A DNA stretch of 64,000 bases from Actinomycetes bacterium. GTDB taxonomy: Bacteria; Actinomycetota; Thermoleophilia; RBG-16-64-13. How positions within the stretch are numbered: the stretch's first letter is position 1; every line of letters starts with the position of its first letter. This document shows positions 1 to 64,000 of the stretch, piece by piece. Both the position numbers and the translations under genes were made by a program. Location of the stretch: positions 1 to 64,000 of the forward strand of contig JAGXFV010000034.1 of the NCBI GenBank assembly GCA_024637095.1, given 5' to 3'. A model generated the notes under the pieces. The model made no database searches. It saw only the letters and a list, made by a program, of their open reading frames with translations, and was not told the origin of the DNA.

Positions 1-3000
1 TGGCGGAAGATCTCCCGGGCGGCGGCTTCCGGGACACTGTTGGCCACCGCATGATGCACAAAAGTCTCGCCGATCTCGCGCATCTGTTCCCGGTTCTTGT
101 CCCGCGTCATCGCCCGACGCAGGCTGTCGGCCTCGGCGGGGGAGAAGCCCGCCACCAGCTGGGCCACCCGCAGGACCTGCTCTTGATAGAGGATGACTCC
201 GTAGGTGTCGCCCAGAGCCTCGGCCATAGTGGAGTGGGGGAGCTCCACGGGAGCCATGCCCCAGCGGCGGTCGATGAAGGGCGTGATCATCTCGGCTTCC
301 AGAGGCCCCGGCCGATAGAGGGCGATGGCGGCGATAATGTCGTCGAAGGTGCGCTCGCGCAGGCGGGTGGCCAGGTTGCGCTGTCCCGCCGATTCCAGCT
401 GGAATAGTCCGATCGAGCCCCCGTTCGAGATGATTTCGTAGGCAGCGGGGTCGTCGGCTGCAGGGTCCTCGGGGGAGAGTTCGTAGGGTTCGATGCGGCA
501 TCCCGTACGTTGGCGGATGAGGTGCACGGTCTCCATCACCGCGGAGTGGGTGCGCAGCCCGAGGATGTCCATTTTCACGAGCCCCAGGTCGGCCACATCA
601 TCTTTGTTGAACTGTGTCACCACCACGCCTTTGGCCGCCCACTGCAGGGGGGCGTAGTAGGTGACCGGTCGGTCGGCGATGACGAAGCCACAAAGATGGG
701 TGCCCAGATGCAGGGGAAAGGAGTCCAGCCGCTCGACCAGATCGAGCAGAGGGCCGTAGCGCTTCTCGTCCTGGAGCAGCGAGTCGCGCAGTTCCGGCCA
801 CCCTCCCGCCAGGTACTCCCGAATCTTGGCGGAGTCTCCGTGGCGGGGAACGTGCTTTGCTAAAGTGTTGACCTCGAGCGGGGCGAAGCCCAGGGCTTCG
901 GCGACCAGGCGTACCGCCGAGCGCGGGCCGGCCGTGTTGACATTGGCGACGACGGCGACGTTCTCGTCGCCAAAGGTGCGGTAGATGTGCTCGACTACCT
1001 CTTTGCGGCGCGCGCTGCAGAAGTCCACGTCGATGTCCGGCATCTCCCGCCGGTTGGGGTTGAGAAAGCGCTCGAAAAGCAGGTTGTGCGCGATCGGCTC
1101 CGACGCGGTGATATCCAAGACGTGACAGACCAAGGAGTTGCCCGCGCTTCCCCGGCCGCTGGCGGCGATCCCCTTGCTGCGGGCCCAGCGCACGATGTCG
1201 TGCACCACCAGGAAGTAGTGGGCGAAGCCCATTTGCTCAATCATGGCCAGTTCGTGCTCGAGCAACTCCACGGCCCGCGGAGGGACGGGGCGGTACCGAC
1301 GCTCGATCCCGCGGAAAGAGCGTTTGGCCAGGAGTGAATAAGCGGTCTCCCCGGAAGGAATGGGGACCTGAGGAAAGTGATAGCGTCCAAACTCCAGGTC
1401 CACCTGACAACGCTGGGCGATCAGCCAGGGGGTGTCCAAGGGGGAGACGTCGAGCAGTGGCGGAGCTTTTCTGGGCCCGTCAGCAGACTCTCTTTGCAAG
1501 GATGATTGCGCCTTTGGGGCCGTAGTTGGCTGATGTGTGCTTCCTGCACGCAATCCTTCTTGCAGTGCTTCCATGGGCGGTTGAGCTTCTGCAATGGGGG
1601 AGGGTTCCGGCGTGGTCTCCCCTTCTGCATTAGAACGTGCATTGTATTCAACATGCAAAGAAAATGGCTGGTTGAGTTCGTTGGCCAAAGCGGCGCGCGG
1701 CCGCAGACAACGTATTCCGGGCGCCTGCTCGGGGTAACCGGACAAAGGCTGATCTCGACCGGCCGCGCGCAGCACCAGGTGAAGCCTGCGGTCCTCGGGA
1801 CGGGAATAGTAGGCGTCGGTGGTGACCACGGCGTTCAAACTGCACCGGCGTGCAAGTCTGAGAAGGTGATCGCAGTAGGCTCCACACGAGAGTTTCCAGG
1901 AACCCCCGGCGTCGTGGAAGCCCACGTCGTAGTCCGCTGGGTTAAGCCGCTGCGGGTGATCCCGGGGTAGGTCGGGCCGGTCCGCCGGATTCGAGGGGCG
2001 CGGAGCGCGGCGGGGACCGGGGTCCCGCGGCGCACTCGGTGTTCCTCCTCGTCCAGGGTGAGGAGCAGGTCTCGCCGCCGGGTGCCCGGGGTCATGGGGA
2101 TAGTGCCGCAGCCTACCGTCGTCGCCGCGCACCTTGTGATAGACGGGGGCGCCGCCCTGGCCGGCTTCCGCCTCCCGATGCGGCTCGTAGCCAAAGTGGG
2201 TGAGCTCGACAAAGAGGTTTTCGGGGGTGAAGATGCCCCGAAGCTCCTCTAGAACTCTTTGCGCATCCCTTCCCCGGCCGGCGTCCACCAGCCTTCCCAC
2301 CTCTCCCTGACGGCCTCCGGTAAGGCAGATCAAACCGGTGCGATGCCGGCGCAGCAGCTCTGCGTTCACGGTGGGGGGGCGGTCGCGGTCGGGCGTGGTG
2401 AGATGGGCTTCGCTGACCAGCCGGCAGAGGTTGGCGTAACCCTCGCGGTTTTCGGCCAGCAAGACCAGACGGTAGGGATGCATGGCCGTCGCCAGGGGGG
2501 TCGCCAGGGGGGCGGCTTCCGACGCCTCACCCGCCTCCGGCGAGGGGTCATGCGGTGGTTCCTGTGGTGACTCCTCCGGGAGCACGGGCTCCACGCAAAG
2601 CTCCACGCCCAGGATGGCCTTGACTCCCCGCCGCTCGCAGGCCTTAGCGAAGCGGACGATCCCGTACAGTCCATCGCGGTCGGTGAGGGCCACGGCGGGT
2701 TGGCCCAGTTCGACCGCGCGGTCGACCAGCTCACCGATGCGGGCGGCTCCGCTCAAGAAGGTGAAGTTGGAGTGGACGTGCAGATTGATGAAGGGATAGT
2801 CCTGACCGGAGCCGTCCGGGTCGACTCGCCCCGGGACTGCTGCGGCGTCTGCCGGGTCCGCGGGCGCGCCCTCCGCTCCCGTCGCACCAGCCGAATCCGC
2901 CGAGGCCGCGGCCTCCCCTGCCGAGCCTGCGGCCTCCCCTGCCGTATCGTTCTCTGTGCGGTGGTTGTGGTGGCCGTATCCGAACTTGCTGCCGGCATCG

Positions 3001-3125
3001 GTATGGCGGCCGTCGTTGTAGAGGGCGCCGTAGGTGGGGGAAAAGCCCTTGACGGGAAAGGAGCCGAGGTTGGCCTTCCCTCGCTCATCCTGCTTGTCTG
3101 GTCCGGAGCCCGCTTTTGGTGTCAT
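1..3125 (-). CDS. dnaE2: DnaE2-type DNA polymerase III alpha subunit, C-terminus off window
   Basis: Replicative-family (family C) DNA polymerase of the DnaE2 type, which in other bacteria does error-prone synthesis across lesions after SOS induction. The frame is open from an ATG at 3125 to base 1 (about 1041 codons), so the C-terminal part lies outside the window. An N-terminal stretch of about 105 residues, rich in Ala, Gly and Asp, precedes a PHP domain starting FINLHVHSNFTFLSG, with TDRDGLYG shortly after. The polymerase core has GRGSAGNS (about residue 658) and the catalytic PDIDVDF (about residue 695), then LYRPGP and ILYQEQVLRVAQ. HVHSNFTFLSG and the DGLYG and GNS variants fit DnaE2 better than DnaE1. 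A poorly conserved Arg/Pro-rich stretch lies between the PHP and palm domains (roughly 1450-2150). A LexA-type box sits in the promoter. No imuA or imuB is visible in the window. Confidence 0.85.
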   Translation of the reverse strand, partial: MTPKAGSGPDKQDERGKANLGSFPVKGFSPTYGALYNDGRHTDAGSKFGYGHHNHRTENDTAGEAAGSAGEAAASADSAGATGAEGAPADPADAAAVPGRVDPDGSGQDYPFINLHVHSNFTFLSGAARIGELVDRAVELGQPAVALTDRDGLYGIVRFAKACERRGVKAILGVELCVEPVLPEESPQEPPHDPSPEAGEASEAAPLATPLATAMHPYRLVLLAENREGYANLCRLVSEAHLTTPDRDRPPTVNAELLRRHRTGLICLTGGRQGEVGRLVDAGRGRDAQRVLEELRGIFTPENLFVELTHFGYEPHREAEAGQGGAPVYHKVRGDDGRLRHYPHDPGHPAARPAPHPGRGGTPSAPRDPGPRRAPRPSNPADRPDLPRDHPQRLNPADYDVGFHDAGGSWKLSCGAYCDHLLRLARRCSLNAVVTTDAYYSRPEDRRLHLVLRAAGRDQPLSGYPEQAPGIRCLRPRAALANELNQPFSLHVEYNARSNAEGETTPEPSPIAEAQPPMEALQEGLRAGSTHQPTTAPKAQSSLQRESADGPRKAPPLLDVSPLDTPWLIAQRCQVDLEFGRYHFPQVPIPSGETAYSLLAKRSFRGIERRYRPVPPRAVELLEHELAMIEQMGFAHYFLVVHDIVRWARSKGIAASGRGSAGNSLVCHVLDITASEPIAHNLLFERFLNPNRREMPDIDVDFCSARRKEVVEHIYRTFGDENVAVVANVNTAGPRSAVRLVAEALGFAPLEVNTLAKHVPRHGDSAKIREYLAGGWPELRDSLLQDEKRYGPLLDLVERLDSFPLHLGTHLCGFVIADRPVTYYAPLQWAAKGVVVTQFNKDDVADLGLVKMDILGLRTHSAVMETVHLIRQRTGCRIEPYELSPEDPAADDPAAYEIISNGGSIGLFQLESAGQRNLATRLRERTFDDIIAAIALYRPGPLEAEMITPFIDRRWGMAPVELPHSTMAEALGDTYGVILYQEQVLRVAQLVAGFSPAEADSLRRAMTRDKNREQMREIGETFVHHAVANSVPEAAAREIFR

Positions 3126-3222
3126 CTGGGAACCGCTACCTCTCTTACGCCCGGCATTTCCGCCGTGCCGGCAAACACCACAGCCGTCTCTCGGGGGTGC
3201 TGTCCTTTGCCCCGGGTCGGCA

Positions 3223-3251
3223 AGTATAAACGAACATTTGTTCGTAAAGCA
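3223..3251 (-). promoter_or_regulatory. dnaE2 promoter with embedded LexA (SOS) box
   Basis: Reading the minus strand, TATACT (3228-3223) is a good -10 and TGCTTT (3251-3246) a weak -35, 17 bases apart. The spacer holds the palindrome ACGAACATTTGTTCGT (3230-3245), which matches the Gram-positive LexA consensus CGAAC-N4-GTTCG. A repressor bound there would cover the promoter. The box lies between dnaE2 and the divergent DUF488 gene and could act on both. Confidence 0.75.
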
Positions 3252-3326
3252 ACCACGCCCGCACGGTAAAACCACGCACGCACGCCCGCACGATAAGATC
3301 TTCATACTTCTGCAAAAAGGAGCCTC

Positions 3327-3866
3327 TTGCTGTACACCGTCGGACATTCGACTCTCTCGCCTTCCGCCTTTCTCGACCGGCTACAGCCTGCCGCCTTGGT
3401 GCTCGACGTCCGCGCCCATCCGGGATCACGCAAGTTCCCCCACTTCTTCCGAGAAGCGCTTTCCGATTGGCTGCCGGCGGCCGGAGTGGGCTATGAGTGG
3501 CTGCCGGCACTCGGGGGACGGCGACGGCTGCCCGCGGGCATAAAGCGCGGTGCCTCGGGTTGGGAAGACCCCAGTTTCGAGGCTTACGCCTGGCGGACAG
3601 CCGAGTTGGAGTGGCTCGAGGCGGCGGAGGAGGTGCTGCTTCGAGGTGAGAAGACGGATCTCGCGCTGCTCTGCGCCGAGGCTCTATGGTGGAGGTGTCA
3701 CCGCTCCCTGATTGCCGACTATATGGTCTGGCGGGGACGCGAGGTTCTCCACCTTCCAGGGGAAAAATCTCATCGCGCAGCCGCTCAAACTCGACTGGAG
3801 CGTTATCCGCGCGAGGTCATCGAGTCCTGGAGATCCTGGGCCCCTTTGAAGCCGGAGCAATCCTAA
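3327..3866 (+). CDS. DUF488 family protein
   Basis: A 179-residue DUF488 protein, a family with no settled biochemical role. It begins LYTVGHSTLS, has LDVRAHPGSRKFPHF (about residues 26-40) and LGGRRRLP, and ends with the family signature LLCAEALWWRCHRSLIADY (about residues 112-130) with its paired cysteines. The TTG start at 3327 is supported by AAAGGAG five bases upstream. It is divergent from dnaE2 across a 200-base region that contains the SOS box, so it may be co-regulated with DNA damage; that is inference from position only. Confidence 0.8.
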   Translation: MLYTVGHSTLSPSAFLDRLQPAALVLDVRAHPGSRKFPHFFREALSDWLPAAGVGYEWLPALGGRRRLPAGIKRGASGWEDPSFEAYAWRTAELEWLEAAEEVLLRGEKTDLALLCAEALWWRCHRSLIADYMVWRGREVLHLPGEKSHRAAAQTRLERYPREVIESWRSWAPLKPEQS

Positions 3867-4130
3867 TCCTCTTCGTTTCATCCCTTGTTCTCTGAGCGTG
3901 TTGTGTTAGGAATGAGTGAGAGGTCGGTAAGAGGGCTCTTAGGACTGCCCAGCCGGGCATGCCGGTGCCGGGCCGGCGACATCAAGGCACCGGGGAAAGG
4001 AGAGAGTTTATGTGAGGCGCCATATGGGGCGAGCCGCGTTTGGGGGCAAGACTCGTCCGAAGCAAGCCTCGAGCCTCCGACAACTCTCAGTAACTCTCAG
4101 TAACTCTCAATTAACGATTGGAGTCAGAAT
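3867..4130 (+). promoter_or_regulatory. Structured leader region of the multicopper oxidase gene
   Basis: A 264-base non-coding stretch. It contains a perfect 8-bp inverted repeat CCGGTGCC (3962-3969) / GGCACCGG (3986-3993) with a 16-base loop, followed by GGGGAAAGGAGAGAG and then by three tandem decamers directly before the oxidase start. I could not match it to a known riboswitch class. An untranslated regulatory leader is possible. Confidence 0.3.
4081..4110 (+). repeat. Three tandem decamers upstream of the oxidase
   Basis: CAACTCTCAG, TAACTCTCAG and TAACTCTCAA lie head to tail, ending 20 bases before the ATG of the multicopper oxidase. The spacing of about one helical turn would suit a multimeric regulator, or the repeat may be a slippage product. 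Confidence 0.8.
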
Positions 4131-6803
4131 ATGCGATTAGGTGGCAGGGTCCGCTGGGTTTTGTTCGGCGGGTTGGCGCTTATGCTCCTCTTCGGTTCCG
4201 TGGGTGCGGCCCTCGCATGGGAGCCGGTGGAGGTTCCCAAGTACGTAGAGCCTCTGGTGATCCCGCCGGAGATGCCGGAGTCGCCGAAAGACGCCAATGT
4301 GGTCGGGCCGCGCAACTTCGACTACTACGAAATCGCGGTACGGCAGTTCGAGCAGTACATTTTGCCGACCGATTGGTCTGAGGCCAACGACATCGGCCCC
4401 ACGACTGTGTGGAGCTACGGAAGCGTAGACTTTCCTGAGACCTTCAACTATCCGGCTTTTACCATTGAAGCCGATGTGGGCACGCCGACTCGGGTCAAGT
4501 GGATCAACGACCTGGTCGACGAGAACGGCGACTACCTGCCGCATCTTTTGCCCGTAGATCAGACCCTTCATTGGGCCAATCCACCCGCGGGCCCCCAGGG
4601 GCGCGACATGGAAGGGACTAGTCAGGACCCCTACACGGGTCCCGTGCCCATCGTCAGCCACCTCCATGGCGCGGAAGTCACGGAAGACAGCGACGGCTAT
4701 CCCGAGGCCTGGTACCTGCCGGCCGCGGATAACATCCCCGCCGGCTACGCCCTGGGCGGCAGTCTCTACGATTCTTACAAGCAAGAGTTCGAGGATCGTT
4801 GGGGCCAGCCTTGGGAGCCCGGCACCGCCGTCTTCCAATACCTGAATCGGCAGCGGGCCACCACTCTCTGGTATCACGACCACTCGCTGGGTATCACCCG
4901 CTTGAACGTCTATGCGGGTCCCGCCGGTTTCTACCTTCTGCGCGGAGGCGACGATGACGTGATCACGACCGAGGGCGGTGAGGAAGCGGTTCTCCCGAGC
5001 CCGGCGCCCGCCATCGGTGACGAGGCCGGAACCGACTACTTCGAGATCCCCATCGTCGTGCAGACCCGTTCGTTCAATCAGGACGGCGAACTCTTCTATC
5101 CCGACAACCGCGAGTTCTTCGAAGGTCTGGAGGACGGAGCGCTCGACTCCATCCCCTTCCGGCCGGACTCGGAGATCGCCCCGATTTGGAATCCGGAGTT
5201 CTTCCCCGAGATCCCGGTGGTCAACGGCAAGACCTGGCCCTATCTGGAGGTCGAGCCCAAGCAGTACCGGTTCCGTCTGCTGAACGGGAGCCAGTCACGC
5301 TTCTACATCTTCCGCATGACGACCGAAGACGTTCCCGCTTCCTACGTGACGATCGAAGACCTCCCCGGCTCCGACCTGGACTTTTACCAGATCGGGGCTG
5401 ACGGCGGATTCCTGGCGGATGTCGCCGAGCAGGAAGACCTGCTGATGGGTCCGGCCGAGCGTGCCGACGTTATTGTCGACTTCTCCGAACTGCCGGTGGG
5501 CACCGAGGTTACGATGCTCAACCTCGCCGGCGACGAGCCCTTCGGTGGCGGTCAGCCGGTGGTCGACTTCCCCGCTGCCAATCCCCAGACCACGGGCCAG
5601 ATCATGAAGTTCGTGGTCGTCGCGGGCGAGGGGGCCGATCCAAGTACTCCCGTGGAAGAACTCATCCTGCCCGCGATCAACGGTCTGGGCGAAGCCGACG
5701 AGGTGCGGCATCTGAGCCTCAATGAGAAAGAGTCGGAGGAAGTCCTCGTCGAGGTGGACGAGGAGGGCAACTACGTGCTCGACGAATCGGGCCAGGTCAT
5801 CCTCGACGAAGAGGATGGCGCTCCCTTCGGGCCGAGCGAAGCCCTGCTTGGAACCTTCGAGCCGGCGACCGGCACTGCGGTGGCGCTGGACTGGGATGAG
5901 CCCATGACCGAGATGCCTCTCCAAGGCGCGGTCGAGACCTGGATGCTCCACAACTTTACCGCGGACGCCCACCCCATCCATCTGCACCTGGTGCAGTTCC
6001 AGGTGCTGGAGAGGCGGATCGAGTCGTCGGACTCTCCCCACTACAATCCCGCGGAGGGAATGGACATCGGAGACGTGGTGCCGGCGGTTGACACGGAGGA
6101 CGGCTGGAAGGACACAGTCATCTCCTACCCAGGTGAGGTCACCGAACTCAAGACCCGGTTCGACCTGGGCGGCCTCTTCGTGTGGCACTGCCACATCCTC
6201 GAACACGAGGACAACGAGATGATGAGGCCCTACTTCGTGGAGCACACGCGGGTGACGTATTTCGACGACGTTGCGCCGGATCACGAATTCGCTCCAGCCA
6301 TCGAAGCGCTGTCCCTGGCCTCGGTCGTGGACGGTTATGAGAACGGTGAGTTCGGGCTTTCCGACCCGGTTCTGCGGGCGCAGATAGCCAAGATGACCAC
6401 CATCGCCTACGGCCTGCACGATGAGGCGATCGACAATATGAACGATCCGACGTTCGGCGATGTGATGTACGAGGGCGAGGTCTATCCCTTCGACTACATC
6501 GAGGAAGCCGCCGAGGCCGGATTGGTGCTCGGTTACGTCAACGGCAACTTTGGTCCATACGATCAGCTGACGCGGATTCAGCTGGTGCGGATACTGGTGC
6601 GAGCGGCCGGCGGCCGGCTCGACACCCCGCCCGCGAGCTACCAAATGCCCTTCACGGATGTGGCGGCGATGGACCGCGAGGTTCTCGGCATCGCTCACTA
6701 CAACGAGCTGCTCGACGGAACCAGCGCGACCACGTTTGACCCCTACGGAACGGCGACCCGTGGTCACGTTTCCAAGATCCTCTACAATTCCCTGATGAAG
6801 TAG
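4131..6803 (+). CDS. Secreted multicopper oxidase with C-terminal SLH repeats
   Basis: An 890-residue exported copper oxidase of the CotA / bilirubin oxidase type. A signal peptide (residues 1-29) ends at about ALA-WEP. Copper ligands are HLH (177-179), WYHDH (247-251), HPIHLH (614-619) and HCHILEHEDNEMM (686-698). Cys687 and His692 would hold the type 1 copper, with Met697 as axial ligand. Residues about 715-890 are three SLH repeats (FAPAIEAL, FDYIEEAAEAGLVLGYVNGN, FTDVAAMDREVLGIA), which normally bind an enzyme non-covalently to secondary cell-wall polymer. An acidic insertion is present at about 525-570. Family members oxidise metals, phenols or bilirubin with O2; the substrate here is unknown. 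Next to it is a P460 lipoprotein, suggesting a surface redox function. The start is ATG 4131, with GGAG nine bases upstream. Confidence 0.92.
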   Translation: MRLGGRVRWVLFGGLALMLLFGSVGAALAWEPVEVPKYVEPLVIPPEMPESPKDANVVGPRNFDYYEIAVRQFEQYILPTDWSEANDIGPTTVWSYGSVDFPETFNYPAFTIEADVGTPTRVKWINDLVDENGDYLPHLLPVDQTLHWANPPAGPQGRDMEGTSQDPYTGPVPIVSHLHGAEVTEDSDGYPEAWYLPAADNIPAGYALGGSLYDSYKQEFEDRWGQPWEPGTAVFQYLNRQRATTLWYHDHSLGITRLNVYAGPAGFYLLRGGDDDVITTEGGEEAVLPSPAPAIGDEAGTDYFEIPIVVQTRSFNQDGELFYPDNREFFEGLEDGALDSIPFRPDSEIAPIWNPEFFPEIPVVNGKTWPYLEVEPKQYRFRLLNGSQSRFYIFRMTTEDVPASYVTIEDLPGSDLDFYQIGADGGFLADVAEQEDLLMGPAERADVIVDFSELPVGTEVTMLNLAGDEPFGGGQPVVDFPAANPQTTGQIMKFVVVAGEGADPSTPVEELILPAINGLGEADEVRHLSLNEKESEEVLVEVDEEGNYVLDESGQVILDEEDGAPFGPSEALLGTFEPATGTAVALDWDEPMTEMPLQGAVETWMLHNFTADAHPIHLHLVQFQVLERRIESSDSPHYNPAEGMDIGDVVPAVDTEDGWKDTVISYPGEVTELKTRFDLGGLFVWHCHILEHEDNEMMRPYFVEHTRVTYFDDVAPDHEFAPAIEALSLASVVDGYENGEFGLSDPVLRAQIAKMTTIAYGLHDEAIDNMNDPTFGDVMYEGEVYPFDYIEEAAEAGLVLGYVNGNFGPYDQLTRIQLVRILVRAAGGRLDTPPASYQMPFTDVAAMDREVLGIAHYNELLDGTSATTFDPYGTATRGHVSKILYNSLMK

Positions 6804-6848
6804 AGGGGAAGACCAGAGTAGCAAGCAAGCAGCATAAGGTAGCTAGGT

Positions 6849-6888
6849 CACGGGGGCCGGCCGCACGCCGGCCCCCGTGCTTCCTTTT
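6849..6888 (+). terminator. Rho-independent terminator after the multicopper oxidase
   Basis: A perfect 13-bp stem CACGGGGGCCGGC (6849-6861) / GCCGGCCCCCGTG (6867-6879), five-base loop, then CTTCCTTTT. The T-rich tail touches the predicted TTG start of the downstream lipoprotein at 6887. Confidence 0.85.
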
Positions 6889-7927
6889 GGCCCTATGGGC
6901 CCTGCTGGTCTTCGCGGTCCTGCTGGTCGGCTGCGGAGATGGGCCGATCACACTCCCGCCTGGGGAGGGGGTGGATCCGGCCACGCTCGACCTGGAGGAC
7001 GACGCTTTGGCCGCGCAGTCCCTGCTCGCCTACGCTCGGCTCAACGACTACGCGAATTCCTGGACGTCTCTTGGTCCGGAAGGCGGCTACGCGGGTCATC
7101 CCAACCATGCCTCGCGGCTGGTGACGTACCTGGATCCTGTCGCGGCCGAATGGCTGGAAGGCGCGTCGAAGGATGGTGCCGGCGACCCCGCAGCCATACC
7201 CGAAGGCGCCCTCATCCTGCAGGAGGGTTACTCCTCGGAAGGCGAGTTTCAGGACATCTGGATGATGCTCCACCGTGAGGGTTACGACCTAACCGGACGG
7301 GAGTGGTTTTGGGCCAATCTCTCGCCCGAGGGAAAGGTGCGGGCTTCGGGCAAGCCGGAACAGTGTTGGTTCTGCCATTTCTCCATGCGGTCCAACGAGA
7401 TGGTCTTTTCTTTCCCCGTGCCGGGCGTGGTTCCGCTCCGGGGAGAAGGCGAGGGCGAGAGCGAGGGAACCGAAGCCGCCGTCGAGATCAGCCAGGCCGA
7501 TCGGCGTGTGGCCGAAGAACTCTGGCGGTCATTGGAGGAGGCCGACTACCGGGAGGAGTGGACCACCGGACTCAAGGACCCCGGCTACGCCGCGGTTCGT
7601 GATGCTCGAAGCGTCCACAGCGAGTCGCTGGCGCTGTATCTAAACGACGCTGCGGCCGACTGCCTGGAAGCCACTCCGGAAACGATGCCGGACGGCGCCG
7701 TGCTGCTGCTCGAGCATCTGGACGAACAAGGCAACGCTCAGGCCTTAGACGTGATGTGGAAACGGAAAGGCTACGATCCCGAGAACGGGGACTGGTTCTG
7801 GGCGGAGTTCGCGGTTGACGGCCGGTTGGAGAAGGCCGGCGCCGGCGCCGGTTGCCGAGACTGTCACCAGGCCGCCCTGACCAACGACTACCTCTTTCGC
7901 TACCCTGTGGCGATCGTCCACTTATGA
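6887..7927 (+). CDS. Lipoprotein with two cytochrome P460 domains
   Basis: A 346-residue exported haem protein. Residues 1-16 form a lipoprotein signal (LVFAVLLVGC, acylated Cys16). Two P460-like domains follow: about 45-175, ending in CWFCH (160-164), and about 200-345, ending in CRDCH (323-327). Each has the family pattern WFWANLSPEGKV or WFWAEFAVDGRL before its CXXCH. P460 cytochromes carry a cross-linked c-type haem and oxidise hydroxylamine or handle NO; whether the lysine cross-link is kept here cannot be judged by eye. The duplication is unusual, as family members are mostly single-domain. TTG 6887 is the only in-frame start that keeps the signal peptide, and it lies in the tail of the preceding terminator with no clear ribosome binding site. 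It probably works with the SLH oxidase upstream. Confidence 0.82.
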   Translation: MALWALLVFAVLLVGCGDGPITLPPGEGVDPATLDLEDDALAAQSLLAYARLNDYANSWTSLGPEGGYAGHPNHASRLVTYLDPVAAEWLEGASKDGAGDPAAIPEGALILQEGYSSEGEFQDIWMMLHREGYDLTGREWFWANLSPEGKVRASGKPEQCWFCHFSMRSNEMVFSFPVPGVVPLRGEGEGESEGTEAAVEISQADRRVAEELWRSLEEADYREEWTTGLKDPGYAAVRDARSVHSESLALYLNDAAADCLEATPETMPDGAVLLLEHLDEQGNAQALDVMWKRKGYDPENGDWFWAEFAVDGRLEKAGAGAGCRDCHQAALTNDYLFRYPVAIVHL

Positions 7928-8029
7928 ACGGATTGAGGCGCCCGTGAGGCGACCGGTCAGTCCCTTTCGGCGGCTGGGACCTCCGGCGCGAGACGATCGC
8001 CGGTAGCGGCGTGCCGCGAGGCTCGACCC

Positions 8030-8476
8030 TTAGCGCCGGGGGCGGAGGAGCAGTGCCCCGAGCAGCGAAATCGCCTCCAAAGTAACGAGGGTCGTTAGCG
8101 ATCCGGTCAGAAGATAGGCCAAGATGCCTGCGTGCGCCACCCCGTCAATCGAGAACAGCCCGGCGATGTAGGTGCTCACCGGCGTGCTCATCGGTGTCCA
8201 GGCCTCCCGATTTCGGAACACGACGTTTAGTGTGAAGAGCGCGGCGATGACGAAGGCGCCCTCCATCAGGAAACTGGTGACGGCGGGGTCTTCCACCGAG
8301 ATCGACCCGAGGAGCACCACGGCCAGATAGACAAGCGGAGAGGCCAAGCCGATGGCCGCCCAGAGGAGAACCCGGTTGAACCAGGAGGTGCCTTCTTGGG
8401 TGGCGGCCGGGACGCCTTTGGCCGAGACCGCGCCTGCGTAGCGTCTCTCCCGCCGTTCGGCCTTCCTCTTTGCCAC
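8030..8476 (-). CDS. Small integral membrane protein of unknown function
   Basis: A 148-residue protein I do not recognise. A basic N-terminus (VAKRKAERRERRYAG) is followed by about four hydrophobic segments (VLLWAAIGLASPLVYLAVVLL, AFVIAALFTLNVVF, an amphipathic SIDGVAHAGILAYLLTG, LVTLEAISLLGALLL). I chose GTG 8476 because GGGAGGA lies just upstream. The frame stays open to a possible start at 8647, but that would overlap msrB and add an unconvincing N-terminus. It converges with the P460 gene and is divergent from msrB. Confidence 0.55.
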   Translation of the reverse strand: MAKRKAERRERRYAGAVSAKGVPAATQEGTSWFNRVLLWAAIGLASPLVYLAVVLLGSISVEDPAVTSFLMEGAFVIAALFTLNVVFRNREAWTPMSTPVSTYIAGLFSIDGVAHAGILAYLLTGSLTTLVTLEAISLLGALLLRPRR

Positions 8477-8620
8477 CCGGTCCTCCCGTCGCTTGCGTAG
8501 GTAACCGGGGCAGACTACCACGCGCCCCCCGCGTTTCGTGTACCGAACCTCCCAGGTGGGAAAAAGACCTGCAGAACAAAACTTTCGGACGGCTCGGCGG
8601 CCGAGGAATGGAGTGCCTTC

Positions 8621-9088
8621 ATGGCGCAAGAGAAGACAGAGAAGCAATCACTCTCTCCGGAAGAGCTCAAGCAGCGTTTGACCTCCGAGCAATATCACGT
8701 GACTCAGGAGCAGGGGACGGAGCGACCTTTTGCCAACCGGTATTGGGACTTCAAAGGGAGAGGCGTCTACCACTGCGTGGTCTGCGGCAACGATCTGTTT
8801 GGCTCCTACGCCAAGTACGATTCGGGGACGGGGTGGCCGAGCTTCTACGAGCCTCTGACCGCCGGCGCGGTGGGGGAGCATGAGGACCGCGGACTCTTGA
8901 TGGTGCGTACCGAGGTGGTCTGCGGGCGTTGCGGGTCGCATCTAGGGCACGTCTTCAACGACGGACCCGAGCCCACCGGTCTGCGCTACTGCATGAACTC
9001 GGCCTCGCTCGACTTCGAGGAGCGCGACGATGAGGGCCGGGCTCTGCGTGGCGGAGGCGCCCGTGCCGAGAAGGGGGAGGAGGCCTGA
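8621..9088 (+). CDS. msrB: Peptide-methionine (R)-S-oxide reductase
   Basis: A 155-residue MsrB, which reduces methionine-R-sulfoxide in proteins using thioredoxin-type donors. It carries the zinc ligands CVVCGNDLF (about residues 46-54) and [12 protein letters not shown] (about 98-109). The catalytic cysteine lies in [13 protein letters not shown], near residue 124; Met replaces the usual Ile after it. The N-terminal [20 protein letters not shown] is typical. Its stop overlaps the msrA start (TGATG at 9086-9090), so the two are translationally coupled. No signal peptide is seen, so it is cytoplasmic. Confidence 0.95.
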
Positions 9089-9819
9089 TGTTCCGTTTGG
9101 GGCGAAACGAAGGCGCGGCGGCGCGCGCCGAAACCGGCGCTGGGGAGGAGCAGGCCCGGCTGCTGGAGTTCCCGCCGATAGACCTCGAGATTCCGGAGCA
9201 GGTCCAAACGGCGACCTTCGCCCTGGGCTGATTCTGGGGTCCTGACGCCCAGTTCGGGGCGTTACCTGGAGTGCTGAGAACCCGCGCGGGTTATGCGGGG
9301 GATCCGCGCAAGGATCAGCCCACCTACCACGACCTTGGCCTTCATGCGGAGACGCTCGAGGTCGATTTCGATCCAGCGGCCATTTCTTACGAGGAACTGC
9401 TGGACATCTTCTGGAACAGCCACAACCCGACATCTGCCGCCTGGTCGCCGCAGTATCGCTCCGCCGTCTTCACCCACGACTCGGCCCAGGCCGAAGCGGC
9501 CCGCAGGTCGGCCGACCGTTACGCCGGACTGCTGGGACGGGAGGTGCGGACCGAGATCACCCCGTTGAGTTGTTTTTGGCCGGCGGAGGAGTATCACCAA
9601 AAGTATCGGCTACAGCACAACCGGCTGCTGCGGAACGAGTACCGGGAGATCTATCCGGTCTTCAAGGACTTCCTGAACTCGACCGCAGTGGCGAGAGTCA
9701 ACGGTTACCTGGGAGGCTACGGCTCGTCCGCGCAGTTGGACCAGGAACTCGACCTCCTGGGGCTGGGCGAGCGGGGGAGGAAGGAGCTGCGCTCGAAGCT
9801 GGGGTCACGTCGACGCTGA
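9088..9819 (+). CDS. msrA: Selenocysteine-containing peptide-methionine (S)-S-oxide reductase
   Basis: MsrA reduces methionine-S-sulfoxide; the active residue sits in the motif GCFW. Here the frame from ATG 9088 reads ATFALG, then TGA at 9229-9231, then FWGPDAQFGALPGV, so codon 48 is TGA exactly at the catalytic Cys. Reading through gives one intact 243-residue MsrA, with homology on both sides of the TGA and in one frame (RTRAGYAGD, PTYHDLG, EELLDIFWNSHNP, AEEYHQKY). A stem-loop suited to a bacterial SECIS follows the TGA. Cys162 is the only cysteine and may serve as the resolving residue. The N-terminus (residues 1-40) is longer than in minimal MsrA. A gene caller would start it wrongly at 9271. 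Sec-containing MsrA proteins are known in some bacteria and algae. It overlaps msrB by one base. Confidence 0.88.
9229..9264 (+). promoter_or_regulatory. UGA selenocysteine codon and bacterial SECIS hairpin in msrA
   Basis: The TGA codon is at 9229-9231. Nineteen bases after it, a six-base apical loop AGTTCG (9251-9256) closes an 8-bp stem: TGACGCCC (9243-9250) with GGGCGTTA (9257-9264), including one G-U pair. The loop has G as its second base. This fits the known bacterial SECIS rules: a hairpin 16-37 bases after UGA, a small loop, and a G in the first two loop bases. SelB would bind here. Confidence 0.8.
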
Positions 9820-9832
9820 GCGACGCTGACCC

Positions 9833-10213
9833 CTAGAGCGCCGGGCCGACCACGGCACCCTCGATGGCCGGGTTGCCGCCCGCGTTGACGCCGGTGAAGA
9901 CACCGGTGGCCTCGACCAAGTCGCCCTCATACAGTTCGCTGGTGTCGGTTTCCACCTTGACCAGGCTGTCGTCCTCGCAGCGGAAGGGGTTCACGAAGAC
10001 GAAATCATCTTCGACGCGTTTGACCCAGCCATAGAGGGTCACTTCGGTTCCGACCGGGCCGCCGTCTTCGACCAGGTCACAGTAGTCCACGGTTTGTCCA
10101 ACGGGCACGGACACGGGCTCTGGGGGAGCCGAGGGGGAAGCTTGGACCGCCGCAACCACGACGATCATCAGGACGAGGGCGAGCGCGAGGGTGGTGAGGA
10201 TCCGACGCATCAT
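9833..10213 (-). CDS. Small exported protein, possible OB-fold
   Basis: A 126-residue secreted protein of unknown function. The signal peptide (MMRRILTTLALALVLMIVVVAAVQAS) ends near residue 26. The mature part has short beta-rich stretches (GTEVTLYGWVKRVEDDFVFVNP, LVKVETDTSELYEGDLVEATGVFTG) that resemble a single-domain OB-fold of the tRNA_anti / NirD-like kind, and two cysteines (DYCDL and FRCEDD). ATG codons at 10213 and 10210 are both possible; the second has better spacing (six bases) to GGAG. It is driven by a good promoter about 110 bases upstream and converges with msrA. Confidence 0.65.
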   Translation of the reverse strand: MMRRILTTLALALVLMIVVVAAVQASPSAPPEPVSVPVGQTVDYCDLVEDGGPVGTEVTLYGWVKRVEDDFVFVNPFRCEDDSLVKVETDTSELYEGDLVEATGVFTGVNAGGNPAIEGAVVGPAL

Positions 10214-10324
10214 ATGCTCCTTTTCGGCACGAGTTTTACCTACGTGCCCGGCCCCCATCGGCCATCTGTCGATGCGCCGTCCGCTTCTCGACCCAGAGAA
10301 GCGCCGGACGAATTAACCAAAACT

Positions 10325-10352
10325 AGTATAACGGTTGTGAAGGATTTGGCAA
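10325..10352 (-). promoter_or_regulatory. Predicted sigma-70 type promoter for the small exported protein
   Basis: On the minus strand TTGCCA (10352-10347) and TATACT (10330-10325) are separated by 16 bases. Both boxes match the consensus at five of six positions. It leaves a leader of about 105 bases before the start codon. Confidence 0.6.
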
Positions 10353-10417
10353 GAGGAGCCGAGTGCATCTCCGCATTCTTCTTGCGTCCGAGGCCCCGAT
10401 CGGGAAAGCTGTCAAGG

Positions 10418-11014
10418 ATGAAGGCTCCTCCGCAAATGAGTGAATGGGCGTTCGAGTTGCGCGAAACTGCTATTGAGGCCGGATTTGTCTCCTTTGGACT
10501 CGTAACCCCCGAAAAACTGACAGCCTTGCCCGACACCGCCGACCCGGCCCGCCATCTTGTCGGCTACCGCTCCATCGTGCTCGTGGCCGCGCCGGGGGAG
10601 AGGGTTACCAACCTCGGCCCGAAAAGCCAGGCTCTGCTGGACGACCGGCTTTCTCTGGGGCTTGCCCGCCTGCGCCAGGATATCTCCGGCGAGGGTTATG
10701 CGGCACTTCCATTGGTCGATTCCCGGCTCTCCTTGCCTCGCCTGGCGGTGGCCGCCGGAATGGGCGCGCTCGCTCCCAACGGGATGCTCGTGGTCAACCG
10801 CTACGGCCTCAATCTGTATCTGCTGGGTCTCATAACGGAGGCCCCGCTGCCGGCGACGCCCTTCCCCGGTCTAGTGGCCGACACCACCATCTGCCGGTCC
10901 TGCCGCCTTTGTCTGGACGACTGCATCGCCACCACCGAGCAGGTCGGGTTCAATCGAGAGTGGTGCTCCGGTTGCGCCGAGTGCGTTTCCCGTTGCCCTC
11001 TGCAGGCGAGGTAG
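10418..11014 (+). CDS. QueG-like 8Fe-8S ferredoxin-type protein
   Basis: A 198-residue iron-sulfur protein. The N-terminal part (FELRETAIEAGFVSFGLVTP, then a YRSIVLVAAPGE strand) resembles the start of epoxyqueuosine reductase-like proteins, but the cobalamin-binding middle is much reduced. The C-terminus has two 4Fe-4S motifs, CRSCRLCLDDC and CSGCAECVSRCP, typical of a bacterial ferredoxin domain. It is far shorter than true QueG (about 350-380 residues), so queuosine synthesis is unlikely; an electron-transfer or small-molecule reductase role is more plausible. ATG 10418 was chosen; ATG 10436 is an alternative. Upstream in-frame extension to 10094 overlaps the exported-protein gene and is rejected. 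Confidence 0.7.
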   Translation: MKAPPQMSEWAFELRETAIEAGFVSFGLVTPEKLTALPDTADPARHLVGYRSIVLVAAPGERVTNLGPKSQALLDDRLSLGLARLRQDISGEGYAALPLVDSRLSLPRLAVAAGMGALAPNGMLVVNRYGLNLYLLGLITEAPLPATPFPGLVADTTICRSCRLCLDDCIATTEQVGFNREWCSGCAECVSRCPLQAR

Positions 11015-11050
11015 CGCCGATTTCAGGGTCTCCCTGGATTAGAGCTGCGT

Positions 11051-11767
11051 TCAGCGCTGCCCGCTCGAGGCTGGGGAGCGGATGAAGTCCGCAATCACGC
11101 TGATCACCTCGGCCTGCACTTCCTCGTCTGAGCGGTCCGCCCCTTTGCGCAACTCGTAGGAGTGGCCGCCGCCTTCTACGAAGTGAACCCGCGGAGGGGA
11201 ATCGAGCGTCTCTAGGACCTCCCGCAGAAGCTCCGGTCTGCAGAAGGGATCGCGGGAGCCTTGGATGAAAAGGCTGGGCACGTCGATTCGCCGCAAGGGT
11301 TCGGTTTTCAGCCTGTCTGAGCGGCCGGGCGCGTGCAGGGGATACCCCAGAAACACCAGGCCGGCCGCCAGCAGGCCCTCGGCCTCGTGGCCGCGGGAGG
11401 CGAGCTCCGCCGCGACCCGGGCTCCCAACGACTTGCCCCCCAGAAACATAGGGCCGGCGGGGCATACCTCGTCGTCGGCCAATGCGTCGTGGGCATGTCG
11501 GTAACTAGACTCCAGCACTCGCGGCGAATCCGGAGAGGACGCTTCCCGCTCTCGGTAGGGGAAGTTGAAACGAAGCACCGAAGCCACATCCGCCTGGGCA
11601 AGACCGAGCGCCACCGCCTCGAGGAGCGGGTGGCGGAGGTCGTTGTTCTGGCCATGCGCCAGGATCAGCCCAGGCGTGACTCCCGGACGGCACCCTTCCG
11701 GCCGGTTGACGAGGGCGCTCACGTCCGCGGCCCCATCCACCGGTATCCGCCTCTCTCGAACGATCAT
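11051..11767 (-). CDS. Alpha/beta hydrolase (dienelactone hydrolase / TEX30-like)
   Basis: A 238-residue cytoplasmic hydrolase. The strand LILAHG carries the oxyanion region, GGKSLGARVA (about residues 118-127) the nucleophile elbow with serine, SLFIQGSRDPFC the acid, and EGGGHSYE the catalytic histidine. Proteins of this KANL/TEX30-like type hydrolyse esters of unknown nature. ATG 11767 has GAGGGG upstream; the much longer open frame to 12193 runs antisense to the coiled-coil gene and is not used. It is convergent with the QueG-like gene. Confidence 0.8.
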   Translation of the reverse strand: MIVRERRIPVDGAADVSALVNRPEGCRPGVTPGLILAHGQNNDLRHPLLEAVALGLAQADVASVLRFNFPYREREASSPDSPRVLESSYRHAHDALADDEVCPAGPMFLGGKSLGARVAAELASRGHEAEGLLAAGLVFLGYPLHAPGRSDRLKTEPLRRIDVPSLFIQGSRDPFCRPELLREVLETLDSPPRVHFVEGGGHSYELRKGADRSDEEVQAEVISVIADFIRSPASSGQR

Positions 11768-11878
11768 CGCTTTCCCCTCACTCCGGTCTGAGCTTGATAG
11801 ATAGACATAACCTTCCCTCAACCGGCTTCTGCTATCGTTCCTGTTGTCCGCAATCCGGCTGAGGACGGAGTCGCGCAT

Positions 11879-12142
11879 ATGGAACGCATCATCGGTAACC
11901 TCGAGAAGGTCAAGCTCAAGCTCGACGAGGCCTTCTTTTACCTTGACGAGATCGAGGAATTGGTCGAGGAAGACGGTCTGGACCAGGAAGAGGGCGGACG
12001 CGTGGCGGCGGCCGGAGATAGATTGCGGGAAGAGCTCGGTAATCTGACCACCAAGGTGGCCGAACTGCAGAACATCCTGGAGATGCTGGGCGAAGATGAG
12101 ACCGGGGAAGACGTGGTCGACGGCACGGTGGAAGAGGTCTGA
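11879..12142 (+). CDS. Small acidic coiled-coil protein
   Basis: An 87-residue protein of no known family. It is strongly acidic and almost wholly helical with heptad-like spacing (MERIIGNLEKVKLKLDEAFF, then LREELGNLTTKVAELQNILEML). It lacks cysteine and any signal peptide. It lies five bases before the DUF523 gene, so both are probably co-transcribed, and it may act as a scaffold or partner. Start ATG 11879. Confidence 0.6.
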   Translation: MERIIGNLEKVKLKLDEAFFYLDEIEELVEEDGLDQEEGGRVAAAGDRLREELGNLTTKVAELQNILEMLGEDETGEDVVDGTVEEV

Positions 12143-12146
12143 GCGG

Positions 12147-12662
12147 TTGACTGAGCGTGGGCCGGCGGGCAGGGAGGAAACCTCCGGCCGCAAAGAGCCC
12201 CTTCTGGTGAGCGCCTGCCTCCTGGGGCTCTCGACCCGTTACGACGGCGGGGATGAGCGTCGCGACGCCGTAAGCGCTCTGGGGGCACGCTTTTTTCTGG
12301 TACCGGTGTGCCCCGAGCAACTAGGAGGTCTGCCCACGCCCCGTCCCGCGGCGGAGATCGTCTCGGGTGACGGCGACGACGTGTTCGAGGGCAGGGCGCG
12401 AGTGGAGACCGCGGACGCGGTCGATGTATCCTCTGCGTACGTGAGGGGGGCCGAGGAGTCGGTCAAACTGGCGGGCATCCTGGGCGCACGCCAAGCGGTC
12501 CTAAAAGCACGCAGCCCCTCTTGTGGTTGCCGCGAGATCTACGACGGATCCTTTCGGGGTGTGTGCCGGCCGGGAAGGGGTGTCGCGGCGGCTGCCCTGG
12601 CCAGAGCCGGGGTAAGCTCATGGGACGAAGATGATGTGGCCGAAGGGCGCTTCGGCCGGTAG
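12147..12662 (+). CDS. DUF523 family protein
   Basis: A 171-residue DUF523 protein. Diagnostic motifs are VSACLLGLSTRYDG (about residues 21-34), VPVCPEQLGGLPTPRPAAEI and KARSPSCGCREIYDG, with the conserved cysteines in CLLG, VCPE and SCGC. The role is unsettled; members occur alone or fused to DUF1722. TTG 12147 starts four bases after the preceding stop. GAGG lies upstream at suitable distance. The downstream PP-loop gene follows closely, so these may share a thiol or sulfur theme. Confidence 0.8.
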   Translation: MTERGPAGREETSGRKEPLLVSACLLGLSTRYDGGDERRDAVSALGARFFLVPVCPEQLGGLPTPRPAAEIVSGDGDDVFEGRARVETADAVDVSSAYVRGAEESVKLAGILGARQAVLKARSPSCGCREIYDGSFRGVCRPGRGVAAAALARAGVSSWDEDDVAEGRFGR

Positions 12663-12675
12663 GAAAGGCATTCTG

Positions 12676-13719
12676 GTGGTGCAACCCAAGACGATAGCCC
12701 TCTTGTCCGGGGGGCTCGATAGTCAGCTTGCGATCAAACTGATGCAGGAGCAGGGCATCGAGGTGCTTGCCATGCATTACGAGAGCCCTCTCTGCGGGAC
12801 CGAAGAGCAGGACTGCGCGGCGCCCGGGCGCAGGGCGGCGGCCAGATTGGGCGTTCCCCTGGTGGTCAAGAACACCTGGGACCAGATATTAGAGGCGGTC
12901 AAACACCCGCGCTACGGCCACGGAAAAGGGGTCAACCCCTGCATCGACTGCCGCATTATCCATTTCAACCTGGCGCGTCGCTTGATGGAAGAGGAAGGGG
13001 CCGACTTCATCGTCACCGGAGAGGTTCTCGGCCAGCGCCCCATGTCTCAGCATCGCCAGGCACTGGCGACGATCGAGCGTGAGGCCGGGGTCCAAGGCAA
13101 GGTCCTCCGGCCGCTGTCCGCGCACAATCTCGAGCCGACTCAGGCGGAGCGCGAGGGGCTGGTCGACCGCAGCCGCCTGCTCGGGCTCACCGGGCGCAAC
13201 CGCAAACCGCAGATGGCCTTGGCGGAGGAACTGGGACTCAAGGAATATCCCATGCCCGCCGGGGGTTGCCTGCTCACCGAACCCGGCTTCGGCAGACGCT
13301 TTCGCCGCCTGCAGCAATACCTCGAGGGGCGAGGGCAGGAGATCGACGTGGAGCGGGCGTTGCTCATCAGCGCCGCCCGCCACTTCATCTCCTCGGACGG
13401 GGAGTGGATCTCCATCGCCCGCAACGACGAGGAGAACGATCGACTACTGAGGAAGGCCGAACTCTTCTCGGCCCTGGGCTGGGGGACGGACGCCACCGGC
13501 CCGGTGTGCGCGGTGCTCACCGAAGGACCGCCCAGCGACAGCACGCTTGGCGAAGCAGCGGACCTGATAGCGAGGTACGGTCAGGGCCGCGGGCGCGAGA
13601 GCGTGACCGTCATTTTCGGCCCCGACAGCGACCGCGCCGCCGACGAGGCCTGGCAGCGCGAGTTCCAGGGCTCACCGCAGAGGGGCAGACGACTGGCGGA
13701 GAAACTCGAGCGGGCTTAG
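12676..13719 (+). CDS. PP-loop ATPase, tRNA thiouridylase-like
   Basis: A 347-residue PP-loop enzyme, with the ATP-binding signature LLSGGLDSQLA (about residues 9-19). It has conserved cysteines in PLCGTEEQDC, GVNPCIDCRI (about 94-103) and PAGGCLLTEP, and an RPLSAHNLEPT segment. These match a MnmA/ThiI-related family found in anaerobes and annotated as tRNA 2-thiouridylase-like, which would adenylate a tRNA uridine and insert sulfur. A C-terminal domain of about 120 residues (from about 225) is distinct from canonical MnmA and resembles an NFACT-R-like module. GTG 12676 has AGGAAAGG seven bases upstream; an earlier in-frame ATG at 12631 would overlap DUF523. The exact tRNA target is unknown. 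Confidence 0.7.
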   Translation: MVQPKTIALLSGGLDSQLAIKLMQEQGIEVLAMHYESPLCGTEEQDCAAPGRRAAARLGVPLVVKNTWDQILEAVKHPRYGHGKGVNPCIDCRIIHFNLARRLMEEEGADFIVTGEVLGQRPMSQHRQALATIEREAGVQGKVLRPLSAHNLEPTQAEREGLVDRSRLLGLTGRNRKPQMALAEELGLKEYPMPAGGCLLTEPGFGRRFRRLQQYLEGRGQEIDVERALLISAARHFISSDGEWISIARNDEENDRLLRKAELFSALGWGTDATGPVCAVLTEGPPSDSTLGEAADLIARYGQGRGRESVTVIFGPDSDRAADEAWQREFQGSPQRGRRLAEKLERA

Positions 13720-13834
13720 CCCGCCGCCCTGCTCTCTTCCGGCACCTCACTGCTTGGCCGGGGACTCTCCCTCGTCCGGCGCACTCCTGATAGGCTTTTG
13801 GCGTCGATTGCCCGCCCCGAGCGCTGGAGGATCC

Positions 13835-14401
13835 GTGGAAGTCAAAGTTACCTACTTCGAGAAGATGGGCCGGGAGAATACCGCCCAGGTGTTCGAGCTG
13901 GTCCGCGTCCGCGCGGGGGAGCTCGGGGTGAAGAAGGTAGTGGTGCCCACGACCGGCGGCGACACCGGTCTCTTGGCGCTCGCTGAGCTCGAGGCGTTTC
14001 AGGTGGTCGCCGTCACACACCCGGCCGGCTACAAGGAGCCGGGCGAGATCGAAGTGCCGGAGGACAAGCTGCGCGACCTGAGGGAACGGGCCCATGGAGT
14101 GGTGACCTCGACTCTCGCCTTCGGCGGAGTGGGGCGCTCCGTACGGCGCAAGTTCGACACCTGGCAGGCCGAGGAGATCATCGCTCAGACGCTGAAGCGC
14201 TTTGGCGCAGGCGTGAAGGTGGCGGTGGAGTGCACGCTGATGGCGGCCGATGCCGGGTTGGTCAGCCCGGAAGAGGATATCGTGGCCTGCGGCGGCACCG
14301 GCCGCGGTCTGGACACCGCCCTCGTCATCCGGCCCACCAACGCGCAGACCTTCTTCGAGATCAAGATCCTCGAGCTGATCTGCAAGCCCCGGGAGTTCTA
14401 G
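13835..14401 (+). CDS. Pyruvate kinase C-terminal-like protein
   Basis: A 188-residue protein of the stand-alone pyruvate kinase alpha/beta-like family (PK_C-like). Features are VTYFEKMGRENTAQVFEL, VVVPTTGGDTGLLAL, VVAVTHPAGYKEPGE and VACGGTGRGLDTALVI. These proteins have the allosteric-domain fold but no catalytic barrel; their function is not established. GTG 13835 is preceded by GGAGG four bases upstream. The stop is four bases from the end of the convergent ABC transporter gene. Confidence 0.8.
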   Translation: MEVKVTYFEKMGRENTAQVFELVRVRAGELGVKKVVVPTTGGDTGLLALAELEAFQVVAVTHPAGYKEPGEIEVPEDKLRDLRERAHGVVTSTLAFGGVGRSVRRKFDTWQAEEIIAQTLKRFGAGVKVAVECTLMAADAGLVSPEEDIVACGGTGRGLDTALVIRPTNAQTFFEIKILELICKPREF

Positions 14402-14404
14402 AGG

Positions 14405-15199
14405 TCATACCGCCGCGGAGGAGGTGTCCTCCTCGGGATCCTCCTCGTCGACGATGAGTCCATCGCGCATCCTCACGATCCGCTCCGCATAGGCGGCGGT
14501 GGTGGGATCGTGCGTCACCACGATCAGCGACTGCCCGTTCTGATTGAGGCCCGAGAGCAGCTCCATGATCAGTCGGCTGCTGGTTGAGTCCAGTTCGCCG
14601 GTGGGTTCGTCGGCGAGGATCAGCGCGGGCTCCATCACGAGCGCCCGCGCGATGGCCACCCGCTGCTGCTCGCCTCCCGAGAGTTCGGTGGGGAGGTGGT
14701 GCAACCGGTCTCCCAGGGCCACCATCTCCAGAAGCTCCGTGCCGCGCCGACGCGCCTCGTTCTTGGGCGACCCCTCGTAACGCAGTGGCAGCACCACGTT
14801 TTCGAGCGCGTTCAGGCTGGGAATCAGGTTAAATCCCTGAAAGATGAAGCCGATCAAGCGCCGGCGGATGTCCGGCAGGCGGCTATTTGGCACTTGGGTC
14901 AACTCCCGCCCGTCCAGCCAGAGCCTGCCTTCGCTGGGCTGATCCAGGGTGCCTACCACGTTGAGCAGGGTGGACTTGCCCGAGCCCGAGGGCCCCATCA
15001 GGGCAAGGAAGCCCCCCCGGCGTAGATCGAGGTCCACCCCGCGAAGCGCGTCAACGCAGTTGTCGGTGCCCATGGGATAGCGTTTGAACAGGCCTCGGGC
15101 GCGCAGGATGAGGTCATCGGGCGGGGGGTTGCCTTCCCCGCTGGTCAATATTCCGAGGCCTTCGCTCGAAGCGGCGCGGGTATCGATTCCGTCGCTCAC
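14405..15199 (-). CDS. ABC transporter ATP-binding protein, LolD/MacB-like
   Basis: A 264-residue ATPase with Walker [10 protein letters not shown] (about residues 69-77), Q-loop [11 protein letters not shown], signature [15 protein letters not shown] and Walker [13 protein letters not shown], then the switch histidine in VVTHD. It overlaps the start of nothing else but follows the permease gene with a four-base overlap (ATGA-like), so both form one exporter. The family exports lipoproteins, antimicrobial peptides or macrolides; the substrate is unknown. It has an unusual 30-residue N-terminal extension before the nucleotide-binding fold. Confidence 0.92.
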
Positions 15200-16347
15200 A
15201 TCGACCTCAAAGCCTGAACGGGGTTCATCCGCGCGGCGCGCAGCGCGGGATAGATCCCCGCGACCGCTCCCAGCACCAGCGAAAACAGCAAGGCACCCAG
15301 TGCCAGGCGTGGCGTCATGGTGAATAGCACGGTGCCGGTGTCGCGCGTCTGATCATTGATGATCAGCGTGAGGATCCAGCCGATGACGAAGCCGGTCAGC
15401 CCACCGATGAAGCCGATCAGGGCCGCTTCACCGATGTACTCGGCCAGGATATGGCGCGTCTTCGCCCCGACCGCGCGTTTGATGCCGATCTCCCGGGTGC
15501 GCTCACTGACGCTCATGATCATGGTGTTGATCACCGAGAGCCCGCCCACCACGATGGCGATCAGAGCCACACCGAAGATGATCAGGTTGAAGATGACGGT
15601 GCCCGATTCGATCTGGCTGCGTAGCTCCTCGGGGGATTCGGCACGTACTTGGGGGAGTTGATCGATCCGGCTCGCCAGCTGGTCTAGATCCACCCCGGGC
15701 TCGCCGTATACCTGTATCCCCGTGGCCACATCGGAGGTGGTCAGCAGGGGGAATTGCTCGGCGAGGATCTCCTGGGTGTCCTCCAGCGAGGTGAAGGCGA
15801 AGGCGTCCGTGAACTGCAGGGAGCGCTGGAGGATGCCCACCACCTCGAAATCCCGGGTCTGCACCCGTGCGGTGGTGCCCACTTTGAGATCTTCCGTGTC
15901 CGCCAGGTCCGAGCCCACCACGATCTTGCCCCGGTCCCCCGGCTGAAGGAAACGCCCTTCGACCACTTCGAGCCCCTGCTCTTGTACGCGCTCGACCCAG
16001 GCCTGGCTCAGGCGGTTGCCGAAGACCAGGTTGGGTGCGCCAAAACTGAACCCCTGGTCCTCCGGGTTGCCGAAAAGCACGATCGCGCTCGGGGTGGCAA
16101 AGTCCACTCCCTCCAGAGCCTCGATCTGCTCGGTGACGGAAACCGGGAAGAAGCCCCCGAAGCCGCCACCGCTTTCGGGTTCCACACTGATCGACTCCCC
16201 CCAGAAATCGAGGGCTCCCCCGACCAGCTGATTTATCTTTTCCGCCATCGAACCCATCACCGTGAAGGCGAAGATGCCGATGGCGATTCCGAAGATGGTC
16301 AGCGCGGCGCGCAGCTTCCGTCTGCGTAGGTTGCGCAGCGGTTCCAT
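15196..16347 (-). CDS. ABC transporter permease, MacB/FtsX family
   Basis: A 383-residue permease. One N-terminal membrane segment (ALTIFGIAIGIFAFTVMGSM) is followed by an extracytoplasmic MacB_PCD domain (about 45-245) and three C-terminal segments typical of FtsX (LIIFGVALIAIVVGGLSVIN, GEAALIGFIGGLTGFVIGWI, LALGALLFSLVLGAVAGIYP). The end PALRAARMNPVQALR is a family signature. Its ATG overlaps the cinA stop by one base and its stop overlaps the ATPase start, so cinA, permease and ATPase are one transcript. Confidence 0.9.
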   Translation of the reverse strand: MEPLRNLRRRKLRAALTIFGIAIGIFAFTVMGSMAEKINQLVGGALDFWGESISVEPESGGGFGGFFPVSVTEQIEALEGVDFATPSAIVLFGNPEDQGFSFGAPNLVFGNRLSQAWVERVQEQGLEVVEGRFLQPGDRGKIVVGSDLADTEDLKVGTTARVQTRDFEVVGILQRSLQFTDAFAFTSLEDTQEILAEQFPLLTTSDVATGIQVYGEPGVDLDQLASRIDQLPQVRAESPEELRSQIESGTVIFNLIIFGVALIAIVVGGLSVINTMIMSVSERTREIGIKRAVGAKTRHILAEYIGEAALIGFIGGLTGFVIGWILTLIINDQTRDTGTVLFTMTPRLALGALLFSLVLGAVAGIYPALRAARMNPVQALRSM

Positions 16348-17660
16348 TAGGAGGCCGACCTCTCCGCGGCGAGCAGGCGTCGGCGCAGCAGATCGAGGGC
16401 GCTGTTAGCGGTGCGTAAGCGGACCGCCTCGCGGTCACCGGGAAGGTGGAGTTCCTTGACCTCGACGTCGTCGGCCGAAGCCAGGCCGACGTAGACCAGC
16501 CCCACCGGTTTCTGGTCGCTGCCGCCCCCGGGGCCGGCCACGCCGGAGGTCGAGAGAGCGAAGTTGGCGTCGGTGAGCCTTCGCGCTCCGCGGGCCATCG
16601 CGGCGGCCACTTCGGGACTGACCGCCCCTTTGCTTCGCAAGAGAGCCGGATCGACCTCGAGCAGGGATTCCTTGAGCCGGTCGTTGTAGGAGACGACGCC
16701 CCCCAGGTAGTACTCGCTGCTGCCCGCCCGGTCGGTGAGCAGTTTTCCCAGTAGACCTCCTGTGCAGGATTCCGCCGTGGCGACGGTAGAGCGACGCCTC
16801 AGTAGCAACTGGGCCACCGCGTCCGACAGGCCTTCGCCGTCGGTGCCGTACACGTGAGGTCCGAGCCGCTCGCGCACGGCCCGTTCGACTTCGTCGAGCC
16901 CTCTGCTGCGCGCCGAAGCTTCCTGTTCGCCCGGCGTTTCTCGGTCCCCGGCTGCCTGCCGGGCCCGGAGCACGATCAGTACGCCGTCCGCGTTCGAACG
17001 GGTGCCGATGGTGACCGGGCCTCCCCGCCAGTCCAGGTCGCTCAGCCGGTCCGCCACGCTCGACTCGCCCAACCCGAACAGCCGCAGGCGCCTGACGAAG
17101 CTATGATCTTCACCGGCTTTTAAGCCGAAACGGTCGCGCAGCAGAGGATCGACCTGTTCCGTCCACATTCTGCGCAGTTCGGCGGGAGGGCCGGGCAGGG
17201 CGATGAGAAGTGCGCCTTCCTCCTGCACATAGAAGCCGGGGGCGGTCCCCACCGGTTGCAGCGCTTGAGAGCCCCGGGGGATGGTCGCCTGCTTGAGATT
17301 GCTGTTCTCCATCGGGCGGCCGAGGTCGGCGAAACGGCTCTCGAGAACGCGCAGCAAATCCTCCCGCTGCTCGAGCCTGCGGCCAAGCGCGTCGGCTACG
17401 GCTTCTCGGGTCAGATCGTCGGGGGTCGGGCCCAGCCCGCCGGAAAGCAGGAGCACGGCCGGTCGGCGGGCGAGCGAGTCCCGGATGGCGGACGCGATCT
17501 CCGCTCTGCCGTCGGGAACACAGAGGGCCAGGGTGGTCTCTATTCCCAGCAGAAGCAGCGCCTCAGCCAGGAAGGACTGGTTGGTGTTGACCACCTCACC
17601 CCGGAGCAATTCGTCTCCGGTGAAGATAAGCTCAGCCTGGGCCAAGTTCTTCTCCTGCAC
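16347..17660 (-). CDS. cinA: CinA, nicotinamide-nucleotide amidase / ADP-ribose pyrophosphatase family
   Basis: A 437-residue two-domain CinA. The N-terminal MoCF-like domain (about 8-175) has FTGDELLRGEVVNTN and LLSGGLGPTPDDLTREAVA, where ADP-ribose pyrophosphatase activity is placed in homologues. The C-terminal PncC domain (about 275-430) has TAESCTGGLLGKLLTD and STSGVAGPGGGSDQKPVG, giving NMN deamidase activity in pyridine nucleotide recycling. It is first gene of a minus-strand set with the ABC exporter, probably by chance of packing. Confidence 0.93.
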   Translation of the reverse strand: MQEKNLAQAELIFTGDELLRGEVVNTNQSFLAEALLLLGIETTLALCVPDGRAEIASAIRDSLARRPAVLLLSGGLGPTPDDLTREAVADALGRRLEQREDLLRVLESRFADLGRPMENSNLKQATIPRGSQALQPVGTAPGFYVQEEGALLIALPGPPAELRRMWTEQVDPLLRDRFGLKAGEDHSFVRRLRLFGLGESSVADRLSDLDWRGGPVTIGTRSNADGVLIVLRARQAAGDRETPGEQEASARSRGLDEVERAVRERLGPHVYGTDGEGLSDAVAQLLLRRRSTVATAESCTGGLLGKLLTDRAGSSEYYLGGVVSYNDRLKESLLEVDPALLRSKGAVSPEVAAAMARGARRLTDANFALSTSGVAGPGGGSDQKPVGLVYVGLASADDVEVKELHLPGDREAVRLRTANSALDLLRRRLLAAERSAS

Positions 17661-17975
17661 GTCGTATGAAATCTGATGGATTTCTGGATATCATGTGCAG
17701 GTATCCTGGCGAAGGCATCGTCAACCACGGCTATGGCTACTACGGAGATATGGTGCAGGCAGCTTCCGCAAAGATCTTCCTCCCGAATCATCGGGGCCCC
17801 TCGCTGAGCGCGGCTCCTGGCGGGCTTTCCCCGCACGGCGCGCTCCTGGCCCACAGCCGGCTTACTTCCTGGTTCTAGCCCTTCGCTTCGGCGAGGGGCG
17901 CCCCCACCTGGGCGGGGACTACCCGCCTATCCTGGTACCCTAGCCGCGTCCACGCGGTCTTCCGAGGAGTAAGCC
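17661..17975. other. Intergenic region between divergent cinA and hisIE
   Basis: 315 bases with no convincing gene. It must hold the promoters for both divergent units. I see only GC-rich inverted stretches around 17895-17930 (GGGGCGCCCCC) and no clear trp leader peptide or attenuator. Confidence 0.5.
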
Positions 17976-18779
17976 GTGTCGAATGATCCGCTTTCGAGTA
18001 ACGATCCGCTTTCGAGTAACGATCCGCTTTCGAGCAACCCGCCCCTCTTCAGCATCGATCAGGTTCGGTTCGATGGGCAAGGCCTGGTGCCCTGCATCGT
18101 CCAGGAGTGGAACGGCGGCGAAGTGCTGATGCTCGCCTACATGAACCGCGATTCGCTCGAGAAGACCCTGGAAACGGGCACCACCTGGTTCTGGAGCCGC
18201 TCCCGGCAGAGTCTCTGGAACAAGGGGGAGACCTCGGGCAACGTGCAGCGCGTGCGCCAACTCCGCCTGGACTGCGACGGGGATACTATCCTGGCCTTGG
18301 TCGAGCAGACGGGGCCGGCCTGTCATACGGGCTCGGCCACCTGTTTCACCGATCGGCCTCTGGGCGCGCCGGATTCCTTTGCGGCCAAGCCGGGGGTAAA
18401 GAGGCCGGTGGAGACGGGCGCGAAAGGGCCGGGCATTGAGGCGCCGGCTCATCCGGGGCGCTATGCTGGGAGCCGCAGGCCCGGCGTCCCCACTCCGCCG
18501 TTTCTGGCGCTGCCCGACCTCTACGCCACTCTGATCTCGCGGCGCGGAGCGCCACCGGAGAGTTCCTACACCGCCCGTCTGTTCGCGTCCGGGCCGTCGG
18601 CGATCGGCGCCAAGGTGACCGAAGAGGCCGGCGAAGTGGTGGAAGCGGCGGAGAGTGGAGACCGGGCGCATACCATCTACGAGACGGGGGACGTCCTCTA
18701 CCATCTGCTGGTTCTGCTCGCGCGACTGGACATCACCCTATCCGAGGTGTGGGAAGAACTCGACCGGCGGAAGGGGTAG
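17976..18779 (+). CDS. hisIE: Phosphoribosyl-AMP cyclohydrolase / phosphoribosyl-ATP pyrophosphatase
   Basis: A 267-residue bifunctional HisIE for steps 2 and 3 of histidine synthesis. The HisI half (about 26-128) has [31 protein letters not shown] and the metal-binding LDCDGDTI and [10 protein letters not shown]. An Ala/Pro-rich linker of about 50 residues follows. The HisE half (about 180-267) has [20 protein letters not shown] and [11 protein letters not shown]. The start is GTG 17976, with GAGGAG upstream. The first 20 residues are three copies of SNDPLS, encoded by tandem 18-base repeats. It heads the trp operon, an arrangement common in Actinomycetota. Confidence 0.93.
17982..18035 (+). 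repeat. Three tandem 18-base repeats in the hisIE start
   Basis: The unit AACGATCCGCTTTCGAGT occurs three times (17982-17999, 18000-18017, 18018-18035) with two mismatches in total. It is in frame and gives the N-terminal SNDPLS repeats, outside the catalytic fold. Confidence 0.9.
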
Positions 18780-18781
18780 AG

Positions 18782-20290
18782 ATGGACAAGCCCGATCTCT
18801 TTCCCAGTCTGGAGGAAGTGCGCGCACTCTCCGCCGAATACGGACTGGTTCCCGTCACCCATCGGTTCCTGAATGACACCGAGACCCCGGTTTCGGCTTT
18901 CTTGAAGTTGCGGGCCCCATCGGGGTCCTTTCTGCTGGAAAGCGCCGAGCAAGGGCAGCTCTTCGGCCGCTACTCCTTCATCGGCTTGGCCGCGCGGGAG
19001 AGTATTCGGCTTCGCGGAGATCGCCTGTTGGTGCGCTCCGGCGGGGTCGACCACGAGTACGGGCTCGAGGCGCAGGGGGGCGACCCCTTCCGCTTTCTGG
19101 CCGACTATATGAGCCGTGCCCAGATCGCGCCGATTCCGGATCTGCCACCCTTCGTCGGCGGCGCCGTGGGTTACTTCGGCTACGACCTGGTACGTCGGGT
19201 AGAGCGCCTGGGGGAGGGCCCGCCGGACGATCAGGGGCTGCCCGACATGGCCTTTCTGATCCCGGACGTCGTGGTTGCCTTCGATCACCTGAGGCACTCC
19301 ATCAGCTTGATCACGGTGCTGGCCACCGACGACGACCGTGGCTTGGAGGCCGCTTATGCCGCGGCCCAAGACCGGGCAGCCTGGGTGCGGGAGCGCCTTT
19401 CCGGACCGGTTCCCGAGGTGCCTCAGCGGGAGGGCGCCGCGGCGCCCGCGCAGATCGAATCCAACTTCCGCAAGGAGGATTTTCTGGCTTCGGTCGAGCG
19501 CATCCGGGAGTACATCTACGCAGGCGACGCCTTTCAGGTGGTGCTTTCGCAGCGCTTCCAGCGGCCCGTCGAGGTGGGTGGCTTCTCCGTCTACCGGGGC
19601 CTCCGCGCGGTCAATCCCAGTCCGTACATGTACTACCTATCTTTCCGCGACTTCGAGGTGGTGGGCTCGAGCCCTGAGCCTCTGGTCAAGACGGCAAACG
19701 GCGTGGTGGAGACCCGGCCCATCGCGGGGACGCGGCCGCGAGGAGGCACTCCCGAGGAAGATCTGCGTCAGGCGGAGGAGCTGCTCGCCGACGAGAAGGA
19801 GCGGGCGGAACACGTCATGCTGGTAGACCTGGGCCGCAATGACCTGGGCCGGGTCTGCCGCCCGGGGAGCGTGCATCTGGCCGAGTTCATGGGCATCGAG
19901 CGCTACAGTCATGTGATGCACTTGGTGTCCACTGTGGTGGGCGAGCTCGAAGAGGGCGTCACCGCCGCCGCGGCTCTCGAGGCCGCCTTTCCCGCGGGCA
20001 CCGTCTCCGGCGCCCCCAAGGTGCGGGCCATGGAGATCATCGACGAACTCGAACCCACCCGCCGCGGTCCCTACGCCGGCGCCATCGGCTACCTGAGCTA
20101 CAACGGCGAACTCGACTCCTGCATCTACATCCGAACCATCGTGGTGCGGGACGGGGTGGCCTACGTCCAGGCGGGAGCGGGCATAGTCGCCGACTCCGAT
20201 CCGGAGCGCGAATACGAGGAGACCGAGAACAAGGCCCGGGCACTTTTTAGCGCAATTGAGTTGGCCGCCGAGCAGGAGGGGTGGGCGTGA
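18782..20290 (+). CDS. trpE: Anthranilate synthase component I
   Basis: A 502-residue TrpE, converting chorismate with ammonia from TrpG to anthranilate. [18 protein letters not shown] (about residues 47-64) contains the LLES motif used for tryptophan feedback. Catalytic-domain motifs include [36 protein letters not shown] and [19 protein letters not shown] 18782 starts two bases after hisIE stops, with GGAAGGGG as ribosome binding site. A four-base overlap links it to trpG. Confidence 0.95.
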
Positions 20291-20976
20291 GCGACCACAT
20301 CTTGATGATCGACAACTACGATTCTTTTACGTACAACCTGGTCCAGTATCTGGGCGAAGTATCGGGCGGCAAGATCGAGGTGCACCGCAACGACAAGATC
20401 GACGTGGCCGCGGTGCGCGCCGCCAATCCTACCCATGTCATAATTTCGCCCGGGCCATGCACGCCCAACGAGGCGGGAGTCAGCCTCGGGGTGATCCGGG
20501 AACTCGCAGGCGAGTTCCCCATGCTCGGTGTCTGCCTGGGCCACCAGTCGATCGGCCAGGCTTTCGGGGGGACAGTCACTCGGGGCGAGGTTCCGGTGCA
20601 CGGCAAGACCTCGGAAGTGCATCACGACGGCCGGACGCTGTTTCGCGGACTGCGCAGCCCTTTTGTTGCCACGCGCTATCACTCCCTGGTGGTCGATCGG
20701 GCGACGCTGCCTGAGGTTCTGGAGCTGTCGGCTTGGACCGCCGACGGCGTGGTCATGGGCGTCCGCCATCGCGAGTACGTGGTCGAGGGAGTTCAGTTCC
20801 ACCCGGAGAGCATTCTCACCGAACCGGGCAAGGACCTGCTGCGGAACTTCCTGGCTCTCAAGTCGGCGCGTTGGGAGGATATACCCGCCGAACTCAAGGC
20901 TCCGGCACCGGGCTGGGAAGCGAAGGGCGCTGCCGACGGGGATATCCCCGGGAGAGCCGAAGGAGTGCCCCGATGA
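20287..20976 (+). CDS. trpG: Anthranilate synthase component II (glutamine amidotransferase)
   Basis: A 229-residue class I amidotransferase. It starts with the family hallmark [20 protein letters not shown]. The nucleophile is in [15 protein letters not shown], and the His-Glu pair in [13 protein letters not shown]. Start GTG 20287 overlaps the trpE stop (GTGA); GTG 20281 is an alternative. About 35 C-terminal residues beyond the fold are rich in Ala, Gly and Pro. It feeds ammonia to TrpE; in some bacteria the same subunit also serves PabB. Confidence 0.94.
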
Positions 20977-22022
20977 CCGTCAGTTCCGCTCTGCCCGAGG
21001 TGAGCCGCGCGCTCGAGCGCCTGGCGAACCGGCAGGATCTGGGCCGCGAGCAGGCGGCGGAGGTCCTCCAGCTGATCATGGACGGGCGCGTGGGCGAGGT
21101 TCAGGCGGCGGCTTTTCTGATGGGGCTGCGCGCCAAAGGCGAGACCGCGGACGAGATCGTCGGCCTGGCCCAGACCATGCGAGACCTCGCCGAGCGGGTA
21201 CGCGTGGACTGTCAGGATCAGCTGGTCGACACCTGCGGGACCGGCGGCGACGGGCTGGGGACTTTCAATATCTCGACCACCGCGGCTTTCGTCGTTGCCG
21301 GGGCGGGCGTACCGGTGGCCAAGCATGGCAACCGTGGGGCCACGTCTCGTTCGGGCTCGGCCGATCTGCTCGAGGCCCTGGGGGTGAGGATCGACCTCGC
21401 TCCGGAACAGGTGGCCCGCTGCATTCGCCAGGTGGGCATTGGCTTCATGTTCGCCCCCCTGCACCACAAGGCCATGCGGTATATAGTCCCGGTTCGGCGC
21501 GACCTGGGGATCCGCACGGTTTTCAATTTCCTCGGCCCGCTGACCAATCCGGCAGGCGCCAGGCGGCAACTGGTCGGAGTCAATTCTCCCGATTACGTTC
21601 GCGTCTTGGGGGAGGCGCTGGCCTTGATGGGCGCAGAGCGGGCTTTGGTGGTTCACGGCGAAGACGGTCTGGACGAACTCTCGGTCACCGCGAGTTCCCA
21701 GGTGATCGAGGTGCGCGACGGGGTGGTGGCTGCGGAGTACCGGCTGCAGCCCGAGGCCCTCGGGCTGCAGCACTGGGAGCTTGCCGACGTGCGCGGCGCC
21801 GGCCCTGAGGAAAACGCGCGCATCACCTTGGCCATCTTGGAAGGGCGCACCTTTGCCGATGCGCCTAGCCAGATCACGTTGCTGAACGCGGCCGCCGCGC
21901 TCTACGTCGCTGACGCCGTGGATTCTCTCCCGGCTGGAATCGATGCCGCCCGGGAGATCGTCGCCTCCGGAGCCGCTCTGGAGAAGGTAAGGCAGCTCAC
22001 CGCGGTCAGCCACGAGGTGTAG
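20973..22022 (+). CDS. trpD: Anthranilate phosphoribosyltransferase
   Basis: A 349-residue TrpD that joins anthranilate and PRPP. Motifs are [17 protein letters not shown] (PRPP loop), [17 protein letters not shown] and [12 protein letters not shown]. The ATG at 20973 overlaps the trpG stop (ATGA) and has AAGGAG eight bases upstream. Gly replaces the more common Ala after NR. Longer in-frame starts back to 20733 lie inside trpG and are ignored. Confidence 0.95.
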
Positions 22023-22023
22023 A

Positions 22024-22803
22024 TTGGGCTACCTGGAGAACATCGTGGCCGACGTCGGGAAGCGTCTCGCCCAGCGACGCGCGCTGGTTCCTCTCGAGCA
22101 GCTTGCGGGGCTGCCCACGCCTGCCCGTCCGCCGATCTCCTTTCGGGAGGCCGTGCTGCTCCCGGGTATTTCGATCATAGCCGAGGTGAAGCGGGCCTCG
22201 CCCAGCCGGGGGATGCTGCGGCCCGACCTGGACGTGGCCCAGATGGTGGAGGCCTATGCGGCCGGCGGAGCCCGAGCCGTCTCGGTGCTGACCGAGCAGG
22301 ATCATTTCCTGGGCGATCCGGAAGACCTGCGGCTGGCCGCGTCCCGCTCTCCCATCCCGGTGCTGCGCAAGGACTTCATCCTGGAGGAATATCAGCTCCA
22401 GGAGGCGCGGGTTTGGGGGGCTTCCGGGGTTCTTCTGATCGCCGCGTTGCTCGAGCCGGCCCGGGTGGGTGAACTCACGGAGTCCGCGCGGCGGTTGGGC
22501 CTCGACGTGCTGCTCGAAGTCCACGACAGGGTGGAGCTGGACTGGGTCGCCCGGCTGCCCGGGGTGGTTCTGGGCATCAATAACCGGAACCTCTCCACTT
22601 TTGAGGTATCGCTCGAGACCACGCTGGGGCTCATGCCCTCCGTCCCACCCAACCTGCCGGTGGTCAGCGAGAGCGGCGTTTCGAGCAGGGAGCAGATCCT
22701 TCAACTGGAGGAGGCCGGGGTGGCGGGAGTGTTGATAGGCGAGCATCTGGCCCGCTCCGCCGACCCTGGTGAGGCCATCGGCGAGCTACTGGGTAGGAAC
22801 TGA
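22024..22803 (+). CDS. trpC: Indole-3-glycerol phosphate synthase
   Basis: A 259-residue TIM-barrel TrpC. Catalytic and binding motifs are IIAEVKRASPSRG, VLRKDFILEEYQ, LLEVHDRVELD, GINNRNL, VSESGVSS and VLIGEHL. The start is TTG 22024, directly behind the trpD stop; there is no better ATG. It closes the first part of the trp operon before a universal stress gene. Confidence 0.94.
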   Translation: MGYLENIVADVGKRLAQRRALVPLEQLAGLPTPARPPISFREAVLLPGISIIAEVKRASPSRGMLRPDLDVAQMVEAYAAGGARAVSVLTEQDHFLGDPEDLRLAASRSPIPVLRKDFILEEYQLQEARVWGASGVLLIAALLEPARVGELTESARRLGLDVLLEVHDRVELDWVARLPGVVLGINNRNLSTFEVSLETTLGLMPSVPPNLPVVSESGVSSREQILQLEEAGVAGVLIGEHLARSADPGEAIGELLGRN

Positions 22804-22852
22804 AAACGAAGCGTCCTTTTGAGTCGCCAAACAGGGGAAGAAAGAGGTCCAC

Positions 22853-23686
22853 ATGATCAAATCCATTCTCGTTGCCGCCGATGGATCGGGGCACGCGCGC
22901 GCCGCCCGGGAGCTCGCGCTGTCGCTGGCTTCGGCTTTCGAAGCCCGGGTTACCGGCGTGCACGTGGTCGACGTCCGGCTGCTGGAACAGCCGCCATTCG
23001 TGGTCGGAGCCTATCCCGTGGAGACGATCGCGCCCTCGCAACTGCCTATCGAGATGCTGGAGGGCTTCCGAGCGCACGCGGACAAGATCATGAGCGACTT
23101 TCGGGATGCCGCCTCCGCCGGAACTGAGGTTGAGTTCCGCATCGAGGAGGGCGTTCCCGCGGAGACCATCGCCGACGTCGCCGAATCTTACGATCTCCTC
23201 ATCCTGGGCAAGCGGGGGGCGCACGCGCAGTACTCGGATGACCTGGTAGGCTCCACGGCGGATCAGGTGGTGCGAAAAAGCGGGACGCCGGTACTCCTGG
23301 TCGACGGGGAGACGCCACCGCTTCGGCGCGTGATGGTCTTCTACGACGGCAGCGGGCCGGCGAACAATGCCTTGAAGTTGGCCGCGGAGATGGCCTCCAC
23401 TCTGGGGGGTGGGCTCAGGATTCTGACGGTGGCGGGCGACTTGGACGAGGCCGCGAAGACCCAGCAAGATGCGCGTGAGTATCTCAGCGCCTACGAGATC
23501 GAGGCGGAGTTCCGGGTGGCCGAGGGCGAATTCGTCTTCGAGGCTCTGGAGGACCTGGAGACCGAGCCGAGTGATCTGGCGGTTCTGGGGAAGCACGGGC
23601 ACTCTTTCCTGCATGACCTGATCCTCGGCGGCACCACCGAGCAGTTGATGCGCCAGGCGCGCATTGCGCTCTTGCTGGTGCCATAG
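22853..23686 (+). CDS. Tandem universal stress protein (two UspA domains)
   Basis: A 277-residue protein with two UspA domains. Domain 1 (1-143) begins MIKSILVAADGSGHARAA and ends LVGSTADQVVRKSGTPVLLV, close to the ATP-binding G-x2-G-x9-G pattern. Domain 2 (about 148-277) begins RRVMVFYDGSGPANNALK and ends LGGTTEQLMRQARIALLLV. It sits inside the trp operon, 49 bases after trpC and seven before trpF, on the same strand. There is no evident reason in tryptophan synthesis; it may link operon expression to stress or may simply be carried along. Confidence 0.9.
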   Translation: MIKSILVAADGSGHARAARELALSLASAFEARVTGVHVVDVRLLEQPPFVVGAYPVETIAPSQLPIEMLEGFRAHADKIMSDFRDAASAGTEVEFRIEEGVPAETIADVAESYDLLILGKRGAHAQYSDDLVGSTADQVVRKSGTPVLLVDGETPPLRRVMVFYDGSGPANNALKLAAEMASTLGGGLRILTVAGDLDEAAKTQQDAREYLSAYEIEAEFRVAEGEFVFEALEDLETEPSDLAVLGKHGHSFLHDLILGGTTEQLMRQARIALLLVP

Positions 23687-23693
23687 GGACTCG

Positions 23694-24517
23694 ATGCAGT
23701 TGAAGGATCGACCCACGCTGAAGGTCTGCGGGCTCACCCGGGAGCGTGACGTACGCCTGGTGCGGGAGTTGGGCATCTCGGCGGCCGGCTTCATCCTGGC
23801 GCCGAGCCCCCGCCGCGTGTCGCGCGGGCAGGTCCGGGAGCTGGTGAGAGCCCTGCGTCGCCCGTCCGGCCCTGGGGTGCCCGGCTCTGGTGAATCGGCG
23901 GGCCCGCCGTCTGCCGCCGGAGTTCCCCTGGCTATCGGTGTTTTCGGAGATGCTTCCGTGGACGAGATTGCCGAAGTGGCGCTAGAGGCCGAGCTGGACG
24001 GGATTCAGCTCCACGGCGCGACGTCTCTGCGAGAAATACGGGAGTTGCGAGGCCGCCTGACGGCGGATGTCGTCCTGATCAAAGCCGTCGGCGTCGAGGC
24101 GGAGTACGTGGCGCCGCCGCAGGAGCCAGGGCAGGCCGCGGCGAGGCTGCGTGCCGGGGAGGCGGCGAGCCTGGCCGCAAAGGGGGCGGAGCTCAAAGGG
24201 TTGGTCGACCTGATTCTGCTCGACACCTGGGTTGCGGGTGGTTCGGGAGGCACGGGAGTGACGTTCCCCTGGTCGCTCGCCCACGGGCTGGAACCGGAAC
24301 CGCCTTATCTGGTGGCCGGTGGTATCGGTCCGCAAAACCTATGTCGGGCTTTGACGGAATCGGGCGCGGCCGGGGCGGATGTTTCGAGCGGTGTCGAATC
24401 GGCGCCCGGAATAAAGGATCACGACAGGCTCAGGGAACTGGTGGATGCCTGGCGAAAATGCACCAGCCCGGATGGAGGAGCGGTGTCGGCGGAAGTAGCA
24501 CGAGGGAAGGGAAGGGT

Positions 24518-24521
<4 letters not shown>
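23694..24521 (+). CDS. trpF: Phosphoribosylanthranilate isomerase
   Basis: A 275-residue TrpF. Motifs are [14 protein letters not shown] (catalytic Cys), [29 protein letters not shown] (catalytic Asp) and [10 protein letters not shown], then [14 protein letters not shown]. It is longer than the usual 200-220 residues because of a Pro/Gly-rich insertion near residues 60-78, a second around 140-165, and a C-terminal tail of about 30. ATG 23694 follows the usp gene by seven bases. The stop overlaps the trpB start. Confidence 0.93.
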
Positions 24522-25695
<1,174 letters not shown>

Positions 25696-25699
<4 letters not shown>

Positions 25700-26589
25700 A
25701 CCCTCGTATGCCGGACCCCAGCTCTGCGAACCCGCCCGCTGCCGCGGTGGGCGAAGAGGCCGAATCCCGGCTTACGCAGGTCTTTGCGCTTGCCGGACGC
25801 CCCCTGCTGATCCCCTACCTGACCGGGGGTTATCCCAGCCTGGAGGGTTCCCGCGCCTTGATCGACCGGTACCTCGATAGCGGTGCCGATATCGTAGAGA
25901 TAGGGGTTCCCTTCTCGGATCCCCTGGCCGACGGCCCAACCATTCAGGCGACCTCCCAGGTCGCGCTGAAAGCCGGAGTCACTCCGGCTGACGTCTTCCA
26001 GTTGGCGGCGTACGCGACGGGCCGAGGAGCTCCCGTGGTGCTGCTCGCTTATTTGAATACCATCCTCGCCCGCACCCCAGAGGTCTTTTTCGAGCGCTGC
26101 CGCGATTCGGGAGTGCTGGGCGTGGTGGTCCCGGACGTACCGGTCGACGAGGCGCAGGAACTCCAGCGCGTTGCCCGGACGAACGGGGTCGACGTGGTTC
26201 TTTTGGCCGCACCCACGAGTACGGATCCGCGGCTGGACCGAATCGCCGCTTCCGCTTCGGGCTTTATCTACTGCGTTTCAGTGGCGGGCGTGACCGGGGC
26301 CCGCTCGGCGGTCAGCGCGGATCTTGCCGGGTTCTTGCGGCGATTGCGGGCCCGCACCGAACTCCCACTGGCAGTGGGTTTTGGGATCTCCACGTCGGAG
26401 CAGGCGGGGGAGGTGGCGAAATCGGCCGACGGGGCCATCATTGGGAGCCGGCTGATGTCGTTGATGCAGGAAGCCGCGGGCGAAGAAGCAGGCCTTGAGG
26501 CGGTGGGCGAGTTCCTTTTGGCGGCCGCGGACGCCGTCCGGAAGGCAAGGTCTCGAGAAGACCTGCCCGGATCTCCTACTGCTCGATGA
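25696..26589 (+). CDS. trpA: Tryptophan synthase alpha chain
   Basis: A 297-residue TIM-barrel TrpA that cleaves indole-glycerol phosphate. Motifs are [27 protein letters not shown] (catalytic Glu) and [11 protein letters not shown], where the usual PDLP is PDVP but the catalytic Asp is kept, then [11 protein letters not shown] and VGFGIST. GTG 25696 overlaps the trpB stop (GTGA); an ATG 12 bases later is possible. About 30 N-terminal residues precede the fold. It is the last gene of the operon and overlaps the convergent regulator gene by 14 bases. Confidence 0.94.
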
Positions 26590-27073
26590 TCCCTTCGGAT
26601 TCGAGCCGTTCCTTCAGCACCTGGGGACGCAGACCGTAGAGTCCCGAGAGGTACTCGAGGTCATCCTTACGGATGGTGAGTATTTGGCTGCCGTGATCGT
26701 TGCGCAGGTTGCGCAAGAACTCCAGGTAGTTCTCCAGGGGGCGCCGTTCCTCGTCGGTGAGTCGCTCGAGGTGTTCCAGGCGGATCCGTAGGGGGCGGTT
26801 GCGCGACAGGTTGGGGGTCAGTTCGGCGCTATCCTCGACTTCGATCAAAGCCGTTGGTGAGACGCCGTAGATCTCAGCCAACTCAAGCACCCTCTCCAGA
26901 CTGAGGCTGCGCTTGCCCCGCTCATAAGCACTGAGAGTGGATACGACGAAGGAGTCCCCGGACCGGTCGCACACCTGCTGCAGACTCATGCCCCGGTCGG
27001 TCCGCAGTCGCCGGAGCTTCTCTCCAACGAGCCGCACGTAGCGCTTGTGCTCCTGGCCTTTGTCCCTTTGCAT
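26576..27073 (-). CDS. BldD-like XRE-family transcriptional regulator
   Basis: A 165-residue DNA-binding protein. The N-terminal helix-turn-helix (about 12-75) reads VGEKLRRLRTDRGMSLQQV and then STLSAYERGKRSLSLERVLE, close to the BldD group of Actinomycetota regulators. The C-terminal half (about 95-165) is helical; it has RKDD followed by EYLSGLYGLRPQVLKERLE, but I do not find the second half of the BldD cyclic-di-GMP motif (RxD-x8-RxxD), so ligand binding is uncertain. ATG 27073 was chosen. The gene is preceded by tandem repeats that could be its own operator, and overlaps trpA tail to tail. Confidence 0.8.
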   Translation of the reverse strand: MQRDKGQEHKRYVRLVGEKLRRLRTDRGMSLQQVCDRSGDSFVVSTLSAYERGKRSLSLERVLELAEIYGVSPTALIEVEDSAELTPNLSRNRPLRIRLEHLERLTDEERRPLENYLEFLRNLRNDHGSQILTIRKDDLEYLSGLYGLRPQVLKERLESEGIIEQ

Positions 27074-27241
27074 ATCAATCACTCTACCCGTACGAGAGAT
27101 AGTCCGCTGCTCTTCCGCCGACGCGTACTTGCCTCTTGAGTATAAAGCTCTACTCTCAAAGGAGACACTACCCATTTCCCGCGAAATCCAGGTCTTCGGC
27201 GCCGTGTACTGGGCTAATTCGACCTCTGCGGGTCAGATTCC

Positions 27242-27320
27242 TCCGGACAGGCGGATCATGTCTAGTCCGGACAGGCGGATCATGTCTAGTCCGGACATGC
27301 GGATCACGGCGGATCACGGC
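27242..27320. repeat. Tandem repeats between the BldD-like gene and pfkA
   Basis: A 24-base unit, TCCGGACAGGCGGATCATGT plus CTAG, occurs at 27242-27265 and 27266-27289, then a partial third copy at 27290-27306. GGATCACGGC is also doubled (27301-27320). Each junction creates the palindrome GTCCGGAC. The array lies upstream of the regulator gene and directly behind the pfkA stop. Confidence 0.85.
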
Positions 27321-27333
27321 TTCTGGATTGCGG

Positions 27334-28374
27334 TTAGCCGAAGAAGACCGAAGCGATGTCGAAGAACTCCCGAGGGACGTATTTGCAGGTTTCGACAGCG
27401 TCCGCGAGTTCCACCTCTACGATGCTGTCGCCCCTGAGAGCCGCCATTTTGCCCCAGTGGCCGGCCTCGATCATCTCGGTCGCCTTGATGCCAAAGCGGG
27501 TGGCGAGTACGCGGTCGCGGGCTGTGGGCGTGCCGCCGCGCTGAATGTGGCCCAGGATGGTAACCCGGGTCTCAGCGCCGGTGAGCCGCTCGAGTTGCTG
27601 GCCCAAGACCGAGCCCACGCCGCCCAGCCGCACGTGGCCAAAGGCATCGGTCTCGCTCGAAGCCAGGATGGATTCTTCGGCTCCCGAGCGCCAGGTTAGC
27701 TTGGCGCCTTCGCTGACCACAACGATCGAAAACTGCTTTCCCCGATTCTGCCGACGTGTTACCAACTCGGCCACCTCTTCGACGGCCAGGGGGAACTCGG
27801 GGATCAAGACTGCGTCGGCGCCGCCGGCTATGCCGGACATCACGGCGATCCAACCGGTATGGCGACCCATCACCTCTACCACCATGGTGCGGTTGTGCGA
27901 TTCCGCGGTGGAGTGCAGCCGGTCGATGGCCTCTGTGGCAACGCTGACCGCGGTGTCGAAGCCAAAGGTGTAGTCGGTGCCGGAAAGATCGTTGTCTATG
28001 GTCTTGGGCACGCCTACGACCTGCAGGCCGAAGTCACGGTGCAGCTTCATGGCCACGCCCAGAGTGTCTTCGCCGCCGATCGCCAGCACTGCGTCGATCC
28101 CCTCGGCCTCGACGTTCCGCATGATCTGCTCGGCCCCGCCCTCTTGATTGAAAGGGTTGGTCCGGCTGGTGCCCAAGATGGTGCCGCCAAGGGGCAGGAT
28201 ACCGCTCACCGTACTGAGGGTGATCGGCTTGTAATCGGCCTCGAGCAGCCCCTGCCAGCCGTTCTGTACGCCGACCATGTAGTCCCCGCAGGCACGGCAG
28301 CCGCGGGCGGCGGCGCGGATGACCGCGTTCAGCCCCGGGCAGTCGCCTCCGCCGGTGAGGATGGCCACCTTCAC
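27334..28374 (-). CDS. pfkA: 6-phosphofructokinase, probably pyrophosphate-dependent
   Basis: A 346-residue group III PFK, phosphorylating fructose-6-phosphate. It starts MKVAILTGGGDCPGLNAVIR. The donor-site residues are GGEDTLG and PKTIDNDL. In this family, Asp after GGE/GGD together with Lys in PKTIDND marks pyrophosphate-dependent enzymes, while ATP enzymes have Gly at both places. MGRHTGWIA and IPEFP fit the substrate site. With pyrophosphate the step would be reversible. ATG 28374 overlaps the stop of the upstream lipoprotein gene by one base, so the two are co-transcribed. Confidence 0.92.
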   Translation of the reverse strand: MKVAILTGGGDCPGLNAVIRAAARGCRACGDYMVGVQNGWQGLLEADYKPITLSTVSGILPLGGTILGTSRTNPFNQEGGAEQIMRNVEAEGIDAVLAIGGEDTLGVAMKLHRDFGLQVVGVPKTIDNDLSGTDYTFGFDTAVSVATEAIDRLHSTAESHNRTMVVEVMGRHTGWIAVMSGIAGGADAVLIPEFPLAVEEVAELVTRRQNRGKQFSIVVVSEGAKLTWRSGAEESILASSETDAFGHVRLGGVGSVLGQQLERLTGAETRVTILGHIQRGGTPTARDRVLATRFGIKATEMIEAGHWGKMAALRGDSIVEVELADAVETCKYVPREFFDIASVFFG

Positions 28375-29429
28375 TACGACACCTCGTTCAGCGTGAAGTT
28401 CACGGTGATGTCGAAGGTGTTGGGCCCTGAGAGCAGCGGCATCTGGGTGGCATCCGGCACGTCCTGGGTGTCGAGGGTCATATCGACGACCGCGGTCAGG
28501 TCCACATTGGCGGGGAAGCCGCTGTCCGTGAAGACCGACATGGTGCCGTCGACCGCCGCGCTGCCGTCGAGCAGCATGGTGAAGCCGGGAAGCTCCAGAT
28601 TCTCCATGCCCTCAATGGTCTCTGGAATCGTGGGGTCCGGAGAGGCCGAATCGCCTTCGGGGAGCTCGAACCCCTCCATGTTCTGCATCTGGCCCGCCAT
28701 CTGCATGAACTCCCCGAGGTTCATCCCGCCGAAAAGCTTCCCGAAATCGATGGTGAGGTCGACCGGTGCGTCCACGTTGAAGGTGAGGTTCGCCACCTGC
28801 CGGCCGTCGCGGTCCGAGATCGACTCCAGTTCGCCGGAGGTCTCGACCACTACCTGCTGATCGAGGAAGGGGAGGGGATAGGTGATTTCGGACGTCCAAC
28901 TGTCACCGGGCTTCGCGATGCCTTCTTCAGGAAAGATCACGTCGGTCTGAGGAGCGAACTGACTCGGATCGAACGGCAGTCCGCCCATGAACCCCTGCGG
29001 CAGCGAGTCCTCGTTTCCCTCGGGCTTCAGAGGATCGCCATTGGCCGAAATCAGCTTGCCGTCCTGGTCGACCTGAATGGTGAAAGGCTCGTGGGGCGTT
29101 TCGGAAGCTTCCTTGGACTCTCCGTCGACCGTCACCGTCGCGTCTTCCACCAGCAACTCGAGAGTGGCCACTCCGGCCGCGTCCACCTCGGTGACCTCGA
29201 CCGCGAGCCGCGCGTCAAGCGCTGCGTCTTGCGGCATGTCCTGCTGCTCGAAAGCGGGGCCCGTGACCTCCGCCTGCATGTGGAGGTTCAGGTCGTAGAC
29301 GTACCGATCCCCCACTCCGAAGTCGTACTCGAGGGCGACCTGGTCACTCTGGGCGGCACTGCCGCATCCCGCGAGCACAAGAGCCGCGGCCGCGATCAGG
29401 AGTAGAAAGGTTGTTCGCAAGGTGGCCAT
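28374..29429 (-). CDS. Exported lipoprotein of unknown function (DUF6263-like)
   Basis: A 351-residue lipoprotein with signal FLLLIAAAALVLAGC (acylated Cys21). The mature part is acidic and beta-rich, alternating short strands with no catalytic motif (VALEYDFGVGDRYVYDLNLH, GVATLELLVEDATVTV, QVANLTFNVDAPVDLTIDFG). A Met/Gln-rich helix (FMQMAGQMQNMEGFELPEG) occurs near residue 235. It resembles DUF6263 proteins of Actinomycetota, often anchored outside the membrane. It lies one base from pfkA, though a functional link is not obvious. Confidence 0.75.
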   Translation of the reverse strand: MATLRTTFLLLIAAAALVLAGCGSAAQSDQVALEYDFGVGDRYVYDLNLHMQAEVTGPAFEQQDMPQDAALDARLAVEVTEVDAAGVATLELLVEDATVTVDGESKEASETPHEPFTIQVDQDGKLISANGDPLKPEGNEDSLPQGFMGGLPFDPSQFAPQTDVIFPEEGIAKPGDSWTSEITYPLPFLDQQVVVETSGELESISDRDGRQVANLTFNVDAPVDLTIDFGKLFGGMNLGEFMQMAGQMQNMEGFELPEGDSASPDPTIPETIEGMENLELPGFTMLLDGSAAVDGTMSVFTDSGFPANVDLTAVVDMTLDTQDVPDATQMPLLSGPNTFDITVNFTLNEVS

Positions 29430-29476
29430 CTTGCTCCTCCTGTCTGTGGTTGTTGTTTCAAGGTCGGGCGCTTAAG

Positions 29477-29562
29477 TGCCGAAGGCGGGAATCGAACCCG
29501 CACGAGGTGTTACCCCCACCGGAGTTTGAGTCCGGCGCGTCTGCCAGTTCCGCCACTTCGGC
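29477..29562 (-). tRNA. tRNA-Leu (anticodon CAA)
   Basis: An 86-base class II tRNA on the minus strand. Acceptor arm GCCGAAG pairs with CTTCGGC and the discriminator is A. The anticodon arm is CCGGA-CTCAAAC-TCCGG, giving CAA, which reads UUG. A long variable arm (GGGGGTAACACCTC) and T-arm GCGGG-TTCGATTC-CCGC complete it. CCA is not encoded. Confidence 0.96.
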
Positions 29563-29692
29563 TCACGCGACAAGGAGGCGCCTTCCTTCCCCGTCGGCAC
29601 GCACATTATACCCTCCCTATCGGCCCGAACCGGCAAGGCTGAACGGGAGCCTTTCTGTCTCCGGCGGCCCGTAGGCCGCTCTTCGCCCCAAC

Positions 29693-29720
29693 TTGCGTGG
29701 TCTTCGCCGCGTCTTATACA
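29693..29720 (+). promoter_or_regulatory. Possible promoter of the liv operon
   Basis: TTGCGT (29693-29698) and TATACA (29715-29720) are 16 bases apart, about 80 bases before livK. Both boxes are only partly consensus. The rest of the 29563-29799 gap shows nothing else I can name. Confidence 0.4.
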
Positions 29721-29799
29721 CTTAGCCGCCGGTGCGGAGCCAACCTTAGCGGGACGCCCACCGGGGACTAGGGGAATTGAGAACATCGGAAGGAGACGC

Positions 29800-31053
29800 A
29801 TGAAACTGCCACGCTACCTTGTGCTTGTTCTCGCTGTGGTCATGATCTTCGGCGTAGTGGCCCTCGTGGGCTGCGGCGACGACGACACCGCCACTGACGA
29901 GACCGAGGACACGACGGCCACCGAGGACACAGGGGCCACCGAAGACACGTCGGGAGAGGCCACCGATAGCACTGACGAAGCGGCCGCCATGGACGGCGCC
30001 CCCTTCAAGTTTGGTCTCGCTGGTCCTATGACCGGCCAGTACGCCAACTACGGCACCTCGCACAAGGCCGGAGCCGACATCGCGATCGCCGAGCTGAATG
30101 CCAACGGCGGCGTGAATGGCGGCGAGGCTTCTTACACCACCGGCGACGACCTGGGCGATCCCAAGGAAGCTGTTCTGGTGGCTCAGAAGTTCATAGACGA
30201 TTCTGAGATGCTGTTCGTGAACGGACACATGTTCTCGGGAGCGACCATCGCCGCGGGCCAGAATTACAACGGCGCCGGCCTGACGATGGTATCTCCGTCG
30301 GCGACCAACCCGGACATCACCGACTTGGGTAAGTACATCTGGCGGATCTGCATGACCGACGCCGTTCAGGGCGAAGGCCTGGCCAACTACTCAGTGAACG
30401 ACCTGGGCATGACCAAGATCGCCATCATTCACGACGATTCCGACTACGGCCGCGGCCTGGCCGATGCCTATGAAGAGGCCGTCGTCGCCGCCGGCGGGGA
30501 AATCGTCGGGCGCGAGCAGTACACCACCGGCGACGCCGACTTCAACAGCCAGCTCACCAACATCAGGCAGGGTGAGCCCGAGCTTCTGTTCATGTCCGGC
30601 TACTACCCTGAGGGTTCCAAGATCGCCCAGCAGGCCCGCGCTCTGCAGATGGACGCCCAGTTCCTCGGCTCTGACGGCTACGCGGCCGACGAACTGATCG
30701 AACTCGGCGGTGCGTCCGTCGACGGCATGCTGGTCTCGACCTTCTTCGACTACAGCAAGGATGATCCCAAAGTCCAGGCGTTCGTCGAGGAATTCAAGAG
30801 CAACAACGACGATGCCAACCCGGATTGGTTCGCCGCCAACTCGTACGACGTGATCATGCTCGTGGCGGAGGCCGCCCGGCAGGCCGGCAGCAACGACCGT
30901 GACGCGATCAACGAGGCGCTTGGCACCATGGATACCTACTCGGGCATCAGTGGTGACATCACCTTCGACGAGAATGGCGACGTGGTCAAGCCGCTCAGCA
31001 TCGTCGTGGTTCGCGACGGTGCGCTGGCCACCGCCGACGTGCAGCCGCAGTAG
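29800..31053 (+). CDS. livK: Branched-chain amino acid type ABC transporter, substrate-binding lipoprotein
   Basis: A 417-residue periplasmic-binding-type lipoprotein (Peripla_BP_6). The signal VVMIFGVVALVGC gives acylated Cys25. A 40-residue Asp/Thr/Glu-rich spacer (DDDTATDETEDTTATEDTGA) separates it from the membrane. The binding fold runs about 66-417 and begins FKFGLAGPMTGQYANYG, with LVSPSATNP-like MVSPSATNPDITD and the hinge IIHDDSDYGRG. Ligand may be leucine-type amino acids, amides or urea-like compounds. The following hydantoinase genes hint at a cyclic amide. A strong terminator follows, leaving the membrane genes at lower expression. Confidence 0.92.
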   Translation: MKLPRYLVLVLAVVMIFGVVALVGCGDDDTATDETEDTTATEDTGATEDTSGEATDSTDEAAAMDGAPFKFGLAGPMTGQYANYGTSHKAGADIAIAELNANGGVNGGEASYTTGDDLGDPKEAVLVAQKFIDDSEMLFVNGHMFSGATIAAGQNYNGAGLTMVSPSATNPDITDLGKYIWRICMTDAVQGEGLANYSVNDLGMTKIAIIHDDSDYGRGLADAYEEAVVAAGGEIVGREQYTTGDADFNSQLTNIRQGEPELLFMSGYYPEGSKIAQQARALQMDAQFLGSDGYAADELIELGGASVDGMLVSTFFDYSKDDPKVQAFVEEFKSNNDDANPDWFAANSYDVIMLVAEAARQAGSNDRDAINEALGTMDTYSGISGDITFDENGDVVKPLSIVVVRDGALATADVQPQ

Positions 31054-31090
31054 CAGCAACTGCGGCCTCTAGGCCGAACTGCAGGTGCTC

Positions 31091-31130
31091 GGGCGGGCGG
31101 GGACGATTTCGTCCCCGCCCGCCCTTCTTA
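31091..31130 (+). terminator. Terminator or attenuator after livK
   Basis: A perfect 15-bp stem (31091-31105 with 31110-31124), loop ATTT, followed by TTCTTATT. It separates livK from livH and would give high binding-protein expression relative to the permeases. Confidence 0.88.
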
Positions 31131-31242
31131 TTGGACCGTCCTGCCAGCTTTTCGGCTTGCGACTCCGACTCGCTATTTGTTAAGATGCGGCGCTCTCTGG
31201 AGACGGTTTATTGGCGATTCACCTAGAGTTATCTGGAGTTTC

Positions 31243-32175
31243 TTGGACTACTTGATACAACAGCTCCTGAACGGACTCATGCTCGGTAGCCTGTATGCGC
31301 TGATCGCCGTGGGCTACACCATGGTCTACGGCATCATCGAACTGATCAACTTCGCCTTCGGCGAGCTCTTCATGTTTGGGGCGTTTATCAGTATCGCCAT
31401 GATGGTCGACTCGATGGCCATTTTTGGGCAACAGGTCAACTTTCCCGGCCTGCATTTCCTGCTCGCCGTCCCCATCGCCATGGCCGTCGTGGCCGGCATG
31501 GGGGTGGCGATCGACCGCATTGCCTACCGCCCATTGAGAAACGCGCCCCGGCTGGCCGCGCTGATCTCGGCCATCGGCATGTCGATTCTGCTGCAGAACG
31601 TGGCTCAGGCCATGTTCGGCTCGAGTCAGGTTTTTTTCCCCGACATCGGCATGTTCACCAGCGACAATGGGTTACCGAAATACATCACCGTGAGTAACGC
31701 GCAGATCACATATCTACAGATCTTCGTGGTGGCGGTCACCGTGGCGGCCATGCTGATCCTCAATTTCTTCGTGCAGCGCACCAGAATCGGGCGCGCCATG
31801 AGGGCAGCGGCCCAGGACAAGTCGACCTCGGCGCTCATGGGCGTGAACGTCAACCGAGTTATCGCGATCACCTTCATTATCGGTTCGGCGATGGGTGCCC
31901 TGGCGGGCGGCATGTATGGGGCCATCTACCACTTCGCCAAGCCGGACATGGGCTTCATCCCCGGGCTTAAAGCGTTCATCGCCGCGGTGCTCGGCGGCAT
32001 CGGGAACATCCCCGGAGCCTTCTTGGGGGGCATCACCCTGGGAGTGATCGAGTCTTTGGGCTCGGCGTACATCAGCTCCGAGTACCGGGACGCTTTTGCC
32101 TTCGTCATTCTGATTCTGTTGCTCATCTTCAAGCCGTCGGGCCTGCTCGGCAGTCACATCTCGGAGAAGGCGTAG
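31243..32175 (+). CDS. livH: Branched-chain amino acid type ABC permease
   Basis: A 310-residue permease with about eight membrane segments. It begins LDYLIQQLLNGLMLGSLYAL and has the family motifs GYTMVYGIIELINFAFGELF, RMRAAAQD-like GRAMRAAAQDKSTSALMGV and FKAFIAAVLGGIGN-like GLKAFIAAVLGGIGNIPGAF. TTG 31243 is preceded by GGAG four bases upstream; TTG 31177 is a longer but unsupported start. It pairs with livM, overlapping it by one base. Confidence 0.92.
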   Translation: MDYLIQQLLNGLMLGSLYALIAVGYTMVYGIIELINFAFGELFMFGAFISIAMMVDSMAIFGQQVNFPGLHFLLAVPIAMAVVAGMGVAIDRIAYRPLRNAPRLAALISAIGMSILLQNVAQAMFGSSQVFFPDIGMFTSDNGLPKYITVSNAQITYLQIFVVAVTVAAMLILNFFVQRTRIGRAMRAAAQDKSTSALMGVNVNRVIAITFIIGSAMGALAGGMYGAIYHFAKPDMGFIPGLKAFIAAVLGGIGNIPGAFLGGITLGVIESLGSAYISSEYRDAFAFVILILLLIFKPSGLLGSHISEKA

Positions 32176-33254
32176 TGTCCATTGCGAGCAGGATCGATCA
32201 ACGCGTGCGCGGGCTGGGCTGGTACGGCGCCTTTGTGATCGCCGCGGTTGCGGTGGCCATGGTGCTTCCCCTGGTGATCGACTCCGCCCGCTGGCTGACG
32301 CTTCTCACCATCGTGCTGATCTACGTGGTGCTGGCCTCGGGACTGAACATCGTAGTTGGCTTCACCGGGCTGCTCGACCTGGGCTACGTGGCCTTTTACG
32401 CGGTTGGAGGCTATTACACGGCGATTCTCTTCATCCAGGTGCTCGAGACCAGATTCGGGGTGGCCGTCAGCGAGGTGTGGTGGCTGTTCTGGGTCAACCT
32501 GCTGGTCGGCGGCATCCTGGCTTCGATCGCCGGGGCGATCATCGGTTATCCGACACTTCGCCTGCGCGGTGACTACCTTGCCATCATGACCCTGGCCTTT
32601 GGGGAGATCATCCGCATTGTGGCCAATAACTGGGACGCCGTCACCCGGGGCCCCTCGGGCATCTCCGTCCCCGATCCGGCCGTGGCCGGCTTCGTCTTCG
32701 GCGACGCCCGGCGGCTTTATTGGCTCATCCTGGGCCTTGCCATCCTCTCGGTCTTCCTGATTTCGCGGGTGATCCGTTCGCGTATCGGCCGGGCTTGGAC
32801 CGCCATCAGGGAGGATGAGATCGCGGCGGAGGCCATGGGCATCCATACCTCGCGCTACAAGTTGCTGAGCTACGCGGTCGGCGCCTTCTTCGCCGGCGTC
32901 ATGGGTGTGTTCTTCGCCCACTACCTCAACTTCGTCCATCCGAGCAACTTCAAGCTGATGGAATCAATCCTGATGGTGAGCCTGGTCGTCCTGGGGGGGA
33001 TGGGTAACCTGATCGGACCCATCGCGGGTGCCGTGCTCTGGATCTCCCTCCAGGAGTACCTGCGGGACTTCGAGTTCATCCAGGCGCATCCGGAAGTCCG
33101 GGGGATTGCCATGGGCGCGGTGCTGGTGGCGATGATGGTCCTGCGGCCTCAGGGCCTGCTGGGGAGCCGGAGGGTGGCTCTCGAAATGCGTCCCCGCACA
33201 GTTCACCAGAGCGAGCAGGAGCGTCAGGCTGTGGCCGACGTGCGCTCTCGCTAG
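32175..33254 (+). CDS. livM: Branched-chain amino acid type ABC permease
   Basis: A 359-residue permease with about ten membrane segments. Diagnostic parts are GLNIVVGFTGLLDLGYVAFY, GYPTLRLRGDYLAIMTLAFG, AIREDEIAAEAMGIHTSRYK and VVLGGMGNLIGPIAGA, the coupling-region signature. The soluble C-terminus (about 325-359) is hydrophilic. Start GTG 32175 overlaps the livH stop by one base. It forms the channel with LivH. Confidence 0.93.
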   Translation: MSIASRIDQRVRGLGWYGAFVIAAVAVAMVLPLVIDSARWLTLLTIVLIYVVLASGLNIVVGFTGLLDLGYVAFYAVGGYYTAILFIQVLETRFGVAVSEVWWLFWVNLLVGGILASIAGAIIGYPTLRLRGDYLAIMTLAFGEIIRIVANNWDAVTRGPSGISVPDPAVAGFVFGDARRLYWLILGLAILSVFLISRVIRSRIGRAWTAIREDEIAAEAMGIHTSRYKLLSYAVGAFFAGVMGVFFAHYLNFVHPSNFKLMESILMVSLVVLGGMGNLIGPIAGAVLWISLQEYLRDFEFIQAHPEVRGIAMGAVLVAMMVLRPQGLLGSRRVALEMRPRTVHQSEQERQAVADVRSR

Positions 33255-33262
33255 GGGTGGGG

Positions 33263-34030
33263 ATGGCGGTCCTCGACGTAACCGGTCTCAGCAAGAGCTT
33301 CGGCGGTTTGACCGCGGTCAACGACGTGGATTTCCACGTGGACGAGCAGGAAATCGTCGGCCTGATCGGGCCGAACGGCGCCGGCAAGACCACCTTCTTC
33401 AACGTGATCACCGGGGTGTATGAGCCCAGCGAGGGCAAGATTGAGTTCCTGGGCACATCGATCGCCGGTCGCCTTCCCAGCCAGGTGACCAAGCTGGGCA
33501 TAGCGCGCACCTTCCAAAACATCCGGCTATTCAACGACATGACCGCGCTCGAGAACGTGATGGTGGGGCAGCACTGTAGGATGAAGACCAACGTCTTCTC
33601 GGCTATTCTGCGCACCCCGCGGGCGTTGCGTGAGGAGGAGCAGGTCCGAGACAAGGCGCTGGCGCTGTTGGACTACGTGGGTCTCAAAGGCCATCCGGGC
33701 GAACTGGCCATGAATCTGCCCTACGGCTCTCAGCGCCGTCTGGAGATCGCGCGGGCCATGGCCACCGATCCCCAGTTGCTCTTCCTGGATGAACCCGCGG
33801 CGGGTATGAATCCGCAGGAAACTGAGGACCTGATGCGCCTGATCCGCCGGATCCGCGACGAGGGGATGACGATTATTCTGATCGAGCATGATATGCGCCT
33901 GGTGATGGGCATCTCCGACCGAATAGTGGTGCTGGATCACGGCGAGAAGATCGCGGAAGGCAGTCCGGACGTGGTCAGGCAAGACCCCAAGGTGATCGAG
34001 GCCTACCTGGGCCACGCAGTGGAGGCCTGA
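33263..34030 (+). CDS. livG: Branched-chain amino acid type ABC ATPase
   Basis: A 255-residue ATPase: Walker A GPNGAGKTTFFN, GIARTFQNIRLF (LivG signature), a degenerate signature loop LPYGSQRRLEIARAMATDP and Walker B LLFLDEPAAGMNPQET, then IEHDMRLVMGISDRIVVLDHG. ATG 33263 is used; GTG 33257 is an alternative. It is eight bases after livM. Confidence 0.94.
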   Translation: MAVLDVTGLSKSFGGLTAVNDVDFHVDEQEIVGLIGPNGAGKTTFFNVITGVYEPSEGKIEFLGTSIAGRLPSQVTKLGIARTFQNIRLFNDMTALENVMVGQHCRMKTNVFSAILRTPRALREEEQVRDKALALLDYVGLKGHPGELAMNLPYGSQRRLEIARAMATDPQLLFLDEPAAGMNPQETEDLMRLIRRIRDEGMTIILIEHDMRLVMGISDRIVVLDHGEKIAEGSPDVVRQDPKVIEAYLGHAVEA

Positions 34031-34774
34031 GTGGCGGAAGTTGGGGACAGTTCTATGAGCGAGGCAGCTCTGCTGCTGGTCGACGATATCCACGTCTACT
34101 ACGGCAATATCCACGCGCTCAAGGGGGTCTCCCTGGAGATCAAACGTGGGGAGATCGTCACGCTGATCGGCGCGAACGGCGCCGGCAAGTCCACCACGCT
34201 CAACAGCATCTCCGGACTGGTGCGGCCTCGCAGCGGTGCCATTCACTATGACGGGCGGGATATCACGAACGTCCCTGCGCACAAGACCGTCACCTTGGGG
34301 CTTTCCCAGTCCCCCGAAGGCCGCAAGATCTTTCCCCGCATGAGTGTGCGCGAGAATCTGGAGATGGGCGCTTTCAGCCGCAGCGGGCAGAATCTCAAGG
34401 ATGATTTCGAGCGGACCTACGATCTCTTCCCGGTGCTTCGTGAGCGCCGCAATCAACCGGGAGGTACGCTTTCCGGTGGCGAGCAGCAGATGCTGGCCAT
34501 GGGCAGGGCGCTGATGGCGCAACCCAAGCTGCTGATGTTGGACGAACCCTCGATGGGCCTGGCGCCCATGCTGGTGGAAAAGATCTTCGAGATCATCCAG
34601 GAGATCAACGATCAGGGGATGACCATCCTGTTGGTGGAGCAGAATGCCAACGTAGCCCTGGAGATCTCGCACCGGGGCTACGTGATGGAGACGGGCACCA
34701 TCGTCCTCACCGCAGATTCACAGGCCCTGCTCAGCAATCCCCAGGTTCAGGAAGCCTATCTGGGCGCGGCTTAG
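34031..34774 (+). CDS. livF: Branched-chain amino acid type ABC ATPase
   Basis: A 247-residue ATPase. VYYGNIHALKGVSLEI, Walker A GANGAGKSTTLN, LSQSPEGRKIFPRMSV (LivF signature), LSGGEQQMLAMGRALM and Walker B LLMLDEPSMGLAP are present. GTG 34031 follows the livG stop directly; an ATG at 34055 is possible. It is the last transporter gene before hyuA, 18 bases on. Confidence 0.94.
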   Translation: MAEVGDSSMSEAALLLVDDIHVYYGNIHALKGVSLEIKRGEIVTLIGANGAGKSTTLNSISGLVRPRSGAIHYDGRDITNVPAHKTVTLGLSQSPEGRKIFPRMSVRENLEMGAFSRSGQNLKDDFERTYDLFPVLRERRNQPGGTLSGGEQQMLAMGRALMAQPKLLMLDEPSMGLAPMLVEKIFEIIQEINDQGMTILLVEQNANVALEISHRGYVMETGTIVLTADSQALLSNPQVQEAYLGAA

Positions 34775-34792
34775 CCGGCGCCCCTTTTCCTC

Positions 34793-36928
34793 GTGATTTT
34801 GGGCGTCGACGTCGGTGGCACCTTCACGGACGCGGTGCTGGTCACGCCGCACCGGGTTTTTAGCGCAAAGACCCTCTCCACCGATCCTCAGTCCGAGGGC
34901 GTATTGACCGCGGCCAAGGCGGTGCTCGGGCGGGCGGGTGTCGCGCCTGCCGGCGTCACGAGGTTCGTGCACGGTATGACCGTCGCCACCAACGCCCTGC
35001 TCGAACGGCGCGGAGCCCGTACGGTTTTCGTGACCACCGAAGGCTTCCGTGACCTGCTGACCATCGGACGGCAGGAAAGGCTTCATCTCTACACCCTTTT
35101 CCCCGAGCGAACCCCGCCGTTGGTGGCGCGAGAGGACTGCGTGACCGTGGCCGAGCGGGTGGGGCCGGCCGGCGTGGAGAAGCCGCTGTCGGCCGAGGAG
35201 GTGGAGCGGGTCGTGCGGCTGGTGGCGGCTTGCGAACCCGAGGCGGTGGCGGTTTGCCTGTTGTGGAGCTTTCGCCATCCCGAGCACGAGCAGCGACTGG
35301 CCGCCGCTCTTCAGACAGCGCTGCCGGAGGTACCGGTGGTTTCCTCGGCGGAACTTGCGCCGCTCTTTCGGGAGTTCGAGCGCATGAGCACGGCGGTGCT
35401 GGACGCCTACGTCACCCCTCGCACAGGAAGATACCTCGAGCGCCTGGCGGAAGGCTGCCGCAGCGCCGATCTCCCGGTGCCGGAGATCATGACCTCTAGT
35501 GGTGGCACCTCGCCCTACCAGCAGGCGCGCCGCCACGGCGCCCGCCTTCTGCTTTCGGGACCCGCTGGGGGAGTGCGCGCGGGCGCCGCTCTGGCGAGGA
35601 GCCTGGGTTACGAGCGGGCTCTTACCTTCGACATGGGCGGGACCTCGACCGATTGCGCCGCCGTCGATTTGCGAGGGTGGCAGCAGGCCGGAGTTCCCCT
35701 GCCCACCTCAACCGAGCGAGAGGTGGCGGGCTTCCCCTGCCGGCTGCCCATGGTGGACATCCACACGGTTAGCGCGGGCGGGGGCAGCATGGCCACGGTC
35801 GATTCAGGGGGCGCCCTCAAAGTCGGACCGCAGAGCGCGGGCGCCGAGCCGGGGCCGGCCTGCTACGGGCGGGGCGGTGTCGTCGCCACCATGACCGACG
35901 CAAACCTGGTACTCGGGCGAATCCGGCCCGACCAGCCGTTCGCGGGTACGGTGAAGCTGGTTCCCGAGGCGGCCTGGGAGGCGCTTGGGCGGCTGGCGCC
36001 GGAAGCGGGGCTGGGGGTGGAGGAGGCCGCCGAGGGCATGCTCCGGGTGGGAGTGTTCAACATGGCGGCCGCCCTGCGCAAGGTGACACTGGAGCGGGGG
36101 TTGGACCCCCGCGGCTATGTGTTGCTCGCCTTTGGAGGGGCCGGGGGTCTGCACGCCTGCGAACTGGCCGACGAGATAGGCGCTCCTGAGGTGCTCCTGC
36201 CGCTCAGGGCAGGGGCCTTCAGCGCGGAGGGGCTGGCCGCCGCCCCGAGCCGCTTCGACCGCACGGCGAGCCTGCTCTGGGATTTGGAGACTCTGACCGA
36301 CGAGGAGTGGCACGTGCGCTGGGCCGCACTGGAGGAGGCCGTGGCGGCTGACCTGGCGGCGGCAGGACGACACGGGGAGCCGGTCTCCGAGGAGGGCGTA
36401 GAGCAGGGCGACAAGATGCGCCTTGACTGCGTCGAAGCGGACGACAATGAAGGCGTCGACTACCGCTGGGAGGTGGAGGCGCGCTACTCGGGCCAGGCTT
36501 ACGAGCTGGGAATGGTGGTGGAACGTATGAGGGGGATCGGTCCACTGGCGGAGCAGTTCCACCGGCTGCACGAGGAGCGCTTCGGCTACGCCGAGGCGGC
36601 CGGCAGCATCGAGGTGATCGCAGCCCGGGTCGTGGCCGAGATCCGGGCGCCCCAGGCCGAGGAGGAGCGGGTCCGGGCGCGGCTTCATCGGGCCGGCGGC
36701 GGATTGCTCTATTCGGACCAAGGTTGGCACCAGATCCCTTACTACGAGGTGGTGAGTGAGGACGAGGGCGGGACTGCGGGTGCGGAGGCCGCCCTATCCG
36801 GGCCGCTGGTGGTGAGCGCTGAGCAGTACAGCGCCTACGTTCCGCGCGGCTGGCAGGTGAGCTCGCTGCCGGGCGCGCTCCGGCTGCGCCGCCTCGGCGC
36901 CGCCGAGGGGCCGGGAGGTCTTCTTTGA
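34793..36928 (+). CDS. hyuA: Hydantoinase/oxoprolinase subunit A
   Basis: A 711-residue ATP-dependent hydrolase subunit of the HyuA / 5-oxoprolinase / acetone carboxylase beta family. The actin-like ATP site is formed by LGVDVGGTFTDAVLV (residues 3-17), VHGMTVATNALLE and TFDMGGTSTDCA (about 280-291). SSGGTSPYQQARRHGARLLL and SGPAGGV are typical. It acts with HyuB on cyclic amides such as N-methylhydantoin or 5-oxoproline. GTG 34793. The liv transporter upstream and the enolase-type gene downstream suggest uptake and processing of one compound. Confidence 0.9.
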   Translation: MILGVDVGGTFTDAVLVTPHRVFSAKTLSTDPQSEGVLTAAKAVLGRAGVAPAGVTRFVHGMTVATNALLERRGARTVFVTTEGFRDLLTIGRQERLHLYTLFPERTPPLVAREDCVTVAERVGPAGVEKPLSAEEVERVVRLVAACEPEAVAVCLLWSFRHPEHEQRLAAALQTALPEVPVVSSAELAPLFREFERMSTAVLDAYVTPRTGRYLERLAEGCRSADLPVPEIMTSSGGTSPYQQARRHGARLLLSGPAGGVRAGAALARSLGYERALTFDMGGTSTDCAAVDLRGWQQAGVPLPTSTEREVAGFPCRLPMVDIHTVSAGGGSMATVDSGGALKVGPQSAGAEPGPACYGRGGVVATMTDANLVLGRIRPDQPFAGTVKLVPEAAWEALGRLAPEAGLGVEEAAEGMLRVGVFNMAAALRKVTLERGLDPRGYVLLAFGGAGGLHACELADEIGAPEVLLPLRAGAFSAEGLAAAPSRFDRTASLLWDLETLTDEEWHVRWAALEEAVAADLAAAGRHGEPVSEEGVEQGDKMRLDCVEADDNEGVDYRWEVEARYSGQAYELGMVVERMRGIGPLAEQFHRLHEERFGYAEAAGSIEVIAARVVAEIRAPQAEEERVRARLHRAGGGLLYSDQGWHQIPYYEVVSEDEGGTAGAEAALSGPLVVSAEQYSAYVPRGWQVSSLPGALRLRRLGAAEGPGGLL

Positions 36929-38538
36929 GCGACCGGCGAAAGTACGGCGCGATGCCCCCGGCGGGCGAGGCGAACTTCGGTCCGGTCGACCTCGAGTTGG
37001 CGGTGGGAACCTTTCACGCCCTGGCGGAGGAGATGGGCACCTCGCTGGTGCGTTCGGCGAGATCGGCCAACATCAAGGAGCGCCGGGATAGTTCGGCTGC
37101 TCTGCTCGACGGCGACGCCAACCTGGTGGTGCAGGCGGAGCACATCCCGGTCCACCTGGGAGCGCTGCCTGCTTCAGTGGCGGCGATCGCCGGGCGCGTT
37201 CAGGCCGAAGGCGACGTCTGGGTTCTCAACGACCCCTATCGCGGGGGCACGCATCTTCCCGACATCACCATGGCCGCTCCCTGGTTCTCTCGGGGGGAGG
37301 TGGTCGGCTTCGTGGCCAATCGGGCCCATCACGCCGACGTGGGCGGTGCCTATCCGGGATCCATGCCTGCCACCAGCACCTCGCTTTTCGCGGAGGGCCT
37401 GGTGATTCCCCCGGTCCGCCTGGAGGCGGGGGGATGCCGGCAGGAGGATGTGCTGGATCTGATCCTCGCGAACACCCGCCGCCCGGCGGAACGCCGCGCA
37501 GACCTTATGGCGCAAGCTGCGGCCGTGCGGCTGGGTTTGTCCCGACTGAGCCGGCTGGAGCAGGAGCGAGGGGAATCGTACGTGCAGCGGGCTTTCGCCG
37601 AAGTCCGCGCCTACAGTCTAAAGCGCGCGGCCGTTTCCTTGCGGCGTTTGCCCGCCGGGACGTACCAGGGCTGTGATCTGCTGGAGATCGACGGGCTGGA
37701 GCACGAGGTAACCCCCATCCCCATCCCCGTCGAGGTGAGGATCTCGGCTGAGGAGCTGCTCTTCGATTTCCAAGCGGCACCGGACGCGATCGCGGGCAAT
37801 CTCAACTGCTCAAGGGCGGTCTCCGTTTCCGTCTGCCTCTTCTTCGCGCGGGCCCTGCTCGATCCGAGTCCATACGGCGCGGCCGGCTGTCAATCGCTGG
37901 TGCGGGTGCTGACCCGCCCCGGGTCGCTCCTTGACGCAAGAGCGCCGCACGCGGTGGCCGGCGGCAACGTGGAGACCAGCCAGCGCATGGTCGACGCCAT
38001 CCTCGACGCCCTGGGAGAGCCCCTCCGCCTGCCGGCCGCTTCTCAGGGAACCATGAACAACCTGGCTCTGGGCGGCCCGAGCTACACCTACTATGAAACC
38101 CTGGCGGGCGGGGGTGGCGCTTCCGCGGAGGGCGCCGGCACCGACGCCATCCATTCGGGGATGACCAACACCTTGAACACTCCCATCGAGGCGTTGGAAC
38201 GGGACTTCCCGCTGCGGGTCGAACGGTATGAAATCCGTGAGCGCTCCGGCGGTGCCGGCCGGCACCGCGGAGGAGACGGCCTCGTGCGCAGTTTCCGCGT
38301 CCTCGAGGGGTCTTCGCTTAGTCTGCTCACCGAGCGCCGCCGCTTCCCTCCGCCGGGGCGGGCCGGAGGCGTGGCCGGGGGAGTGGGGCGTTGCCTGGTC
38401 AACGGCAGAGAGGTGCCCGCCAAGGGCGAGCACTGGTTGGAGCCGGGAGACACCTTCACCCTGGAGACCCCCGGCGGCGGCGGCTGGGGAGAGCCGGACG
38501 TGGGTAAGGAAGCCAAGAGCCGGTCCGGCAAAGAGTGA
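36925..38538 (+). CDS. hyuB: Hydantoinase/oxoprolinase subunit B
   Basis: A 537-residue HyuB. Conserved parts are LVRSARSANIKERRDSSAAL, EHIPVHLGALPASV, NDPYRGGTHLPDI, NRAHHADVGGAYPGSMP and GGNVETSQRMVDAI. The TTG start overlaps the hyuA stop (TTGA at 36925-36928). The C-terminus has RSGGAGRHRGGDGLVR and TPGGGGWGEP, both family signatures. No signal peptide. Confidence 0.92.
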   Translation: MSDRRKYGAMPPAGEANFGPVDLELAVGTFHALAEEMGTSLVRSARSANIKERRDSSAALLDGDANLVVQAEHIPVHLGALPASVAAIAGRVQAEGDVWVLNDPYRGGTHLPDITMAAPWFSRGEVVGFVANRAHHADVGGAYPGSMPATSTSLFAEGLVIPPVRLEAGGCRQEDVLDLILANTRRPAERRADLMAQAAAVRLGLSRLSRLEQERGESYVQRAFAEVRAYSLKRAAVSLRRLPAGTYQGCDLLEIDGLEHEVTPIPIPVEVRISAEELLFDFQAAPDAIAGNLNCSRAVSVSVCLFFARALLDPSPYGAAGCQSLVRVLTRPGSLLDARAPHAVAGGNVETSQRMVDAILDALGEPLRLPAASQGTMNNLALGGPSYTYYETLAGGGGASAEGAGTDAIHSGMTNTLNTPIEALERDFPLRVERYEIRERSGGAGRHRGGDGLVRSFRVLEGSSLSLLTERRRFPPPGRAGGVAGGVGRCLVNGREVPAKGEHWLEPGDTFTLETPGGGGWGEPDVGKEAKSRSGKE

Positions 38539-38544
38539 CACAAG

Positions 38545-39606
38545 ATGGGGGCGCAGGTGGACACAGGGGCCTATGAGAAATTGGCGCAGCTGCCTCTGAG
38601 GATAGAAAAGCATGAGCTGCGTCTGCATGAAAGAGAGGTTTCCAGCGGCTTCACTCGGGTGACCACTGAGATCATCATCGAGGGGGACGGGCAGCAGGGC
38701 TTCGGCGAGGACGTCAGCTATGACGAGCAGCTGCAGCGGGCCCGCTTCGATGATGTGGCCGCCCTGGACCTCTCCACCACCTCGACTTTCGGCGGCTTTT
38801 CCGAGCGACTCGAGATGCTGTTTCCGCATGAGCAGGTGGAGGAGAAGCTCTATGCTCGCTGGGGCTTCGAGGGTGCCGCGCTGGATCTGGCGCTCAAGCA
38901 GGCGGGACTGTCCTTCCCCGAGGCGCTCGGGCGCGAATACCGTCCATTGCGCTTCGTGGTCTCCACGCGGTTGGGCTCTCCCCCCAGTGCCGAAATCCCC
39001 AAGGGCTGGCTTCGGTTCCATCCCCGTCTCGAGTTCAAGCTCGACCCGCAGAGTTCGTGGAGCGAGGAACTCTTCCGAGAACTGGCGGAAACCGACAGAG
39101 TGCGCATCCTGGATCTCAAGGCGGCCTACGTGGGCACCCCTGTGGACCAGCCTTACGATCCGGATATGTACGAGCGGGTGAAGTGCTACTTTCCCAACGC
39201 GTGGATCGAGGATCCCTCCAGCGAGCCCGAGGCCGTGACGCAACTCGACGAGGTGCGCGACCGCTGGAGCTGGGATGCCATCGTCCACTCCGTCGAAGAC
39301 GTCAAGTCTCTTGACCACCGGCCGGGAGCGATCAACATCAAACCGTCGCGCATCGGCACACTGGAAAGAGTGCTCGAAACCATCGAGTATTGCCTGGAGC
39401 AGGAGATCCCGCTCTACGGCGGAGGACAATTCGAACTGGGGCCCGGCAGAGCGCAGATCCAGGCGCTGGCCTCGGTTTTCTATGCGGACGGCCCCAACGA
39501 CGTAGCCCCCGGGGGCTACAACCACGGTGATCCGCGGTCCGGTCTGCCGGCCAGCCCGCTAGCGCCCTGGACCGCGAAACCGGGCTTCCGCTTTCCCCTG
39601 GAGTAG
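38545..39606 (+). CDS. Enolase-superfamily enzyme (muconate lactonising / OSBS-like)
   Basis: A 353-residue enzyme with the capping plus TIM-barrel plan of the enolase superfamily. Likely catalytic residues are Lys165 (LEFKLD), metal ligands Asp190 (ILDLKAAY), Glu222 (AWIEDP) and Asp252 (SVEDVKS), and the second base Lys266 (INIKPSRIG). These place it near the MLE/OSBS/racemase group, but sequence identity looks low and the first K-x-K is reduced to one Lys. YGGGQFELGPGRAQIQALAS replaces the usual end. In context with hyuAB it might racemise or isomerise an amino acid derivative; menaquinone OSBS activity cannot be ruled out. ATG 38545 is six bases after hyuB. Confidence 0.75.
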   Translation: MGAQVDTGAYEKLAQLPLRIEKHELRLHEREVSSGFTRVTTEIIIEGDGQQGFGEDVSYDEQLQRARFDDVAALDLSTTSTFGGFSERLEMLFPHEQVEEKLYARWGFEGAALDLALKQAGLSFPEALGREYRPLRFVVSTRLGSPPSAEIPKGWLRFHPRLEFKLDPQSSWSEELFRELAETDRVRILDLKAAYVGTPVDQPYDPDMYERVKCYFPNAWIEDPSSEPEAVTQLDEVRDRWSWDAIVHSVEDVKSLDHRPGAINIKPSRIGTLERVLETIEYCLEQEIPLYGGGQFELGPGRAQIQALASVFYADGPNDVAPGGYNHGDPRSGLPASPLAPWTAKPGFRFPLE

Positions 39607-39807
39607 CCGCGGTCGGCGGGCCACGAGTAACACCCTCCGCGGGAACAACTGCTTTTGCCCCGCCGGGGAACAACCCCTTTGGCCAAATGGCCCATCGCAA
39701 ATCCCATTGGTTGCGACATATGGATAGAATCTCAGCGCCACCCCGTTGCTAAGCTCCCTTTTCTGTAGGGCGCCGGAGTTGGAACCTCCAATCGCATTGG
39801 GGTTGGT
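39607..39807 (+). promoter_or_regulatory. Palindrome-rich leader before the HdrBC/glutamate synthase genes
   Basis: Short inverted repeats occur in series: GGCCA-AA-TGGCC (39681-39692), CGCAA...TTGCG (39696-39715) and CCAAT-CGC-ATTGG (39788-39800), the last just before the start codon. TAGAAT (39725-39730) is a possible -10 without a good -35. These could be operators of a nitrogen regulator. Confidence 0.35.
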
Positions 39808-41154
39808 ATGAAGCGTATGTCGGTTTTCTGGGGCTGCACGATCCCCGCCCGCTTCCCGTTCATCGAGAAGTCGACTCGCCTGGTGCTGGGCGATATGGGC
39901 GCGGAGGTGGTCGAAGTCGAGGGCTATACCTGCTGCCCCGAAGGGACGCTGGTCAAAGCGGTCGACGAGGACGCCTTCTACGTGACCGCCGCGCGCAACC
40001 TGGCCCTGGCCGAGACCGCCGAACTGCCCATCCTCACTCCCTGCAACGGCTGCTATTCGACCTTCAAATCGACCAAGGCGGATCTAACCAGCCAGTGGCG
40101 CCGCCGCGCCCGTGTGAACGAGCTGCTGGCCGAAGTCGATCTCGCCCTGGGCGAGGGCCCCGAGGTGCGCCATTTCGCCGAGTGGATGTTCGACGAAGTG
40201 GGGCCGGCCGCGCTCACCAAGCGGGTCAGCAAGCCCTTCTGGGGAATGCGCCTGGGCGTGCACTACGGCTGCCACCTGCTCCGACCCAGCCCGGCGGTGC
40301 GCTGGGATAGCTCGACCAATCCCACCAAGTTGGAGGATCTGGTGCGGGCGCTGGGGGCCACGGTGGTGGACTACGAGACCAAGATGGACTGCTGCGGCGG
40401 CGCCCTCGACCGGGTGGGCGAGCGCGAGGGCGCTCTGGACTTCTGCCGACGCAAGCTGGCCGATCTGGCCGCGCACGAAGTGGACGCCCTGGTGGTGGTC
40501 TGCCCCAGCTGCTTCCAGCAGTTCGATCTCAACCAGGCGAGCATCCAGCGGCAGGCTAAGGCGCAGGGCATACCGGTCTTCTACTACGCGGAGTTGGTGG
40601 CCTTGGCTATGGGTCATCAACCTGAGGAGCTCGCTCTGGGCATGCACCGCGTGGGAGTCGAGGGCTTTCTGGAGAAGTGGGAGGGCTGTATCGAGGACCG
40701 GCAGGAGATCGCCCGCGATTTCAACGTGGCCGAACTGCAAAAATGCAGCGAGTGCCGCGCCTGCGAAGAGGACTGCCCGGTGGCCAAGGTGCAGGAGGAC
40801 TTCAGTCCCACCCAGATCATCGGCGAAATCCTGCAGGGCGATTTGGACGGTCTGCTGGAACGCGGGGACCTGTGGCGCTGCGTCGAGTGCTACACCTGCT
40901 ACGAGAAGTGCCACAGCCGGCTGGGAATGGCCGAGGTGTTCCGCAGGTTGAAAGAACTCGCGCTGCGCAAGGACAAAGTGCCCGCGCAGGTGCTCTCCGC
41001 ATACGAGACGTTCCTCAGCACGGGCGCTCTGGGTGAGCCCCGAGAGAGTCAGCGCAAGAAGCTGGGCCTCGAACCGATGCCCCCGCGCGGCCATGAAGCC
41101 CTGACCCGGATCTTGAACCGGCGCAGCGCCGAAGAGAAAGGTGACGCGGCGTGA
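39808..41154 (+). CDS. HdrBC-like fused iron-sulfur oxidoreductase
   Basis: A 448-residue fusion. The N-terminal HdrB-like part (about 1-275) has two CCG domains: WGCTIP, YTCCPEG, PCNGCYSTF and then YGCHLLRPS, MDCCGGALD, VCPSCFQQF, which in methanogens hold the non-cubane 4Fe-4S clusters for disulfide reduction. The C-terminal HdrC-like part has CSECRACEEDCPV and CVECYTCYEKC, two ferredoxin clusters. No transmembrane segment. Its stop overlaps the glutaminase gene (GTGA), so it is cotranscribed with a three-part glutamate synthase and probably supplies or takes electrons there. Not membrane-bound GlpC/GlcF, which lack this order. Confidence 0.85.
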   Translation: MKRMSVFWGCTIPARFPFIEKSTRLVLGDMGAEVVEVEGYTCCPEGTLVKAVDEDAFYVTAARNLALAETAELPILTPCNGCYSTFKSTKADLTSQWRRRARVNELLAEVDLALGEGPEVRHFAEWMFDEVGPAALTKRVSKPFWGMRLGVHYGCHLLRPSPAVRWDSSTNPTKLEDLVRALGATVVDYETKMDCCGGALDRVGEREGALDFCRRKLADLAAHEVDALVVVCPSCFQQFDLNQASIQRQAKAQGIPVFYYAELVALAMGHQPEELALGMHRVGVEGFLEKWEGCIEDRQEIARDFNVAELQKCSECRACEEDCPVAKVQEDFSPTQIIGEILQGDLDGLLERGDLWRCVECYTCYEKCHSRLGMAEVFRRLKELALRKDKVPAQVLSAYETFLSTGALGEPRESQRKKLGLEPMPPRGHEALTRILNRRSAEEKGDAA

Positions 41155-42359
41155 TCGACCGACCCGCACGCAAATACGGCGGACTGACCTTGCCGGGGAC
41201 CCGGATTCCCGACGTGGGCCGGCGCCCCAGCTACACGGTCGAGGCCGAGGAGGGCATCCTCGGCAACTGTGGCCTGATGGGCGTCTGCGACGAGGCCGGT
41301 GAACGCATGAGCGGCGAACTCGCGGTGCGCAGCATGGCCTCCATGCACGACCGGGGCAACGGACTGGGCGGCGGCTTCGCGGGCTACGGCATCTATCCCG
41401 AGCACCCCGATCATTACGCCTTCCACATGATGTACGCGGACGAGGATGCCAGGCAGGACACCGAGTTCTACCTGGCCCGCCAATTTGCCATCGACCACGA
41501 GGAGCCCATCCCCACGCGGGCGGTGCGCGGCATCCAGGACGAGCCCCTCCTGCACCGCTACTTCTGCCGGGTGGATGCTGAGCGCCTCCAGGAGACTCAG
41601 CTCTCCGAGGCTGATTACGTGGTCCATGCCTTCATGGATATCAACTCCGGCATCGATGGGGCTTTCGTGGCCTCGGCCGGGCGTAATATGGGCGCCTTCA
41701 AAGGCGTCGGCTTCCCCGAGGAGATCGGCGAGTTCTACCGGCTGGACGAGTACGCGGGCTGGACCTGGACCGGTCACGGCCGCTTTCCCACCAACACGCC
41801 GGGCTGGTGGGGAGGGGCGCATCCTTTCTGCCTGCTCGACTACTCCATCGTGCACAACGGCGAGATCAGCTCCTACGGCATCAACAAGCGCTACCTGGAG
41901 TCGCACGGTTACCAGCTCACGCTACGCACCGACACCGAGGTGGTCACCTACCTGTTCGACCTGATGCTGCGCCGGCACGAACTGCCGGTGGAGATCGCCT
42001 GCCGCGCCCTGGCGGCGCCCTTCTGGAAGGACATCGATCTGATGGCCGCGGACGACAAGGAGTTCTACACCGCCCTGCGCACTGTCTACGGTCCGGGCCT
42101 GCTCAACGGACCCTTCGCCGTGGTGCTGGGCATGGCGGACGGCATGGTGGCCCTCAACGACCGGATCAAGCTGCGCCCGCTGGTGGCGGCGCGCGACGGC
42201 AACCGCGTCTACGTGGCCAGCGAGGAGTCGGCCATCCGCGAGATCTGTCCCAAGCCCGAGAAGAGCTGGATGCCCCGGGCCGGCGAGCCCGTGATCGCAC
42301 GACTCAGAGGGGCGGCGTTCGGCGCGGCTCCGCAGAGCGTGCCTGCCGAGGTGAACTAG
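41151..42359 (+). CDS. Glutamate synthase, glutaminase (class II amidotransferase) subunit
   Basis: A 402-residue stand-alone N-terminal domain of GltB, releasing ammonia from glutamine. The class II nucleophile would be Cys40 in ILGNCGLMGV. That cysteine is not at the N-terminus, so the first 39 residues must be removed as a propeptide, as in large GltB. RGNGLGGGFAGYGI, TGHGRFPTNTPG and YSIVHNGEISSYG form the glutamine pocket. GTG 41151 overlaps the HdrBC stop. It acts with the FMN and GXGXG subunits that follow. Confidence 0.9.
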   Translation: MIDRPARKYGGLTLPGTRIPDVGRRPSYTVEAEEGILGNCGLMGVCDEAGERMSGELAVRSMASMHDRGNGLGGGFAGYGIYPEHPDHYAFHMMYADEDARQDTEFYLARQFAIDHEEPIPTRAVRGIQDEPLLHRYFCRVDAERLQETQLSEADYVVHAFMDINSGIDGAFVASAGRNMGAFKGVGFPEEIGEFYRLDEYAGWTWTGHGRFPTNTPGWWGGAHPFCLLDYSIVHNGEISSYGINKRYLESHGYQLTLRTDTEVVTYLFDLMLRRHELPVEIACRALAAPFWKDIDLMAADDKEFYTALRTVYGPGLLNGPFAVVLGMADGMVALNDRIKLRPLVAARDGNRVYVASEESAIREICPKPEKSWMPRAGEPVIARLRGAAFGAAPQSVPAEVN

Positions 42360-43892
42360 ATGGCTGAAGTGACGTTCACGAGACCGGAGTTCCGGGTCAG
42401 GATCGATAAGGAGCTGTGCCAACAGTGCGGGCGCTGCGCCCACCAGTGCGGCTGGGGCGTACACAAGATGGACGAGGAGACCGGCTATCCCGTGCCCGAC
42501 TCCTCCAAATGCGGCGCCTGCCACCGCTGCGTGACTTTCTGCCCGGCGCAGGCGATCCTTGTGGAGAAGAACCCGCTGGCCTACAAGGGTTCGGACAGCT
42601 TCTCCCCGGAGCTGCGCAAAGCCGTATGGCGGCAGGCGGAGACGGGCGGGGTGCTTCTGGCCGGGATGGGCAACGACAAACCTTACCTCCGCATCTTCGA
42701 TCACCTGCTGTTGGACGCCTGTCAGGTCACGAACCCCTCGATAGACCCGCTGCGCGAGCCCATGGAGCTGCGCACCTTCCTGGGGCGCAAACCGGACAAG
42801 GTCGAGGTGGAGTACGTCCCGGACGGCGACGGCGTCAAACCGAAGCTGAAGACCGAGATGGACCGGCTGCTCCAGATCGAGACCCCGATCGTCTTCGGCG
42901 GCATGAGCTACGGCTCGGTCTCGCTCAACGTCCACCGGTCTTTGGCGATGGCGGCCAAAGAGCTGGGCACCCTGATGAACACCGGCGAGGGCGGCCTTCA
43001 CGCCGACCTCCAGCCCTACCAGGACAATATCGTGGTGCAGTGCGCCTCGGGGCGGTTCGGGGTGCACGCGGACTATCTGAACGCCGGCTGCGCCGTGGAG
43101 ATCAAGATCGGTCAGGGCGCCAAGCCGGGGATCGGCGGCCACCTGCCGGGCGAGAAGATCAACGAGGAGGTCTCGGTCACGCGGATGATCCCGCAGGGCA
43201 CGGACGCCCTTTCGCCCGCGCCGCATCACGACATCTACTCCATCGAGGACCTGCGCCAGCTGATCTACGCCCTCAAGGAAGCCACGGGCTACAAGCCGGT
43301 GTCGGTCAAGATCGCCGCCGTCCACAACGTGGCCGCGATCGCCTCGGGCGTGGTGAGGGCCGGCGCCGACATCGTGTATCTGGACGGCTTCCGCGGGGGT
43401 ACCGGCGCGGCCCCGACGGTGATTCGGGACCATGTGGGCATTCCGATCGAGCTCGCGATCAGCGTGGTGGATCAGCGTCTACGCGACGAAGGCATCCGCA
43501 ACCGGGCTTCGGTGATTGCGGCCGGAGGCATCCGCAGCTCCGCCGACGTGGCCAAGGCCATCGCCCTGGGCGCCGACGCCTGCGCCATCGGTTCCGCTTT
43601 GCTGGTGGCCCTCGGCTGCCATCTGTGCCAGAAGTGCCACACGGGTTCCTGTTCCTGGGGTATCTGCACGCAGAAGCCGGAGCTCACCCGCCGTCTGGAT
43701 CCGGAGTGGGGAGCCGAGCGAATCGTCAACCTGGTCACCGCATGGAGTCATGAGATCGCGGAGATTCTGGGGGCGCTCGGGGTGAACGCGGTCGAATCCT
43801 TGCGCGGCAGCCACGAACGGCTTCGCAGCTTGGGTCTCGACCAGCAAACTCAGGAAATCCTCGGCGTGAAGCCCGCCGGGATCGGCCATTAG
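42360..43892 (+). CDS. Glutamate synthase, ferredoxin-FMN (central) subunit
   Basis: A 510-residue archaeal-type glutamate synthase. Residues 1-75 carry two 4Fe-4S motifs (CQQCGRCAHQCGW and CGACHRCVTFCPA). The FMN barrel (about 160-470) has FGGMSYGSVSLNVHRSLA, MNTGEGGLH, KIGQGAKPGIGGHLPGEKI, SPAPHHDIYSIEDL, LDGFRGGTGAAP and AGGIRSSADV. CHLCQKCHTGSCSWGICTQ likely binds the 3Fe-4S cluster. It makes glutamate from 2-oxoglutarate with ammonia channelled from the upstream subunit. Start ATG directly at the preceding stop. Confidence 0.93.
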   Translation: MAEVTFTRPEFRVRIDKELCQQCGRCAHQCGWGVHKMDEETGYPVPDSSKCGACHRCVTFCPAQAILVEKNPLAYKGSDSFSPELRKAVWRQAETGGVLLAGMGNDKPYLRIFDHLLLDACQVTNPSIDPLREPMELRTFLGRKPDKVEVEYVPDGDGVKPKLKTEMDRLLQIETPIVFGGMSYGSVSLNVHRSLAMAAKELGTLMNTGEGGLHADLQPYQDNIVVQCASGRFGVHADYLNAGCAVEIKIGQGAKPGIGGHLPGEKINEEVSVTRMIPQGTDALSPAPHHDIYSIEDLRQLIYALKEATGYKPVSVKIAAVHNVAAIASGVVRAGADIVYLDGFRGGTGAAPTVIRDHVGIPIELAISVVDQRLRDEGIRNRASVIAAGGIRSSADVAKAIALGADACAIGSALLVALGCHLCQKCHTGSCSWGICTQKPELTRRLDPEWGAERIVNLVTAWSHEIAEILGALGVNAVESLRGSHERLRSLGLDQQTQEILGVKPAGIGH

Positions 43893-43897
43893 GCAAA

Positions 43898-44797
43898 ATG
43901 AACGACGACAATCACGGAGAGAGAATGTCACCCGATTCGGCCACCATCAGGCGCGTGCCCACCGGTCCCGCCCGGCGGGGGCCAATAGGTGCCGAGCCCG
44001 CCCGCAAGGTTGCGGGGCAGCCGGGGACCGACAAGGGCGCGGTGAGCCACGAGGGCACCCAGGCCCGCATCGATGCGGGCGGCGTCTACTACAAGACGCT
44101 GAACGAGCAGATCCGGGAGGAGATGCTGAACGGCGCCCAGACGGTAATCCTCGAGAACGTCAACGGCCAGCGCTATATCGGCGGAGGGCTTTCCGGAGAA
44201 GACGTCCGCGTGGTCATCAACGGGGTGCCGGGCAACGATCTGGCCACTTTCATGACCGGTCCCACGCTGATCGTCAATGAGAATGCGCAGGACGGCGTGG
44301 CCAACACCATGAACAGCGGCCTGGTGGTCATCAACGGGGACGCCGGCGACGTGCTGGGATACGGCATGCGCGGAGGCCGACTATACGTGCGCGGCGACGT
44401 GGGCTACCGCGTGGGCATCCACATGAAGGCCTACGAGGATCAGCGCCCGGCGATGGTGATCGGCGGCAAGGCACGGGACTTCTTTGGAGAGTACATGGCC
44501 GGGGGTGAGTTGGTGCTGCTCGGCCTGGGCAGCGACGGCGAGGACATCGTGGGTTCCTACCTGGGCACGGGTATGCACGGGGGAGTCATCTTCGTGCGCG
44601 GCGAGGTGGCCGAGCACCAGTTGGGCAAAGAGGTGAGCATCGCCCCGCTCTCGGCCGCAGAGCAGAGTCGGGTGGAGGAACTGGTGCGCGATTTCGCCGG
44701 CTGGATGGGGCTGGATGCAGAGGAAATCCTGGAGCGCCGCTTTATCAAGATCTTCCCTTATACTCATCGGCCCTATGGCAAGCTCTACGCCTACTAG
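43898..44797 (+). CDS. Glutamate synthase, GXGXG domain subunit
   Basis: A 299-residue protein whose part from about 90 onward is the right-handed beta-helix of GltB domain 3 (GXGXG). It has repeated glycine turns GQRYIGGGLSGEDVRV, LVVINGDAGDVLGYGMRGG, LYVRGDVGYRVGIHMKAY and SYLGTGMHGGVIFVRG. It holds the ammonia channel in place in whole GltB. The first 60 residues are disordered-looking and Pro/Arg-rich. ATG 43898 lies five bases after the FMN subunit gene; ATG 43925 is a possible shorter start. Confidence 0.9.
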   Translation: MNDDNHGERMSPDSATIRRVPTGPARRGPIGAEPARKVAGQPGTDKGAVSHEGTQARIDAGGVYYKTLNEQIREEMLNGAQTVILENVNGQRYIGGGLSGEDVRVVINGVPGNDLATFMTGPTLIVNENAQDGVANTMNSGLVVINGDAGDVLGYGMRGGRLYVRGDVGYRVGIHMKAYEDQRPAMVIGGKARDFFGEYMAGGELVLLGLGSDGEDIVGSYLGTGMHGGVIFVRGEVAEHQLGKEVSIAPLSAAEQSRVEELVRDFAGWMGLDAEEILERRFIKIFPYTHRPYGKLYAY

Positions 44798-44906
44798 CCA
44801 TAGGTACAAGTACCAGGGTCTATCTTTAGCCAACTGATTGTTGTCCAATAGGCAGGTTAGCCGCTACCCTGGGATTCGCCCCGTGAGATTTTCAAGGAAG
44901 GTGCGC

Positions 44907-46238
44907 ATGAGCAAAGGCATGACCAGAGAAGACGTACTCAAATACGTCAAGGACAACGAGGTGCGGTTCATCCGCCTGTGGTTCACCGACATCCTCGGAT
45001 TCCTCAAGAGCTTCGCCATCACCGATCAGGAACTTGAAGGCGCGTTCGATGAGGGCATGGGTTTTGACGGATCCTCCATCGAGGGCTTTGGCCGGATCCA
45101 GGAATCGGACATGATCGCCTGGCCGGACCCGAGCACCTTCGTCATGCTGCCCTGGCGCAGAGAGGCCGGCGGTACCGCCCGCATGTTCTGCGATATCAAG
45201 AACCCGGATGAGACCCCCTTCGAAGGCGATCCCCGGAACGTGCTCAAGAAGACTCTGCAGCGGGCGGCGGACAAGGGTTACACCATGTACGTGGGCCCTG
45301 AACTCGAGTACTTCTACCTGCGCGATAACTGCAGCACCCAGGTGATCGACTCCGGCGGCTACTTCGACCTGACTCCCCTGGACGTCGCCTCCGATCTACG
45401 CCGCAAAACCATCATCGCCATGCAGGAACTGGGCATCCAGGTCGAGTATTCGCACCACGAGGTGGCTCCCTCGCAGCACGAGATCGATCTGCGCTACAAG
45501 GAAGCCGGGCTGATGGCCGACCAGGTGATGACCTACCGGCTGACCGTCAAGGAGATAGCCCAGGCGCACGGTATCTACGCCACCTTCATGCCCAAGCCGA
45601 TCTTCGGTGAGAATGGCTCCGGCATGCATACGCATCAGTCCTTGTTCGAAGGCCCGCGGAATGTTTTCTTCGACGCCAACGACGAGTACAACCTGTCGAA
45701 GGAAGGCAAGTCCTACATCGCCGGCTTGGTCAAGCATGCTCCCGAACTGGCGCTGGTGACCAATCAGTGGGTCAACTCCTATAAGCGCCTGGTGCCGGGC
45801 TACGAAGCGCCCATCTACGCTTGTTGGGCCCGCCGCAACCGCTCCGCCCTGGTGCGGGTGCCCATGTACAAGCCGGGCAAGGAGCAGGCGACGCGCGTCG
45901 AGCTGCGTAACCCGGACCCGGCCTGCAATCCGTACCTGGCCTTTGCCGTCATGCTGGGTGCCGGCCTCAAAGGGATGGAGGAGGGCTACGAGCTGCCGCC
46001 CGAGGCCACCAACAACATCTATGAGATGACCGCTCAAGAGCGCGAGGATCAGGGCATCGAGTCGTTACCCGAGGACCTCTACGACGCCATCAACAAGTTC
46101 AAAGAGTCAGAGGTGGCCCGCGAGGTGCTGGGCAACCATGTCTGCGAGAGTCTGATCATCAACAAGCAAAAAGAGTGGGACGAGTACAAGGCTATCGTGA
46201 CGCCTTACGAGCTGGAGCGGTACCTGCCGGTTCTCTAG
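44907..46238 (+). CDS. glnA: Glutamine synthetase type I (GSI-alpha)
   Basis: A 443-residue glutamine synthetase. Motifs are FTDILGFLKSFAI, MGFDGSSIEGFGRIQESDM, VGPELEYFY, SHHEVAPSQHEIDLRY, GSGMHTHQSLF, VNSYKRLVPGYEAP and NPYLAFAVML. The length and absence of the GSI-beta adenylylation segment (the NLYDLPPE-type Tyr region is replaced by YELPPEATNNIYEM) fit the alpha subtype controlled by feedback rather than adenylylation. ATG 44907 has AAGGAAGG upstream; a 23-residue longer frame exists. It follows the glutamate synthase genes by 109 bases and ends in a strong terminator. Confidence 0.96.
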   Translation: MSKGMTREDVLKYVKDNEVRFIRLWFTDILGFLKSFAITDQELEGAFDEGMGFDGSSIEGFGRIQESDMIAWPDPSTFVMLPWRREAGGTARMFCDIKNPDETPFEGDPRNVLKKTLQRAADKGYTMYVGPELEYFYLRDNCSTQVIDSGGYFDLTPLDVASDLRRKTIIAMQELGIQVEYSHHEVAPSQHEIDLRYKEAGLMADQVMTYRLTVKEIAQAHGIYATFMPKPIFGENGSGMHTHQSLFEGPRNVFFDANDEYNLSKEGKSYIAGLVKHAPELALVTNQWVNSYKRLVPGYEAPIYACWARRNRSALVRVPMYKPGKEQATRVELRNPDPACNPYLAFAVMLGAGLKGMEEGYELPPEATNNIYEMTAQEREDQGIESLPEDLYDAINKFKESEVAREVLGNHVCESLIINKQKEWDEYKAIVTPYELERYLPVL

Positions 46239-46264
46239 CACCGTAGAAACCAGGACCCAATGCG

Positions 46265-46303
46265 GGGCCGGGCCGCCGACAGGCGGTCCGGCCCTTCTTT
46301 TAT
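46265..46303 (+). terminator. Rho-independent terminator after glnA
   Basis: A 13-bp stem (46265-46277 with 46282-46294, one G-U pair), loop GACA, then TTCTTTTAT. It closes the HdrBC-gltB-glnA transcript. Confidence 0.88.
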
Positions 46304-46601
46304 GCCGCGAACGGCGATGCCGGTGGTCCACCCACGGCCCGAACCGGTCTGCGGGGGCCGCCCGCCTTTCTTAGGTGGGACAAAGCCGCCGTCGTCAAGT
46401 GTCGAATGGCCAAACTATCGAGGCAGGTTTCCGACAGTAGTACAAAAGTAGTGCTCAGAGGCCTTCCCGACTTGTCGAATGGCGAACACTTGAGTACAAC
46501 TGTCACCTCCACGATGTACGAAAGGCCAGCTCCGCCGTCGCGCCGGTCAAAGATGGACCAAAGACGGCCAAAGACGGCAGATCACTTTTGCAGGAGGTGC
46601 C
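46304..46601 (+). promoter_or_regulatory. Repeat-bearing region before the second glutamate synthase gene
   Basis: About 300 bases without a gene. TGTCGAATGGC occurs twice (46400-46410, 46473-46483), CAAGTGT (46395-46401) faces ACACTTG (46486-46492), and CCAAAGACGG is doubled in tandem (46558-46577) before the GCAGGAGG ribosome binding site. It probably contains the promoter and operators, but I recognise no known motif. Confidence 0.4.
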
Positions 46602-48173
46602 ATGACTTACAGTCATCCCAACCGCTCGCAGGCGACGAAGACGCGGACACGCCTGGGCGACGACGTCAATCCTCAGAGCGGCCTTTGCGTCGTCTGCCAG
46701 GAGGATTGCGCCGGCTATTGTGAGGTCGCGCAATCGTCGATGAGGGGACCCGAGCTTCTCTATCCCAAGCCCTACGGCCACATGACGGCGGCCGCGCAGA
46801 AGGAATACCCGGTCGACTACTCGCACATGAACATCATGGGTACCGCGGTCGGGGCGCACGGAGTCGCCGCCGACCCGGACGAGGCCATCTTCCCTAACGC
46901 CGATGTCTCCACCACGCTGGGGCACGACAACGGGATCAGCTTGGACTTCCCCATTGTGGTACCGGGTCTGGGCTCGACAGACGTTGCCCGGCGCCACTGG
47001 GAAGGGCTGGCCGTTGGCTGCGCTATCTCCGGCATCCTGCTGACCATCGGTGAGAACGTGGTGGGCATGGACCAGGAGTCCGTGATCGAGAACGGCGAGA
47101 TCAAGCAGGCCCCCGAGCTTGCCCGTCGAGTTGAGCTCTACCGGAAGTGGGCCCGGGGCAAAGGCGCCATCGTTATGCAGGAGAACGTGGAGGACAACCG
47201 CCTGGGGGCCCTCGAGTTCGCCGTCAAGGAGCTCGGCGTCGAAGTGGTCGAGCTAAAATGGGGTCAGGGCGCCAAAGACATCGGCGGCGAAGTCAAGATC
47301 GATGACATGGGCAAGGCGCGCATGCTCAAGGAGCGCGGCTACCTGGTTCTGCCTGACCCCCGCGACAAGCACGTCGAGCAGGAGTTCGGCCGCAGCTTCA
47401 GTGAGTTCGAGCGTCACAGCCGTATCGGCATGGTTACCCGTGACGGCTTCCACGATCGAGTACAGCAACTCCGCGACGCCGGCGCCAAGTACGTCTTCCT
47501 GAAGACCGGGGCCTACCGGCCGGCCGACCTCGCGCGGGCAGTCAAATTCGCCTCCGAGGCCAAGCTCGACCTGCTGACCATCGACGGCGCCGGCGGCGGC
47601 ACCGGGATGAGCCCGTGGGGCATGATGAATGAGTGGGGCGTGCCCACCTTCTACCTTCAGTCTCTGGCCTACGAGTACGCGCAGCGGCTGGACCAGAAGG
47701 GCGAACACGTGCCCGCCCTCGCCATGGCCGGCGGTTTCTCCATGGAAGACCACCTCTTCAAGGCGCTCGCCATGGGGGCTCCTTACTTCAAGCTCGCCGG
47801 TTTGGGCCGCGCTGCGCTGACCGCCACGATGATCTCGCGCAACATTGGCCTGCTCCTCGACGAGGGACGCCTACCCAAGCACATCCTGGAGCACGGCCAG
47901 CAGCGCGAGCAGGTGTTCGTCTACTACGATGAATTGATGGAGGAGTACGAGGCTCTGGGTCCCGTGCCTGACGGCGCCGTCGGTGTCTACACCTACATCG
48001 CCCGCCTCAAGCAGGGACTGCGCCAACTTATGACCGGCTCGCGAAAGTTCGGCCTGGAGCACCTGAGCCGGGATGACCTCGCCTGCCTGACGCGCGAGGC
48101 CGCGGAGATCTCGGGGATCCCGTACGTCACCGAGGTCGATGCCGACGAGGTGGGAGAGATCCTCGGGGCCTAG
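46602..48173 (+). CDS. Divergent FMN-binding glutamate synthase family protein
   Basis: A 523-residue protein related to the FMN barrel of glutamate synthase but outside the main group. The N-terminus has an extra cysteine cluster CVVCQEDCAGYCEVAQSS (about residues 29-46), replacing the ferredoxin. Barrel motifs are ELKWGQGAKDIGGEVKI, YVFLKTGAYRPADLARAV, LTIDGAGGGTGMSPWGMM and AGGFSMEDHLFKALAMGAPY. The 3Fe-4S CxxxxxC region is missing. Related genes in anaerobes are annotated glutamate synthase-like without proof. It has its own leader after the glnA terminator, suggesting separate control. Confidence 0.82.
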   Translation: MTYSHPNRSQATKTRTRLGDDVNPQSGLCVVCQEDCAGYCEVAQSSMRGPELLYPKPYGHMTAAAQKEYPVDYSHMNIMGTAVGAHGVAADPDEAIFPNADVSTTLGHDNGISLDFPIVVPGLGSTDVARRHWEGLAVGCAISGILLTIGENVVGMDQESVIENGEIKQAPELARRVELYRKWARGKGAIVMQENVEDNRLGALEFAVKELGVEVVELKWGQGAKDIGGEVKIDDMGKARMLKERGYLVLPDPRDKHVEQEFGRSFSEFERHSRIGMVTRDGFHDRVQQLRDAGAKYVFLKTGAYRPADLARAVKFASEAKLDLLTIDGAGGGTGMSPWGMMNEWGVPTFYLQSLAYEYAQRLDQKGEHVPALAMAGGFSMEDHLFKALAMGAPYFKLAGLGRAALTATMISRNIGLLLDEGRLPKHILEHGQQREQVFVYYDELMEEYEALGPVPDGAVGVYTYIARLKQGLRQLMTGSRKFGLEHLSRDDLACLTREAAEISGIPYVTEVDADEVGEILGA

Positions 48174-48218
48174 AAGGCAGCGCCCGGATCCGAAAGGGAC
48201 CCGGTAGAAGGCCGGAGT

Positions 48219-48250
48219 GAAGGGCCGCTCCCTCCGGGAGGCGGCCCTTC
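48219..48250 (+). terminator. Hairpin terminator after the second glutamate synthase gene
   Basis: A 10-bp stem GAAGGGCCGC (48219-48228) / GCGGCCCTTC (48241-48250), with a further TCCC/GGGA pairing inside. No T-tract follows, so termination may be weak or factor-dependent. Confidence 0.6.
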
Positions 48251-48304
48251 ACCCATCTGATTGGCCGAAAGAGTACGGCTCCGTCCCCGCGGTACAATTC
48301 TCCC

Positions 48305-51043
48305 ATGGATCAAAACGCTCCCACCAGAAGCACCTCAACCGACAAGCAGGCCGGGCACGAACACGGCCTGCTCTTCCTCCTAGACGGCAACAACATCGCC
48401 TACCGGGCCTTCTATGCCCTGCCCGACACCATCGCGACCAGCACCGGCTTTCCCACCAACGCCCTCTATGGCTTCTGCTCCATGGTCATCAAGATCCTTT
48501 CTGAGTACCGGCCCGAGAGCGTGATCGTGGCCTGGGACTCGCCGGGCAAGACGTTCCGGCACGAGGAGTTCGTGGAGTACAAGGCCCAGCGCAAGCCAAT
48601 GCCCGACCTGCTGCGGGAGCAGTGGCAGTACTTCGAGGAGCTCTGCGAGGCCTTTGGCTTCGTCAATCTGAAGATTCCCGGCTTCGAGGCCGACGACATC
48701 CTGGCCACTCTGGCGCGCCAGGCGGATGCCGAGCGGCGCGAGACGGTGATCGTGACGGGGGACCGCGACGCGTTGCAGTTGGTGTCCGATGACGTTACGG
48801 TCATGTCCACCGGGCGCGGTATCACCGAGGTCAAGCTCTACGACCCCGAGGGAGTGCGCGAGCGGTTCGGCATTCCTCCCCGCCTGATCCCCGACATGAT
48901 CGGCCTCAAGGGGGACACCTCCGACAACATCCCGGGCATTCCCGGGATAGGGGAGAAGACGGCCGCCACGCTGCTCCAGCAGTTCGGCTCGGTCGAGGAG
49001 GTCCTCGCCAACAGCGATAAGGTCAGCGGGACGAAGCGCCGGAAACTGCTGGACGAGCATCGAGAGATCGCGCTGCTCTCCAAGAAGCTCGCTCTGCTGG
49101 ATCGCGAGGCCCCCATCGATATCCACGCGGCCGAGGTGCAGCCGCAGGAACCGGACCGGGAGAAGTTGCGCGATCTGTTCCTGCGCTTCGAGTTCTCGAG
49201 CCTCTTGGACCGCCTGCCGGCCTCGGTGCCGGAGCCGCAGGCGGCAACAGCCGAGGCGATGGCGTTGGAGGTGCGCCCCATCTCGCCCCGCGATTTGGAA
49301 TCCGCGTTGGATTGGCGGGAGCCGGTGGGCCTGGCGCTCGTAGGAGACCCCGGAGTCGAGCGATTGCGCCTGGGCCAGCTTAATGTGACGGTGGGAGTGC
49401 CCGGTGCGGTTCTCTTGGAGCTCTCCGAGCTGGCGGCGGTGAGAGGCGTCTTGCGCGATCTGTTTGCCCGCGGTTGCCCGGTCGTCCACGACTTCAAGCG
49501 TCAGACGCTGCTGCACGATCTGTTCGAGCAGGCAGGCCACGACACGGTGTTGGCGGCCTATCTTCTGGCGCCCGGGCGGCGATCGTACGATTTGGAGGAA
49601 CTTCTGGGCGAGAACGGGCTTCCGGCTTACGCGGCCGGGCAACCCGACGGCGAAGGGCTTCCTGGCGACGGCGCCGGGCTTCCTGGCGGCAACGGCGAGG
49701 CGCCCGATGGTGACGGCGAGGCGCCTACCGAAGAAGAGCCGGCCGAGCTCGGCACGGCCGCAGCGGAGGCGGTCAACGTGCTGTTGCTCGCCGATCGACA
49801 GCGGGAGCAGCTGCAGGAGCAGGGTGCCTGGGAGCTCTTCACCGACGTGGAGCTTCCCTTGACCCGGGTCCTGCTCGACATGGAGCGGGCCGGCATCTTG
49901 CTGGACTGTTACCTCTTGGGAGAGATCTCGGCCAAGCTGCAGGACCGCATCGAAGAGTTGGAACAGGAGGTCCTCGAGTTGGCTGGGGAGGAGGTCAATC
50001 TGGGTTCGCCCCAGCAGCTCTCCGTGCTCTTGTTCGAAAAACTGGGTCTGCCCGTGCAGCGAAAGACCAAGACCGGCGTCTCCACGGACGCCAAGACTCT
50101 GGAAGCGCTCAAGGGTCAGCACCCGGTGATCGAGCCCATTCTGCGCCACCGCGAGCTCTCCAAACTGCTTTCCACCTATCTGATCTCGCTCCCGGCGGCG
50201 GTGGACATGGGGGAGAGGCTGCATACCACCTTCCATCAGGCGGTCACCGCTACGGGAAGACTGTCCTCCAGCGATCCGAACCTGCAGAACATACCCATCC
50301 GCACTGCCCTCGGCGCCCAGATCCGGGAGTGCTTCGCGGCTCCGGAGGACCACCTCCTGGTGGTGGCGGACTATTCGCAGATAGAACTGCGCATCATGGC
50401 CTACCTCTCGGGAGAGGAGGCGCTGATGGAGGCCTTCCGCCGGGGAGAGGACATCCACGCGCGCACCGCCGCCGAGGTTTTCGATATGCCTGAGGGCGAG
50501 GTGGACTCCATCCATCGCGGCTACGCCAAAGCGGTCAACTTCGGGATCATGTACGGGATCTCGGCCTTCGGGTTGTCGCAACAACTCGGCATCTCCCGGG
50601 AAGAGGCCGGAGCCTATATCGAGCGGTATTTCGACCGGCTCCCCAAGGTGCGGCAGTTCATCGACGAGACCGTGACCGACGCCCGCAACCACGGCTGGGT
50701 GTCCACCGTCTTCGGGCGCCGGCGTCCGATGCCCGAGATCCGTTCCACCAATTTCCAGACCCGTTCGTTGGGAGAGCGGTTGGCGGTGAACTCCATCATC
50801 CAGGGCAGCGCCGCGGATATCATCAAGGTGGCCATGGTGCGCATCCACCGCCGGCTTCGCGACGAGGCGATTTCGGGAAATCTGCTCTTGCAGGTGCACG
50901 ACGAACTCGTGGCGGAGGCGCCGGTGGACCAGGCGGAGCGGGTTCGGGACCTCATGATGGAGGAGATGGTCGCCGCTTATCCCATGGAGCCGCCACTGCA
51001 GGTCGACGCCGGCATCGGCCGGAACTGGCTGGCCGCGAAATAG
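48305..51043 (+). CDS. polA: DNA polymerase I
   Basis: A 912-residue PolA for gap repair and primer replacement. The 5' nuclease (about 20-310) has LLDGNNIAYRAFYAL, GFEADDILATLA, VTGDRDALQLV and GLKGDTSDNIPGIPGIGEKT. The 3'-5' exonuclease region (about 330-510) lacks the DxE and YxxxD catalytic residues, so proofreading is probably lost. A Gly/Pro/Glu-rich low-complexity insertion (about 443-482, GEGLPGDGAGLPGGNGEAP) lies within it. The polymerase (about 515-912) has DYSQIELRIMAYLSGEE, YAKAVNFGIMYGISAFGLSQ and LLQVHDELVAEAP. ATG 48305. Confidence 0.96.
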   Translation: MDQNAPTRSTSTDKQAGHEHGLLFLLDGNNIAYRAFYALPDTIATSTGFPTNALYGFCSMVIKILSEYRPESVIVAWDSPGKTFRHEEFVEYKAQRKPMPDLLREQWQYFEELCEAFGFVNLKIPGFEADDILATLARQADAERRETVIVTGDRDALQLVSDDVTVMSTGRGITEVKLYDPEGVRERFGIPPRLIPDMIGLKGDTSDNIPGIPGIGEKTAATLLQQFGSVEEVLANSDKVSGTKRRKLLDEHREIALLSKKLALLDREAPIDIHAAEVQPQEPDREKLRDLFLRFEFSSLLDRLPASVPEPQAATAEAMALEVRPISPRDLESALDWREPVGLALVGDPGVERLRLGQLNVTVGVPGAVLLELSELAAVRGVLRDLFARGCPVVHDFKRQTLLHDLFEQAGHDTVLAAYLLAPGRRSYDLEELLGENGLPAYAAGQPDGEGLPGDGAGLPGGNGEAPDGDGEAPTEEEPAELGTAAAEAVNVLLLADRQREQLQEQGAWELFTDVELPLTRVLLDMERAGILLDCYLLGEISAKLQDRIEELEQEVLELAGEEVNLGSPQQLSVLLFEKLGLPVQRKTKTGVSTDAKTLEALKGQHPVIEPILRHRELSKLLSTYLISLPAAVDMGERLHTTFHQAVTATGRLSSSDPNLQNIPIRTALGAQIRECFAAPEDHLLVVADYSQIELRIMAYLSGEEALMEAFRRGEDIHARTAAEVFDMPEGEVDSIHRGYAKAVNFGIMYGISAFGLSQQLGISREEAGAYIERYFDRLPKVRQFIDETVTDARNHGWVSTVFGRRRPMPEIRSTNFQTRSLGERLAVNSIIQGSAADIIKVAMVRIHRRLRDEAISGNLLLQVHDELVAEAPVDQAERVRDLMMEEMVAAYPMEPPLQVDAGIGRNWLAAK

Positions 51044-51125
51044 CAGCCTGGGCGGCGCATCATGAAGGCCCATGCTCCGCCGGCAGTTGCGCCTGGAGAC
51101 GGGCATTCACTCCATTGGGGAAGAT

Positions 51126-51153
51126 TTGCTTTTGACAGGGGGGCAGGTATACT
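51126..51153 (+). promoter_or_regulatory. Predicted rpsA promoter
   Basis: TTGCTT (51126-51131) and TATACT (51148-51153) are 16 bases apart, about 75 bases before the rpsA start. A nearer TTGACA (51132-51137) is only ten bases from the -10. Confidence 0.5.
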
Positions 51154-51161
51154 TGCCCCGC

Positions 51162-51201
51162 GCCAAAAGCCCCTCAGGGGACCTTTTTGGCCCGTTTTTT
51201 T
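51162..51201 (+). terminator. Terminator-like hairpin in the rpsA leader
   Basis: GCCAAAA (51162-51168) pairs with TTTTGGC (51185-51191) and CCCC (51170-51173) with GGGG (51177-51180), followed by CCG and seven T (51195-51201). It lies between the predicted promoter and the rpsA start, so it could be an attenuator or an end of polA transcription. Confidence 0.55.
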
Positions 51202-51225
51202 GTCGGGATAAAACCAAGGGAAGAC

Positions 51226-52728
51226 ATGAACCAAACAGTCAACGACGAGCAGACACTGTCAAACGGGCAAGACCTCATGATCGAGGTCGATGGGGAGATG
51301 GTCCCCAACTACGATGCCGTTATGGTCACCTTCGAAGAGGGCGAGATCGTCACCGGTACCGTGGTTCGCGTCGACAAAGACGAGGTGCTGGTCGACATCG
51401 GCTACAAGAGCGAGGGCGTGGTTCCGTCCAACGAGCTCTCGATCCGCAAGTCGGTGGACCCCAGCGACGAGGTCAATCTGGGCGATGTGATCGACGCCTT
51501 GGTCATGACCAAGGAAGACGCTGATGGGCGTCTGATCCTCTCCAAGAAGCGCGCCCGTTTCGAACGTGCCTGGCAGCGGATCGAAAAGGCCGCCGAGGAA
51601 GGCGAGCCCGTGGAGGGCACCGTCATCGAGGTGGTCAAGGGTGGTCTGATTCTGGACCTGGGCGTGCGCGGGTTCCTGCCCGCTTCGCTGGTGGACATCC
51701 GTCGGGTCAACGATCTCGAGGAATTCACCGGTCAGACGCTCAAGTGCCGTGTGATCGAACTCAATCGCTTCCGCAACAATGTCGTGCTCAGCCGGCGCGC
51801 CGTGCTCGAGGAGGAGCGCCGCGGGGTCCGCGAGAAGATTCTCGACCGGATGAACGTGGGCGACGTCGTTCAGGGCACCATCTCCAATATCGTTGACTTC
51901 GGCGCCTTCGTGGACCTGGACGGCATCGACGGCCTGATCCACATCTCCGAGCTGTCCTGGAGCCACGTCAATCACCCCTCCGAGGTGCTCGACATCGGCA
52001 AGGAAGTCAACGTCAAGGTGCTCGACATCGACCGCGAGCGCCAGCGGATCAGCCTGGGCCTCAAGCAGACCCAGAAGGACCCGTGGCAAGAGGTCTTCGA
52101 GAACCGGCAGGTCAACGAGATCGTGCATGGCAAGGTTACCAAGCTGGTGAGCTTCGGCGCCTTCGTCGAGATCGAAGAAGGGGTCGAGGGCCTCATCCAC
52201 ATCTCCGAACTGGCCCAGCACCACGTGGAGGAGCCGTCCGAGGTCCTGCAGCCCGGCCAGGAAATCAACGTCAAGATCATCGAGATCGACCCGGAGCGTC
52301 GTCGGCTGTCGCTCAGCCTCAAGCGCCTGGAGGCCGAGTACCGCATCCACGAAGACGTGTACGAGGATGAGGAGTACGAGGAAGAAGAGGGCTTCGAGGG
52401 CGAGGAAGCCGATGGCGAAGGTGAAGAGCCGCAAGGCGAGTCCGAAGCGCTCGAAGGTGAAGCCGCCGACGATGAGGTCGCGCCCGAAGGCCAAGCGTCC
52501 GAGTCCGATGCGGAAGCGGCTGAAGGCGAAGAAGCCGAGGCCGCCGAGGCAGAGCCCGAGGTTCCAGCCGAGCCCGAAGCCGAGACTGAAGTTGAGCCCG
52601 AGGCAGAGGCCGAGCCCGAGGTTCAAGTCGAGCCCGAGACGGACTCCGAATCCGATTCCGGGAAGGACGCCGATGAGATCGACGCCGAGAGCCTGGGTCT
52701 CTCCGAGGAGGTGTTCCGCTCCGAATAG
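51226..52728 (+). CDS. rpsA: 30S ribosomal protein S1
   Basis: A 500-residue S1 with four S1 (OB) repeats, each ending in a strand pattern such as GTVVRVDKDEVLVDIGYKSE, GTVIEVVKGGLILDLGVRGF, GTISNIVDFGAFVDLDGIDG and GKVTKLVSFGAFVEIEEGVE. The four-domain form is usual in Actinomycetota. About 115 C-terminal residues are a Glu/Ala/Pro-rich acidic tail (YEEEEGFEGEEADGEGEE, then repeated EPEAE). ATG 51226 has AAGGGAAG upstream. It unwinds and loads mRNA on the 30S subunit. Confidence 0.95.
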   Translation: MNQTVNDEQTLSNGQDLMIEVDGEMVPNYDAVMVTFEEGEIVTGTVVRVDKDEVLVDIGYKSEGVVPSNELSIRKSVDPSDEVNLGDVIDALVMTKEDADGRLILSKKRARFERAWQRIEKAAEEGEPVEGTVIEVVKGGLILDLGVRGFLPASLVDIRRVNDLEEFTGQTLKCRVIELNRFRNNVVLSRRAVLEEERRGVREKILDRMNVGDVVQGTISNIVDFGAFVDLDGIDGLIHISELSWSHVNHPSEVLDIGKEVNVKVLDIDRERQRISLGLKQTQKDPWQEVFENRQVNEIVHGKVTKLVSFGAFVEIEEGVEGLIHISELAQHHVEEPSEVLQPGQEINVKIIEIDPERRRLSLSLKRLEAEYRIHEDVYEDEEYEEEEGFEGEEADGEGEEPQGESEALEGEAADDEVAPEGQASESDAEAAEGEEAEAAEAEPEVPAEPEAETEVEPEAEAEPEVQVEPETDSESDSGKDADEIDAESLGLSEEVFRSE

Positions 52729-52756
52729 GCGCGGAACCAGTGATGGGTTTCACGGG

Positions 52757-52785
52757 AAGGGGGGCGCCGCAGGCGCCCCCCTTTT
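52757..52785 (+). terminator. Rho-independent terminator after rpsA
   Basis: A perfect 12-bp stem AAGGGGGGCGCC (52757-52768) / GGCGCCCCCCTT (52772-52783), three-base loop GCA, then TTCGCTTTC. It lies 20 bases before coaE. Confidence 0.82.
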
Positions 52786-52805
52786 CGCTTTCAAAGGAGG
52801 ATGCG

Positions 52806-53435
52806 GTGAGTGACGGGCCCGGAGTCGCGAGACCTTCACCCCGGGTGATCAGCCTTGGCCTCACCGGAGGTCAGGCAGCTGGGAAGAGCACCGCGCTGCG
52901 GTTCTTCGCCGAGAGGGGTGCCCTCCCACTTTCCTCGGACCAGATCGTCAGTGACCTCTACGGCCGTCCCGGAGTGATCCGTGAGGTTCTTGACCGATTC
53001 GGAGAAGGAGTCGCGGCGGGCGACGGCGGGCTTGATCGCGCTGCGCTGCGCAAACGGACCGCCGGCGATGCGGGCGCACTCGACTGGCTCGAGAAACAAT
53101 TGCATCCCCGCGTCGGCCGCGAGATTGCCGAGCAGATCGCCCGAGCCTCGGCAGGAAGCATCGTAGTGGTCGAGGTTCCTCTTCTGTTCGAGGCGGGCTT
53201 GGAGGACGCTTTCGATTTCGTGGTTACCATTGAGGCGCCGCTGGAAGTTCGGCGAAGGCGCGCCTCCGGGCGAGAGGGTTCTTCTCTATTCGAGGTGCTC
53301 GACGAGCGGCAGCTCTCCAGCGAGGCTCGCCGGGCGGGGGCCGATTTCGTCTACGTCAACGACGTCTGTCCGGAAGACATGGCACAATTCGTGGACCAGG
53401 TTATCGAGCAGGTGCGCCGGGAGTCGGCCGGCTAG
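52806..53435 (+). CDS. coaE: Dephospho-CoA kinase
   Basis: A 209-residue CoaE, last step of coenzyme A synthesis. P-loop GLTGGQAAGKSTALRFF (about 18-34), LSSDQIVSDLYG (CoA site) and VVEVPLLFEAGLEDAFDFV are present. GTG 52806 has AAAGGAGG five bases upstream. An extended frame from 52740 covers the terminator and is rejected. The downstream transglycosylase gene begins 73 bases later. Confidence 0.94.
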   Translation: MSDGPGVARPSPRVISLGLTGGQAAGKSTALRFFAERGALPLSSDQIVSDLYGRPGVIREVLDRFGEGVAAGDGGLDRAALRKRTAGDAGALDWLEKQLHPRVGREIAEQIARASAGSIVVVEVPLLFEAGLEDAFDFVVTIEAPLEVRRRRASGREGSSLFEVLDERQLSSEARRAGADFVYVNDVCPEDMAQFVDQVIEQVRRESAG

Positions 53436-53508
53436 ATTCCGACGAGGGCCGCCACCGATAGCGCAACCGGGAACGCGAAAGCCTTAGCAGCAGCCGAGGG
53501 GCAGGAGC

Positions 53509-54151
53509 TTGGCCACGACGCAACGTCCCTATACCTGTTACGACGCATCTTCGCGCCGCAAACCCCGGGCGCGGAAGCTTTGGCCTGTCATGATGGCATT
53601 GGGGATCGTGATCATCGTGGCGATGGGCATTCGCTCCTTCGAGATGGAGCAGTTGCCGGCAACGGTGTTGGCCCGGCTCTACCCGATCGAGTATCAGGAG
53701 CAGATTCAGGCGGCCGCGGACGCCTACTCGGTGGATCCCTATCTGGTGTCGGCCGTGGCGCGCGCGGAGAGCGGCTTCAAGGCGGATGCGGAATCGTCCG
53801 CCGGAGCTCGAGGCGTGATGCAGTTGATGCCCGAGACCGCGGACTGGCTGGTTCAGCGCGAGGGTTACCTGGGTTCGGCGGAACCCAGCCTGGCGCGCGC
53901 GGAGGACAACATCCACCTGGGCACGTTCTACCTCTCCTTCCTGCTCGAGCGTTTTGACGGCAACGAAGCTACCGCGCTCGCCGCATACAACGCGGGGCAC
54001 GGAGTGGTAGGCCGCTGGGTCAACGAAGCGCAGGCCGCGGGGGAGAGCGCCGCCTCGGATACTGCCATGGGCGAGATTCCCTTCCCCGAGACCCGGCGTT
54101 TCGTGGAGCGGGTGCAGCATTACCGTGAGTTGTTCAGGAAGGGGCACCCCG

Positions 54152-54168
<17 letters not shown>
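53509..54168 (+). CDS. Membrane-anchored lytic transglycosylase
   Basis: A 219-residue SLT-domain protein. One N-terminal membrane anchor ([19 protein letters not shown], about 23-41) precedes the catalytic domain (about 65-215). Motifs are [14 protein letters not shown] with the catalytic Glu, [10 protein letters not shown] and [12 protein letters not shown]. It cuts peptidoglycan glycan strands outside the membrane. The TTG start at 53509 is the best available but the GGAG is only one base away, so the start is uncertain. It overlaps uvrB by 17 bases. Confidence 0.88.
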
Positions 54169-56161
<1,993 letters not shown>

Positions 56162-56219
56162 CCAAGGGCCGGGTCCGCGGCGCGCGGCGTATTCACCGCG
56201 TTGGGCCGCTGCTCTTCGG

Positions 56220-56930
56220 TCAGTCGGCGCTGACCTCCACCGAGCCCGAATCCCGCGAGATGTTGGACATCAGCTCGTTGCGGCTGACGCTTTCGGGAAG
56301 CTGCAGGCCGAGGTGCACTATCCGCCGGTCGGCGTCTTCCAGATCCGAGTTGAGCCGTAGCACCGTCACGTGCCGCTCATCTAAAACCCCGATCAGCCGG
56401 GAGAGATTGCCATACTCCTCCCGGGCGAAGCGCACGTGTAGATCCATGCGGCCTTGGCCGCGGCTGTCAGCAATACGACGTTCCAGAAAGCGGAGACCGC
56501 CGAGGCTGACGAGCACCAGCAGCGTGGTGGCGGTCGCCAGTCCATACATGCCCGCGCCGCTCAGCATCCCGATGGCGGCAACCGCCCAGAGGCTCGCTGC
56601 GGTGGTAAGGCCTCGGACGGACATGCCGTGACGGATGATGGCCCCCGCGCCCAGGAAACCGATGCCGCTGACGATTTGCGCGGCGACGCGGGAGGGATCG
56701 TATGTCTGTCCTTCGGCTGCCTGCTCGGCCGTCAATTGAAAACCGTTCATCGAGGCCAGCGTGAAGGCCGAAGCGCCCACGGCAACGAGGATGTGCGTGC
56801 GGAAACCGGCGGCGCGCTCCCGCAGTTCGCGCTCGAGGCCGATCGACCCACCGAGGACTAGGGCGACGACGATCCGGAGGACTTCGGTCCCGAAGAGTTC
56901 CCAGTCCACCGTCACAAGTGCCCCCGTCAT
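56220..56930 (-). CDS. MgtC/SapB family membrane protein
   Basis: A 236-residue protein. An N-terminal MgtC domain with about five membrane segments has ALVLGGSIGLERELRERAAG, FRTHILVAVGASAF, GIGFLGAGAIIRHG and LTTAASLWAVAAIGMLSGAG. The C-terminal soluble domain (about 155-236) resembles an ACT-like fold seen in longer MgtC proteins. Members respond to magnesium limitation or membrane stress; transport is unproven. ATG 56930 is taken; TTG 56948 is an alternative. It converges with uvrB. Confidence 0.9.
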   Translation of the reverse strand: MTGALVTVDWELFGTEVLRIVVALVLGGSIGLERELRERAAGFRTHILVAVGASAFTLASMNGFQLTAEQAAEGQTYDPSRVAAQIVSGIGFLGAGAIIRHGMSVRGLTTAASLWAVAAIGMLSGAGMYGLATATTLLVLVSLGGLRFLERRIADSRGQGRMDLHVRFAREEYGNLSRLIGVLDERHVTVLRLNSDLEDADRRIVHLGLQLPESVSRNELMSNISRDSGSVEVSAD

Positions 56931-57104
56931 ACTCGCCAAGGCCGACAACCTTAGAGTAAGCCTTACCCAGGAATCTCGTTTCTCTTGCCCGGGGCGGTCG
57001 GGAGGCCCGGTTTCCAGAGTGGGAGCCCGGTAAAGTCTGTTACCATACCCCGACCGGTATTTGTCTCCTGAGAGGGCGGCGGTTACGAGGAGGAAGGTGA
57101 AGAC

Positions 57105-57182
57105 TTGGAGATCGTGGTTTTGATTCTTGTACTGGCCTATTTCGGTTGGGCGATGCGCCGGCCGGGAGGAGGAGGAGGCTGA
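57105..57182 (+). CDS. Possible 25-residue single-pass membrane protein
   Basis: TTG start preceded by GAGGAGGAAGG. The product is MEIVVLILVLAYFGWAMRRP followed by five glycines: one hydrophobic helix with a basic tail. It is too short for family assignment. It lies 64 bases after the ATACCCC...GGTAT inverted repeat, which could be its control site. Ribosome profiling would be needed to confirm it. Confidence 0.35.
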   Translation: MEIVVLILVLAYFGWAMRRPGGGGG

Positions 57183-57223
57183 GGCTGCTGAACCGGCTTC
57201 CGTGAGGAGCCCAATTCCGGCGT

Positions 57224-57252
57224 TTGTTCGGGGCCTTTCGACAGACTAGAAT
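57224..57252 (+). promoter_or_regulatory. Predicted leuS promoter
   Basis: TTGTTC (57224-57229) and TAGAAT (57247-57252), the latter five of six to consensus, separated by 17 bases. It leaves a leader of about 60 bases that contains a GC-rich hairpin. Confidence 0.45.
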
Positions 57253-57321
57253 TACCGGTCTGACAGGTGGAGTCACCCGCCCGCCGCGCGGCGGGATGAC
57301 CATATAGAGGAAAGGTCCAGG

Positions 57322-59913
57322 ATGGCGCTGAAGTACGATCTGCAGGAGATCGAGGTCAAGTGGCAGGAGGTCTGGGAGCGGGAGAAGACCTTCGTGGCGC
57401 TGAACCCGAGCCAGGACGACGTCGATCCGGGGACCGAGGCCAGTTCCACCTACGTTCTCGAGATGTTCCCCTACCCCTCGGGTAGCGCCCATGTGGGCCA
57501 CGTCAAGAACTACATCGTCGGTGACGTGATCGCCCGAGTCCGCCGCCATCAGGGTAAGCGCGTGCTCCATCCCATGGGTTACGACGCCTTCGGTCTGAAC
57601 TCCGAGAACGTCGCCATCCAGACCGGCGAACACCCCGCGGCCTTCACCGAGCGGGCCATCTCCACCATCAACCGTCAGCTCCGCCGCTTGGGCGTCTCCA
57701 TCGACTGGACGCGAGAGTTGGCCACCAGTCGGCCCGAGTACTACAAGTGGACGCAGTGGCTGTTCATCCAGCTTTACAACAGAGGCCTGGCCTATAAGAA
57801 GGCCGCCCCGGTCAATTGGTGCCCCTCGTGCCAGACCGTGCTCGCCAACGAGCAGGTGATCGAGCAGCGCTGCGAGCGTTGCGACACCGAGGTCGAAACC
57901 AAGAAGCTCGAGCAGTGGTTCTTCCGCATCACCGACTACGCCGAACGCCTGTTGCAGGACTTCGACAAACTGGAGTCCTGGCCCGAACGGGTGATTACCA
58001 TGCAGCGCAACTGGATCGGGCGCTCTCAGGGCGCCGAGGTGGTCTTCCAAATCGCGCCCCTGGACTCCGAACAGTTCCCGGGTGTGGAGGACCTCTGCGG
58101 CTCGGAAGAGATGACCGTCTTCACCACGCGTCCCGACACGCTCTTCGGGGCCACTTTCTTCATACTGGCTCCGGAGCACCCGATGCTCGAGGACCTGGTG
58201 GCCGGTCTTCCTCAGCAGGAGGAAGTCATGCGCTACGCGCGCAGGGCGATGAATACGCCTCAGTTTGAGCGGGCCAACGCTGAGAAGGAGAAGACCGGGG
58301 TCTTCACCGGCCGCTACGCCGTTAACCCCGTCAACGGGCAGGACATCCCCATCTACGTCGCCGACTATGTGCTGATGGAGTACGGCACGGGCGCCATCAT
58401 GGCGGTCCCCGCCCACGACGAACGCGACTTCGAGTTCGCGAAGAAGTTCGATTTGCCCATTATTGAGGTGATCTCTTCGCCCGAGGAGTACAAGAACGAA
58501 GCCGGCGAGATGGCCGAGGCCTATGCCGGCGAGGGCGGGATGGTCAACTCTCCCGGCTTCGAAGGTCTCTCCAAGGAAGAGGGGATCGAGAAGGTCACCC
58601 AGTGGCTCAAGGAGCAGGGTAAAGCCGATTTCGCCGTCAACTACAAGCTGCGTGACTGGCTGGTGTCGCGGCAGCGCTACTGGGGCGCGCCTATCCCCAT
58701 CGTCTACTGCGAGACCTGCGGCGAGGTGCCCGTGACGGCGGAAGAGCTGCCGGTGCTTCTCCCGGAGATCAGCGATTATGCGCCCAAGGGACGTTCCCCC
58801 CTCGCTGCGGCCGAGGATTGGGTGAGCACCACCTGCCCTCGGTGCGGCAGCGAGACGGCCCGCCGCGAGACCGACACCATGGACACCTTCGTGGACTCGT
58901 CCTGGTATTACCTGCGCTACGTCTCGCCGTGGCGCAACGACGTCGCTTGGGACAGGGAGGCGGCCAACTACTGGTTGCCGGTCGATCAGTACATCGGAGG
59001 GGTCGAGCACGCGATTCTCCATCTGATGTACTCGCGGTTCTTCACCAAGGTGCTCTATGACCTGGGACTGGTCGATTTCGAGGAGCCCTTCCGCAACCTT
59101 TTTACTCAGGGGATGATCTATTACAAGGGCGCCAAGATGTCCAAGTCCAAGGGCAACGTGGTCAGTCCGGACGAGTACGTGCAACGATACGGAGCCGACG
59201 CCCTGCGCGCGTATGTCCTCTTTATGGGTCCCGCCGAGAGCGACGTCGAGTGGAGCGATCAGGGCATCGAAGGGATTCACCGCTTCCTGCAGCGCGTCTG
59301 GCGCCAGGTGACCGAGGCGATCGAGGCGGGCTGGTTCGGGACCCCTCTGGCGGGGGCCACCTTCTCCGCCGGTCCTCAGCCCGATCCCGACACCCTTACC
59401 GCCGACGAGCGTGCCCTGCTGGTCAAGACCAACCAGGTCATAGAGAAGGTGACCGACGACATCGTCGGGCGCTTCCACTTCAACACGGCGCTCGCCGCCA
59501 TCATGGAACTCAACAACGAGATCTCCGCGGCGAAGGGTGACGGCGAGGGGTTGGCGGCGACCGAGACCGGCCGGCGGGTGCTCATCGAGGCGCTCGAGTC
59601 CCTGATCCGGCTGCTAGAGCCTTTCGCTCCCCATATGTGCGCCGAACTCTGGGGGCTGCTGGGTCGTGAGCGCATCTGGGAGGAGCCCTGGCTCGAGGCC
59701 GACGAGCGCTTCTTGGAGCACGACACCGTGGAGATCGCGGTGCAGATCAACGGTAAGGTGCGGGACCGCGCCGAGGTGCCCGCCGAGGCGGATAAGGACG
59801 AGATACTGGCCGCTGCGAAGGAATTACCCGGTGTGCAACGTCACCTCGAGGGCAAGACCATCCTCAAGGAGATCGTCGTCCCGGGCAAGCTGGTCAACCT
59901 GGTGGTCCGGTAG
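57322..59913 (+). CDS. leuS: Leucyl-tRNA synthetase
   Basis: An 863-residue bacterial class Ia synthetase. The HIGH-type motif is SGSAHVGHVKNY (about residues 54-65), the zinc-type CPSC and CERCDTE near 172 and 190, the editing domain at about 220-420 (TTRPDTLFGATFF, GTGAIMAVPAHDERD), and KMSKS at 605-609. DSSWYYLRY and QYIGGVEHAILHLMYSRFF are typical. It starts ATG 57322 with AGGAAAGG upstream and ends at the EamA start. It charges the tRNA-Leu found at 29477-29562. Confidence 0.97.
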   Translation: MALKYDLQEIEVKWQEVWEREKTFVALNPSQDDVDPGTEASSTYVLEMFPYPSGSAHVGHVKNYIVGDVIARVRRHQGKRVLHPMGYDAFGLNSENVAIQTGEHPAAFTERAISTINRQLRRLGVSIDWTRELATSRPEYYKWTQWLFIQLYNRGLAYKKAAPVNWCPSCQTVLANEQVIEQRCERCDTEVETKKLEQWFFRITDYAERLLQDFDKLESWPERVITMQRNWIGRSQGAEVVFQIAPLDSEQFPGVEDLCGSEEMTVFTTRPDTLFGATFFILAPEHPMLEDLVAGLPQQEEVMRYARRAMNTPQFERANAEKEKTGVFTGRYAVNPVNGQDIPIYVADYVLMEYGTGAIMAVPAHDERDFEFAKKFDLPIIEVISSPEEYKNEAGEMAEAYAGEGGMVNSPGFEGLSKEEGIEKVTQWLKEQGKADFAVNYKLRDWLVSRQRYWGAPIPIVYCETCGEVPVTAEELPVLLPEISDYAPKGRSPLAAAEDWVSTTCPRCGSETARRETDTMDTFVDSSWYYLRYVSPWRNDVAWDREAANYWLPVDQYIGGVEHAILHLMYSRFFTKVLYDLGLVDFEEPFRNLFTQGMIYYKGAKMSKSKGNVVSPDEYVQRYGADALRAYVLFMGPAESDVEWSDQGIEGIHRFLQRVWRQVTEAIEAGWFGTPLAGATFSAGPQPDPDTLTADERALLVKTNQVIEKVTDDIVGRFHFNTALAAIMELNNEISAAKGDGEGLAATETGRRVLIEALESLIRLLEPFAPHMCAELWGLLGRERIWEEPWLEADERFLEHDTVEIAVQINGKVRDRAEVPAEADKDEILAAAKELPGVQRHLEGKTILKEIVVPGKLVNLVVR

Positions 59914-60912
59914 ATGAGTCGCACCGGCAAGCTGCCTCTGGCGGTCACCCTCCTCATGATGTTCTGCACCACCGCCTGGGGCGCGAACGTGGTCGCCATC
60001 AAGCTTTCGACGACCGGCATGCCGCCCATTATGACCGCGGGTATCCGCAATGCCGGGGCCGGAGTGCTGGTCGCCCTGTACATCTTCATGCGAGGAGGGG
60101 CCCTGTTCCACCGTGACAAGCGTTTTTGGCACGGAGTGGGGCTGGGCGGAGTCTTCGCGCTCAACTTCCTATGTCTGTACTTGGGGACGTCGCTAACCGA
60201 CGCGTCTCGGGCGGTCGTCCTGCTTTACACTCAGCCGCTGTTCGTGGCGCTAAGCGCCCATTTCCTCTTGCGCGGAGACCGCTTGACTCCGCTTAAAGCT
60301 GTCGGGCTCACGCTCGCGTTTCTGGGCGTGGCCGCGGTGTTCATGGGTCGGGGGGGAGGGAGTTCGGGCTCGCTCGAGGGCGACCTCCTGATGCTCTCCA
60401 CAGCGGTGGTTTGGGCGCTCAACACCGTCTACGCCAAGTGGGCGCTGACGGAGTACGACCTAGCTCCGCGCAACGCCCTACTCTATCAACTGGTGTTCTC
60501 CGCGCCTTTGCTCCTGGGGGCCGGCTGGCTCCTGGAGGGGGGCCGTGCCTGGAACCTGACCACCTCGGTGGTCTCGGCGGTGGGCTTCCAGATCGTCGTG
60601 GTCGCAGCGGTCAGCTATCTGGTGTGGTTCGAGTTGATCGAGCGTCACCCGGCCAGCGTGCTCTCCTCGTTCCTGCTTCTGACTCCACCGCTGGGCGTGC
60701 TCGCCGGTTGGGCCGTGCTCGGCGAACACGTCGACCTCTTTTTGGCCCTTGGGCTTGGCCTGATACTGGGCGGGCTCAATCTGGTCAGCCGGAACCCGCC
60801 GCGGTCGGACGGCTCGCGGCGCCCTCAATCCCCATCTGTTCATCAGCACGGCCCGCCGGTACGAGGTCTGGACATACTGGTGGGCGAACTGGAGCCCAGT
60901 TCCGAGGGATAG
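59914..60912 (+). CDS. EamA/DMT family transporter
   Basis: A 332-residue drug/metabolite-type permease with ten predicted membrane segments in two five-helix halves. N-terminal repeat: FCTTAWGANVVAIKLSTTGM, ALNFLCLYLGTSLTDASRAV and LLYTQPLFVALSAHFLLR. Second repeat: VVWALNTVYAKWAL and YLVWFELIERHPASVLSSFL. An extra hydrophilic C-terminus (about 295-332) is present. Substrate unknown, typically export of amino acids or metabolites. It begins directly at the leuS stop, so it may be cotranscribed. Confidence 0.88.
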   Translation: MSRTGKLPLAVTLLMMFCTTAWGANVVAIKLSTTGMPPIMTAGIRNAGAGVLVALYIFMRGGALFHRDKRFWHGVGLGGVFALNFLCLYLGTSLTDASRAVVLLYTQPLFVALSAHFLLRGDRLTPLKAVGLTLAFLGVAAVFMGRGGGSSGSLEGDLLMLSTAVVWALNTVYAKWALTEYDLAPRNALLYQLVFSAPLLLGAGWLLEGGRAWNLTTSVVSAVGFQIVVVAAVSYLVWFELIERHPASVLSSFLLLTPPLGVLAGWAVLGEHVDLFLALGLGLILGGLNLVSRNPPRSDGSRRPQSPSVHQHGPPVRGLDILVGELEPSSEG

Positions 60913-60952
60913 GCTCCAGGCTCAAGGTCCCAGGCTCCAGGCTCCAGGCTCC
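60911..60952. repeat. Six tandem heptamers after the EamA gene
   Basis: AGGCTCC is repeated six times in a row, units 2 and 3 with changes (AGGCTCA, AGGTCCC). It begins inside the EamA stop codon. Such arrays change length by slippage. Confidence 0.85.
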
Positions 60953-60995
60953 AGCGGTGCGGCCAGCGCCCTAGGGCCGGCGCCCAGTGCAGGGG

Positions 60996-61301
60996 CTAGC
61001 TCTGGTTTCGCTCCCGCTCCTCGACCGCGCCCATCGGGCAGTACTGTGCGCAGAGCAGGCAGCCGGTGCAGGCGTCCTCGTCGACTTTCCAACCGTGACT
61101 GCTGCCGCCGAAAAGGCCAAACAGGGGACCGCGCCCTTCGCCGGCGCCGGAGTCGTCCGGAACCACGGCGTTTTTGGGGCAGACCCGAACCACGGGGCAA
61201 CCGGGGGAACGATCGCATACCTCGGAATTTATGGTGGCTACGGGGCGCGCCTTCTTGCGATCTCTGGGGCCGGCAGTTTCGGTCGTGATCTCCCGCGGCA
61301 T
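60996..61301 (-). CDS. Small ferredoxin-like 4Fe-4S protein
   Basis: A 101-residue iron-sulfur protein. An N-terminal cluster region has CDRSPGCPVVRVCPKNAVV, and the C-terminal one CTGCLLCAQYCPMGAVE. A Gly-rich loop (about 52-70, GAGEGRGPLFGLFGGSS) separates them. The first motif has C-x5-C-x5-C spacing and is not the standard C-x2-C-x2-C-x3-C. A role in electron transfer is likely but the partner is unknown. A CsoR/CstR-like palindrome lies 39 bases upstream. Confidence 0.75.
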   Translation of the reverse strand: MPREITTETAGPRDRKKARPVATINSEVCDRSPGCPVVRVCPKNAVVPDDSGAGEGRGPLFGLFGGSSHGWKVDEDACTGCLLCAQYCPMGAVEERERNQS

Positions 61302-61339
61302 GCAGTTTCCTCCGTTGGAACTGGTGTGTGAGCGTGCGT

Positions 61340-61355
61340 ATACCCCAGGGGGTAT
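61340..61355. promoter_or_regulatory. CsoR/CstR-like palindrome upstream of the ferredoxin gene
   Basis: ATACCCCAGGGGGTAT is an inverted repeat of ATACCCC / GGGGTAT with a two-base centre. It resembles the G-tract operators of the CsoR/CstR/FrmR repressor family, which sense copper, persulfide or formaldehyde. It lies 39-54 bases before the start of the minus-strand ferredoxin gene. Confidence 0.5.
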
Positions 61356-61417
61356 GGTTGGTCAGTTTAGCGGAGCCCTCGCAAAACTACAAGAGAGAAA
61401 CCTAGCAATAGGTCGCT

Positions 61418-63445
61418 CTAGCGGGAGTCGTCACCCGGAGTCATGCCCGGCAGATCGCAGGGGATGACGGGGTGTTTCTTGAGCCACTCGGCGGCGATAG
61501 CCACCTGCCTTTGGAGTTCCTGGGGATCGAACTCCACCACCACGCTGTAACACCCCTCGGAGAGGTGGGTGCGTACCGGCTGGGAGCACTGCTGGAAGAG
61601 GTGGAGCATCAGCCGGTTGGTGGCGAGGATCTCCGCGGTGAAGCCCCGGATTCCGCGCTGCATGGCGAGTTCGATCATGTAGTCGAGCAGTATGGTGCCG
61701 ACGCCCCGGCGCTGCCAATCGTCCCTGACCAGTAGCGCCACCTCGGCCAGATTCGTGCTCGGGTTGAGGCTCCACTCCGCCAGCGCCACCAGCTTGTTGT
61801 GAGCGTCGTCGAAGGCGGCTAGGCTCATGGTCGAGCAGTAGTCCACGTTGACCACGCCCTGCCGCTCGCTGCGCGGGAGCGTTGTCTTGGTGTTCATGTA
61901 GCGTTGATAGAGACTCTGCTCGCTGGCGTCGTAGAAGAGGTCGCGGATCAGCGGCTCGTCGGTGGGGCGCAGAGGACGAATCGTCACCTGGCCTCCGTCG
62001 GGCAGTCCTTTGAAACGCTCCAACTCGTCGGGGTAACGGGCGCTGACCGGCGTCTGCTGATCCAGGAAGACATAACGGCGCTCCTTGGCGTGATCGAGGA
62101 GCTCGGTGCGGTGCTCTGGATGGGCGATCTGGATGAGGGCCATGGCCCGTTCCCGGATGGACTTGCCGTGCAGATAGGCAATCCCGTACTCGGTGACTAT
62201 GTAGTGGACGCTGCCCCGGGAGGTAACGACCCCCGCTCCTTCAGAAAGCACGGGAACGATGGTGCTGCTTCCGTCCGGCGCCACGGAGGAGAGGCATATC
62301 ACCGGCCGTCCTCCCCGCGAGCGCGACGCCCCCCTCACGAAGTCAACCTGCCCCCCGATGCCACTGTAGAAGCTGTATCCGAGCGAATCCGAGCACACCT
62401 GACCGGTCAGATCGATCTCGAGCGCCGAGTTCACCGCAACCATCTTGTCGTTCTGCCCAATCACGTAGGGGTCGTTGGTGTAGTCGGAGGGATGGAACTC
62501 GCACTGTGGGTTGTTGTCGACGAAAGCGAGCATTTCCGGCCCACCCAGACAGAAGGAGGCCACGATCTTGTCGCGGTGCAGGGTCTTGCGGGAGTTCGTG
62601 ATCACCCCGGCGTCGACAAGTTCGATCACGTCGGCCGTCAGCATTTCCGTGTGGATGCCCAGGTCTTTGCGGTCGTGCAGGAACTGCAGGATTGCGGGAG
62701 GGATGTGGCCGATACCGATCTGCAGGCAGGCCCCATGGCCCACCAGCTTGGCCGCCTGACGGCCGACCTCGAGGGCGGTTTCGTCGAGCGCGGGCGGGCG
62801 CCACTCGAGCAGGGGTTCCTCGAACTCGACGATGGCGTCCAGCTCGTCCACGTGAATGAAGCAGTCGCCCAGGGTGCGGGGCATGCTGGGATTGATCTGC
62901 GCGATGCGACAGCGGGCGGCTTCGGCCGCGGGCTTGGTGATGTCGACAGCGACGCCAAAGGAGCAGTAGCCGTGGGCGTCCGGAGGTGAAAGTTGAATGA
63001 GGGCCGTGTCGATCGACAGCTGGCCACTGCGGAAAAGTCGAGGCACTTCGGAAAGGTAGACCGGGGTGTAGTCGGCGCGGCCTTCGGCCACGTCGTTGCG
63101 TACGTCCGCTCCGATGAAGAAAGAGTTGAGGCGGAACGTCTCGCTGAAGCGGGGAGCGGTGTAGGGCGCTGTGCCCAGGGTCAGCAAGTGATAGACCTCG
63201 GTGTCGGCCAGACGGCTGCCCGCCTCGGTCAATTCGCGGACCAGCGCCTGCGGCTCTCCGCAGCCGGCGCCGATGAAGACATGGTCACCGCGGCGGATGA
63301 GCGCCAAGGCCTGGGGTAGAGAGCGCAGCTTGCTCTGGTATCGGTGCCGCCAGCTCTCGGGAGCCGCGCTGGGCGTGCGAGTTGCGATGGCCGCCTCCCT
63401 CTCCGGTTTCGAGTCCGCGCCTCGGCCTTGCTGCCCCCTGAACAA
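61418..63445 (-). CDS. Acetyl-CoA hydrolase/transferase fused to a GNAT acetyltransferase
   Basis: A 675-residue fusion. The N-terminal part (about 30-470) is a family I CoA-transferase of the acetyl-CoA hydrolase / 4-hydroxybutyrate CoA-transferase type: RRGDHVFIGAGCGEPQAL, LGIHTEMLTADVIELVDAG with the likely catalytic Glu, and SRGSVHYIVTEYGIAYLHG. The C-terminal part (about 480-640) is a GNAT domain: VTIRPLRPTDEPLIRDLF, LLVRDDWQRRGVGTILLDYM (acetyl-CoA loop). The start is uncertain: TTG 63445 is in frame without a clear ribosome binding site. It follows acs on the same strand, so acetate activation, CoA transfer and acetylation may be coordinated, for example Acs inactivation by lysine acetylation. 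Confidence 0.88.
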   Translation of the reverse strand: MFRGQQGRGADSKPEREAAIATRTPSAAPESWRHRYQSKLRSLPQALALIRRGDHVFIGAGCGEPQALVRELTEAGSRLADTEVYHLLTLGTAPYTAPRFSETFRLNSFFIGADVRNDVAEGRADYTPVYLSEVPRLFRSGQLSIDTALIQLSPPDAHGYCSFGVAVDITKPAAEAARCRIAQINPSMPRTLGDCFIHVDELDAIVEFEEPLLEWRPPALDETALEVGRQAAKLVGHGACLQIGIGHIPPAILQFLHDRKDLGIHTEMLTADVIELVDAGVITNSRKTLHRDKIVASFCLGGPEMLAFVDNNPQCEFHPSDYTNDPYVIGQNDKMVAVNSALEIDLTGQVCSDSLGYSFYSGIGGQVDFVRGASRSRGGRPVICLSSVAPDGSSTIVPVLSEGAGVVTSRGSVHYIVTEYGIAYLHGKSIRERAMALIQIAHPEHRTELLDHAKERRYVFLDQQTPVSARYPDELERFKGLPDGGQVTIRPLRPTDEPLIRDLFYDASEQSLYQRYMNTKTTLPRSERQGVVNVDYCSTMSLAAFDDAHNKLVALAEWSLNPSTNLAEVALLVRDDWQRRGVGTILLDYMIELAMQRGIRGFTAEILATNRLMLHLFQQCSQPVRTHLSEGCYSVVVEFDPQELQRQVAIAAEWLKKHPVIPCDLPGMTPGDDSR

Positions 63446-63519
63446 ACATATATCAGACGGTCCCTGCGGCCAAATCCGCCGTGGAGACGGGGGTGGGCCT
63501 GGCGATCGTTCATTGGGGC

Positions 63520-63553
63520 AAAAGCAAGGGGGACGGCCGAAGCCGCCCCCCTT
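63520..63553 (-). terminator. Rho-independent terminator after acs
   Basis: Minus strand: a 12-bp stem (63553-63542 with 63537-63526, one G-U) closed by the stable tetraloop TTCG, followed by GCTTTTG. It separates acs from the CoA-transferase gene. Confidence 0.8.
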
Positions 63554-63607
63554 TGCCGAAGCGGAGGTCCGCCGCCCCCGACAAGTGGGGGCGAGGTCTT
63601 CCGGGTG

Positions 63608-64000
63608 CTACTTGTCGGCGCCCGCCCTGTGATCCACCAGATTCTGCACCACGCTGGGATCGGCCAGTGTTGAGGTGTCGCCGAGTTCCTGGACTTCATT
63701 TGCCGCGATCTTCCGCAGAATCCGCCGCATGATCTTTCCGCTGCGGGTCTTGGGCAAGCCCGGCGCCCACTGGATGACGTCGGGCGTGGCGATCGGCCCG
63801 ATCTCCTTGCGCACGTGCTTGACGAGAGCCTGACGCAGGTCGTCCGATCCCTCGATGCCGGCGTTCAGGGTGACATAGGCGTAGATGCCCTGCCCCTTGA
63901 TGTCGTGTGGCATCCCTACCACCGCGGCTTCCGCCACCGCGTCGTGGCTGACCAGGGCCGACTCCACCTCGGCGGTACCCATGCGGTGCCCGGAGACGTT
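63608..64000 (-). CDS. acsA: Acetyl-CoA synthetase, C-terminal part
   Basis: The last 130 residues of an AMP-forming acetyl-CoA synthetase. The frame enters from base 64000 ([14 protein letters not shown]) and shows [19 protein letters not shown] and the hinge-lysine motif [17 protein letters not shown], whose lysine is the site of regulatory acetylation in other bacteria. It activates acetate with ATP. It is followed by a terminator, and then by the CoA-transferase-GNAT gene on the same strand. Confidence 0.95.

Follow-up and report, generated by a model that had tools for sequence, protein, structure and literature searches.

Proteins of the P460 fold differ in function according to three deciding positions in the haem pocket, namely the cross-link Lys, the distal carboxylate and the capping residue (2025 review, PMC11928373). 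Every cross-link-deficient P460 studied so far is inactive and does not oxidise hydroxylamine, and no characterised cytochrome c'-beta oxidises NH2OH; NO binding is a property of c'-betas whose pockets are hydrophobic, and the Nitrosomonas europaea P460 acquires guaiacol peroxidase activity through the substitution Lys70Ala (PMC11928373). The characterised c'-beta haems are ligand-binding sites and not typical electron carriers (PMC11928373). Our literature search found no paper on a tandem P460 protein, nor on a naturally occurring partnership between P460 and a multicopper oxidase (MCO) that carries an SLH anchor.

Two neighbouring genes in the window (the whole stretch of 64,000 nucleotides analysed here, from an uncultured actinobacterium) encode such proteins. 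An initial annotation had placed a wall-anchored MCO at 4131-6803 and a lipoprotein with two P460 domains at 6887-7927, and both sets of coordinates proved to be exact. The features of the locus are as follows.

4131-6803, forward strand: MCO-SLH open reading frame of 890 amino acids, with signal, multicopper oxidase and SLH repeats
4131..4217, forward strand: Sec-like signal peptide of the MCO, sequence MRLGGRVRWVLFGGLALMLLFGSVGAALA, boundary set by eye
4218..6245, forward strand: CotA/PhsA-like catalytic part of the MCO (Pfam PF07731, NCBIfam PhsA, PDB 7z5p/9bd5/CotA)
6261..6803, forward strand: wall anchor of SLH repeats at the C-terminal end of the MCO, matched by Pfam SLH in two stretches (4.3e-17)
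6849..6879, forward strand: GC-rich hairpin of 13 bp followed by CTTCCTTTT, terminator- or attenuator-like (scan and fold)
6887..7927, forward strand: tandem Cytochrome_P460-fold lipoprotein (open reading frame, Pfam PF16694 twice, dN/dS 0.15), start codon uncertain
6986..7456, forward strand: domain 1 (cap: His; cross-link position: Gln; carboxylate position: Trp), haem motif CWFCH at 7364-7378
7487..7924, forward strand: domain 2 (cap: His; cross-link position: Leu; carboxylate position: Asp), haem motif CRDCH at 7853-7867

The MCO matches Pfam Cu-oxidase_2 (PF07731) at 2.6e-20, its best NCBIfam model is PhsA with a match of 1.8e-62 that lies under the cut-off of that model, and its closest PDB entries are the CotA-type laccases and 7z5p (best E 2.4e-66). 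All four copper-binding motifs (HLHG, HDH, HPIHLH and HCHILEHEDNEMM) align with the laccases of the PDB, and the ligands of the T1, T2 and T3 coppers are complete, including HCHxxxHxxxxM. A third SLH repeat can be discerned by eye at about residues 870-888. Related MCOs occur in 25 of the 399 genomes of the class that were searched, and it is only in the window genome (G000) and its sister (G001) that they carry SLH repeats; those of the other proteins whose end is readable stop 6-25 residues past the last copper motif, or 114 residues past it in two cases. The latter two (L106 and L113, from G057 and G067) possess a C-terminal extension of 114 residues that is not SLH. Tat-type RR signals (SRRQF/TRRQF-type) are found in the MCO relatives L032, L033 and L035. 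At window 4082-4111, directly upstream of the MCO gene, lie three 10-bp repeats in tandem (AACTCTCAGT), which G001 has not kept. The window genome encodes many further SLH proteins, as well as CsaB-family genes at two loci (PF04230; wall-polymer pyruvylation), the latter being assigned at family level only; anchoring through the SLH repeats is therefore plausible.

The second protein carries a lipobox (LLVGC) and is recognized by the Pfam Cytochrome_P460 model in two stretches (1.1e-19), each of the two domains containing a CxxCH motif. A profile search against the PDB retrieved P460 and c'-beta structures with a best E of 2.8e-9, and a Foldseek search placed P460/c'-beta entries in all of the top eight positions (prob 1.00); because the underlying AlphaFold model is of low confidence (pLDDT 65, ten sequences), the latter result lends the P460 fold weak support. 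It is the sole P460 gene of the window genome, in which Ccm-type haem-c assembly genes (CcmC/CcmF) and CcsB are also found. Surface location of both proteins, as the initial annotation had it, is supported by the signal peptide, the SLH repeats and the CsaB-family genes for the MCO and by the lipobox for the haem protein. Both proteins are strongly acidic (pI 4.1 for MCO-SLH, 4.4 for the tandem P460), which could reflect salt adaptation. The dN/dS values against the sister genome (oxidase domain 0.13, SLH part 0.11, tandem P460 0.15) reveal that both genes are real, are under purifying selection and thus are maintained.

Both genes lie on one strand, with 83 bp between them. The intervening hairpin has a folding energy of -33.3 kcal/mol, with z scores of -3.7 in the window and -2.9 in G001, and a core stem of 10 bp is kept in the sister species. 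If it terminates transcription, the P460 gene would be expressed via read-through. The N-terminus of the lipoprotein is uncertain, since the sole standard start codon, TTG at 6887, lies in the T-tail of the hairpin, is preceded by no visible Shine-Dalgarno sequence and lacks conservation, the first start in the sister being a different TTG; the 5' stretch of the gene is also far less constrained than the remainder (dN/dS about 0.5 over 41 codons).

The three pocket positions were read by alignment through the PDB members of the family. At the position of the cross-link Lys (Lys70 of NeP460), domain 1 has Gln and domain 2 has Leu, while Lys is present in 27 of 27 single-domain relatives; the tandem lineage thus lost the Lys that the wider His-capped group has kept. 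The carboxylate position (Glu96/Asp102) appears to be occupied by Trp in domain 1 and Asp in domain 2 according to the HMM alignment and the anchors Gly82/Ala109; in the MAFFT alignment, the NeP460 column is shifted by one. The cap is His in all 27 single-domain relatives and in all four domains of the window and sister proteins, and the sister species is identical to the window at all three positions in both domains. As the capping residue of the solved members is Phe or Arg, the His cap marks a pocket type that has no solved example among those listed. A cytochrome c'-beta has a five-coordinate haem able to bind NO or CO; in the tandem protein, the cap His could serve as an iron ligand. With the cross-link Lys missing from both domains, the name P460 appears to be right for the fold and family and not for the cofactor; the P460 fold in combination with a predicted haem c that has no cross-link Lys corresponds to the sequence definition of a cytochrome c'-beta. 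A different pocket was noted in the same family, where the single-domain P460 lipoprotein of G004 (L085:6182-6781) has a His cap together with Lys and Glu at the deciding positions; it combines the Lys and carboxylate seen in active enzymes with a His cap and is a candidate for a genuine His-capped P460.

The initial annotation had read the pair as a joint system for hydroxylamine or NO oxidation, in which the P460 protein would oxidise these compounds and the MCO would serve as the O2-reducing sink. In favor of this, one may cite the P460 fold itself, the Asp at the carboxylate position of domain 2 and a quinol-type NO reductase encoded in the genome (down to 1e-166 against solved NOR). The loss of Lys from both domains in both species, taken together with the inactivity of all cross-link-deficient P460s tested (PMC11928373), renders it highly improbable, and oxidation of hydroxylamine by the tandem lipoprotein has accordingly been rejected on the residues of the pocket. 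Some kind of proton-coupled chemistry might still be conceivable, as domain 2 has Asp at the proton-relay position. What survives of the proposed NO handling is possible NO binding; a joint nitrogen-oxide system is unlikely because the pair occurs only in this genus and both domains are devoid of the Lys. An aa3-type oxidase, including a CoxB-like subunit II reading frame with one CxxCH, accompanies the quinol NO reductase in the window genome, so that both O2 and NO plausibly play a part in the life of the organism. The NO reductase gene (contig 39; L082:5708-7999) is named by no NCBIfam model. Searches of the organism's own genome gave no family match for HAO-like multihaem cytochromes or AMO, results that count for little given that the controls of both searches were silent as well.

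Conservation of the pair in related genomes had been put forward as the touchstone of a joint function, and its outcome is divided: the pair is kept in the sister genome and absent elsewhere in the class sample. The window genome comprises 2.47 Mb in 49 contigs; its nearest relative is the Soudan_30 MAG (G001), of the same genus and recorded as Actinomycetota, whose name suggests the Soudan iron mine, MAGs from which have been described (PMC8042283). Conservation within the genus hence refers to these two genomes, and the wider searches covered 99 relatives, 399 genomes of the class and a 396-genome sample of the phylum. In G001, the entire stretch 4131-12499 aligns at about 87%, the MCO-P460 pair being kept as is everything else; adjacency in the sister species adds little for this reason. 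Among the 99 relatives, the tandem P460 is found only in G000 and G001. The same holds for the class, in which 37 of 399 genomes have a P460-like domain and none outside the genus has the MCO-P460 adjacency; at least four (G004, G495, G624, G700) possess both families on different contigs. A conserved two-gene unit was thus rejected beyond the genus, tandem P460 and MCO-SLH being confined to G000 and G001 among the 399.

The Pfam Cytochrome_P460 domain is present in six of the 396 genomes sampled from the phylum. Distant relatives of the P460 domains are single-domain proteins from Deinococcota, Thermodesulfobacteriota, Myxococcota, Spirochaetota, Planctomycetota and Pseudomonadota; no window-like MCO was detected in their examined flanks, and the genomes of six distant relatives yielded single-domain matches and no tandem P460. 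A plasmid search returned one weak single-domain match only. In the phylogenetic tree, the two domains group together with weak support (90/73) within a clade of mixed phyla, and they stand apart from the class-typical P460 proteins (100/100). This placement suggests, without proving it, acquisition from outside followed by duplication; given the weak grouping, internal duplication as the origin of the two domains is not firmly claimed.

The surroundings of the pair contain two further observations. The downstream MsrA gene (window 9145-9819; L029:5264-5938 in the sister) has in both species a catalytic motif GUFWG that includes an in-frame TGA (window 9229-9231) and looks like a candidate selenoprotein gene; the Pfam helical domain of selenoprotein MsrA also scores on it, slightly below the cut-off, and a hairpin UGACGCCC...GGGCGUUA lies 3' of the TGA in both species, unmatched to a SECIS model. 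At window 39808-46235, a split glutamate synthase is encoded, of which the CCG/Fe-S, the class-II amidotransferase and the FMN synthase domain each have a gene of their own; a glutamine synthetase gene comes next.

We regard it as moderately probable that the locus encodes two separate surface redox proteins which are neighbours in one genus, a surface laccase or metal oxidase and a c'-beta-like di-haem lipoprotein. A CotA-like laccase would have become wall-anchored by the gain of SLH repeats and, as we infer, would oxidise small reduced compounds outside the cell, such as phenolics or Mn(II)/Fe(II)/Cu(I), while reducing O2 to water via its four coppers. Each lipoprotein domain would carry one covalent haem c, and because the distal site of this haem is predicted to be uncrosslinked, the protein may act like a cytochrome c'-beta, reversibly binding NO or other diatomics and possibly serving as a weak peroxidase; hydroxylamine oxidase activity would not be expected of it. 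If the two proteins cooperate at all, they would do so by contributing jointly to protection or oxidation chemistry on the outside of the cell, and not through a dedicated electron chain. The most economical reading is that they act independently or share no more than a protective or oxidative setting. Pulling against this separation are the adjacency kept in both genomes of the genus, on the same strand at 83 bp with read-through possible, and the SLH fusion and the tandem domain, neither of which any other sampled genus possesses; the latter two features may point to a shared role.

The same facts are the mainstay of a coupled surface chain, in which the di-haem lipoprotein would relay electrons, drawn either from the membrane or from a substrate, to the wall-anchored MCO for the reduction of O2, both proteins being predicted at the surface. 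Direct coupling is possible, with adjacency in one genus as its evidence; yet the synteny of the whole block, the terminator-like hairpin between the genes, the genomes with the two families on different contigs, the ligand-binding nature of c'-beta haems (PMC11928373) and the tethering of one protein to the membrane and the other to the wall leave it unlikely. Of the joint surface redox system initially proposed, location and genus-level adjacency thus stand, while coupling is weakly supported, the pair being absent from the class genomes sampled outside the genus and no evidence of electron transfer having been found. Less likely again is an arrangement in which a peroxidase-like or NO-handling, Lys-less lipoprotein (distal His plus Trp/Asp) shares substrates or electrons with the wall laccase, the two using H2O2/NO and O2, respectively. 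At the other extreme, the two may be unrelated surface genes that have stayed in synteny and are functionally quite unconnected. The confinement of the pair to one genus, the hairpin, and flanking genes (DUF488, MsrB, MsrA, housekeeping) with no obvious common theme speak for such accidental neighbours, but the shared strand and close spacing, and an oxidative-stress theme into which the downstream methionine sulfoxide reductase genes would fit, speak against them; we consider this doubtful, albeit deserving of some weight.

When the locus is compared with known systems, all copper motifs and the domain order of the window MCO are those of the CotA spore-coat laccase and the PhsA o-aminophenol oxidase, and actinobacterial homologues of this type are 47-62% identical to it. 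It differs from CotA/PhsA in its fused SLH wall anchor, its Sec-type signal and its strong acidity, and the fusion illustrates the conversion of a laccase into a wall protein. The lipoprotein domains have the fold, the haem-c motif and the missing cross-link Lys in common with cytochrome c'-beta (Thermus thermophilus 7ead, Methylococcus capsulatus 6hih, N. europaea 7s5o), from which they differ in the union of two domains in one lipoprotein, in the His cap in place of the Phe or Arg of the solved members, and in Asp or Trp in place of Gly or Ala at the carboxylate position. With cytochrome P460 (N. europaea 2je2/2je3, M. capsulatus 6hiu, 6amg) they share the fold, whereas the window protein is tandem, has the His cap and replaces by Gln/Leu the Lys that its sequence relatives keep. 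These relatives, the single-domain 'cytochrome P460 family' proteins (PHG...VKE...CxxCH) of many phyla, resemble the window domains in the His cap and CxxCH at up to 40% identity, and the closest of them also share a PENGDWFW-type motif; unlike the tandem protein, they are single-domain and retain the Lys. They indicate a broad, uncharacterised His-cap clade with a pocket type absent among the solved members in the 2025 review, and a natural di-domain P460 fold without the cross-link Lys, set beside relatives that have it, offers a comparison for Lys as a switch of function.
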